A stretch of 32,923 nucleotides of DNA. It comes from Methylophaga sp. Its GTDB lineage: Bacteria; Pseudomonadota; Gammaproteobacteria; Nitrosococcales; Methylophagaceae. The stretch is from NCBI GenBank assembly GCA_024636315.1, contig JAGXHJ010000060.1, positions 1 through 32,923 on the forward strand, in the 5' to 3' direction. Of this stretch, positions 1 to 32,923 are shown piece by piece. The notes under the pieces were generated by a model. It had not been told where the DNA came from and ran no database searches. It worked only from the letters and a program-made list of their open reading frames with translations. The translations under genes were made by a program, and so were the position numbers. How positions within the stretch are numbered: the stretch's first letter is position 1; each line of letters opens with the position of its first letter.

Positions 1-44
1 ACCTTGTCATCGACATCACAGAATACTTCAGTTAACTTGTTCAT
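1..44 (-). CDS. IS982-like transposase, N-terminal fragment (runs off window)
   Basis: Reading leftwards from an ATG at 44, the visible residues are MNKLTEVFCDVDDKV. This resembles the start of IS982-family transposases, which typically begin with an M-N-x-L-x-E-x-F-C-D-x-D-D-F-C pattern. Here the usual Phe-Cys after Asp-Asp is absent and Lys-Val follows directly, so the copy may be a variant or have lost two codons. The rest of the gene lies outside the window, so intactness cannot be judged. An AAAGGA Shine-Dalgarno-like sequence (complement of 55-60) precedes the start, and a perfect inverted repeat abuts the ATG (see the hairpin at 45-104). The outer end of the element is not certain; a low-confidence candidate lies near 125-140, where AACC and GGTT flank a short core. 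The family assignment rests on about 14 residues. Confidence 0.45.
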   Translation of the reverse strand, partial: MNKLTEVFCDVDDK

Positions 45-104
45 AAGCCTGTTTTCCTTTGGTCAAAATCTTTGTGGTAAAAGATCTGATCGGTAAACAG
101 GCTT
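45..104 (-). repeat. 10-bp perfect inverted repeat in the transposase leader
   Basis: AAGCCTGTTT at 45-54 and AAACAGGCTT at 95-104 are exact reverse complements separated by 40 bases. Read on the minus strand, the downstream arm ends one base before the ATG of the transposase, and the AAAGGA ribosome-binding sequence lies immediately beside that arm. A folded transcript would place the initiation region against a stem. It does not look like a terminator, because no T-run follows in the direction of transcription. Confidence 0.6.
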
Positions 105-216
105 TTTAGTTCCCTTGGTTCTTAAACCGAGTTGAGGTTAGCTAATACTAGAATCAATATCTGCAGTTCAAGATTAGACCTTACTGACTATTATCACTCA
201 TTGGTGTATTACAGAC

Positions 217-249
217 ATAAAAAAAGGGCATCCTAATAAAGACGCCCTT
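217..249 (-). terminator. Intrinsic terminator of typA
   Basis: On the minus strand AAGGGCGTC (249-241) pairs with GATGCCCTT (232-224) with one G-T wobble around an 8-base loop, followed by a run of T (223-219). It lies 45 bases past the typA stop codon. Confidence 0.85.
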
Positions 250-293
250 CTCTTTTAATTTAGCTAAATTAAATATTATTAATTCAAGAAAGC

Positions 294-2129
294 TTATTTA
301 CCACGTGATGCACTTTTACGTTCATGTTCAAGTAATAATTTTTTACGAACACGAATTGATTTTGGCGTTACTTCTAACAATTCATCTTCACCGATAAATT
401 CTAAAGCTTGTTCCAAACTCATTTTAATAGGCGGTACTAAGTTGATTGCTTCATCGGTACCTGATGAACGTACGTTGGTTAGTTGTTTACCTTTTAAAGG
501 GTTAACAACTAAGTCATTATCGCGTGAGTGAATACCGATAACCATACCTTCATATACATCATCATTGTGACTGATAAACATACGACCACGTTCTTGTAAG
601 TTGAAGATTGAGAACGCTACCGCTTTACCCATACCATTAGCAACTAGCACACCATTTTGACGCTTACCAAAGTCACCCACTTTAAGGGGTGCATAATGAT
701 CAAATACACTGAAAATTAAGCCTGTGCCTTGAGTTGCCGTTAAGAATTCAGTACGGAAACCAATCAAGCCACGTGAAGGAATGATGAAGTCTAAACGTAC
801 GCGACCTTTACCATCTGGCACCATGTCAGTTAATTGAGCACCACGTTCACCCAATTTTTCCATAATTGAACCTTGATGCTCAGCTTCTACATCGGCAGTT
901 ACGGCTTCAAATGGTTCTTGTCTTTTGCCATCGATTTCACGGATGATTACTTCTGGACGTGATACGCCCATTTCGAAACCTTCACGACGCATGTTTTCAA
1001 TTAACACTGATAAGTGCAATTCACCACGACCTGATACGCGGAATTTATCTGGATCTGTTGGGATTTGTTCAACGCGTAAAGCCACGTTATGAATCAATTC
1101 ACGATCAAGACGTTCTTTAATTTGACGAGTTGTTACAAATTTACCTTCTTTACCCGCCATCGGTGAATTGTTTACTTGGAATGTCATCGTAACAGTTGGT
1201 TCGTCTACCGATAAAGGCGGCAAAGCTTCAACTTCAGATGGGTCACACAAAGTATCAGAGATATGAAGTGGGTCTACGCCAGTGAAGGCAATAATATCAC
1301 CCGCTTGAGCAAACGGTACTTCTTCACGTTGCAAGCCCATAAAGCCCATCACTGTTAAGATACGACCATTACGCGTTTTGCCTTCAACGTCGACAACAGT
1401 AACCTGAGTATTTGTTTTAACGGTACCACGTTCGATACGGCCTACACCGATAACGCCGACATAGCTGTTGTAATCTATCGATGAAACTTGCATACGGAAA
1501 GGTCCGTTGACATCAACATCTGGTGCTTTGACTTTATCAACAACCAATTGGAACAAAGGTTCCATATCGCCTTCACGCACGGTTTCTTCTAAACCAGCAA
1601 AACCATTCAAGCCCGAAGCGTAAATAACTTCAAAATCTAACTGTTCATCGGTGGCATCAAGATTAGCAAACAAATCAAATGTTTGATCTAAAACCCAAGC
1701 TGGACGAGCACTTGGCTTGTCGATTTTATTGATAACAACAATCGGTTTCAAACCTAAAGCTAAGGCTTTTTGAGTTACGAAACGAGTTTGCGGCATCGGA
1801 CCTTCAGATGAATCAACCAATAGCAACACTGAATCAACCATCGATAATACACGTTCTACTTCACCACCAAAATCGGCATGACCTGGTGTATCAACAATAT
1901 TAATGTGGTAGCCGTTCCAACGAATTGCCGTGTTTTTAGAAAGGATAGTAATACCACGTTCTTTTTCAAGATCGTTTGAATCCATCACACGTTCTTGTAA
2001 TTCTTCGTGGTCACTGAATGTGCCAGATTGGCGCAATAATTGATCAACCAAGGTTGTTTTACCGTGATCGACATGAGCGATGATAGCAATATTTCGCAAC
2101 TTGCTGATTTCTCTAAGATTAATTGTCAT
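294..2129 (-). CDS. typA: Ribosome-associated translational GTPase TypA/BipA
   Basis: A 611-residue cytoplasmic GTPase of the EF-G/LepA class that binds the 70S ribosome. In the family it supports ribosome assembly and growth under stress such as cold. The G-domain motifs are all present: P-loop AHVDHGKT at residues 18-25, ERGITI (switch I), DTPGHADF (switch II), NKID and a SGLNG G5 loop. These are followed by the beta-barrel domain, EF-G-like domains III and V and the BipA-specific C-terminal domain ending in basic residues. Length matches the family. It lies 70 bases downstream of suhB on the same strand and ends in a good intrinsic terminator at 217-249. No strong Shine-Dalgarno precedes the ATG, but the next residues match the usual start of the family. 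Confidence 0.97.
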
Positions 2130-2154
2130 ATATAGTTCTGCATATAAAAAAGGA

Positions 2155-2194
2155 ATGCTATTAGCATATAAATGTAAGAATATTTAAATACTCT
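2155..2194. repeat. Two AT-rich palindromes between suhB and typA
   Basis: ATGCTATTAGCAT (2155-2167) is a perfect 6+1+6 dyad, and 2177-2194 is a near-perfect 18-base palindrome with one mismatch pair, centred on TATTTAAATA. On the minus strand the first is followed by TTCC and a run of six T, so it could act as a weak terminator for suhB. The two could also be protein-binding sites ahead of typA. Confidence 0.5.
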
Positions 2195-2199
2195 AAGCG

Positions 2200-2997
2200 T
2201 TATTTTTTTAACTCTTCAGTTAAGTGTGGCGTAATACTATCTAAAATTTGTTGCTGAATCGCCAGATTGCCTACAACCAAATTACCTTGATTGAAATAAT
2301 TGTCACCACCGGCAAAATCAGTCACAACACCACCAGCTTCTTCAACGAGTAAGACGCCAGCAGCTAAATCCCATTTTTCCAAGCCAATTTCCCAATAACC
2401 ATCTAAGCGTCCTGCAGCAACATAGGCTAAATCTAAGGCAGCTGATCCTGCACGTCGCACATCGGCAACTTGCGGGAAAACTGCATTAAACGTCGCTAGA
2501 TACGGCGTTAAGTGCTGTGGATATTTAAAAGGAAAACCTGTTGCTATTAGTGTGCCTGCCAATTCTTTTTTCTTAGTCACACGCAAGCGGCGATCGTTAA
2601 GTTTTGCACCACCACCTCGGCTGGCAGAAAATAATTCATCACGCAATGGATCGTAAATAACTGCATGTTCAGTTTTACCACGTACCATCACTGCAATTGA
2701 CACGCAATAATGCGGAAAGCCATGTAAATAGTTAGTCGTACCGTCTAGTGGATCAATCACCCACATAACTTCATTATCGCCTTGTTTTCCAGACTCTTCA
2801 GCCAAAATGGCATGGTCAGGATAAGCTTTCTTAATGGCATTAATGATCTCTTGTTCAGCTAAACGATCAACGTCAGTAACAAAATCATTGCGACCTTTAG
2901 TCGTCACCTCAAGATGTTCAACATGTTGTAAAGAACGAACGATGATACTGCCCGCGCTACGGGCTGCCCGAATGGCAATATTCAGCATAGGATGCAT
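2200..2997 (-). CDS. suhB: Inositol-1-monophosphatase family protein SuhB
   Basis: A 265-residue member of the Mg-dependent inositol monophosphatase family. It hydrolyses sugar and inositol phosphates; in E. coli SuhB also acts as a Nus-factor partner in rRNA transcription antitermination. The metal site is visible: the AEES stretch around residues 66-69, the DPLDGTTN motif at 82-89 (aspartates 82 and 85 as ligands) and a WDLAAG motif at 209-214 supplying Asp210. The two N-terminal methionines (residues 1 and 4) leave the exact start open by nine bases. Neither has a strong ribosome-binding site; the only GGA lies inside a boxA-like sequence at 3007-3017. It is divergent from lpp and upstream of typA. 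The function call is firm; the antitermination role is by orthology. Confidence 0.95.
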   Translation of the reverse strand: MHPMLNIAIRAARSAGSIIVRSLQHVEHLEVTTKGRNDFVTDVDRLAEQEIINAIKKAYPDHAILAEESGKQGDNEVMWVIDPLDGTTNYLHGFPHYCVSIAVMVRGKTEHAVIYDPLRDELFSASRGGGAKLNDRRLRVTKKKELAGTLIATGFPFKYPQHLTPYLATFNAVFPQVADVRRAGSAALDLAYVAAGRLDGYWEIGLEKWDLAAGVLLVEEAGGVVTDFAGGDNYFNQGNLVVGNLAIQQQILDSITPHLTEELKK

Positions 2998-3006
2998 AGA
3001 CTAGTT

Positions 3007-3043
3007 TTTTCCAGAGCGAGTGAAACGGTTTTATCTACCGTTT
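3007..3043 (-). promoter_or_regulatory. suhB leader: boxA-like sequence plus hairpin
   Basis: On the minus strand the suhB leader contains GCTCTGGAAAA (3017-3007), which matches 9 of 11 positions of the rRNA boxA element GCTCTTTAAMA. Just upstream, AAACGGT and ACCGTTT (3043-3037 and 3029-3023) form a 7-bp perfect hairpin with a 7-base loop. The only Shine-Dalgarno-like GGA lies inside the boxA-like sequence. E. coli suhB is reported to be autoregulated by Nus factors through a boxA beside its Shine-Dalgarno, so the position is suggestive. Confidence 0.4.
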
Positions 3044-3083
3044 TCGTGACAAATATATTATCACGAGGTTATTAAAACAAACC

Positions 3084-3092
3084 ATTATAACA
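3084..3092 (-). promoter_or_regulatory. suhB promoter, extended -10
   Basis: The minus strand reads TGTTATAAT here: a consensus TATAAT (3089-3084) preceded by TG plus one base (3092-3090). No good -35 box is seen, as is common for extended -10 promoters. The start of transcription would lie near 3077, giving a leader of about 80 bases. Confidence 0.5.
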
Positions 3093-3161
3093 ATAAATCA
3101 CGATATTTATCAGCTTTAAGTTAAAGGACATTAGACAGCCAAAATAATACCTGCTAGCCTA

Positions 3162-3190
3162 TTGATGTATATTGTTCTTAGCAATATAGT
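3162..3190 (+). promoter_or_regulatory. lpp promoter
   Basis: TTGATG (3162-3167), a 17-base spacer and TATAGT (3185-3190) form a near-consensus sigma-70 promoter. The predicted start near 3197 gives a short leader of about 34 bases before the lpp ATG at 3231. Confidence 0.7.
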
Positions 3191-3230
3191 TGAACCACAA
3201 AAACTTATATTTTCCTTATGGAGACTCGTT

Positions 3231-3530
3231 ATGAAATCATTGACAAAATTAGGTGCTATCGTACTTCCTTTAGCGTTATTGACTGCGTGTGCAAATACTG
3301 CAGAAATGGATGCATTAAAATCATCTGTAAGCGCGGCACAATCTACTGCTGATTCAGCATTATTAGCAGCAAACAATGCTCAATCAACGGCTGATACAGC
3401 ACAACGTTCAGCTAGCGATGCAGAATTAGCAGCATTGAACGCTCAAAAATCAGCTGATTCAGCTCAAAGCTCAGTTGATGAATGTTGCGCAAAAATCGAT
3501 CGTATGTTCGAAAAAGCAATGAGCAAGTAA
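3231..3530 (+). CDS. lpp: Lpp/OprI-type outer-membrane alanine-zipper lipoprotein
   Basis: A 99-residue lipoprotein that anchors the outer membrane to peptidoglycan. The start MKSLTK follows GGAG (3220-3223) with good spacing; a longer reading frame upstream has no ribosome-binding site. A type II signal ends in LLTAC, giving a lipidated Cys. The mature chain is a run of heptads of the type AQSTADS, ALLAANN, AQSTADT, AQRSASD, AELAALN, AQKSADS, AQSSVDE, an alanine-zipper coiled coil expected to trimerise. The C-terminus ends in Met-Ser-Lys, and a terminal lysine is the residue that L,D-transpeptidases join to diaminopimelate. An unusual Cys-Cys pair sits between the zipper and the C-terminal tail. 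It has its own promoter and terminator, and the next gene is a convergent L,D-transpeptidase. Confidence 0.9.
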   Translation: MKSLTKLGAIVLPLALLTACANTAEMDALKSSVSAAQSTADSALLAANNAQSTADTAQRSASDAELAALNAQKSADSAQSSVDECCAKIDRMFEKAMSK

Positions 3531-3543
3531 GCTCTTCGCTAGG

Positions 3544-3572
3544 AAAAGCCGGGATTTATCCCGGCTTTTTTT
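3544..3572 (+). terminator. Intrinsic terminator of lpp
   Basis: AAAAGCCGGGA (3544-3554) and TCCCGGCTTTT (3559-3569) form an 11-bp perfect stem with a 4-base loop, running straight into a T-tract. On the minus strand the same stem is followed by only four T, so it may also help end the convergent ldt transcript. Confidence 0.92.
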
Positions 3573-3624
3573 GCCAAAAATAAACGCCTCAGGCACCGTC
3601 ATAACGCGCATTACTTGCGCAAGA

Positions 3625-4785
3625 TCACAATGCATCACTTGATATTTGCGCAGTCCATGCCAATATATCTGTAACCTGTTTTAGCGCAATCACCCGCTCA
3701 TTAGCTTGTTGCTGTGTATCGAAAGGTCCAAGAACAACTTCCCCTTCAGCGGCCCGTCTTAATGGCCAGAAAGAATCATTAACATTTAAGCGCATGGATG
3801 CTTCTGCTAATTTTCTCTTTGCATTTTGTGTCAGGCCAGTATGGACAAACCAAACGTCATTTACAATGGCTTCTTCAGGTTGATTAACACGTCTTGCCAT
3901 ACCGCTATGCAGTCTTACTATTCTTTCTGCAAACGGAAAATCAGCATCACTTAATAATGAATCCTGAGCTTTTAAGATAGCCGTTACCATAGATGTCATG
4001 TTGTTACCCTGGCGTTGGTCGAAATCTCTTTGCACATCATGCGCTTCCAGATAAAGCTCACCATCTAACAATCCAGCCTTATCTGGCTGATATATAATTT
4101 CCACGGGTGTGTTAACGGCAATAATCCCAAATAAATGTTCAATATCTTCTGGATACAACCGAATACAGCCATGACTAACTCGCATACCCACACCAAAAGG
4201 TTTATTAGTGCCATGTAACAAATAACCTGGCATTCCTAAACGCATCGCAAACGCACCCAATGGATTATTTGATCCTGCGGGCACAACATTCGGTAAGGGA
4301 TTACCCTTTGCAAGATGCTCTGCCTTTATTGATGCCGGAGGCGTCCATGACGGATCTTTTATTCTTTGAATAATCCGCGTTTTGCCAAGAGGCGTTGTCC
4401 AGCCTTCACGTCCGACACCGATCGGGTGGGTGATTACTTTTTGGCGTTCATTTTTATTAGGTTTTGTATAATAATATAGCCGCATTTCAGCCAAATTAAT
4501 CACAATACCTTCATGCGGTGCATCCGGTAAAATAAAACGATTGGGAACGACAACACGTTGATTATCACCAGGCAACCAAGGATCTAAACCCGGATTAGCA
4601 CTTACTATTTCGCTATACCCGACATCGAATGCGCGTCCGATATCTAACAAAGTATCTTCGAGATGGCTATATACAATGAGATTATGACCAACAACCCGAG
4701 TATTAGCGTCGTCCAACTCAAAGGTTGTTGCGTGTGCAGATGTAAATATCAGACCCATAATTAGGGTGACAGCGGTGTGTAACAT
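3625..4785 (-). CDS. Periplasmic L,D-transpeptidase (ErfK/YbiS/YcfS/YnhG type)
   Basis: A 386-residue exported enzyme of the YkuD family. Family members either attach Lpp-type lipoproteins to peptidoglycan or make 3-3 crosslinks. An N-terminal signal peptide with a probable cut near Ala19 is followed by a LysM-like segment (about 29-82, with SANPGLDPWLPG) and the catalytic domain (about 93-235). The catalytic motif is complete: HGTN at 191-194 and SHGCIRL at 204-210, with Cys207 as nucleophile. The last 70 residues, containing LGPFDTQQQAN, look SPOR-like and may bind denuded glycan; this part is inference. AGGA precedes the ATG by seven bases. The gene converges on lpp, which ends in the lysine such enzymes use, so Lpp attachment is the likeliest role. 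Confidence 0.9.
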   Translation of the reverse strand: MLHTAVTLIMGLIFTSAHATTFELDDANTRVVGHNLIVYSHLEDTLLDIGRAFDVGYSEIVSANPGLDPWLPGDNQRVVVPNRFILPDAPHEGIVINLAEMRLYYYTKPNKNERQKVITHPIGVGREGWTTPLGKTRIIQRIKDPSWTPPASIKAEHLAKGNPLPNVVPAGSNNPLGAFAMRLGMPGYLLHGTNKPFGVGMRVSHGCIRLYPEDIEHLFGIIAVNTPVEIIYQPDKAGLLDGELYLEAHDVQRDFDQRQGNNMTSMVTAILKAQDSLLSDADFPFAERIVRLHSGMARRVNQPEEAIVNDVWFVHTGLTQNAKRKLAEASMRLNVNDSFWPLRRAAEGEVVLGPFDTQQQANERVIALKQVTDILAWTAQISSDAL

Positions 4786-4820
4786 TTTTTTCCTGCTTAT
4801 GTATGATTTGTTAAGCCGCT

Positions 4821-4840
4821 AATTGTACATGATTACAATT
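4821..4840. repeat. 7-bp dyad in the ldt-bamD divergent region
   Basis: AATTGTA (4821-4827) and TACAATT (4834-4840) are perfect inverted repeats with a 6-base spacer, the geometry of an operator for a dimeric repressor. It lies 36 bases upstream of the ldt start, on the side from which ldt is transcribed. Confidence 0.45.
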
Positions 4841-4899
4841 TTTACACTTAACTCAAGATCGTTTTAAAAAATTCGTTTCAAAAAAAGGTTAAATCTGCT

Positions 4900-4928
4900 T
4901 TGCCAACAATCGTAAGCTAGCGTAATCT
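4900..4928 (+). promoter_or_regulatory. bamD promoter, predicting a leaderless transcript
   Basis: TTGCCA (4900-4905), a 17-base spacer and TAATCT (4923-4928) form a good sigma-70 promoter. The expected transcription start, about seven bases past the -10 box, falls on or next to the A of the bamD ATG (4935). There is no Shine-Dalgarno sequence in between. Confidence 0.5.
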
Positions 4929-4934
4929 ACGCAC

Positions 4935-5714
4935 ATGAAAAAATATTACATACCCCTCATTATTAGCCTAGTTTCTTCTTCTGGTTGCTCACTTTTTTCT
5001 AAAGATGAGGTCAAGACGGGTGAAAACTGGCCTGTAGAACGTGTTTATTCCGAAGCTAAAGCAGCCTTAGATGCCGGCGATTACCGTACTGCGCTACAAC
5101 ATTACGGTCAGCTTGAAGCTCGTTTTCCCTTCGGTGAATATGCGCAACAAGCACTATTAGAATCAGCTTATGCGCAATATAAAGATGATGACCCTGAAAC
5201 AGCCATAGCGACCATTGACCGTTTTATGCGAGTCTATCCATTAAATACTAATATGGATTATGCAATCTATCTTCGAGGTTTGACTAACTTCACTCGTGAT
5301 ATTGGCATTATGGAGAAATATATTCCACGTGATGAAACACAGCGTGATCCTGGCTCAGCGCTTCTTGCTCTTCAAGATTTCACGACACTAGTAAATCGTT
5401 ACCCAAATAGTAAATACAGTGAAGATGCCTCACAACGCATTGTATATTTACGCAACCGTTTAGCTCAACATGAAATCAATGTTGCGTACTATTATATGAA
5501 GCGTAGCGCTTATCTTGCCGCAGCTAATCGCGGTAAATATGTTATTGAAAATTATCCTCGTACTCCAGCAATGCCTGAAGCCTTGTTGGTTATGGCTAAA
5601 GCATACAAAATAATGGGTTTAGACACTTTATCTGAAGATGCCTTGCGCGTCTTAGAATTAAATTATCCTGGACATCCTAGTGTAGCAGAAGTAAGCCAAA
5701 CTTTAGCTCAATAA
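4935..5714 (+). CDS. bamD: Outer-membrane protein assembly factor BamD (ComL)
   Basis: A 259-residue lipoprotein of the beta-barrel assembly machine, which folds outer-membrane proteins with BamA on the periplasmic face of the outer membrane. A short type II signal ends in SSSGC, so Cys18 is lipidated. The mature part contains tetratricopeptide-like helices in five repeats, beginning with YSEAKAALDAGDYRTAL and AQQALLESAYAQY and continuing through NRYPNSKYSEDASQRI and ENYPRTPAMPEALLVMAKAY. Length is usual for the family. No Shine-Dalgarno is seen upstream; the start is fixed by the signal peptide, and a promoter at 4900-4928 would give an almost leaderless message. It converges on epmA with a 47-base gap and no clear terminator. 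Confidence 0.95.
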   Translation: MKKYYIPLIISLVSSSGCSLFSKDEVKTGENWPVERVYSEAKAALDAGDYRTALQHYGQLEARFPFGEYAQQALLESAYAQYKDDDPETAIATIDRFMRVYPLNTNMDYAIYLRGLTNFTRDIGIMEKYIPRDETQRDPGSALLALQDFTTLVNRYPNSKYSEDASQRIVYLRNRLAQHEINVAYYYMKRSAYLAAANRGKYVIENYPRTPAMPEALLVMAKAYKIMGLDTLSEDALRVLELNYPGHPSVAEVSQTLAQ

Positions 5715-5761
5715 CCGTTATAGTTAATTATAGTGACGCTAGCTTTGAGCTTATTTCTTTA

Positions 5762-6742
5762 TTAAGAATGGCTGAAAGTAAAACTCTGTACTGCTTGAAT
5801 ATCTTGTTTATTTAAGGCCAGCATTATAATTCGGTCAAAACCTAATGCGACACCTGAACATTCTGGCATGCCTGATTTCATGGCTGCCAGTAAATTATTA
5901 TCAATGGGCATTTCAACCATAGCTTGGTCTTGTCGCCGCTTATTATCTTCGGTGAAGCGACGTTGTAACTCATCGGCATCTAATAATTCGTTATATCCGT
6001 TCGCGATCTCGACACCCTTGATATAAAGTTCAAAACGATCTGCCACATCATTTCCAGCGTCATCTTTTTTTATTTTAGCTAATTGCGCTTGAGATGCAGG
6101 AAAGTCATAAATAAACACCGCTAAGTTCATTGCCGCTAATCGAGGCTCAATAATATGACTCAGCAATAACTCCAACCAACCATCACGATCAAGCTTTAAA
6201 TCAATAGGTAGGCCTGTAATCAACGCTAAAGCACACTGTTCTATTTGTTGGTCAGAACAGGTCAACACATTCAGTTTTGCATAAAATTCAAATACGCCGC
6301 GATAACTTAAACGCAAAATAGAGTTTAAGTGAAAAACTTGTTGCACTAGCGCGTTCACTTCATCCATTAGTTGAATCAGTGATAATTCAGGTCGATACCA
6401 CTCCAGCATGGTGAATTCAGGCGAATGAAGCCTACCCTGCTCCCCGTTACGAAACACGTGTGCTATTTGATAAATGGAACCTAGATTTACGGCGAGTAAA
6501 CGCTTCATCGCAAATTCTGGTGAGGTCTGTAGGTAATAGGCTTGCTTAGAGGATGAACCTAATGGCATGAAGTCTGTAGTAAAACTATCCATATAAGGTG
6601 CCGTAGGAGCCGCTAGCGATAAGATGGGCGTCTCAACCTCTAGTACGTCGCGCTCAGCAAAAAAACGGCGGACATCAGCCAAATACTGTGCCCGCCGTTT
6701 TATGGTTGCTATGTCAGCCGTAGGCTGCCAATTATATGCCAT
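5762..6742 (-). CDS. epmA: EF-P--(R)-beta-lysine ligase EpmA (PoxA/GenX)
   Basis: A 326-residue paralogue of the class II lysyl-tRNA synthetase catalytic domain, lacking the N-terminal anticodon-binding domain. It activates (R)-beta-lysine with ATP and transfers it to the conserved lysine of elongation factor P. Class II motifs are seen: motif 1 around ADVRRFFAERDVLEVETPIL, motif 2 in the FRNGEQGRLHSPEFTMLEWYR stretch and motif 3 as GVALGFDRIIMLAL near the C-terminus. Length equals E. coli EpmA. It starts 17 bases after the efp stop on the same strand, so efp-epmA form an operon, while epmB, which makes the beta-lysine, is transcribed divergently just beyond efp. Confidence 0.96.
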   Translation of the reverse strand: MAYNWQPTADIATIKRRAQYLADVRRFFAERDVLEVETPILSLAAPTAPYMDSFTTDFMPLGSSSKQAYYLQTSPEFAMKRLLAVNLGSIYQIAHVFRNGEQGRLHSPEFTMLEWYRPELSLIQLMDEVNALVQQVFHLNSILRLSYRGVFEFYAKLNVLTCSDQQIEQCALALITGLPIDLKLDRDGWLELLLSHIIEPRLAAMNLAVFIYDFPASQAQLAKIKKDDAGNDVADRFELYIKGVEIANGYNELLDADELQRRFTEDNKRRQDQAMVEMPIDNNLLAAMKSGMPECSGVALGFDRIIMLALNKQDIQAVQSFTFSHS

Positions 6743-6759
6743 ATTAGTAACTAATCGGC

Positions 6760-7329
6760 CTAGACTTTAGCTCGCTCAACATATTCACCGCTACGTGTAT
6801 CTACGCGTAATAATTCACCAATCTCGATGAATAGTGGTACGCGTACAACGGCACCCGTTTCTAATGTGGCAGGCTTACCGCCACCACCTGATGTATCACC
6901 TTTCAAACCAGGATCTGTTTCAGCCACAATTAGATTAACAAAGTTAGGTGCAGCAACGACCAATGGTGAACCATCCCACAGCGTTACTGTGTAAACATAC
7001 TGTTCTTTTAACCAGTTTTTACATTCAGCAATAGCATTTGCATCCGCAGCATATTGTTCAAAAGTAGTTGGGTCCATAAAATGCCAGAACTCGCCATCGG
7101 TATATGAATATTCCAATTCCATCTCAATCACATCGGCACCTTCGGCGCTTTCATTTGATTTAAATGTACGCTCATTCACGCGCCCTGTTTTCAGATTGCG
7201 GAATTTTACTCGGCTAAATGCTTGGCCTTTACCTGGTTTTACGAATTCATTTTCAAGGATATTGCATGGATCGCCATCCAACATGATTTTGAGTCCTGAT
7301 TTAAATTCGCTTGTACTAAAATTTGCCAT
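6760..7329 (-). CDS. efp: Translation elongation factor P
   Basis: A 189-residue factor that binds between the P and E sites of the ribosome and relieves stalling at polyproline stretches. The start at 7329 is chosen because it gives [12 protein letters not shown], the usual family N-terminus, and is preceded by AGAGG; a longer reading frame upstream overlaps epmB and is unsupported. Lys34 lies in the loop VKPGKGQA (residues 30-37) and is the modification site used by EpmA. Three barrel domains follow, ending in [10 protein letters not shown]. It is the first gene of an efp-epmA operon and lies only 52 bases from the divergent epmB. Confidence 0.97.
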
Positions 7330-7381
7330 GGCAACCTCTTTTAGGGGACGATCAACGTCTATAATAATTTTAAAGCCCTCT
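7330..7381. promoter_or_regulatory. 52-base divergent efp/epmB region
   Basis: This short gap must drive efp to the left and epmB to the right. A consensus TATAAT at 7360-7365 points towards epmB but has no clear -35 box. It leaves a leader of about 10 bases without a Shine-Dalgarno sequence. On the minus strand AGAGG serves efp. The efp promoter probably lies inside the epmB coding sequence. Confidence 0.35.
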
Positions 7382-8389
7382 ATGATACCGCAATCACACA
7401 ACTTGGTGACAAAACAACCATGGCAAACTGCTTTAGCTAATGCCGTCAAAGAACCTACAGCCCTACTCGCACAACTGGGTTTGTCAGATAAATTACAAGC
7501 AATTGATGCTGATGCCATCAAAAACTTTCCACTGCGTGTACCACAGGCTTATATCAATAAAATGCGCCATGGAGATAAGGACGACCCTTTATTAAGACAA
7601 GTTTTCCCTCTTATAGATGAAGGTTTTGATGTCGCTAATTTTGTTGCCGATCCGGTTGGTGATAATTTAGCGGTGACGTCGCCTGGTATATTACAAAAAT
7701 ATCAAGGCCGTGCATTATTACTGACCACTGGCGCTTGCGCGATTCATTGCCGATATTGTTTTCGTCGGCATTTCCCTTATGGTGACAGTAACCCACTTGC
7801 CAGTCAGTGGCAGCAAACACTGGAAAATATAAGTGAAGATCTGAGTATCAATGAAGTGATTCTCAGTGGCGGTGATCCCCTGTCATTAACGGATAATAAG
7901 CTCGTTAATTTAGTGCATGATCTTGAAAAAATACCTCACCTTAAACGTCTGCGTATACACACACGATTGCCTATAGTTTTACCGGAGCGCGTAGATGAGC
8001 ACTTATTGTCATGGATTGCCGACACTAAGCTACAAGTCGTCATGGTGATTCATGCCAATCATGCTAATGAAATTGACGAATTTGTTGTCCAGGCGCTCAA
8101 TAAATTACGCTTAGCAGGATGCCAGTTGCTTAATCAAACGGTGTTGCTAAAAGGAATTAATGACTCGTCACAAGCTTTATACGACTTAAGCGAACGACTA
8201 AGTGAGGTTGCTGTAATACCCTATTATCTTCACTTGCTTGATAAAGTCAGTGGGGCTAGCCATTTTGACGTTTCAGAACAGCATGGCATTAAATTGATAG
8301 CCCAGATTCGAAAGATGTTGCCTGGCTACCTTGTTCCTCGGCTAGTTCGAGAGCAACAAGGTGAAGCCAGTAAAACAATAATTGCCTAA
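7382..8389 (+). CDS. epmB: EF-P lysine 2,3-aminomutase EpmB (YjeK)
   Basis: A 335-residue radical SAM, PLP-dependent aminomutase that converts (S)-alpha-lysine to (R)-beta-lysine for EF-P. The start MIPQSHN at 7382 gives the E. coli-like length; upstream in-frame codons would run through the efp gene on the other strand. The radical SAM cluster motif is [15 protein letters not shown], with cysteines spaced CxxxCxxC. SGGDPLS follows. [17 protein letters not shown] motif near the C-terminus is expected to include the PLP lysine. EpmB-type enzymes lack the long zinc-binding tail of clostridial lysine aminomutase, as here. Its stop codon overlaps the stop of the convergent citrate synthase gene. 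Confidence 0.95.
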
Positions 8390-9552
8390 TTTCTAGATCG
8401 TTCTATGGCTGGAATATAATCCCGCTCACCACTACCAATATAAATTTGGGTAGGACGATAAATACGATTATCAGAAATTTGTTCTCTCCAGTGAGCTAAC
8501 CAACCAGCGGAACGTGCCACAGCAAACAGAGCAGTAAATTGATCGGCTGGAATTCCCATTTCGGCATATAAAATGCCAGAATAGAAGTCTACATTGGGAT
8601 AAACACCTTTGTGGCCTAATCTGTCTGCACAAATTTCTTCTACTCGCATCGCCGTCTCAAAGGTACTATCTAAGCTACTACCTCGATCCTCAATCAATTC
8701 AGCAACGAGTTGATGCAATATGGTCGCTCGTGGATCTTTTACTTTATATTCACGATGTCCCATACCCCAAATTACTTGTTTATTAGCAAGCGCATTATCA
8801 ATCCATTTTTCAGCTTTATCTGCACTACCAATTTCTTTGAGCATATCGACTACACGAGAATTAGCACCACCATGTAATGGACCTGACAATGTACCAATGG
8901 CACCCGAAATAACACTATAAGGTGTGGCTAATGTAGAACCTGAGACTAAGGCTGAGAACGTCGAGGCATTTAAGGTATGTTCGGCATGCAGGATCAAACA
9001 AACATCCATGATTTTAGCCATCAGAGGATCGGGGTCTTTACCTGTAAACATATAGAGCAAGTTTTCAGCAACCGATAAATCTTCGCGAGGATTAATAGGA
9101 TCATAGCCTCGGCGCATATGCTCCCACATGGCGACTAAAGGTGCCATTGATGCGATGATATTGACAGTCATATTTCGAACGTAATTAAGATCTTGGCAAG
9201 AATCACTACTCGTTAGACATTCATTACCAGGATAAAACATTCCTAGGCTGGATACGGCTGTTTGCAACATATCCATTGGATGACCAGTAGCAGGGAAGTG
9301 ACGCATCATTTCACGAATGTGATATTTAATTCGATACTGACCCCGTAATTGCGTCGTAAAATCTGCCAACTCAGCCGTAGTAGGTAACTCACCCTGAAGT
9401 AATAATAAGGTTGTTTCTTCAAACGTACTATGTTTCGCTAAAGTTTCAATCGAATAACCACGATAAGACAATAAGCCTTTATCACCATCAATATATGATA
9501 TTGCCGACTGCGTAGCGGCTACGCCTTCTAGCCCTGGTAAAAACTCACTCAT
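8386..9552 (-). CDS. Citrate synthase, short type I ('Gram-positive-like') or 2-methylcitrate synthase
   Basis: A 388-residue citrate synthase family enzyme that condenses acetyl-CoA with oxaloacetate. The catalytic triad is visible: His227 (GPLHGGAN), His266 (MGHREYKV) and Asp322 (YPNVDFYSG). The chain is about 40 residues shorter than the hexameric, NADH-inhibited GltA of enterobacteria and lacks its N-terminal allosteric domain, so it belongs to the dimeric type I group. That group also includes 2-methylcitrate synthases, but no prpB, prpD or acn gene is nearby, which favours a citrate role. GAGAGG precedes the ATG, and a promoter is seen at 9605-9634. The 3' end overlaps that of epmB by four bases. 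Confidence 0.92.
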   Translation of the reverse strand: MSEFLPGLEGVAATQSAISYIDGDKGLLSYRGYSIETLAKHSTFEETTLLLLQGELPTTAELADFTTQLRGQYRIKYHIREMMRHFPATGHPMDMLQTAVSSLGMFYPGNECLTSSDSCQDLNYVRNMTVNIIASMAPLVAMWEHMRRGYDPINPREDLSVAENLLYMFTGKDPDPLMAKIMDVCLILHAEHTLNASTFSALVSGSTLATPYSVISGAIGTLSGPLHGGANSRVVDMLKEIGSADKAEKWIDNALANKQVIWGMGHREYKVKDPRATILHQLVAELIEDRGSSLDSTFETAMRVEEICADRLGHKGVYPNVDFYSGILYAEMGIPADQFTALFAVARSAGWLAHWREQISDNRIYRPTQIYIGSGERDYIPAIERSRN

Positions 9553-9604
9553 AACAACCTCTCGTAAAATTCATTAAATGTTATTTAGCTTAGTGTTCGA
9601 AGAA

Positions 9605-9634
9605 ATTATAAAGCGACTAACACTATTGCTTTAA
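9605..9634 (-). promoter_or_regulatory. Citrate synthase promoter
   Basis: The minus strand reads TTAAAG (9634-9629), an 18-base spacer, then consensus TATAAT (9610-9605). The transcript would start near 9598, leaving a leader of about 45 bases. Confidence 0.55.
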
Positions 9635-9641
9635 AATGAGC

Positions 9642-9669
9642 GTAATCATATCAGATCTTGTGATATTAC
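9642..9669. repeat. Imperfect inverted repeat upstream of the citrate synthase promoter
   Basis: The left arm at 9642-9653 and TGATATTAC at 9661-9669 pair over nine bases with a two-base bulge and a 7-base loop. It lies just upstream of the -35 box, where an activator might bind. No T-run follows, so it is not a standard terminator for the PilZ-like gene. Confidence 0.35.
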
Positions 9670-9711
9670 TCTGTCTGCTATCAAATACTCAGGTTGGCTG
9701 ATTGCTTATTT

Positions 9712-11397
9712 TTAGCCAGTACCTTTGACTATGAACTTAAATTGAGCAAAACCTTCGCTATGCCAAACAGCATCCGCCAGAGTAACCAATAAACGTTCAC
9801 CGTGATGATTTAATTCAATATAATCACCGGTTTTAAATTCTGCGCGGGTTAATAAAAGTGTATCATCCTGCTCGTCGCCAGCTAACCATAATGCATCAAT
9901 CGATACATCATCATTTGTACCCATTTTCTCTACGGTAACCCAGTCGACTTTTGTCGACAAAAGATATAGCCCTACTTTCAATTCTTTATCTGACAAACTC
10001 ATCCAAAGAACCACACCCAGCGTCCACGCAACTGAATTATTCCGCCTTATTATCATTAGTTCGCCAATGCACAAACCATTGCCATGTAGGCTATTACAGC
10101 TAAGACAAACACTTGTTTCACTTTCATTTTCTATCGTAAAATCATGCCGTCTAACGGAAGGTTTCATTCTTTTTTCTGAACGATTTTGTGCCTTATATTG
10201 CATAGATGAGACACTAGATTCATAAAATTGATGTGCATCCCAACTGCTTTCAAGATGTCTTCCCCAACCATTATTAGCTTCTGCGCTTTCATCCTTATTG
10301 ATATCAGGTTGCAAGTCAGCGGTATTATCACTAACAATCGCTCTAACATGTTCTAAAAAAACATGAATATCTTGCAAGCCGATGATAACTTCTACTTGCT
10401 CACCATCACAGTCTAAACGCTGTCTAACAGGCCGTTTAACCACATCTAGCTTCGAGATAAGATGTTTTAATAATTTAGTAGACATGGCTTTATTGTCGGC
10501 TAATTTTGGCACGATGCCAGAGTCTAGCCATGTTTGTAGCTTATTGAGCAACTTACTACTGTCCACTATTAGTGACTTTTTCCCCAGTTTGATTTCATCT
10601 ACATAACTAGGTCCAATATCACTCTGCATTTCAAGAACATACCCAGAATTTTGCTCTTTTATTGTCCTCGTCAGCTTAATGTCGCTCAGCCAAGGTTCTA
10701 AACCAAAATAAACTTGGTCTAATTCTCCGTTACGTAAGCTATAGGGTGAAATAATTGCTAACAATAAAATCCGATGATATAGATTTTCTATCGAGCCTTT
10801 ATTATTCTGATGATATGCAAATTGATCTGTTATTTTTCCATTATTTAACCGGAAATAAAGAGAAAAAGCGTAACTTACATTAAAATCTTTCCATAATTCT
10901 TTAGGTACAGTCGTACTTAATAGGTATGAAACTCGAATTTGTTCACCTAAATAATACATTGTCCTTTGAGCTAATAAGCGATATCTGTTGCGACTAAAAA
11001 AAGATGGTTTCTGTTTAGCTATATTAAATAATAGGCGCTGATATCCAAGAGCCATCCCCATTATCAATTCTCTGGTTAAGAGCTCAAATTCTCGATATTC
11101 TTTTGATAGATATAGGTTTCTACCTCTGATTTGTTTGACTATTGAATCGTATAAATAATCGACAGTAGGTCGTAAACGTTCAAGTATTAAAAATCGTTGA
11201 GCATCTGGTATCGGAAGTCGATTAATTTTGTAAATGTATTGAGGAATTTGAGAAGACAACTGCCGTACATTTAATAACGGCAAACCGCTGAACCATAAAT
11301 CCAGCTGTTTTAAGGTTATAGGAATACCTTTGGTCATTTTAGCATCAAGTAATTCAGGGAGTTGATACCCTAAGAATACCTGTCCGTTAAATGTCAT
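9712..11397 (-). CDS. Large PilZ-like protein, probable c-di-GMP-linked regulator
   Basis: A 561-residue soluble protein of uncertain function. The start at 11397 (MTFNGQ) is preceded by GAGGA at proper spacing; a TTG one codon earlier is too close. The N-terminal 200 residues are helical, with LWFSGLPLLN and a segment rich in Tyr, Leu and Arg. The C-terminal 150 residues resemble a PilZ barrel: a basic KPSVRRHD stretch, then ENESETSVCL where PilZ proteins have (D/N)xSxxG, then IGELMIIRR, WTLGVVLW and LKVGLYLLS strands. The glycine of the DxSxxG motif is replaced, so c-di-GMP binding is doubtful. The family occurs in other beta- and gammaproteobacteria as an uncharacterised protein. It follows the fccB-like gene by 24 bases and is probably the last gene of the operon. 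Confidence 0.6.
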   Translation of the reverse strand: MTFNGQVFLGYQLPELLDAKMTKGIPITLKQLDLWFSGLPLLNVRQLSSQIPQYIYKINRLPIPDAQRFLILERLRPTVDYLYDSIVKQIRGRNLYLSKEYREFELLTRELIMGMALGYQRLLFNIAKQKPSFFSRNRYRLLAQRTMYYLGEQIRVSYLLSTTVPKELWKDFNVSYAFSLYFRLNNGKITDQFAYHQNNKGSIENLYHRILLLAIISPYSLRNGELDQVYFGLEPWLSDIKLTRTIKEQNSGYVLEMQSDIGPSYVDEIKLGKKSLIVDSSKLLNKLQTWLDSGIVPKLADNKAMSTKLLKHLISKLDVVKRPVRQRLDCDGEQVEVIIGLQDIHVFLEHVRAIVSDNTADLQPDINKDESAEANNGWGRHLESSWDAHQFYESSVSSMQYKAQNRSEKRMKPSVRRHDFTIENESETSVCLSCNSLHGNGLCIGELMIIRRNNSVAWTLGVVLWMSLSDKELKVGLYLLSTKVDWVTVEKMGTNDDVSIDALWLAGDEQDDTLLLTRAEFKTGDYIELNHHGERLLVTLADAVWHSEGFAQFKFIVKGTG

Positions 11398-11421
11398 CAA
11401 GATTCCTCAGCACGAAAAATA

Positions 11422-12693
11422 CTATTTCAAGATATCATGCCAAATGTTATTAGCCCACGCATTTGCGTATACACCCTCAAGTATTGAAGCTTGGTCTGAT
11501 ACTCCACCACCCGGCATAGCTATCATAGCTTGCTGTTGCTTATCATAACGATATACAGCTGCAACATGGCCAGCTTGCTGAGCATCAATAAAGCTATAAC
11601 ACGTGTTACTAAATACAGGTTGTTGTTCCGGCTCCGATTGAGCTAATAGTGATGCTATTGCTGCCGCACACACTTTTGCTTGTGCATTGGCTATGTGACC
11701 TGACTTAGGCAATACGGCGTGTACGGCATCTCCAATAACATGCACATTATTTTTAACTTTTGATTCATAAGTTAAAAAATCAACCTCACACCAACGTTGG
11801 TCAATATTGATGACACCCGCCAATTCAGCTACTTTTCCTGCTCTTTGTGGTGGGATCACATTTAACACATCCGCAGAAAATTGATTAAATTCAGTATCAA
11901 TCGTTAATTTCGCTACATTGACACTATCAATCATGCTACTTGGGACATAGTCAATCAAGCCTGCATAATGCTCTTGCCATGCACCTTTAAATAGGGCTTT
12001 TTTAGAGGCAACATCACCATTAGCATCTAAGATAATTAATTTTCCACTAGGGTTATGATTTTTTAAGTAAAGCGCTATCTGACATGCGCGTTCATAAGGT
12101 CCAGGCGGGCAGCGAAAAGGGGTTGGTGGAACAGTCATTATCACGGTTCCACCTTTTTTCATACTCACTAACTGTTGTTTTAATATTGTAGTTTGCGAAC
12201 CTGCTTTCCATGCATGGGGCACAATTTTTTGGGCATCATGGCTTGCCAACATCGGCAGGTCGTCATAAATAAAATCAACACCTGGTGCAATGACTAGACG
12301 ATCATAGCTCACGACAACTCCGTCATGTAGCGTTACTTGTTGCTTTTCGGTATCAATCGCCACCACTTCAGCTTGTACCGTTTTCACATCATATTTATCG
12401 GCCAGTCCATTGTAATCATAAGTAAGCTGTTGCAAAGTGCGGCTACCACTCAATACCAGATTACTCTGAGGACATGAAACAAACTGAGCATTTCGCTCAA
12501 TCATTATCACCTCAGTTCCAGGAGACCACATTTTGAGATATTTGGCCGCCGTAGCACCAGCAAAACCACCGCCAATAACCACTACACGTTGCGATATAGC
12601 TGACTTTTTAGCTGCTAATGCCAGTTTAGGTAGCATTGCCAAGGAACCCGCAGTAATTGCTGTTTTAATAAAACTTCTACGTTTTAAAGCCAT
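11422..12693 (-). CDS. Tat-exported flavocytochrome c sulfide dehydrogenase-type flavoprotein (FccB/SoxF-like)
   Basis: A 423-residue FAD-dependent oxidoreductase of the sulfide:quinone/flavocytochrome c group. These enzymes oxidise sulfide or polysulfide in the periplasm. The N-terminus KRRSFIK is a twin-arginine signal with a cut near ALA-A at 25-28, so the protein is exported folded with FAD. The Rossmann motif VVVIGGGFAGATAAKYL starts at residue 37, and HVIGDAVH is the second FAD-contact motif. Cys195 (in RCPPGPYERAC) and Cys365 (in NTCYS) match the spacing of the redox disulfide of Allochromatium FccB. Further motifs are SCPQSN and a C-terminal region typical of the family. No cytochrome c subunit gene (fccA) is adjacent. 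It lies 27 bases after lipA with AGAGG before the ATG. Confidence 0.85.
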   Translation of the reverse strand: MALKRRSFIKTAITAGSLAMLPKLALAAKKSAISQRVVVIGGGFAGATAAKYLKMWSPGTEVIMIERNAQFVSCPQSNLVLSGSRTLQQLTYDYNGLADKYDVKTVQAEVVAIDTEKQQVTLHDGVVVSYDRLVIAPGVDFIYDDLPMLASHDAQKIVPHAWKAGSQTTILKQQLVSMKKGGTVIMTVPPTPFRCPPGPYERACQIALYLKNHNPSGKLIILDANGDVASKKALFKGAWQEHYAGLIDYVPSSMIDSVNVAKLTIDTEFNQFSADVLNVIPPQRAGKVAELAGVINIDQRWCEVDFLTYESKVKNNVHVIGDAVHAVLPKSGHIANAQAKVCAAAIASLLAQSEPEQQPVFSNTCYSFIDAQQAGHVAAVYRYDKQQQAMIAMPGGGVSDQASILEGVYANAWANNIWHDILK

Positions 12694-12720
12694 AACAATA
12701 AACCTCTTAAAGACTACCCT

Positions 12721-13677
12721 CTAAGATACGTGTTCTCCTTGCGCTTGTAAATCAGCATGATATGACGATCTAACCATTGGCCCACTAGCCACATGTTCAA
12801 AGCCCATCTGTTTAGCAACAACGGCCAGTTGATCAAATTCCGCAGGTGTTACAAAACGCTCTACCGCCAAGTGATGTCGGCTGGGTTGTAAGTATTGGCC
12901 TAAGGTTAACATCCGACAACCATGATCACGCAAATCCTGCATTACTTGCTGTACTTCTTCCAGCGTTTCACCAAGTCCCAACATCAAACCCGATTTAGTT
13001 GGCACTTCGGGATGCAGTTGCTGAAACCTTTTAATCAAATCTAGTGACCATTGATAATCTGAACCAGGTCTAACCGCTTTATAAAGGCGAGGAATACTTT
13101 CTAAATTATGATTAAAAATATCCGGCGGGCATTTCGATAATTCAACTAAAGCCACATCCATACGTCCACGAAAGTCGGGAACAAGTACTTCAATTCGCGT
13201 ATTGGGTGATTGTTTACGTATTTCAGCGATACATTGGGTGAAATGAGTAGACCCTCCATCTCGTAAATCATCTCGATCCACCGATGTCACGACGACATGC
13301 TTCAGTTGCATAGCCGCAATCGTTTTAGCTAAATGCTCAGGCTCATTGGCATCAAGAGGATCAGGCTTGCCATGTGCGACATCGCAAAAGGGGCAGCGTC
13401 GAGTACAGATATTACCCATAATCAAAAATGTGGCGGTGCCATGGGTAAAACATTCACCTAAATTTGGGCATGAGGCTTCTTCGCATACGGTATGTAGCTC
13501 ATTTTCGCGTAGCAGTTCTTTTAAACGAATGACCTCAGGACTACTCGGTGCTTTCGCTCTGATCCAAGCAGGTTTGCGTTTAGGTTCGCTAGGTATTATT
13601 TTTATAGGGATGCGAGATACTTTGGATGCACCTTTCAGTGCACTAACATCACGTTTTAGCTGTACTTTTTCGGTCAT
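12721..13677 (-). CDS. lipA: Lipoyl synthase
   Basis: A 318-residue radical SAM enzyme that inserts two sulfurs into octanoyl groups on lipoyl-domain proteins. The auxiliary cluster cysteines are Cys65, Cys70 and Cys76 ([12 protein letters not shown]). The radical SAM cluster is Cys91, Cys95 and Cys98 (CTRRCPFC). The C-terminal RSSYHA motif (from about 303) supplies the serine ligand of the auxiliary cluster, which is consumed as sulfur donor. The gene overlaps the 3' end of lipB by four bases, a sign of translational coupling, and takes over the octanoylated product of LipB. It is followed by the fccB-like gene with only 27 bases between. Confidence 0.98.
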
Positions 13678-14285
13678 TTATTCACCTTAAACATCTGCGC
13701 TTCAAACGCTGATAAAAACTGTTGTTTCGCCTGTGACATTGTTATGTCATAACCTAGGATTTTTAAATCAACCACCTCCATACCTTTATAACCACATGGG
13801 TTAATATAGCCGAAAGGTGCTAAGTCCATTGAGATATTGATACTCAGGCCATGATAACAAGACCCTTGCTTAACTCTTAATCCTAATGCCGCTATTTTTC
13901 GTTGTTCGACATAAACACCAGGAGCATCAACACGCGCATTCGCTTTAATTGCCATGTCATCAAGCATGCCTATCACACTATTTTCCATACGTGACACCAT
14001 CTCACGTACGCCGATATTCAATCGTTTCAAATCAAATAAGGTATATGCAATTAATTGCCCAGGACCATGATAGGTAACTTGACCACCACGATCAGTTCTA
14101 ATAACAGGAATATCACCGCTATTAAGCACGTGTTCATCCTTACCATTCAAGCCTTGTGTAAAAACGGGGGGATGTTCTACTAACCATAATTCATCTTGCG
14201 TATATTGATCACGCTGGGCAGTAAACATCCGCATGGCATCACAAGTAGTCTGATAATCGACTAGACCCAAGTCTTTAATTATCAT
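13674..14285 (-). CDS. lipB: Octanoyl-[ACP]:protein octanoyltransferase
   Basis: A 203-residue enzyme that transfers octanoate from acyl carrier protein to lipoyl domains, the first step of lipoate synthesis. Family signatures are [13 protein letters not shown] at 66-78, the catalytic lysine Lys130 ([10 protein letters not shown]) and the catalytic cysteine Cys164 ([10 protein letters not shown]). It lies between ybeD (nine bases upstream) and lipA (overlapping), the standard gammaproteobacterial order. Length is usual. Confidence 0.97.
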
Positions 14286-14294
14286 TGCGTTAAA

Positions 14295-14567
14295 TTATAA
14301 AACGTATTTAACCGCTTCGTGGTTAATTAAATCGCGATGTATCGCTTCTAATTGCTCACGACTCGTCACGTAAAAATCGACCGTAACTGAAGTAAATTTG
14401 CCGCCTGAACTTTGTTTAATAGTTACCGCGCCTTCTTTAATATCTTCCACATGGCGTCGGACAATGCTTACGACAATAGCATCAAACTCTGGGTCGGTAA
14501 TCCCCATCGCTTTGATCCCATATTCACATGGAAATTCCATTTTAGCTTCTTTTTCGTCTAATGCCAT
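14295..14567 (-). CDS. ybeD: DUF493 family protein YbeD
   Basis: A 90-residue ferredoxin-fold protein of the DUF493/YbeD family, almost always found just upstream of lipB. The fold resembles ACT-like regulatory domains, and a role linked to lipoate metabolism has been proposed but not established. Seen here are FPCEYGIKAMG near the N-terminus, the IVRRHVEDI helix, and SSGGKFTSVTVDFYVTSREQ in the second half. The start overlaps the end of dat by ten bases, so the two are probably co-translated. Confidence 0.9.
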   Translation of the reverse strand: MALDEKEAKMEFPCEYGIKAMGITDPEFDAIVVSIVRRHVEDIKEGAVTIKQSSGGKFTSVTVDFYVTSREQLEAIHRDLINHEAVKYVL

Positions 14568-15412
14568 GTTGCGACATCCTTTTTATAATGCTGATAAAGC
14601 ACATCTATTTGTTGCCATACTGGACCAGGAATACCGCTACCGACCTTGTTGCCATCTAACAGGGTAACGGGCAACACCTCTTTGGTAGAACTGCTAACCC
14701 ATACCTCATCAGCATGTTTTAAGTCGCTTAGTGTAACGCCCTGCTCCAACAGTGGTATGCCTGACTTAGCCGCCAACGCGATAACAACTTCACGGGTAAT
14801 GCCAGGCAATACTTTTTCATCTTTTGGCGAAGTATAAATAGTGCCATTTATAACTACATAGGCATTACTGGTTGCACCTTCAGTCAGATAGCCGTCACGA
14901 ATTAACAATGCTTCCTGTGCACCGGCTTCCAGCGCCTGTTGTTTCAATAAACTATTTGGCAACAAGGTAATCGCCTTAATATTACAATTGTGCCAACGAA
15001 TATCTGGCAAAGTAATCGCAGCTATGCCATGTTTTTTATACTTTTCTTCCACAGGATGTAAAAGATTACTCATTGCAAATATCGTAGGTGTGACCCCTTG
15101 TGGAAATAGATGATCACGTGGCGCGGCACCTCTTGTAACCTGTAAATATAAAGATTGATTACCACCGTCATTTCGCTCAATCAATTGCTCAATCATAGCT
15201 TGCCATTCAGCGTTAGTGAGTGGGTTTTTCATCCGCACACCATCAAGGCTGGACTGCAAACGTTCTAAATGACCACGCAACTGAAAACTACGCCCATCAT
15301 AAACAGGGATTACTTCATAAACGCCATCACCCAATAAGAAGCCTCGATCAAATACTGATACTTTTGCCTCTATTTCAGGCAAAAAGTCACCATTTAAATA
15401 GACCTCCTTCAT
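14558..15412 (-). CDS. dat: D-amino acid aminotransferase (fold-type IV, Dat)
   Basis: A 284-residue PLP enzyme of the D-alanine aminotransferase/branched-chain aminotransferase fold. Members interconvert D-alanine and D-glutamate with their 2-oxo acids, supplying D-amino acids for peptidoglycan. Landmarks are YLNGDFLP at the N-terminus, FDRGFLLGDGVYE (residues 21-33), the catalytic Lys146 (NCNIKAITLLPN) and the PLP-binding TEGATSN stretch around Glu178. A 4-amino-4-deoxychorismate lyase is possible in this fold, but length, motifs and the dacA-dat neighbourhood favour Dat. It begins three bases after the dacA stop; GGGGC at the end of dacA serves as ribosome-binding site. Confidence 0.88.
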   Translation of the reverse strand: MKEVYLNGDFLPEIEAKVSVFDRGFLLGDGVYEVIPVYDGRSFQLRGHLERLQSSLDGVRMKNPLTNAEWQAMIEQLIERNDGGNQSLYLQVTRGAAPRDHLFPQGVTPTIFAMSNLLHPVEEKYKKHGIAAITLPDIRWHNCNIKAITLLPNSLLKQQALEAGAQEALLIRDGYLTEGATSNAYVVINGTIYTSPKDEKVLPGITREVVIALAAKSGIPLLEQGVTLSDLKHADEVWVSSSTKEVLPVTLLDGNKVGSGIPGPVWQQIDVLYQHYKKDVATWH

Positions 15413-15415
15413 TAT

Positions 15416-16561
15416 TTAGCCCCAAATAAGCATCAATAGAGAATCAATTAAACGACGCCACCAGCTACCTTGTTCTACGGCAGTTATGGCAACTAAATTT
15501 TGTTTAGTGATCAGCTCATCACCCAAACGAATTTCTACTTCACCTAATTGTGCACCTGTGGCAACAGGTGCAATTATTGGTTGCTGTATATTAGTGCTCG
15601 CGACCAATTCTTTGTAACGACCTCTAGGCACCGTCACAGAAAGAGGTTTTGCCAATCCTAACTGAACCACTTTTTCACTACCTTTCCAAACTTTACTATC
15701 AGCAATTTGTGTCAGTGCTGGATATAACTCATGAGTTTCAAAGAAACGGAAACCATAATTAAATAGTTTTTGGGTTTCCTGAGCACGTGCATTGTCACTG
15801 CGAGTTCCCAAAACAACAGAAATCAACCGCATATCATCACGCGCTGCTGATGCTACTAGACAATAGCCTGCTTCTTCAGTGTGACCTGTTTTTAAACCAT
15901 CAACACTACTATCACGCCACAACAATTTATTACGGTTATGTTGCGTAATATCATTATATTTATACTCTTTTTCCGCATACCATTTGTAATGGTCAGGATA
16001 GTCTCGAATAATCGCCGACGACAAGGTCGCTATATCTCTAGCTGTCGTGTAGTGGTCAGGATCCGGTAAGCCTGTTGAATTACGATAGTTAGTATCAACC
16101 ATACCTAATTGCTGAGCATATTGATTCATCATTTGAGCAAAGGTTTCTTCACTACCAGCGATGTGTTCAGCTAACGCAACAGCGGCATCATTACCTGATT
16201 GAATAATCATTCCGCGTAACAATGCTTCAACCGGTACTTTAGTATTAACTTCAATAAAGCTTCGTGACCCCACCATACGCCATGCTTTTTCACTGATCAG
16301 CACCTCGTCATCCAGCTGAATATTACCTGCAGCCAACTCATGTGATACCACGTAAGCCGTCATTAACTTAGTTATACTGGCTGGCGGCAAGCGCTCATCA
16401 GGGTTATTTTCAGCAATGACTCGACCACTGGCAAAATCCTGCAATATATAAGATTTTGCAGCAATATTTGGCGCTGTTGGATTAGGGGTTATAGCCGCCT
16501 GAGCAGTTATGTTGGTTAACATAACACCTGCTAGCAATATGGTTTTTACTATTTTCAGCAT
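15416..16561 (-). CDS. dacA: D-alanyl-D-alanine carboxypeptidase (PBP5/6 family)
   Basis: A 381-residue low-molecular-weight penicillin-binding protein that trims the terminal D-alanine from peptidoglycan pentapeptides. An N-terminal signal peptide ends near AQA (about residue 22). Active-site motifs are SITK (Ser62-Lys65), SGN (122-124) and KTG (224-226). The last 20 residues, including SWWRRLIDSLLMLIWG, form an amphipathic helix that tethers this family to the outer face of the inner membrane. It lies between rlpA and dat. AGAGAG precedes the ATG. Whether it is dacA or dacC cannot be decided; dacA is used because of the rlpA-dacA order seen in E. coli. Confidence 0.94.
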   Translation of the reverse strand: MLKIVKTILLAGVMLTNITAQAAITPNPTAPNIAAKSYILQDFASGRVIAENNPDERLPPASITKLMTAYVVSHELAAGNIQLDDEVLISEKAWRMVGSRSFIEVNTKVPVEALLRGMIIQSGNDAAVALAEHIAGSEETFAQMMNQYAQQLGMVDTNYRNSTGLPDPDHYTTARDIATLSSAIIRDYPDHYKWYAEKEYKYNDITQHNRNKLLWRDSSVDGLKTGHTEEAGYCLVASAARDDMRLISVVLGTRSDNARAQETQKLFNYGFRFFETHELYPALTQIADSKVWKGSEKVVQLGLAKPLSVTVPRGRYKELVASTNIQQPIIAPVATGAQLGEVEIRLGDELITKQNLVAITAVEQGSWWRRLIDSLLMLIWG

Positions 16562-16583
16562 GAAAACTCTCTATTAAAATAAA

Positions 16584-17378
16584 TTATTCGACGACTAAAT
16601 GGGTATCATTAAAGCCTAAATTGAGCAAACGGCTGGCTAAGGAATCACCCTCTTCAACATTGTCTAGCGGGCCGATACGAACCCGATATAACTTCCCATC
16701 TGAAGTCACGGTCACATCATCGCCAATCTTAGTTTGAACTTTACTTTTGAACTGTTGCGCATTGGTCGATGTACTAAACGCCCCGACTTGTAAGTACATT
16801 CCCACTGGCGCATCTATGATTGGTTTTTGTTGCACATTAGTTACTATGTTAACTGGCGTTTCACCACCTGAAATGGCTCTTACTTCTACCATGCCTGTGC
16901 CATGACCAATAATCCCCAATTTTTTCGCCGCACTGTAAGATAAATCAATCAAACGATTGTCGTGAAATGGCCCTCGATCATTTACTTTAACAATGACCTT
17001 ACGACCATTACTCAGGTTAGTTACTTCCACGTACGAGGGCAAAGGTAATGTTTTATGTGCTGCCGTCATGGCATACATATCATACCCTTCCCCACTAGAA
17101 GTCCGTCGACCATGAAATTTTGAACCATACCAAGAAGCAATACCTTTTTCTTGATAACCTTGACTACTCGTTAAGGTGAAATAACGTTTACCTAAGACAT
17201 CATAACTTGCTGGATTACCATATTTACTTCGCGGTTCATCTTTAGGTATAGCATTAGGTATGTTTGACACATCAGGCGGCGAAGTTGGTGCCCTATCAGC
17301 TTGTTCCGTAACGCTGCTACATGAGATTAAACTCAAATAAATGCCACTAATCGCGATCCATTTTAGACTGCGCAACAT
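16584..17378 (-). CDS. rlpA: RlpA, septal-ring/rare lipoprotein A lytic transglycosylase
   Basis: A 264-residue outer-membrane lipoprotein. In Pseudomonas RlpA cleaves naked glycan strands lacking stem peptides. The type II signal ends in LISC, with Cys20 lipidated. A double-psi beta-barrel domain (about 75-165) carries ASWYGSKFHGRRTSSGE and KVNDRGPFHDNRLIDLSYSAA, including the catalytic Asp. A SPOR domain occupies the C-terminus (about 190-264: MYLQVGAFST to RVRIGPLDNVEEG) and targets denuded septal peptidoglycan. Its start codon overlaps the mltB stop by one base. Confidence 0.95.
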   Translation of the reverse strand: MLRSLKWIAISGIYLSLISCSSVTEQADRAPTSPPDVSNIPNAIPKDEPRSKYGNPASYDVLGKRYFTLTSSQGYQEKGIASWYGSKFHGRRTSSGEGYDMYAMTAAHKTLPLPSYVEVTNLSNGRKVIVKVNDRGPFHDNRLIDLSYSAAKKLGIIGHGTGMVEVRAISGGETPVNIVTNVQQKPIIDAPVGMYLQVGAFSTSTNAQQFKSKVQTKIGDDVTVTSDGKLYRVRIGPLDNVEEGDSLASRLLNLGFNDTHLVVE

Positions 17379-18358
17379 TAACGTTGCTCCTCATAGCCTG
17401 CTCGTATTGCTTGGCCAAGTTGAGTGACTACCATGGCATACATACGGCTATGATTGTAACGCGTAATCGCATAAAAATTCTGTCTAGCCAACCAATATTC
17501 TTCACCATTTTCTTGAGTTAATGAGATTAAGGCAAGTTCATCATCATCTTCAGGCACCCCTCTCAAACTAACACCAGCCGCCGCTAATGTTTGGCGAGTA
17601 AGCGATGGTTTCATTCCTTTCTCAATCAAATCATCAGCGACTTTGCCCGAAAAAAAGGTAGGATGCGTGATGCTTTTACCTGCAACCCAACCATGTCGTT
17701 TAAGATAATTAGCGATACTCCCTATCGCATCAGTAGGATTTGTCCAAATATCGCGATGACCATCACCATCAAAATCTATCGCATATTCACGATAACTACT
17801 GGGCATAAATTGTCCTAAGCCCATTGCTCCCGCATAAGAGCCCATAGGATCTAGAACAGATAGGTTTTCTTCACGTGTTAAAAGTAGGAATGCTTCCAAC
17901 TCTGAGCGGAAAAATGGGCTTCTTGGTGGATATTGAAATGCTAAAGTTGATAAAGCATCAATAACTCGGTAACCACCGACATTGCCGCCATAGCGAGTTT
18001 CCACACCCAAGATAGCAATAATGATTTCTATAGGTACGCCATATTCTTTCTCAGCACGCGCTAAATCATCTGCATGTTGCTGCCAAAATTCAATCCCACC
18101 CTTTATCCGCGAGTCTGTAATAAAAATAGCGCGATATTCAAACCAACCCTTACTCTTTTCCGCAGGACGCGAAATAGCACTAAGAATCGAATCTTTGACT
18201 TCAACCTGAGCAAATGACGTAGCTAACTCATCACTATTAAAACCGTGTTTCTGCTGCATTTCAGCTAAGAAATCTGGCAAGCCCGGCAAATCCGGTTCAT
18301 TATCAGCTTGTGCTACGCCCGCAAATAAAAAAGCAGCTAAGAGTAAAACTATTTTCAT
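17378..18358 (-). CDS. mltB: Lytic murein transglycosylase B
   Basis: A 326-residue transglycosylase that cleaves the MurNAc-GlcNAc bond, leaving 1,6-anhydroMurNAc. The catalytic glutamate is Glu120 in GVETRYGG, followed by the family motifs YPPRSPFFRSELEAFL and SYAGAMGLGQFMPSSYREYA, then an Asp-rich loop DFDGDGHRDIW. The N-terminus ends in GVAQADNEP with no lipobox cysteine, so it is predicted to be a soluble periplasmic enzyme, unlike the E. coli MltB lipoprotein. It overlaps rodA by four bases (ATGA) upstream and rlpA by one base downstream. Confidence 0.95.
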   Translation of the reverse strand: MKIVLLLAAFLFAGVAQADNEPDLPGLPDFLAEMQQKHGFNSDELATSFAQVEVKDSILSAISRPAEKSKGWFEYRAIFITDSRIKGGIEFWQQHADDLARAEKEYGVPIEIIIAILGVETRYGGNVGGYRVIDALSTLAFQYPPRSPFFRSELEAFLLLTREENLSVLDPMGSYAGAMGLGQFMPSSYREYAIDFDGDGHRDIWTNPTDAIGSIANYLKRHGWVAGKSITHPTFFSGKVADDLIEKGMKPSLTRQTLAAAGVSLRGVPEDDDELALISLTQENGEEYWLARQNFYAITRYNHSRMYAMVVTQLGQAIRAGYEEQR

Positions 18359-19485
18359 GGAGACATCATCCTTCTGTGAGTATGAATAGACATTAGAATA
18401 CCGAAACCAGCCAACAAGGTCACCATTGATGTACCCCCATAACTGATCATTGGCAACGGGACACCCACAACAGGCAACAATCCGGTGACCATTCCAACAT
18501 TAACGAATACATAGACTAGAAAAGTCAAAGAAATACTCCCAGCCAATAATCGCGCAAAACTAGTTTGTGCTTTACTGGCAATATAGATACCTCTGCCAGC
18601 GACCAATAAGTAAAGTACTAATAATATAGCTACGCCGACCAAACCAAACTCTTCAGAGATAACGGCAAAAATAAAGTCGGTGGTACGTTCAGGTAAAAAT
18701 GCTAAATGTGATTGTGTACCGTCTAACCAGCCACGACCGAATAAGCCGCCTGATCCTATCGCAATTTTAGACTGAATAATATGATAACCTGAACCTAAAG
18801 GATCACTTTCTGGATTCAAAAAGGTTAACACGCGCTGCCGTTGATAGTCATGCATTACATACCACAATACCGGTAGCGCAGCGGTACTGAGGCCAATAAA
18901 ACCCAGAATAATCCGCCAGCTAATACCGGATAAAAACACCACAATCAATCCAGAACTAGCAATAAGTAATGCTGTGCCCAAATCTGGCTGTTTCGCAATT
19001 AATATTGATGGCACAATGATCATTGCCAAGCTCACGAATAATCTTCCCGAAGTAGGAGGTAAAGGTCGCTCGGCTAAATAGCTGGCAACTAATAACGGCA
19101 CCGCCAACTTCATCAATTCTGAAGGTTGGAATCTAAAAAAACCTAAATCTAACCAACGCTGGGCGCCTTTTCCTTCATGACCAAACACTAAGACAACTAC
19201 TAGCAAAATCAAACCGACCCCATACAACCAATAAGCGGAATCACGCATCCGATCAGGGTGAATATTAGCCAATACGAATAACACAGTAAACGCCGTGCCC
19301 ATTCGAATTAATTGCCTAATTAAAAGAGCAGAACTCTGATCAGCAGCACTGTATAAAATAACTAATCCCGCAGCCAATAGAATCAATATGCCCAATAGTA
19401 GCATCGCATCAAGATGAATAAGTCTTAAAGCTCGGGTGACGCTCCATTGCTGTGGTTGCCGCCGATCGTATAGTGAGTTATTCAT
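18355..19485 (-). CDS. rodA: Peptidoglycan glycosyltransferase RodA (MrdB)
   Basis: A 376-residue SEDS-family membrane protein with about ten transmembrane helices that polymerises lipid II during rod elongation, together with PBP2. The start at 19485 (MNNSLYDRR) is chosen because it overlaps the mrdA stop by eight bases and gives the usual length; a longer frame upstream runs inside mrdA. Signatures are ILYSAADQ in the first helix, PDLGTALLIASSGL, the PERTTDFIFAVISEEFGL loop, and PLPMISYGGTSMV near the end. It is translationally coupled to mrdA. Confidence 0.96.
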   Translation of the reverse strand: MNNSLYDRRQPQQWSVTRALRLIHLDAMLLLGILILLAAGLVILYSAADQSSALLIRQLIRMGTAFTVLFVLANIHPDRMRDSAYWLYGVGLILLVVVLVFGHEGKGAQRWLDLGFFRFQPSELMKLAVPLLVASYLAERPLPPTSGRLFVSLAMIIVPSILIAKQPDLGTALLIASSGLIVVFLSGISWRIILGFIGLSTAALPVLWYVMHDYQRQRVLTFLNPESDPLGSGYHIIQSKIAIGSGGLFGRGWLDGTQSHLAFLPERTTDFIFAVISEEFGLVGVAILLVLYLLVAGRGIYIASKAQTSFARLLAGSISLTFLVYVFVNVGMVTGLLPVVGVPLPMISYGGTSMVTLLAGFGILMSIHTHRRMMSP

Positions 19486-21331
19486 TAACAGCCGTTCCAA
19501 AATATTGATCAATAATTTTACGAGCAATAGGCGCCGCCATTGTACTACCACCACCACCATGTTCAACAACGACGGCCACCACAAACTGCGGGTTTTCCGC
19601 TGGTGCAAAAGCGATAAATAAAGCATGGTCGTGCAATTTTCTTGCTAAGGTTTCTGCATCATATTTTTCATCTTGTTTGATGCCAAATACCTGAGCTGTC
19701 CCTGTTTTCCCAGCAATTTTAAATGGTAGATCTTTGCCAATATGACGTGCAGAACCACGAGCACCATGTACCACCTCGACCATCGAATCAATCACCATTT
19801 CCCAATTCCGACTACTCTCAATAGGTAATGTTTGATAAGTCTGTGCTGGGAAAAGTTGCAGTTCACTCTGCCCTGTTGGTCTACTGGCCCTGACCACTCG
19901 TGGACTAATATCAATGCCACGCATAGCCAAAACGGCTGTGGCATGGGCGATCTGAATCGGTGTCATTTGATTAAATCCCTGACCGATACCAGATATTAAG
20001 GTCTCTCCTGGATACCATGCTTTATTGCGATTAGCACGTTTCCATTCCTTTGACGGCGACAAGCCTTTGCTTTCACCTGGTAGATCTATTTCAGTATGCC
20101 GACCAAATCTAAATAAATCTAAAAAACTATGAATACGATCTATTCCCAAAGTATTAGCAAGATCATAAAAATAGACGTCACATGACTGAGAAATACCTGC
20201 TTTCAAATCCATATGGCCATGGCCATGAGCTTTCCAGCAACGATAGCGATGATCTTGACCTGGTAAGGTGTACCAGCCTGGACAAAAGGTTTTAGACTGT
20301 TCGGTTATAACGCCATATTCTAATCCTGCTAGAGCAATGAACGGCTTCAAAGTTGAGCCCGGCGGATAACGTCCGCGTAAACTACGATTAAATAAAGGCA
20401 TATCCGGCGAATCTCTTAAAGCCGCATAACTTTTACTACTAATACCCACAACAAATTCATTAGGATCAAAATCAGGCTTACTAACCATTGCCAGTACACC
20501 GCCTGTTTTTGGATCCATCGCGACGACTGCACCATTAAAATCACCCATTGCTTCAGAAGCAACGCGTTGTAAATTGATATCTAAATGCAAAAATAAATCT
20601 TGCCCTGATACTGAAGGCATACTGTTTAACTGACGAACGATTCGCCCTTGCACGTTCGTTTCTACTTGTTGATAACCCACCTGACCATGTAACAATTTTT
20701 CATATTGTTTTTCGATGCCAGTTTTGCCGATCTGCATAGAACCCTTGTAATTATTTACATCGATCTCTTGTAAATCTTGCTCGTTAATCCGCCCAACATA
20801 ACCCACCGTATGGGCAAATAGCGCGCCTTGAGGATAGTGGCGAATTAACCGCCCGACGACATCTACACCTGGAAAGCGATGACGATTAACAGAAAAAGTG
20901 GCCACCTCAATTTCTGTTAAGCGTTCTTTCAGTATGACTTGTCGAAAACGACGCTGCTGCTTGATCCGCTCTTTAATATCGAGCATATCTTCTTCTGTCA
21001 TAGCAAATAAAGCAGCTAATTGTTGTAAGGTATCATCAATATCCGGAACATTTTCAGGCGTCAATTCTAGGCTGAAGGTAGGAATATTTTCTGCTAACAC
21101 CACCCCATTACGATCGTAAATCAAACCACGTTGAGGTGCGATAGAACTAATATCTACCCTATTTTTTTCAGATAAGGAGTCAAAATGTTCAAACTCAACC
21201 ACTTGTAGAACAATCAATCTGGCGATTAATGCTATAAATAGAAGTCCAGCAAATAGCGCTGAAAAAATGAGACGATCATTTACTATTCGACCTTCGTGAA
21301 AATGATTCTTTAATGTAAAATGTGAAGTCAT
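19478..21331 (-). CDS. mrdA: Penicillin-binding protein 2 (PBP2)
   Basis: A 617-residue class B transpeptidase that crosslinks peptidoglycan in the elongasome, working with RodA. One N-terminal membrane helix (about 21-47) is followed by the pedestal domain (with RGLIYDRNGVVLA) and the transpeptidase domain. Active-site motifs are STLK (326-329), SCD (383-385) and KTG (542-544). Length is close to E. coli PBP2. It starts seven bases after mreD and its end overlaps rodA, giving the order mreD-mrdA-rodA. Confidence 0.97.
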   Translation of the reverse strand: MTSHFTLKNHFHEGRIVNDRLIFSALFAGLLFIALIARLIVLQVVEFEHFDSLSEKNRVDISSIAPQRGLIYDRNGVVLAENIPTFSLELTPENVPDIDDTLQQLAALFAMTEEDMLDIKERIKQQRRFRQVILKERLTEIEVATFSVNRHRFPGVDVVGRLIRHYPQGALFAHTVGYVGRINEQDLQEIDVNNYKGSMQIGKTGIEKQYEKLLHGQVGYQQVETNVQGRIVRQLNSMPSVSGQDLFLHLDINLQRVASEAMGDFNGAVVAMDPKTGGVLAMVSKPDFDPNEFVVGISSKSYAALRDSPDMPLFNRSLRGRYPPGSTLKPFIALAGLEYGVITEQSKTFCPGWYTLPGQDHRYRCWKAHGHGHMDLKAGISQSCDVYFYDLANTLGIDRIHSFLDLFRFGRHTEIDLPGESKGLSPSKEWKRANRNKAWYPGETLISGIGQGFNQMTPIQIAHATAVLAMRGIDISPRVVRASRPTGQSELQLFPAQTYQTLPIESSRNWEMVIDSMVEVVHGARGSARHIGKDLPFKIAGKTGTAQVFGIKQDEKYDAETLARKLHDHALFIAFAPAENPQFVVAVVVEHGGGGSTMAAPIARKIIDQYFGTAVNE

Positions 21332-21338
21332 TTAAAAC

Positions 21339-21818
21339 TCAACTAACATTAAATGTGCGCCGAACAGCCCGCAAAAATGCATAGACAATTGGCCATAGCA
21401 CGGTTGTTGTTACGGCAGGTAACCACACGTACCAATTGGTGAAATTTGATGTCATTAATACCGATGGAATATTAACCACCAGCACAAAGGTCATAATACT
21501 CAACGCTTGTTGCCACAACGGATATTGGCGTAGCTGTAAATGGAAACGCAATATCAAATAGATAACAAACGCATAAGAAAACGCCTCAACGCCTAAAGAA
21601 CCGCCCATAAGCACATCGATTAACAGACCAACGCACCAAGCATAACCAACACCAACACGTTGGGGTAAGGCCATCGCCCAATAAATGAGTGTCATCAATA
21701 CCCATTCAGGTCTCGCGAATCGTAGATTATCAAGGAGCGGCACCAGCATTAACAACATGGCAATAATGATGCTAATAACGATAACACTACCACCCTGTGG
21801 CGCTCTAGTAGTGGCCAT
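21339..21818 (-). CDS. mreD: Rod shape-determining protein MreD
   Basis: A 159-residue inner-membrane protein with about five hydrophobic helices, part of the MreBCD elongasome. Typical features are RPEWVLMTLIYWAMALPQRVGVG near the N-terminus and the following DVLMGGSLGVEAFSYAFVIYL segment. The ATG overlaps the mreC stop by one base (TAATG). MreD is thought to modulate the MreC-PBP2 interaction. Confidence 0.94.
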   Translation of the reverse strand: MATTRAPQGGSVIVISIIIAMLLMLVPLLDNLRFARPEWVLMTLIYWAMALPQRVGVGYAWCVGLLIDVLMGGSLGVEAFSYAFVIYLILRFHLQLRQYPLWQQALSIMTFVLVVNIPSVLMTSNFTNWYVWLPAVTTTVLWPIVYAFLRAVRRTFNVS

Positions 21819-22684
21819 TAACTCGCATCCTCAGGCGATTTTAATTCAATTTTTTCTTGTTGATTTTCTGTGGGGAGCACTAATAACACTTCCCGACTGG
21901 TATCTAATTCAGCCGCGGGTTTAACGGCAATATCAGCAAATGCTTTTCCTTGAGGAAAATGAATAGCGATTACTGTGCCGACAGGATAGCCGACAGGAAA
22001 ACGTCCACCTAGTCCGGATGTCACCAATACATCACCTACGCGTACGTCAGCATTGTGTGCTAAATGTTCTAATTGCAAGGGTTCGCCCATTCCTCGTCCA
22101 ATGGCAACGGCTCGTAAACCATTACGATTGATCTGAACAGGCAAACCATGACTAGGATCTGTCAACAACATTGCTCGACTAGAGAAACTATTTACTTCAG
22201 TGACTTGCCCCATTACACCATGTGCATCTAATACTGGTTGACCACTAAAAACACCATCACGTAATCCTTTATTAAGCACCACCTGTTGAGAAAAGGGATC
22301 AAGGTCTATCGACAGTAACTCCGCAACTAAAACTCGTTCCGTCAGACGAAAAGAAGAACCTAATAATTCGCGCAGTCGCGTATTTTCTCGTTCCAAATTC
22401 TGTAATTTTTGCAATCGAACATTATTTAATAAATTAGTAGCTTCTAAAGCCGCATTTTGTTCTTTTAATTCGTCTCGATTTTCAAAAAAGTCATTCATCC
22501 ATTCGCTGGCATCAGTAGGAAAAGAAGCAACAACTTGAATCGGATAAACAAGAGTAGATAACGCACTTCGTGTCGGTGAAAAATAATCCATTCGTGTATC
22601 TAGAAAAAACAAGGCTAACGATGCTATTAACGCTAATAGCAATCGGGCATTCAGTGACGGGAGATGGGCAAATAAAGGTTTGAT
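21818..22684 (-). CDS. mreC: Rod shape-determining protein MreC, apparent ATC start
   Basis: A periplasmic scaffold of the elongasome that binds and activates PBP2. A membrane helix is followed by a coiled coil (about 70-110, NRDELKEQNAALE to NTRLRELLG) and the double beta-barrel domain ending in VGDVLVTSGLGGRFPVGYPVG. The conserved N-terminus KPLFAHLPSL, comparable to E. coli KPIFSRGPSL, lies in frame upstream of every ATG, GTG or TTG codon. Only ACT-ATC separates it from an in-frame TAG at 22690-22688. The best start is therefore ATC at 22684-22682, giving 288 residues. GGA lies nine bases upstream. A TTG at 22642 would remove the conserved tail. A strong terminator separates it from mreB. 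Confidence 0.9.
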   Translation of the reverse strand: MKPLFAHLPSLNARLLLALIASLALFFLDTRMDYFSPTRSALSTLVYPIQVVASFPTDASEWMNDFFENRDELKEQNAALEATNLLNNVRLQKLQNLERENTRLRELLGSSFRLTERVLVAELLSIDLDPFSQQVVLNKGLRDGVFSGQPVLDAHGVMGQVTEVNSFSSRAMLLTDPSHGLPVQINRNGLRAVAIGRGMGEPLQLEHLAHNADVRVGDVLVTSGLGGRFPVGYPVGTVIAIHFPQGKAFADIAVKPAAELDTSREVLLVLPTENQQEKIELKSPEDAS

Positions 22685-22698
22685 AGTCTATGTTCCAA

Positions 22699-22739
22699 AA
22701 ACTAAAAAACCTTTACGACAGTTAGTGTGCCGCAAAGGT
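22699..22739 (-). terminator. Intrinsic terminator between mreB and mreC
   Basis: On the minus strand ACCTTTGCGGC (22739-22729) pairs with GTCGTAAAGGT (22719-22709), an 11-bp stem with two G-T wobbles and a 9-base loop. TTTTT, then AG and another T-run follow directly. It lies 25 bases after the mreB stop and just before mreC. No new promoter is visible after it, so downstream genes need read-through. Confidence 0.85.
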
Positions 22740-22764
22740 CTAAAATGTAGCGCTAAGTAATAAC

Positions 22765-23932
<1,168 letters not shown>

Positions 23933-24220
23933 ATGAGTTTAGATAAAACAGATGTAGAAAAAATTGCGCATTTAGCGCGTCTAGCGATTAATGAGAATGA
24001 CATTCCTGGCTATGTGCGGGATTTGAGCAATATATTTAATCTTGTTGAACATCTCAGTGATGCCGATACCAGCGATATAATGCCAATGGCTCACCCTCTA
24101 GATGCGCATCAGCGATTACGCCCCGACGTCGTCACCGAAACAAATCAACGCGAATTATTTCAATCGATTGCACCAGAAACAGCGGACGGTCTTTACCTTG
24201 TTCCTCAAGTTATCGAATAA
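23933..24220 (+). CDS. gatC: Asp/Glu-tRNA amidotransferase subunit C
   Basis: A 95-residue subunit that wraps around GatA and stabilises the GatCAB complex, which converts Asp-tRNA(Asn) and/or Glu-tRNA(Gln) to the amidated forms. Features are VEKIAHLARLAI near the N-terminus, LSNIFNLVEHLSDADTS in the middle, and the C-terminal RPDVVTETNQRELFQSIAPE. GGAAG precedes the ATG. gatA follows after 92 bases. Confidence 0.95.
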   Translation: MSLDKTDVEKIAHLARLAINENDIPGYVRDLSNIFNLVEHLSDADTSDIMPMAHPLDAHQRLRPDVVTETNQRELFQSIAPETADGLYLVPQVIE

Positions 24221-24312
24221 GATTCAAGACCCGTATAGCTTAAACATAATGTCTCACCAGTATTTTCATGCTGTATCGCAATTAAACAACACATCGAATG
24301 ACAGGCACACAC

Positions 24313-25767
24313 ATGCATAACAAATCTCTTTCTGAACTTTCGGCATCATTACACAGCGGCGAATTTAGCAGTGTTGAATTAACCCAGCACTATCTTGACC
24401 GTATTAATGCTCACAATAGCAACTTAAATGCGTTTATTACCGTATGTGACGATCGCGCTTTAGAACAAGCAAAGATGGCCGATCAACAATTACAACAAAA
24501 AAATGCAGGCATCTTGACCGGTATTCCCTTAGCGCATAAAGATATTTTCTGCACACAAGGTGTACTAACGAGTTGTGCCTCAAAAATGTTATCCAACTTC
24601 ATTTCACCTTACAATGCGACCGTCGTAGAGAAAATTAATGCGGCCGGCATGGTGACCTTGGGTAAAACCAATATGGATGAATTTGCCATGGGCTCATCCA
24701 ATGAAACCAGCTTTTATGGTGCCGTAAAAAATCCTTGGGATACTAAGCGAGTACCCGGCGGTTCATCAGGTGGTTCAGCGGCGGCGATAGCGGCACGCTT
24801 AGCGCCGATTGCCACAGGCACCGATACCGGCGGCTCAATTCGTCAACCGGCATCATTGTGTAACTTAACAGGTTTAAAACCTACCTATGGGCGAATTTCT
24901 CGTTATGGCATGATTGCCTTTGCATCTAGCTTAGATCAAGCGGGCCCAATGGCTAATAGCGCAGAAGATGCTGCTATCTTACTGAATGTCATGTCAGGCT
25001 TTGATGAACGTGATTCAACCAGCGTAGAACGTGATGTGCCAGATTACACAGCAGATTTAAATAGTTCATTAGCAGGTCTTCGCATCGGCTTGCCAAAAGA
25101 GTATTTTGATGAGGGATTAGATCCTGAGGTTGCCACGACTATTGAAGCCGCTATTAAAGTGTATGAATCTTTAGGCGCAACAATCAAAGAAATCACCCTG
25201 CCTAATACTCACCTAGCAGTACCCACTTACTACGTGGTTGCACCTGCTGAATGTTCATCTAATCTATCGCGAATGGATGGTGTGCGTTTTGGTCATCGTT
25301 GTGAAAATCCTAAAGATTTACAAGATTTGTATCAACGTTCACGAGGTGAAGGTTTTGGCGATGAAGTTAAACGACGCATATTGATTGGCGCTTATGCTCT
25401 ATCTGCCGGTTACTACGATGCCTATTATTTAAAAGCCCAACAATGTCGTCGCTTAATCAGTAATGATTTCACGCAAGCATTTGCCGATGTTGATGTCATT
25501 ATGGGGCCGACATCACCGACGACAGCCTCTAATTTAGGTGATAATATTGACGATCCAGTCGCCACGTATCTAGCTGATATTTATACCATTAGTGCTAACC
25601 TTGCTGGTTTACCGGGCATGTCAATTCCAGCTGGTTTTGTTAATGGCTTGCCTGTTGGTCTGCAAATTATTGGTAATCACTTTGATGAAGCACGTTTATT
25701 GAATGTGGCTCATCGTTACCAACAAGCAACTGATTGGCATACTCAAATACCTGCCGCGTTCAAATAA
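24313..25767 (+). CDS. gatA: Asp/Glu-tRNA amidotransferase subunit A
   Basis: A 484-residue amidase that releases ammonia from glutamine for transamidation of misacylated tRNA. The start at 24313 (MHNKSLSEL) is preferred over the ATG at 24298 because AGG lies seven bases upstream and the family begins at this point. The amidase signature is intact: Lys76 (AHKDIF), Ser151 ([10 protein letters not shown]) and Ser175 ([10 protein letters not shown]) form the Ser-cisSer-Lys triad. Length is usual. gatB, normally next, is absent: after the stop comes a dyad and then an acetolactate synthase gene. Confidence 0.97.
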
Positions 25768-25774
25768 AGAACAA

Positions 25775-25827
25775 TGTGACATTCGGAATTATCGACATTA
25801 GTAAAATGTCACACTCTATTCTTTTTG
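25775..25827 (+). repeat. Perfect 9-bp inverted repeat between gatA and the acetolactate synthase gene
   Basis: TGTGACATT (25775-25783) and AATGTCACA (25805-25813) are exact inverted repeats around 21 bases, and TTCTTTTT (25820-25827) lies a few bases downstream. Inside and across it is a promoter-like pair TCGACA (25792-25797), 17 bases, TCTATT (25815-25820). It may be a gatA terminator, an operator for the next gene, or both. The arm centres are 30 bp apart, close to three helical turns. Confidence 0.5.
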
Positions 25828-25847
25828 CCTAGCAAAGGATCTTGAAA

Positions 25848-27479
25848 ATGAAGGCAGCTGAACTTTTTGTCCGTAGTCTTGAAAATGAAGGTGTAGAATT
25901 TATCTTTGGCATTCCAGGTGAAGAAAACCTCGATGTTATGGATGCACTACTAGACTCGAAGATTAAATTCATCACTACCCGCCATGAACAAGGGGCAGCC
26001 TTTATGGCTGATGTGTATGGCAGGCTAACGGGACGTGCCGGTGTTTGTCTCGCGACATTAGGTCCTGGAGCAACCAATCTAATCACCGGCGTTGCCGATG
26101 CTAATATGGATCATGCGCCGCTCGTTGCCATTGCAGGACAGGCCTCAACACACCGCCTACATAAAGAATCACATCAAGTGCTGGATCTAGAAGCAATGTT
26201 CCTACCCATCACTAAATATTCCACGCGTATTCTTAGTCCAGATGTTATTACAGAAATTGTCCGTAAAGCGTTTAAAGTAGCTCAAACTGAAAAAACGGGC
26301 GCCTGCTTTATCGAGTTTCCTGAAAACATAGCTGAAATGAACGTTGATGATGTGCCACTGCGAGTTAAACATGCCACCCCACCTGAGCCAGCTATCGAGA
26401 AAATTCAACGTGCGGCAGAACTTATCTCGAATGCTAAAAGCCCGATTATTTTGGCTGGTAACGGCGTCGTTCGTGCCCATGCATCACAGGCTCTGGCTGA
26501 ATTTGCTTTAAATTTAGGTATTCCTGTAGCCAATACCTTTATGGCGAAAGGTGTTATTCCATTCCATCACCCTAGCGCACTAGGCAGTGTTGGTTTGCAA
26601 TCTGGAGATTATGCTAACAGTGGCTTTGCCAATGCAGATGTCATTATCTGTATCGGCTATGACATGGTTGAGTATCATCCTTATCTATGGCATCCATCAC
26701 GAGATAGGACCATCATTCATATTGATGCTACCCATGCAGAAGTCGATGCTTATTACAGCGTTGTTTTAGGCGTAATAGGTAATATCAATCACAGCTTAAA
26801 TCGCATTGCCGCACTCAGCACACCCCATAAAGACAAAACCATGCGTACCTTACGTGATAGTTTAGTCACCGAAATGAAGCAACATCGTGATGATGTAGAA
26901 TTTCCTGTTAAACCACAGAAAATCATTTGGGATCTGCGCACGGCGATGGATTTAAAAGACATCGTGATTTGTGATGTTGGCGCCCATAAGATGTGGATGT
27001 CACGCATGTTCCGCTGTGAACATCCTAATACCTGCATAATCTCCAATGGTTTTGCTAGTATGGGTATTGCAGTGCCGGGCGCGATTGCCGCCAAGCTAGC
27101 CTACCCTGAACGCAAGATCGTTGCGGTTACAGGCGATGCTGGCTTCCTAATGAATTCACAAGAAATAGAGACCGCAATGCGGCTTAACATCGCCATCGTC
27201 ATCTTGATTTGGAACGATGCGAGTTATGGCTTAATTGAATGGAAACAACAAAATCAATTTGGCCGCACCAGTAATGTAAAATTCACTAACCCTGACTTTG
27301 TGCAGTATGCTCAAGCCTTTGGTGCAGTAGGCGTTAGAATTGAAGCTACAGAACAATTAATGCCTGAATTAAAAGCGGCCTTAGCACGTGATACAGTCAC
27401 CATCATTGATTGTCCCGTCGATTACCGTGAAAATCTTAAATTGACAGCCGCACTCGGCCAACTCACTTCAGCTAATTAA
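25848..27479 (+). CDS. Thiamine diphosphate-dependent acetolactate synthase, AlsS-like
   Basis: A 543-residue enzyme expected to join two pyruvates into 2-acetolactate with release of CO2. The start at 25848 has AAAGGA eight bases upstream; a TTG two codons earlier is too close. The N-terminal Pyr domain holds the activating Glu47 (TTRHEQGAAFMADVYGR). The C-terminal domain has the ThDP/Mg motif VTGDAGFLMNS followed by IWNDASYG. Stretches such as CIGYDMVEYHP, IIHIDATHAEVDAYY and GAHKMWMSRMFR are closer to the catabolic Bacillus AlsS than to IlvB, and no regulatory subunit gene (ilvH/ilvN) follows. No acetolactate decarboxylase gene is nearby, so the product may feed branched-chain amino acids or acetoin. 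Confidence 0.85.
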   Translation: MKAAELFVRSLENEGVEFIFGIPGEENLDVMDALLDSKIKFITTRHEQGAAFMADVYGRLTGRAGVCLATLGPGATNLITGVADANMDHAPLVAIAGQASTHRLHKESHQVLDLEAMFLPITKYSTRILSPDVITEIVRKAFKVAQTEKTGACFIEFPENIAEMNVDDVPLRVKHATPPEPAIEKIQRAAELISNAKSPIILAGNGVVRAHASQALAEFALNLGIPVANTFMAKGVIPFHHPSALGSVGLQSGDYANSGFANADVIICIGYDMVEYHPYLWHPSRDRTIIHIDATHAEVDAYYSVVLGVIGNINHSLNRIAALSTPHKDKTMRTLRDSLVTEMKQHRDDVEFPVKPQKIIWDLRTAMDLKDIVICDVGAHKMWMSRMFRCEHPNTCIISNGFASMGIAVPGAIAAKLAYPERKIVAVTGDAGFLMNSQEIETAMRLNIAIVILIWNDASYGLIEWKQQNQFGRTSNVKFTNPDFVQYAQAFGAVGVRIEATEQLMPELKAALARDTVTIIDCPVDYRENLKLTAALGQLTSAN

Positions 27480-27500
27480 ATAGATTTGAAGGTAAGCATA

Positions 27501-28007
27501 ATGAAAACACAGCATCGCAATATCCTATTAGCTCTCGCTTTAATAGTTGGCCTATTTGCTATTAACTGGCTAAATACTGGCTCTAACATGCGTCCCGAAC
27601 TTTCTTTCACCGATATTGACGGTCAGCAACATTCATTGAGTCAATATATTGGCAAACCGATCCTGCTCACTTTTTGGGCAACAGACTGTCCAGGCTGTAT
27701 TAAAGAAATGCCTGATCTGATCGCCTTGCATAAGCAATATACGGAACAAGGTCTTGTTATGATCGATGTGGCAATGGCTCACGATTCATTACATCATATA
27801 AGAGCGATGCGCGATGAACGAAAACTACCCTTTATTATCACATGGGATAATAAAGCTGAAATAGCCTTAGCTTTTGATAATGTCAGAGTGACACCCACAC
27901 ATTTTTTAATTGCGCCCGAAGGTGAAATTATCATGCGCAAAATAGGTAATATTAATATTGACTACATGCATGAAAAACTACAGAAAATGGGGTTTGTCAA
28001 AAGTTAA
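27501..28007 (+). CDS. Membrane-anchored TlpA/ResA-like thioredoxin-fold protein
   Basis: A 168-residue thiol-disulfide protein. The start at 27501 follows GAAGG at eight bases. An N-terminal hydrophobic helix (about 8-25, ILLALALIVGLFAINWL) anchors it, leaving the thioredoxin domain in the periplasm. The active site is CPGC (Cys63, Cys66) in FWATDCPGCIKEMPDL, and the cis-proline loop is RVTPTHFLI. Members reduce periplasmic disulfides, for example in cytochrome c maturation. It lies 21 bases after the acetolactate synthase gene in the same direction, so the two are probably cotranscribed, although no functional link is known. Confidence 0.87.
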   Translation: MKTQHRNILLALALIVGLFAINWLNTGSNMRPELSFTDIDGQQHSLSQYIGKPILLTFWATDCPGCIKEMPDLIALHKQYTEQGLVMIDVAMAHDSLHHIRAMRDERKLPFIITWDNKAEIALAFDNVRVTPTHFLIAPEGEIIMRKIGNINIDYMHEKLQKMGFVKS

Positions 28008-28027
28008 TGTCAATCTAGTTTCACATT

Positions 28028-28069
28028 AACTAAGCCTTATGGTATAAAGTTCGGCTTTGTAGTTTTAGT
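28028..28069 (+). terminator. Possible weak terminator before rpmB
   Basis: AACTAAGCC (28028-28036) can pair with GGCT (28053-28056) and TAGTT (28060-28064) with a 3-base bulge; TTTTAGTT follows. The stem is imperfect and the loop is 16 bases. Confidence 0.3.
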
Positions 28070-28097
28070 TGGGTGCAATTGGTACCCAGTATATAGT
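28069..28097 (+). promoter_or_regulatory. rpmB promoter
   Basis: TTGGGT (28069-28074), a 17-base spacer and TATAGT (28092-28097) form a strong sigma-70 promoter with the same -10 as lpp. The transcription start near 28104 leaves a leader of about 17 bases carrying AGGAG. Confidence 0.65.
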
Positions 28098-28120
28098 ATG
28101 TCCACCAGGAGCGATTTAAT

Positions 28121-28360
28121 ATGGCACGAGTATGTCAGGTAACGGGTAAACGCCCAATGGCTGGGAACAATGTTTCTCACGCCCACAACACAACAAGACG
28201 TCGGTTTCTTCCTAACCTTCACCCACACCGTATCTGGGTAGAATCAGAACAACGTTGGATTAAGTTATCACGTGTGAGCAATCACGGTTTACGCATTATC
28301 GACAAACGTGGTATTGATGCTGTATTAGTTGAAATCCGTGCCCGCGGCGAAAAAGTTTAG
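28121..28360 (+). CDS. rpmB: Large ribosomal subunit protein bL28
   Basis: A 79-residue basic protein of the 50S subunit. [24 protein letters not shown] and the final RARGEKV match E. coli L28 closely. Only one cysteine is present, so it is the zinc-free form. CAGGAG lies upstream. It is followed after ten bases by rpmG in the usual rpmB-rpmG operon. Confidence 0.98.
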
Positions 28361-28370
28361 GAGATAAATC

Positions 28371-28526
28371 ATGCGCGATAAAATTAAATTAGTTTCATCT
28401 GCTGGTACTGGCCATTTTTACACTACTGATAAAAACAAACGTACTATGCCTGAAAAATTGGAAATGAAAAAATTCGATCCAGTTGTTCGTAAACACGTTA
28501 TGTATAAAGAAGCTAAAATAAAATAA
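28371..28526 (+). CDS. rpmG: Large ribosomal subunit protein bL33
   Basis: A 51-residue 50S protein found by direct translation. It begins [19 protein letters not shown] and ends YKEAKIK, matching E. coli L33 apart from a slightly shorter N-terminus. It has no cysteines, so it is the zinc-free form. AGGAG overlaps the rpmB stop codon. A good terminator follows at 28551-28575. Confidence 0.97.
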
Positions 28527-28550
28527 TCTTAGTTTTAAAACATAAATATT

Positions 28551-28575
28551 AAAACCTGCTTATGCGGGTTTTTTT
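28551..28575 (+). terminator. Intrinsic terminator of rpmB-rpmG
   Basis: AAACCTGC (28552-28559) pairs with GCGGGTTT (28564-28571), one G-T wobble, with a 4-base loop and a T-run. Confidence 0.88.
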
Positions 28576-28576
28576 A

Positions 28577-28605
28577 TGTCCGTCAATAAGCTATCATCAT
28601 ATAAT
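28577..28605 (+). promoter_or_regulatory. Promoter of the EAL-HDOD gene
   Basis: TATAAT at 28600-28605 is a consensus -10 box; the -35 region (TGTCCG at 28577-28582) is poor. The transcript would begin near 28612, 29 bases before the gene, with AGGG upstream of the ATG. Confidence 0.4.
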
Positions 28606-28640
28606 GCAAGACTGTAGTACACTTCGGATAAAGGGATATA

Positions 28641-29864
28641 ATGTCTGGTTCATTCTCCAATAATGCTCCCATAGTTGCCAGACAAGCAATCTTCGATAAA
28701 GATTTGAATGTCTATGCCTATGAGCTACTGTTTCGTAGCAGCAACAAACTATCAGTCTCGGGGGGCACGGATTCTTTCGGTGATGAAGCTACCAGCCGCG
28801 TAATCAATCATACTTTTCTGGAATTAGGCATTGAGCGTGTTATTGGAAATCATCTCGCTTTTGTCAATTTAACCCGTAAATTTATCTTGACCGATGATCC
28901 TCTACCATTTGCTCAAGATCGCGTCATATTAGAAATACTTGAAGATATAGTAGCTGATGATGAACTCATTGCTGCTACCCAAAAATTAGTTGATCAAGGT
29001 TACATTATTGCCTTAGATGATTTTGTCTTTGATGAATCCTTAAGACCATTAGTTCAATTAGCTCAGATCGTTAAAATTGACCTATTGGCCTTCAGTGAAC
29101 AAGCGCTTAAAGAACAGGTAACATTATTAAAACAAGAAAATGTCAAACTGCTTGCGGAAAAAGTAGAAACCCAAGAACAGTACCTTCTATGTAAACAATT
29201 AGGCTTTGATTATTTTCAGGGCTATTTTTTTAGTCGTCCCACCATTGTCGAAGGTCAAGCCATACCAGATAGCCAGCTTAACTTGCTTTCCATTATCACA
29301 AAACTACAAAACAACGATGTAGAGATTGATGATATTGAACAGTTGATCAGCCAAGATGTAGGTCTCACATATAAATTGCTTAGATTACTCAACTCTGCAG
29401 CCATAGGACTACCCAGAAAGATAGAGTCTATTAAACAAGCTCTTATTTTATTAGGCCTCAAAGCTATTAGAACATGGACAACATTAATTGCCCTTAATGA
29501 TATGAAATGTACTCCACCCGAATTAATGGCTAACACTCTTATTCGAGCTAAAATGTGTGAGCAGTTAGCCGCAGATTATAATTGCTCAGCTGAAACAGGA
29601 TTTTTAGTGGGTTTATTTTCAACTATTGACGCCATGTTATCGCATCCTATGCATAAGCTCTTAAAATCATTACCTTTAAATGACGATATCAAGCAAGCAC
29701 TGTCCGGTCGTCATGGGAACTTAGGGGATTTACTAAACGTGGTCATTCAATATGAACATGGTTTATGGGATGCAGTTGACACTAAACTAGTATCGCTGGA
29801 ACAGCTAGGACAGCATTACATAAATGCCACCGAGTGGACCATACAAACTCAATCGAATTTATAA
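28641..29864 (+). CDS. EAL-HDOD signalling protein (YuxH/CdgJ-like)
   Basis: A 407-residue cytoplasmic regulator. The N-terminal half (about 10-210) is an EAL-like domain with YELLFR in place of the EALxR motif, followed by FVNLTRKF, LEILEDI, ALDDFVF, VKIDLL, AEKVET and FDYFQGYFFS. The C-terminal half (about 212-400) is an HDOD domain: LISQDVGLTYKLLRLLNSAAIGLPRKIESIKQAL is diagnostic. EAL-HDOD proteins usually lack phosphodiesterase activity and act as regulators of motility or biofilm, as CdgJ does in Vibrio. Here several metal-binding positions of active EAL domains remain, so activity cannot be excluded. It ends seven bases before an ABC transporter operon. Confidence 0.92.
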   Translation: MSGSFSNNAPIVARQAIFDKDLNVYAYELLFRSSNKLSVSGGTDSFGDEATSRVINHTFLELGIERVIGNHLAFVNLTRKFILTDDPLPFAQDRVILEILEDIVADDELIAATQKLVDQGYIIALDDFVFDESLRPLVQLAQIVKIDLLAFSEQALKEQVTLLKQENVKLLAEKVETQEQYLLCKQLGFDYFQGYFFSRPTIVEGQAIPDSQLNLLSIITKLQNNDVEIDDIEQLISQDVGLTYKLLRLLNSAAIGLPRKIESIKQALILLGLKAIRTWTTLIALNDMKCTPPELMANTLIRAKMCEQLAADYNCSAETGFLVGLFSTIDAMLSHPMHKLLKSLPLNDDIKQALSGRHGNLGDLLNVVIQYEHGLWDAVDTKLVSLEQLGQHYINATEWTIQTQSNL

Positions 29865-29871
29865 ACATTTC

Positions 29872-30822
29872 ATGACGTCACCACCACTTCTTTCTGCACA
29901 ATCACTCTCCCACAATTACGGAACTCACCTTGCCGTAAACAATGTTAGTTTTGATATTTATAAAGGTGAGGTTTTAGGGTTCCTCGGTCCTAATGGTGCA
30001 GGAAAAAGTACTACCATGAAAATGCTCAGCGGCAATCTTGCACCCAATCATGGTCAAATAATGATTAATGGTTATGACTTATTAAGCCAGCCGAAACAAG
30101 CTAAAGCACACATCGGTTATCTGCCAGAACAACCACCACTTTACAAAGAGTTAACGGTTAAGGAATTTTTATATTTTTGTGCCAAAATCAATCTCATTCC
30201 CTCTAACAACATCAATTCGGCAGTCAACACCGCGATCGAACGCTGTGGTTTAGGTGATATGACCAAGCGCCTAATTGGTAATTTATCAAAGGGCTATCAA
30301 CAGCGTGTTGGCATCGCACAGGCCATTATTCATACACCTGCCGTGGTAATTCTTGATGAGCCTACCTCAGGGCTTGATCCTATTCAAATCCGAGAAATTC
30401 GCCATCTAATTCGTGATATCGCCACCGAACATAGTGTTATTTTATCGACCCATATTTTGCCTGAAGTGCAAATGTTATGTGACCGAGTACAAATCATAAG
30501 TCATGGTCACTTAATTTTTAATGACACCATCTCTGGTCTAAATAAACAGCGCCAAGCCTCCAACTTACTGTGTACATTACTTTCGCCACCACCATTGTTA
30601 GCATTGCAGCAAATTACTGGCGTTATAACTGTAGATAGATTAAATCCTACACAGTTCCGCTTACACTACCAACCCGATATTAACCCTACTGCTGAGCTGC
30701 TTAACCTCGCAGTAACTGAACAATGGCAATTAACTGAACTTATGCCCGAACAACATTCATTAGAAGATGTCTTTATGAATATCATTCAACAAGAATCAGT
30801 GACTGTGGGGCAGACAATCTAA
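29872..30822 (+). CDS. ABC-2 transporter ATPase (GldA-like)
   Basis: A 316-residue ATPase. The start at 29872 (MTSPPLL) is used because a longer frame overlaps the end of the EAL-HDOD gene. The Walker A motif GPNGAGKST is at residues 39-47, the signature is LSKGYQQRVG, and Walker B is VVILDEPTSGLDP; the switch His follows in ILSTHI. The C-terminal 80 residues form a domain typical of GldA-type ATPases. Its stop overlaps the start of the permease by one base. With the next two genes it forms a GldA-GldF-GldG-like set, named from Bacteroidetes gliding motility but also found in non-gliding gammaproteobacteria, where the substrate is unknown. Confidence 0.92.
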   Translation: MTSPPLLSAQSLSHNYGTHLAVNNVSFDIYKGEVLGFLGPNGAGKSTTMKMLSGNLAPNHGQIMINGYDLLSQPKQAKAHIGYLPEQPPLYKELTVKEFLYFCAKINLIPSNNINSAVNTAIERCGLGDMTKRLIGNLSKGYQQRVGIAQAIIHTPAVVILDEPTSGLDPIQIREIRHLIRDIATEHSVILSTHILPEVQMLCDRVQIISHGHLIFNDTISGLNKQRQASNLLCTLLSPPPLLALQQITGVITVDRLNPTQFRLHYQPDINPTAELLNLAVTEQWQLTELMPEQHSLEDVFMNIIQQESVTVGQTI

Positions 30823-31574
30823 TGTTTACGCTTGCTCGCAATGAACTTTACCGCTTATTTTTATCTCCCCTCGCATGGGTTATTTTGGCATTGTGTCAGA
30901 TCCTTATCGCCTATTTATTTTTGACCCATATTGATTATTTCATGCAACTTCAAGGCAAAATGTCGGCTATTCCAGGTGCGCCCGGTGTAACCGAACTCAT
31001 TGCGATACCTTTATTAAATAATGCGGCTACTATCTTATTATTAATTGCGCCACTGATCACAATGCGACTTATTGCCGAAGAACGTCGTAATAACAGTTTG
31101 CCCTTATTATTTTCCGCCCCACTTTCCATTCAACAAATTGTTTTCGGCAAATATCTAGGCACCCTGAGCTTTTTCATTATTCTACTAATACTAATCAGTT
31201 TGATGCCACTATCGCTGAGCTTAGGGGCAGATTTAGACTATGGCGTTATTGCCTCGGGGTTACTTGGTTTAGTCTTATTAGTAGCTAGCTTTACAGCCAT
31301 AGGCTTATTTTTATCCTCGCTGACGGCTCAACCGACTATTGCCGCAGTCACTACCTTTGCCACCTTATTTTTATTATGGATTATTGATTGGGCTGGCAAT
31401 ACACAAGTGACGGCGTCGACATCAGATCTATTCAGCTGGTTATCTTTATTAAGACACTATGAACCTCTATTGCAAGGTGAAGTGAACAGTAGCGACTTGG
31501 CCTATTACTTAATTATTATTGTGGCATTTTTAGTGTTAACTATTCGCCGACTTGATGCTGAACGACTCAATTAA
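30822..31574 (+). CDS. ABC-2 type permease (GldF/NosY-like)
   Basis: A 250-residue inner-membrane protein with about six hydrophobic helices. Typical features are ARNELYRLFLSPLAWVILA at the N-terminus, the segment APLITMRLIAEERRNNSLPLLFSAPLS, and LGLVLLVASFTAIGLFLSSLT. It is coupled to the ATPase gene by a one-base overlap and to the GldG-like gene by a one-base gap, so the three proteins are probably made as a complex. Confidence 0.9.
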   Translation: MFTLARNELYRLFLSPLAWVILALCQILIAYLFLTHIDYFMQLQGKMSAIPGAPGVTELIAIPLLNNAATILLLIAPLITMRLIAEERRNNSLPLLFSAPLSIQQIVFGKYLGTLSFFIILLILISLMPLSLSLGADLDYGVIASGLLGLVLLVASFTAIGLFLSSLTAQPTIAAVTTFATLFLLWIIDWAGNTQVTASTSDLFSWLSLLRHYEPLLQGEVNSSDLAYYLIIIVAFLVLTIRRLDAERLN

Positions 31575-31575
31575 A

Positions 31576-32923
31576 ATGAACATCACTCAAAAAATACAGC
31601 GCCAACTTAAACTACAAAACATCATTTTTTATATACTGGTGATTATTGTGGTTGCGCTATTAGCACAGCTCTCACTTAAAACAAATATCCGTAGTGATTG
31701 GACGGCAAACAACCGCCATAGCCTTTCCGATACCACCACCAATTTTCTAACTCAGCTTAATCAAACTATCACTATTCAGGCTTTCATCAGCCCAAGTAGC
31801 GAATATCGCCCTGCTTTAGAATCGTTGCTTACAAGCTACCAAAGTTATAATGCTCAACTAAATGTCAGCTATATCAACCCAGACTTCTCGCCCGACTTAG
31901 TTCGTGAACTCAAGATCCAACAGCAAGGTGAAATGGTTATCTCGCGTGGTGACAAACAAACACACGTCTTTGATCTCTCTGAGCAATCGTTAACTAATGC
32001 ACTCATCACCGTCTCACGGCAACAACAACAATGGCTAATTTTTATCGAAGGTCATGGTGAACGTAGCCCGCTTAATTCAGCTAATTACAACCTCAGTGTT
32101 TGGGGCGATCAACTCAAGCAAAAGGGCTTTAAATTCCTACCACTAAATTTGGTTGAAAATAATCAAATTCCTAATAATGCGACTGCCGTTGTGATTGCTA
32201 GTCCTGAAAGTGCGTGGTTGGATGGTGAAATTGATATCATCAAAGATTATGTTGCTAATGGCGGCAATTTACTCTGGTTAGCCGAACCAGATAGTAATCA
32301 ATTCTTAGCTAGACTAGCCGAACAACTCGAACTAGAATTTATACCCAGTATTGTTATAGATCCTAATGCCCAAAAATTTGGTATCAACGATCCACAATTT
32401 GTGTTGATTACAGATTATGCTAATCATCCTATCGGGCAGGCGACCTCGGGCGTAACGGTCTTCCCGCAAGCCATGGCCATCGAACAGATTCCAAATGACC
32501 ATGTTGATTGGGAATATCTGCCACTATTAACCACCCAAGCTAATGTCTGGAGTGAGACAACGCTCCCTAAGAAAGGAGCTGTACAACCTTTTGTTTTCAA
32601 TCTTGGTGATGATACTCAAGGTCCACTTAATATAGGCTATTTACTTTCACGCACAATGACCAAGAATGAAAAAAATACCGAACAACGCATCGCCGTCATT
32701 GGTGATGGTGATTTTTTATCCAACACCTATCTCGGCAACGGAAGTAATCTTGAGCTTGGGATGGCGACAATGAACTGGTTGGCTGGCGACGATGCGCTAA
32801 TCAGCATTCCGGTCAAAACCACCCTAGATAATCAACTAGAATTAAACCAAACTCAGTCCCTAGTTATAGGCATCGGCTTTTTAATTGTGATGCCTTTAAT
32901 ATTACTTGGCATTGGATTAAGCC
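31576..32923 (+). CDS. GldG-like ABC auxiliary protein, C-terminus cut by window end
   Basis: Open for 449 codons to the window edge. An N-terminal membrane helix (about 18-35, IFYILVIIVVALLAQLSL) is followed by a periplasmic region with RHSLSDTT and QAFISPSSEYR, then FIEGHGERSP, and DYVANGGNLLWLAEP, all typical of GldG/DUF4350-type proteins. A second membrane helix begins near the edge (SLVIGIGFLIVMPLILLGIGL). The protein is probably nearly complete. It starts one base after the permease stop. A DUF4340 gene often follows in this family and may lie beyond the window. Confidence 0.88.
   Translation, partial: MNITQKIQRQLKLQNIIFYILVIIVVALLAQLSLKTNIRSDWTANNRHSLSDTTTNFLTQLNQTITIQAFISPSSEYRPALESLLTSYQSYNAQLNVSYINPDFSPDLVRELKIQQQGEMVISRGDKQTHVFDLSEQSLTNALITVSRQQQQWLIFIEGHGERSPLNSANYNLSVWGDQLKQKGFKFLPLNLVENNQIPNNATAVVIASPESAWLDGEIDIIKDYVANGGNLLWLAEPDSNQFLARLAEQLELEFIPSIVIDPNAQKFGINDPQFVLITDYANHPIGQATSGVTVFPQAMAIEQIPNDHVDWEYLPLLTTQANVWSETTLPKKGAVQPFVFNLGDDTQGPLNIGYLLSRTMTKNEKNTEQRIAVIGDGDFLSNTYLGNGSNLELGMATMNWLAGDDALISIPVKTTLDNQLELNQTQSLVIGIGFLIVMPLILLGIGLS

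Follow-up and report, generated by a model that had tools for sequence, protein, structure and literature searches.

An FCSD flavoprotein gene, fccB, between lipA and gltA in the Methylophagaceae and its probable cytochrome partner encoded about 22 kb away

Gene row around fccB

The stretch of DNA analysed here (32.9 kb, hereafter the window) is the entire contig C88 of a Methylophagaceae MAG, G000 (2.36 Mb in 113 contigs, 88% complete). Its minus strand carries a row of genes in the order rlpA, dacC, a D-amino-acid-transaminase-like gene, a DUF493-type gene, lipB, lipA, fccB, a PilZ-like gene, and gltA (Table 1). The names rlpA, dacC, and DUF493 are presumptive, assigned from the look of the sequences. 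The PilZ-like gene and gltA are 159 bases apart. Upstream in the window (28641-29864) lies a gene with HDOD and EAL parts, which possibly encodes a c-di-GMP regulator or a regulator with a degenerate EAL part.

Table 1. Features of the fccB locus and of the window end (coordinates of the window)
Feature	Position	Strand	Basis or remark
gltA, citrate synthase; 3' flank	8386..9552	-	NCBIfam PRK14036 over cut-off
PilZ-like gene; start codon TTG 11400 (562 aa) or ATG 11397	9712..11400	-	ORF; hhalign to PilZ
fccB, FCSD flavoprotein subunit, 423 aa, Tat-type N terminus	11422..12693	-	Pfam, PDB sequence search, Cys195/Cys365
lipA-fccB gap, 27 bases	12694..12720	-	AAGAGG ribosome-site-like stretch (by eye)
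lipA, lipoyl synthase; 5' neighbour of fccB	12721..13677	-	Pfam Radical_SAM + LIAS_N
Window end overlapping the end of contig C104 (L130)	31894..32923	.	1030 ungapped bases, 90.9% identical

An earlier, sequence-only reading of this DNA described lipA, fccB, and the PilZ-like gene as closely spaced, co-directional, and free of an intervening terminator, and the description proved accurate. All three genes lie on the minus strand, the 27-base spacing of lipA and fccB is exact, and the spacing of 24 bases given for fccB and the PilZ-like gene holds from the ATG start codon of the latter (21 bases from the TTG). A sequence scan found nothing terminator-like in either gap. The same scan bears on the internal promoter and terminator that could isolate the genes from each other: promoter-like sites overlap both gaps, including one 9/12 site at 12751-12723 in the lipA-fccB gap region, but the 24 such sites in the scanned region, against 27.7 expected from shuffles, are at the chance level.

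The fccB product was identified by Pfam (FCSD_central, E 5e-44; FCSD-flav_bind, E 3e-20), and its matches to PF21706, PF09242, and PF07992 (FCSD central, C-terminal flavin-binding, and FAD Rossmann, respectively) all exceed the cut-off. Among solved structures, the protein is closest to the FCSD flavoproteins 5n1t_A, 1fcd_A, and 3vrd_B, all with E below 1e-94. The two cysteines reported as kept, Cys195 and Cys365, are invariant in all 37 of the 37 aligned FccB sequences, and we take them to be the redox pair of 1fcd on the basis of the aligned FRCPPGP and TCYS motifs. The N terminus shows, by eye, a twin-arginine motif (KRRSFIK) and a hydrophobic stretch. The assignment of a Tat-type FCSD flavoprotein gene 3' of lipA was thus borne out, with its identity given by Pfam and PDB and its Tat motif by eye. 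In the comparison with the closest relative, the dN/dS values were 0.086 for fccB, 0.020 for lipA, 0.029 for gltA, and 0.175 for the PilZ-like gene, and fccB is under purifying selection.

An identity of FccB as an SQR was rejected, with the best model, NF049943, reaching 88 bits against a cut-off of 525. An insertion in the FccB of one relative (G031), taken at first as a fused domain, turned out to be a run of N. In three other loci, L160 (G015), L080 (G031), and L155 (G039), FccB has an N-terminal cysteine after a stretch that resembles a lipobox by eye, and some FccB proteins may be Tat lipoproteins.

Gene order across the family

FCSD-type fccB was found in 45 of the 57 Methylophagaceae genomes surveyed, counting two copies cut at contig ends (G019 and G004) and the copy interrupted by N (G031); lipA was present in 55. 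The gap between lipA and fccB does not exceed 100 nt in 36 of the 45 genomes and measures 249-379 nt in three (G020, G036, and G054). Distances of 2.2 and 6.4 kb separate the two genes in G030 and G039, and they lie on separate contigs in three (G008, G015, and G028), where other genes precede fccB; no lipA was found in the remaining one, G026. On the other side, fccB is followed by a co-directional gltA in 43 of the 45, and the two misses, G004 and G019, are contig ends. Among the 12 genomes lacking fccB, gltA comes next after lipA in nine, at a spacing of 121-375 nt. The other three could not be judged: in G051 and G052 the one gltA-type gene is a distant paralogue, and G056 lacks both lipA and gltA. 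Named relatives of fccB with the same surroundings come from Methylophaga, M. thiooxydans DMS010 among them, and from MAGs labelled as Methylophagaceae or as unclassified gammaproteobacteria.

The lipA-fccB-gltA arrangement is therefore family-wide, and fccB is a removable gene within a housekeeping row, because its link to lipA is broken or loosened in five genomes and lipA meets gltA directly in nine of the genomes lacking fccB. Of the lipA-fccB-pilZ order that the earlier reading advised looking for in relatives, the first part is kept, whereas the PilZ-like gene is intact in 15 of the 45 genomes.

Could the pairing of lipA and fccB nevertheless be functional, such that growth that releases sulfide also raises the demand for lipoate enzymes and the two genes are co-regulated? 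The short gap in most of the fccB genomes favors this, as do the proteins of M. thiooxydans on DMS, among which dihydrolipoamide dehydrogenase rose 7.67-fold, acetyltransferase 7.50-fold, and FccB 1.67-fold in the part of PMC6548844 available to us. Apart from the rise of the two former enzymes, nothing hinting at a lipoate link was encountered. However, the pairing is broken or loosened in G008, G015, G028, G030, and G039 and lengthened in three further genomes, lipA stays by gltA where fccB is lacking, and synteny within one family suffices to explain what is seen. LipA is, moreover, a cytoplasmic housekeeping enzyme, whereas FccB is periplasmic. We regard a functional pairing as unlikely, and the link of fccB to lipoate and cell-wall genes that the earlier reading had found unexpected lacks support as a functional tie, fccB being separable from lipA.

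The cytochrome partner and the electron route

FCSD acts on sulfide in the periplasm, oxidizing it to polysulfide or sulfur, and its haem subunit receives the electrons. On three contigs of MAGs with betaproteobacterial names (Methylotenera, Methylophilus, and Glaciimonas), fccB is preceded, at a distance of 15-25 bases, by a gene for a small monohaem cytochrome, and the product of the gene directly 5' of fccB in the Methylophilus MAG was used as the FccA query. In 43 of the 57 genomes the query found a single strong match each, with E no higher than 2.8e-19; the next matches, which are other cytochromes, were at 1.4e-15 and weaker. In 27 genomes fccA and fccB are on one contig, always on the same strand with fccA upstream, at distances of 19.0-29.4 kb, and the remaining 14 pairs are on separate contigs. 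The match in G000 is on contig C104, where fccA stands alone between genes that we take to be rluD and mutM. The three top solved relatives of this FccA are 5n1t_B, 3vrd_A, and 1fcd_C, two of which are named FCSD haem subunits, the third being the cytochrome chain of an FCSD entry. The protein is monohaem, with a single CAACHG haem site.

The window shows no FccA because its contig ends about 20 kb upstream of fccB, short of the fccA position. C104 and the window contig both align to one contig of the relative G006, and the end of C104 reaches 1030 bases into the window end. In window-equivalent coordinates, fccA of C104 maps to about 34.7-34.9 kb on the minus strand, which would put the gene 2 kb past the window edge, at a distance of about 22 kb from fccB on the upstream side. 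As the overlap is 90.9% rather than 100% identical, C104 and the window contig probably represent related populations in one bin. That the strain of the window has its own fccA is what we infer from relatives such as G006, in which both genes are on one contig.

The absence of a cytochrome gene nearby, pointed out in the sequence-only reading, thus holds for the 32.9-kb contig and dissolves as a puzzle, because the contig stops before the fccA position. The search for fccA elsewhere in the genome, which that reading advised, gave the strong match on C104. Nor need the electron acceptor count as unknown, as that reading had it, given an FccA that matches, lies about 22 kb upstream in relatives, and co-occurs with FccB. 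The cytochrome is very probably not missing.

Among the 57 genomes, both genes occur in 41, fccA only in two, fccB only in four, and neither in ten, counts that are phylogenetically non-independent, with only about two loss events behind them, and for which Fisher p-values overstate the case. For genomes at least 90% complete, the corresponding numbers are 30, 0, 1, and 6. The two genomes with fccA only are 83-85% complete, and those with fccB and no strong fccA match are G031 (97% complete, with the run of N in its fccB) and three less complete genomes. Five genomes lacking fccB have rluD and mutM in the same neighborhood, and no fccA match falls between the two. On a midpoint-rooted tree of lipA and gltA from 48 genomes, eight of the nine fccB-lacking genomes form part of one clade with a support of 100, and the ninth, G029, adjoins two fccB-bearing genomes of its genus. 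It appears that fccA and fccB were lost together at least twice, or else gained together. The partnership of FccA and FccB is supported because genes about 21 kb apart come or go together.

Alternatively, FccB might act without FccA, as the unknown acceptor of the earlier reading would suggest, with quinone or a cytochrome c of general use in methylotrophs taking its electrons directly. The window contig, in which no cytochrome gene was recognized, and the four genomes with fccB and no strong fccA would fit such a route. Against it, FccA is found in 41 of the 45 fccB genomes and upstream at the distance given above wherever linkage is visible, it is absent along with fccB in ten genomes, the solved proteins closest to it are FCSD cytochrome chains, and the best SQR-type model stays far below its cut-off. 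An FccA-free route is, in our judgment, very improbable. We instead consider it highly likely that FccB serves as the flavoprotein subunit in an ordinary periplasmic FCSD whose two subunit genes are split.

The structures 5n1t and 1fcd, presumably FccAB of Thioalkalivibrio paradoxus and Allochromatium vinosum, respectively, are similar to the proteins described here in the FccB domains, redox cysteines, and length, and 5n1t_B is the best match of FccA. The Methylophagaceae differ in that the subunit genes are about 22 kb apart and not adjacent as in the betaproteobacterial relatives, and in that FccA has one haem site, as opposed to the 174-residue cytochrome chain of 1fcd, which is dihaem. 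FCSD in Methylophaga has already been published, with MDMS009_2035 as FccB and MDMS009_753 as FccA of M. thiooxydans DMS010 (PMC6548844, in the part available to us). This strain shares the locus (L065, G045), with the lipA-fccB-gltA order and fccA 21.8 kb upstream, but unlike the window it has no PilZ-like gene between fccB and gltA. We take MDMS009_753 to be the fccA gene at that distance from fccB.

Judged from the genes, the enzyme activity, electron route, and co-transcription would be as follows. FccB would be exported by Tat in its folded form with FAD, and sulfide would attack the Cys195-Cys365 disulfide. Two electrons would then pass via FAD, with the sulfur released as polysulfide or S0, and would move on through the single haem of FccA and a soluble cytochrome c to a terminal oxidase. 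In this family the subunit genes are split on the same strand, with fccA alone between rluD and mutM and fccB between lipA and gltA. Co-transcription of the row is plausible: where the gap is short, fccB would probably be transcribed by read-through from the lipB-lipA transcript, and in the genomes where it is separated from lipA it would need its own promoter. Between fccB and gltA, the PilZ-like gene is an optional passenger, and its c-di-GMP-binding residues have been lost.

As to the origin of the sulfide, growth on methylated sulfur compounds might release it through a periplasmic methanethiol oxidase, and FCSD might serve to clear it. This route was proposed for M. thiooxydans, with methanethiol-derived sulfide as the substrate of the FccB that rises on DMS (PMC6548844, in the part available to us). 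M. thiooxydans has two methanethiol oxidases, whereas none was found in G000, where PF05694 gave no match in an assembly that is 88% complete. Furthermore, fccB is present in 40 of the 45 family genomes lacking mtoX compared to 5 of the 12 bearing it, although the clades are not independent. Across the Methylophagaceae genomes, mtoX and fccB tend toward mutual exclusion. The methanethiol route seems very doubtful for this organism, and environmental sulfide is the more likely source here, because no methanethiol oxidase was found and the two genes tend to exclude each other.

The PilZ-like gene and the meaning of the split locus

The PilZ-like gene between fccB and gltA is intact in 15 of the 45 fccB genomes, broken in one (G008), and present in none of the 12 lacking fccB; it is a member of the locus here and not a constant one. 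The broken copy (G008:C85; L041 and L158) has six in-frame stops between an intact fccB and an intact gltA. The window protein gave no match in Pfam, NCBIfam, or PDB, none of the 23 aligned members matched PF07238, and the family profile found nothing in PDB at E up to 1. PF07238 does match six places in G000, and the PilZ-like locus is not among them.

The protein consists of a helical N-terminal part, a half-motif at 324-328, a long variable stretch, and a second motif at 425-430, with both motifs degenerate. In the aligned members, [D/N]xSxxG is found in 19 of 23, RxxxR in 13 of 23, and both in 11 of 23, again with the long variable stretch between them. The window copy reads P-VRQ-R in the RxxxR position (P324 for the first R) and NESETS for [D/N]xSxxG, so that neither is intact. 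In hhalign against 24 PilZ domains, the probability was 40% as is and 84% without residues 353-415, which were left out only after the motifs had been seen; N-terminal controls stayed below 1%. A structure model built from two sequences has a mean pLDDT of 39 and an all-beta C-terminal part. The family shares with PilZ (PF07238) the motif pair, common to many members, and the profile-profile similarity, and differs in the interrupting variable stretch, the helical N-terminal part, and the lack of a Pfam match. The protein is probably PilZ-derived and has probably lost c-di-GMP binding. The c-di-GMP link considered possible in the earlier reading is unsupported for the window copy, with both motifs lost and the Pfam PilZ model failing.

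Relatives of the gene lie by epmB in four genomes from other families of the class (L048-L051), three of which also have efp there. In the window, epmB lies directly beyond gltA, in an orientation that differs from the arrangement in those genomes. These relatives faintly suggest that the PilZ-like gene may owe its position to an old neighborhood and not to any tie with sulfide.

A joint reading can be drawn up, in which the split genes mark an FccB made from the lipoate/citrate-synthase block, whereby sulfide oxidation is coupled to central carbon flux, and in which the PilZ-like protein represents an undescribed PilZ-derived family (helical N-terminal part, interrupted motif pair), with c-di-GMP motifs kept in some relatives and lost here, that acts ligand-free on the same process; we give this little credence. 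It is, finally, scarcely credible that the protein acts as a c-di-GMP receptor in control of the sulfide enzyme or of cell-envelope genes: the 11 aligned members with both motifs and the restriction of the gene at this locus to genomes with fccB (16 of the 45, and none of the 12 lacking it) are outweighed by a window copy with neither motif intact, the failure of PF07238 here against its six matching places elsewhere in G000, the 29 of 45 fccB genomes with no copy at the locus and the broken one in G008, and the four distant genomes in which the relatives adjoin epmB and not fccB.

Neither PMC6548844 nor PMC5328954, in the parts available to us, contains a description of the split fccA/fccB spacing or of the PilZ-like gene, and the present analysis flags the latter as an unannotated PilZ-related family. 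The seemingly orphan FccB is resolved, its partner lying about 22 kb off and being kept or lost with it. Searches that expect an adjacent fccA would score these methylotrophs as incomplete in sulfide oxidation. The sulfur metabolism is otherwise ordinary, in a family for which FCSD has already been reported.

Follow-up and report, generated by a model that had tools for sequence, protein, structure and literature searches.

The window, by which we mean the whole stretch of 32,923 nucleotides analysed, comes from a draft genome of Methylophaga sp. (113 contigs, 88% complete) and carries mreB, mreC and mreD in this order. The product of the middle gene is MreC (Pfam PF04085, E 1.9e-40; TIGR00219 match from residue 6), with the barrel-core domain present. 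Below, AUH stands for AUU, AUC or AUA, NUG for AUG, GUG or UUG, and SD for Shine-Dalgarno. The features are:

22765..23811, minus strand: mreB, upstream of mreC, with an ordinary ATG start at 23811
22707..22741, minus strand: intrinsic terminator hairpin and T-rich tail in the mreB-mreC gap, 14 pairs, kept in relatives
22694..22696, minus strand: GGA, weak SD-like element of mreC, 9 bases to the ATC, duplex -3.3 kcal/mol
22688..22690, minus strand: in-frame TAG two codons 5' of the ATC, which rules out a longer N-terminus
22682..22684, minus strand: ATC, putative initiation codon of mreC, in the same column as the E. coli mreC ATG and as ATT/ATC in 44 of 44 Methylophagaceae
22640..22642, minus strand: TTG, first in-frame NUG of mreC, 14 codons 3' of the ATC, pick of the automatic caller
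21818..22684, minus strand: mreC, 288 codons from the ATC (22684-22682) to TAA (21820-21818)
21339..21818, minus strand: mreD, its ATG overlapping the mreC stop (TAATG)

The start codon of mreC

The minus strand from 22700 reads ttttGGAacaTAGactATCaaacctttatttgcc, and the segment 22700-22640 reads ttttGGAacaTAGactATCaaacctttatttgcccatctcccgtcactgaatgcccgaTTG. Re-reading this strand confirmed the coordinates that the initial annotation had given for the region. GGA stands at 22696-22694, with nine bases between it and the ATC. The central claim, that the conserved KPLF N-terminus lies 5' of every in-frame NUG and that ATC occupies the initiator position, also stood. After the TAG (22690-22688) the stop-to-stop frame opens T-I-K-P-L-F-A-H-L-P-S-L, there is no ATG, GTG or TTG between this stop and KPLF, and no in-frame ATG, GTG or TTG is able to supply the conserved MreC N-terminus. 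Starting at TTG 22642 would remove the conserved KPLFxxxPSLNxR segment.

Aligning the mreC starts of relatives, as had been suggested, gave ATC or ATT and never ATG in all 44 distinct Methylophagaceae genes; specifically, the codon before K-P-L-F is ATT in 24 and ATC in 20. A sequencing or assembly error as the source of the ATC can be rejected because ATC recurs in a relative of 94% identity (G006), another relative (G005, 88%) has ATT and the whole family carries one or the other. The second codon upstream of the initiator is a stop in 27 of the 44. Codon-position entropy is 0.72/0.24/1.25 bits over mreC codons 1-14, the wobble of protein-coding sequence, and 1.32/1.29/1.32 bits over codons -6 to -1, where no wobble is seen. 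Third-position wobble thus sets in at the initiator codon, which argues that coding begins exactly there. Taken together, conservation, coding signal, stop position and SD spacing strongly support an ATC start for mreC in the window.

Two Methylophagaceae loci (L008 and L039) have mreB-mreC gaps of 344 and 332 bases as compared to the usual 76; both retain AUC as the start. One draft genome of the family (G023, contig 64) carries a second, divergent mreC (L214, 47% identity) starting with ATA; it may be contamination (6%).

The neighbouring genes served as controls. At the same loci as mreC, mreB was without a nearby NUG in 0 of 124 cases. For mreB of the window the ORF caller takes GTG 23898, yet the conserved 18-residue stretch begins at ATG 23811. 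All 109 parsed mreD genes start with ATG, GTG or TTG; seven more, unparsed due to an alignment offset, are outside this count. infC, the gene for IF3, is the textbook AUU/AUC-start gene; in the window genome (L239) and in Methylophagaceae relatives (L218-L238) it starts with ATC after AGAGGA, with no NUG available.

Distribution of AUH starts in Gammaproteobacteria

The ATC start is confirmed, and starts of the AUH kind are spread far wider than the initial annotation knew. In the initiator column of 196 distinct mreC loci, ATT was counted 71 times, ATC 57, ATA 11, ATG 15, GTG 2 and TTG 2; the remaining codons belong to loci with N-terminal extensions or shifts of one to three codons. At the level of 102 families, 55 have AUH only, 8 have AUH, though some member may have a NUG upstream, 30 have NUG only and 9 are mixed or unclear. 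The start is therefore AUH in about 63 families (about two thirds) and AUG, GUG or UUG in about 30, but these proportions are rough since the class-wide draw favoured MreC resembling the two queries and under-sampled the most divergent families. In 121 AUH cases the frame contains no NUG between the AUH codon and the upstream stop, a distance of 6 codons at the median; downstream, the first NUG comes after a median of 15 codons. Orthologs with ordinary starts, namely E. coli mreC with ATG and the other ATG, GTG or TTG loci, have their initiator in the column that AUH occupies elsewhere. mreC of L308, whose MreB and MreC we take to be Pseudomonas-like, starts with ATC. An SD correctly spaced at 7-11 bases precedes the AUH codon and is weak in Methylophagaceae.

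Some loci have no clear mreC start: L203/L204 (UAU at the column), L057/L120 (CUA), L098/L101, L339/L348 and L346 (GUU). For L203 and L204, from genomes of the same order (G040 and G039), the UAU stands near or just after a stop and a GTG lies six codons in; a search of four other genomes of their family gave no mreC matches.

Mapped on a MreB+MreC tree (FastTree, 160 rows, with long branches), the AUH/NUG label changes at least 15 times, with 10 changes forced by supported branches. As the tree has no fixed root, these changes are counted with no distinction between gain and loss of AUH.

There are two ways in which the ATC might not be an initiator. It is very improbable that the true start is a downstream TTG, ATG or GTG near codon 15, with the upstream in-frame stretch being an untranslated conserved element. 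Automatic ORF calling does take TTG 22642, but codons 1-14 of mreC show synonymous-type variation with amino-acid conservation, the E. coli annotation has this segment translated from ATG, and the position of the downstream NUG varies from 2 to 25 codons while the SD precedes the AUH codon. Readthrough or frameshifting into the mreC frame from upstream, with ATC as an internal Ile codon, is if anything still less credible. The choice between ATC and ATT, taken alone, fits a conserved Ile codon as well. However, the upstream stop differs in position and codon among close relatives, the codons upstream of AUH carry no coding signal, other lineages have ATG, GTG or TTG in the column of AUH, and a correctly spaced SD is present. 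On codon-position entropy and the variable stops, all three candidates (downstream NUG, readthrough and frameshift) were rejected.

SD strength and the mreB-mreC terminator

The energy of the duplex with the anti-SD differs between the two kinds of start. Its median is -7.25 kcal/mol in AUH families (n=64) and -2.7 kcal/mol in NUG families (n=35; -2.55 for the 18 families with an aligned NUG); Mann-Whitney P at family level is 1.7e-8 for all NUG and 2.1e-7 for aligned NUG. An energy of -5 or lower is found in 58 of 64 AUH families as compared to 12 of 35 NUG families. A paired test aware of relatedness gave 4.5 pairs for, 0.1 against and 2.5 with no difference, which is the expected direction but, with too few pairs, not significant alone (median p 0.125). 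Outside Methylophagaceae, positions -12 to -7 of AUH mreC are purine-rich. A few mreC genes have a strong SD despite a NUG start (L333, L185, L199 and L317). Since AUH pairs with a strong SD and AUG with a weak one, this see-saw suggests that selection keeps the net rate of mreC initiation low. Methylophagaceae are the exception, with AUH, a weak SD (median -3.3) and a terminator in front; inside this family the see-saw fails unless another element compensates.

Other nucleotides around the start were noted as well. In AUH mreC outside Methylophagaceae, a pyrimidine stands at position -2 in 88% and at position -1 in 84% of cases, a strong preference, as compared to 70% and 42% for mreB and 67% and 8% for mreD at the same loci. 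Position +4 is usually A, as the codon after AUH tends to be one for Lys or Asn.

The terminator that the initial annotation placed between mreB and mreC is present and conserved in the family, with a stem of 14 pairs instead of 11. It consists of a GC-containing stem followed by a T-run. Under a strict criterion, 28 of 40 distinct Methylophagaceae gaps contain such a hairpin, as compared to 0.1% of shuffled sequences; several further gaps appear to have the hairpin with a mismatch. Outside the family only 4 of 112 gaps have it, so a role as class-wide companion of the AUH start was rejected. Judged from this distribution, the terminator is a separate, local layer, restricted to Methylophagaceae in our sample. 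The earlier idea of two layers keeping MreC low is plausible, but the histories of the layers differ, one being class-wide and the other confined to Methylophagaceae. The transcription of E. coli mreBCD was reportedly analysed by Wachi in 2006. For Legionella, a monocistronic mreB mRNA and a terminator closing the mreB gene have been described (PMC4630621).

Proposed control of MreC level

The conserved AUH start suggests that MreC production is kept low already when translation is initiated. In the mechanism we propose, translation of mreC would begin from a near-cognate codon of the AUH type, in the window AUC, with which fMet-tRNA pairs at two of three bases. This codon, together with the SD and the short spacer, would fix MreC synthesis at a low rate. 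MreB, by contrast, would be translated from an ordinary AUG. It is probable that mreD translation is coupled to that of mreC in the window because its ATG overlaps the mreC stop, and the TAATG junction would pass the low rate on to MreD. mreD touches or overlaps the mreC stop in 72 of 109 loci, therefore a weak mreC start should lower MreC and MreD together. Too much MreC would be made from AUG with a strong SD, and too little from AUH with a weak one; in Escherichia and the other lineages that switched to AUG the SD sequences are weak, and in Methylophagaceae the terminator may add a transcriptional reduction. AUH would then be kept over most Gammaproteobacteria because net mreC initiation is under selection. 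We consider this explanation as a whole, in which the AUH start and the SD set low synthesis of MreC and probably MreD, to be the probable one.

From the sequence data we infer fMet initiation at AUC, a low protein level, IF3 discrimination and mreD coupling. That MreC is kept low follows from the weakness of the codon, the see-saw and data on E. coli, where there are about 180 MreC copies, surplus MreC deforms the cells, a defect partly cured by MreD, and a proposed model has MreC switching on PBP2-RodA (PMC7793260).

There is some possibility, though we lean against it, that the mreC AUH codon is an IF3-sensing switch like that of infC, so that MreC synthesis would follow the level of IF3 and wall elongation would be linked to growth state or to the capacity for translation. 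Repression of non-canonical starts by IF3 has been demonstrated with infC and with the sigR GUC start (PMC5472188), so IF3 sensitivity of mreC is expected and IF3-dependent control, by analogy, likely. Moreover, infC and mreC of the window genome share AUC, and AUH is kept in most families. Several lineages with AUG and a weak SD would keep the low level and not the sensitivity to IF3, therefore IF3 sensing cannot be obligatory or indispensable. Slightly more doubtful is that AUH is a historical accident without present regulatory use, kept only because mutating the codon to AUG in a single step would do harm where the SD is strong (a fitness valley). The see-saw and the repeated switches in separate lineages would agree with it, but it leaves AUH with a weak SD in 44 of 44 Methylophagaceae unexplained.

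AUH initiation is already known; the gene and the breadth appear to be new. pcnB of E. coli starts with AUU and its product is harmful in excess, which makes it similar to mreC, where AUH spans most sampled families. infC, which starts with AUU in E. coli and with AUC both in Streptomyces (PMC5472188) and in the window genome, is, like mreC, a core gene with a long-conserved AUH and an SD upstream. It is autoregulated by its own product, whereas for MreC no part in choosing start codons is known, and an effect of IF3 on mreC would therefore run in one direction only. In sigR of Streptomyces, where repression of the GUC start by IF3 has been shown (PMC5472188), a non-canonical start sets the ratio of two partner proteins, as is proposed for mreC; it differs in the codon, the phylum (Actinobacteria) and the anti-sigma partner. 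Belinky et al. 2017, who analysed AUG, GUG and UUG, described compensation of weak GUG/UUG starts by a strong SD and a single switch to AUU among 61,358 ancestral AUG starts (PMC5622118); the compensation is similar in mreC, but there AUH is the majority state. No literature linking mreC with a non-AUG start was found in the open-access full text searched.

AUH starts have been regarded as oddities found in infC and a handful of further genes. Gene callers normally disallow them, therefore MreC is likely annotated with a truncated N-terminus wherever such a start is used. We put forward, tentatively and as a rather unlikely extension, that mreC is the second class-wide IF3-sensitive AUH gene beside infC, where discrimination of the initiation codon would meter the elongasome activator MreC and the coupled MreD in most Gammaproteobacteria and the fidelity of the ribosome would directly set the rate or geometry of wall elongation. 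The mreC start allows the response of cell shape to initiation fidelity (IF3) to be tested directly. As the majority state in a core morphogenesis gene, it is a natural comparative system for the persistence of weak starts, and E. coli, with its AUG mreC, is the exception in start codon.
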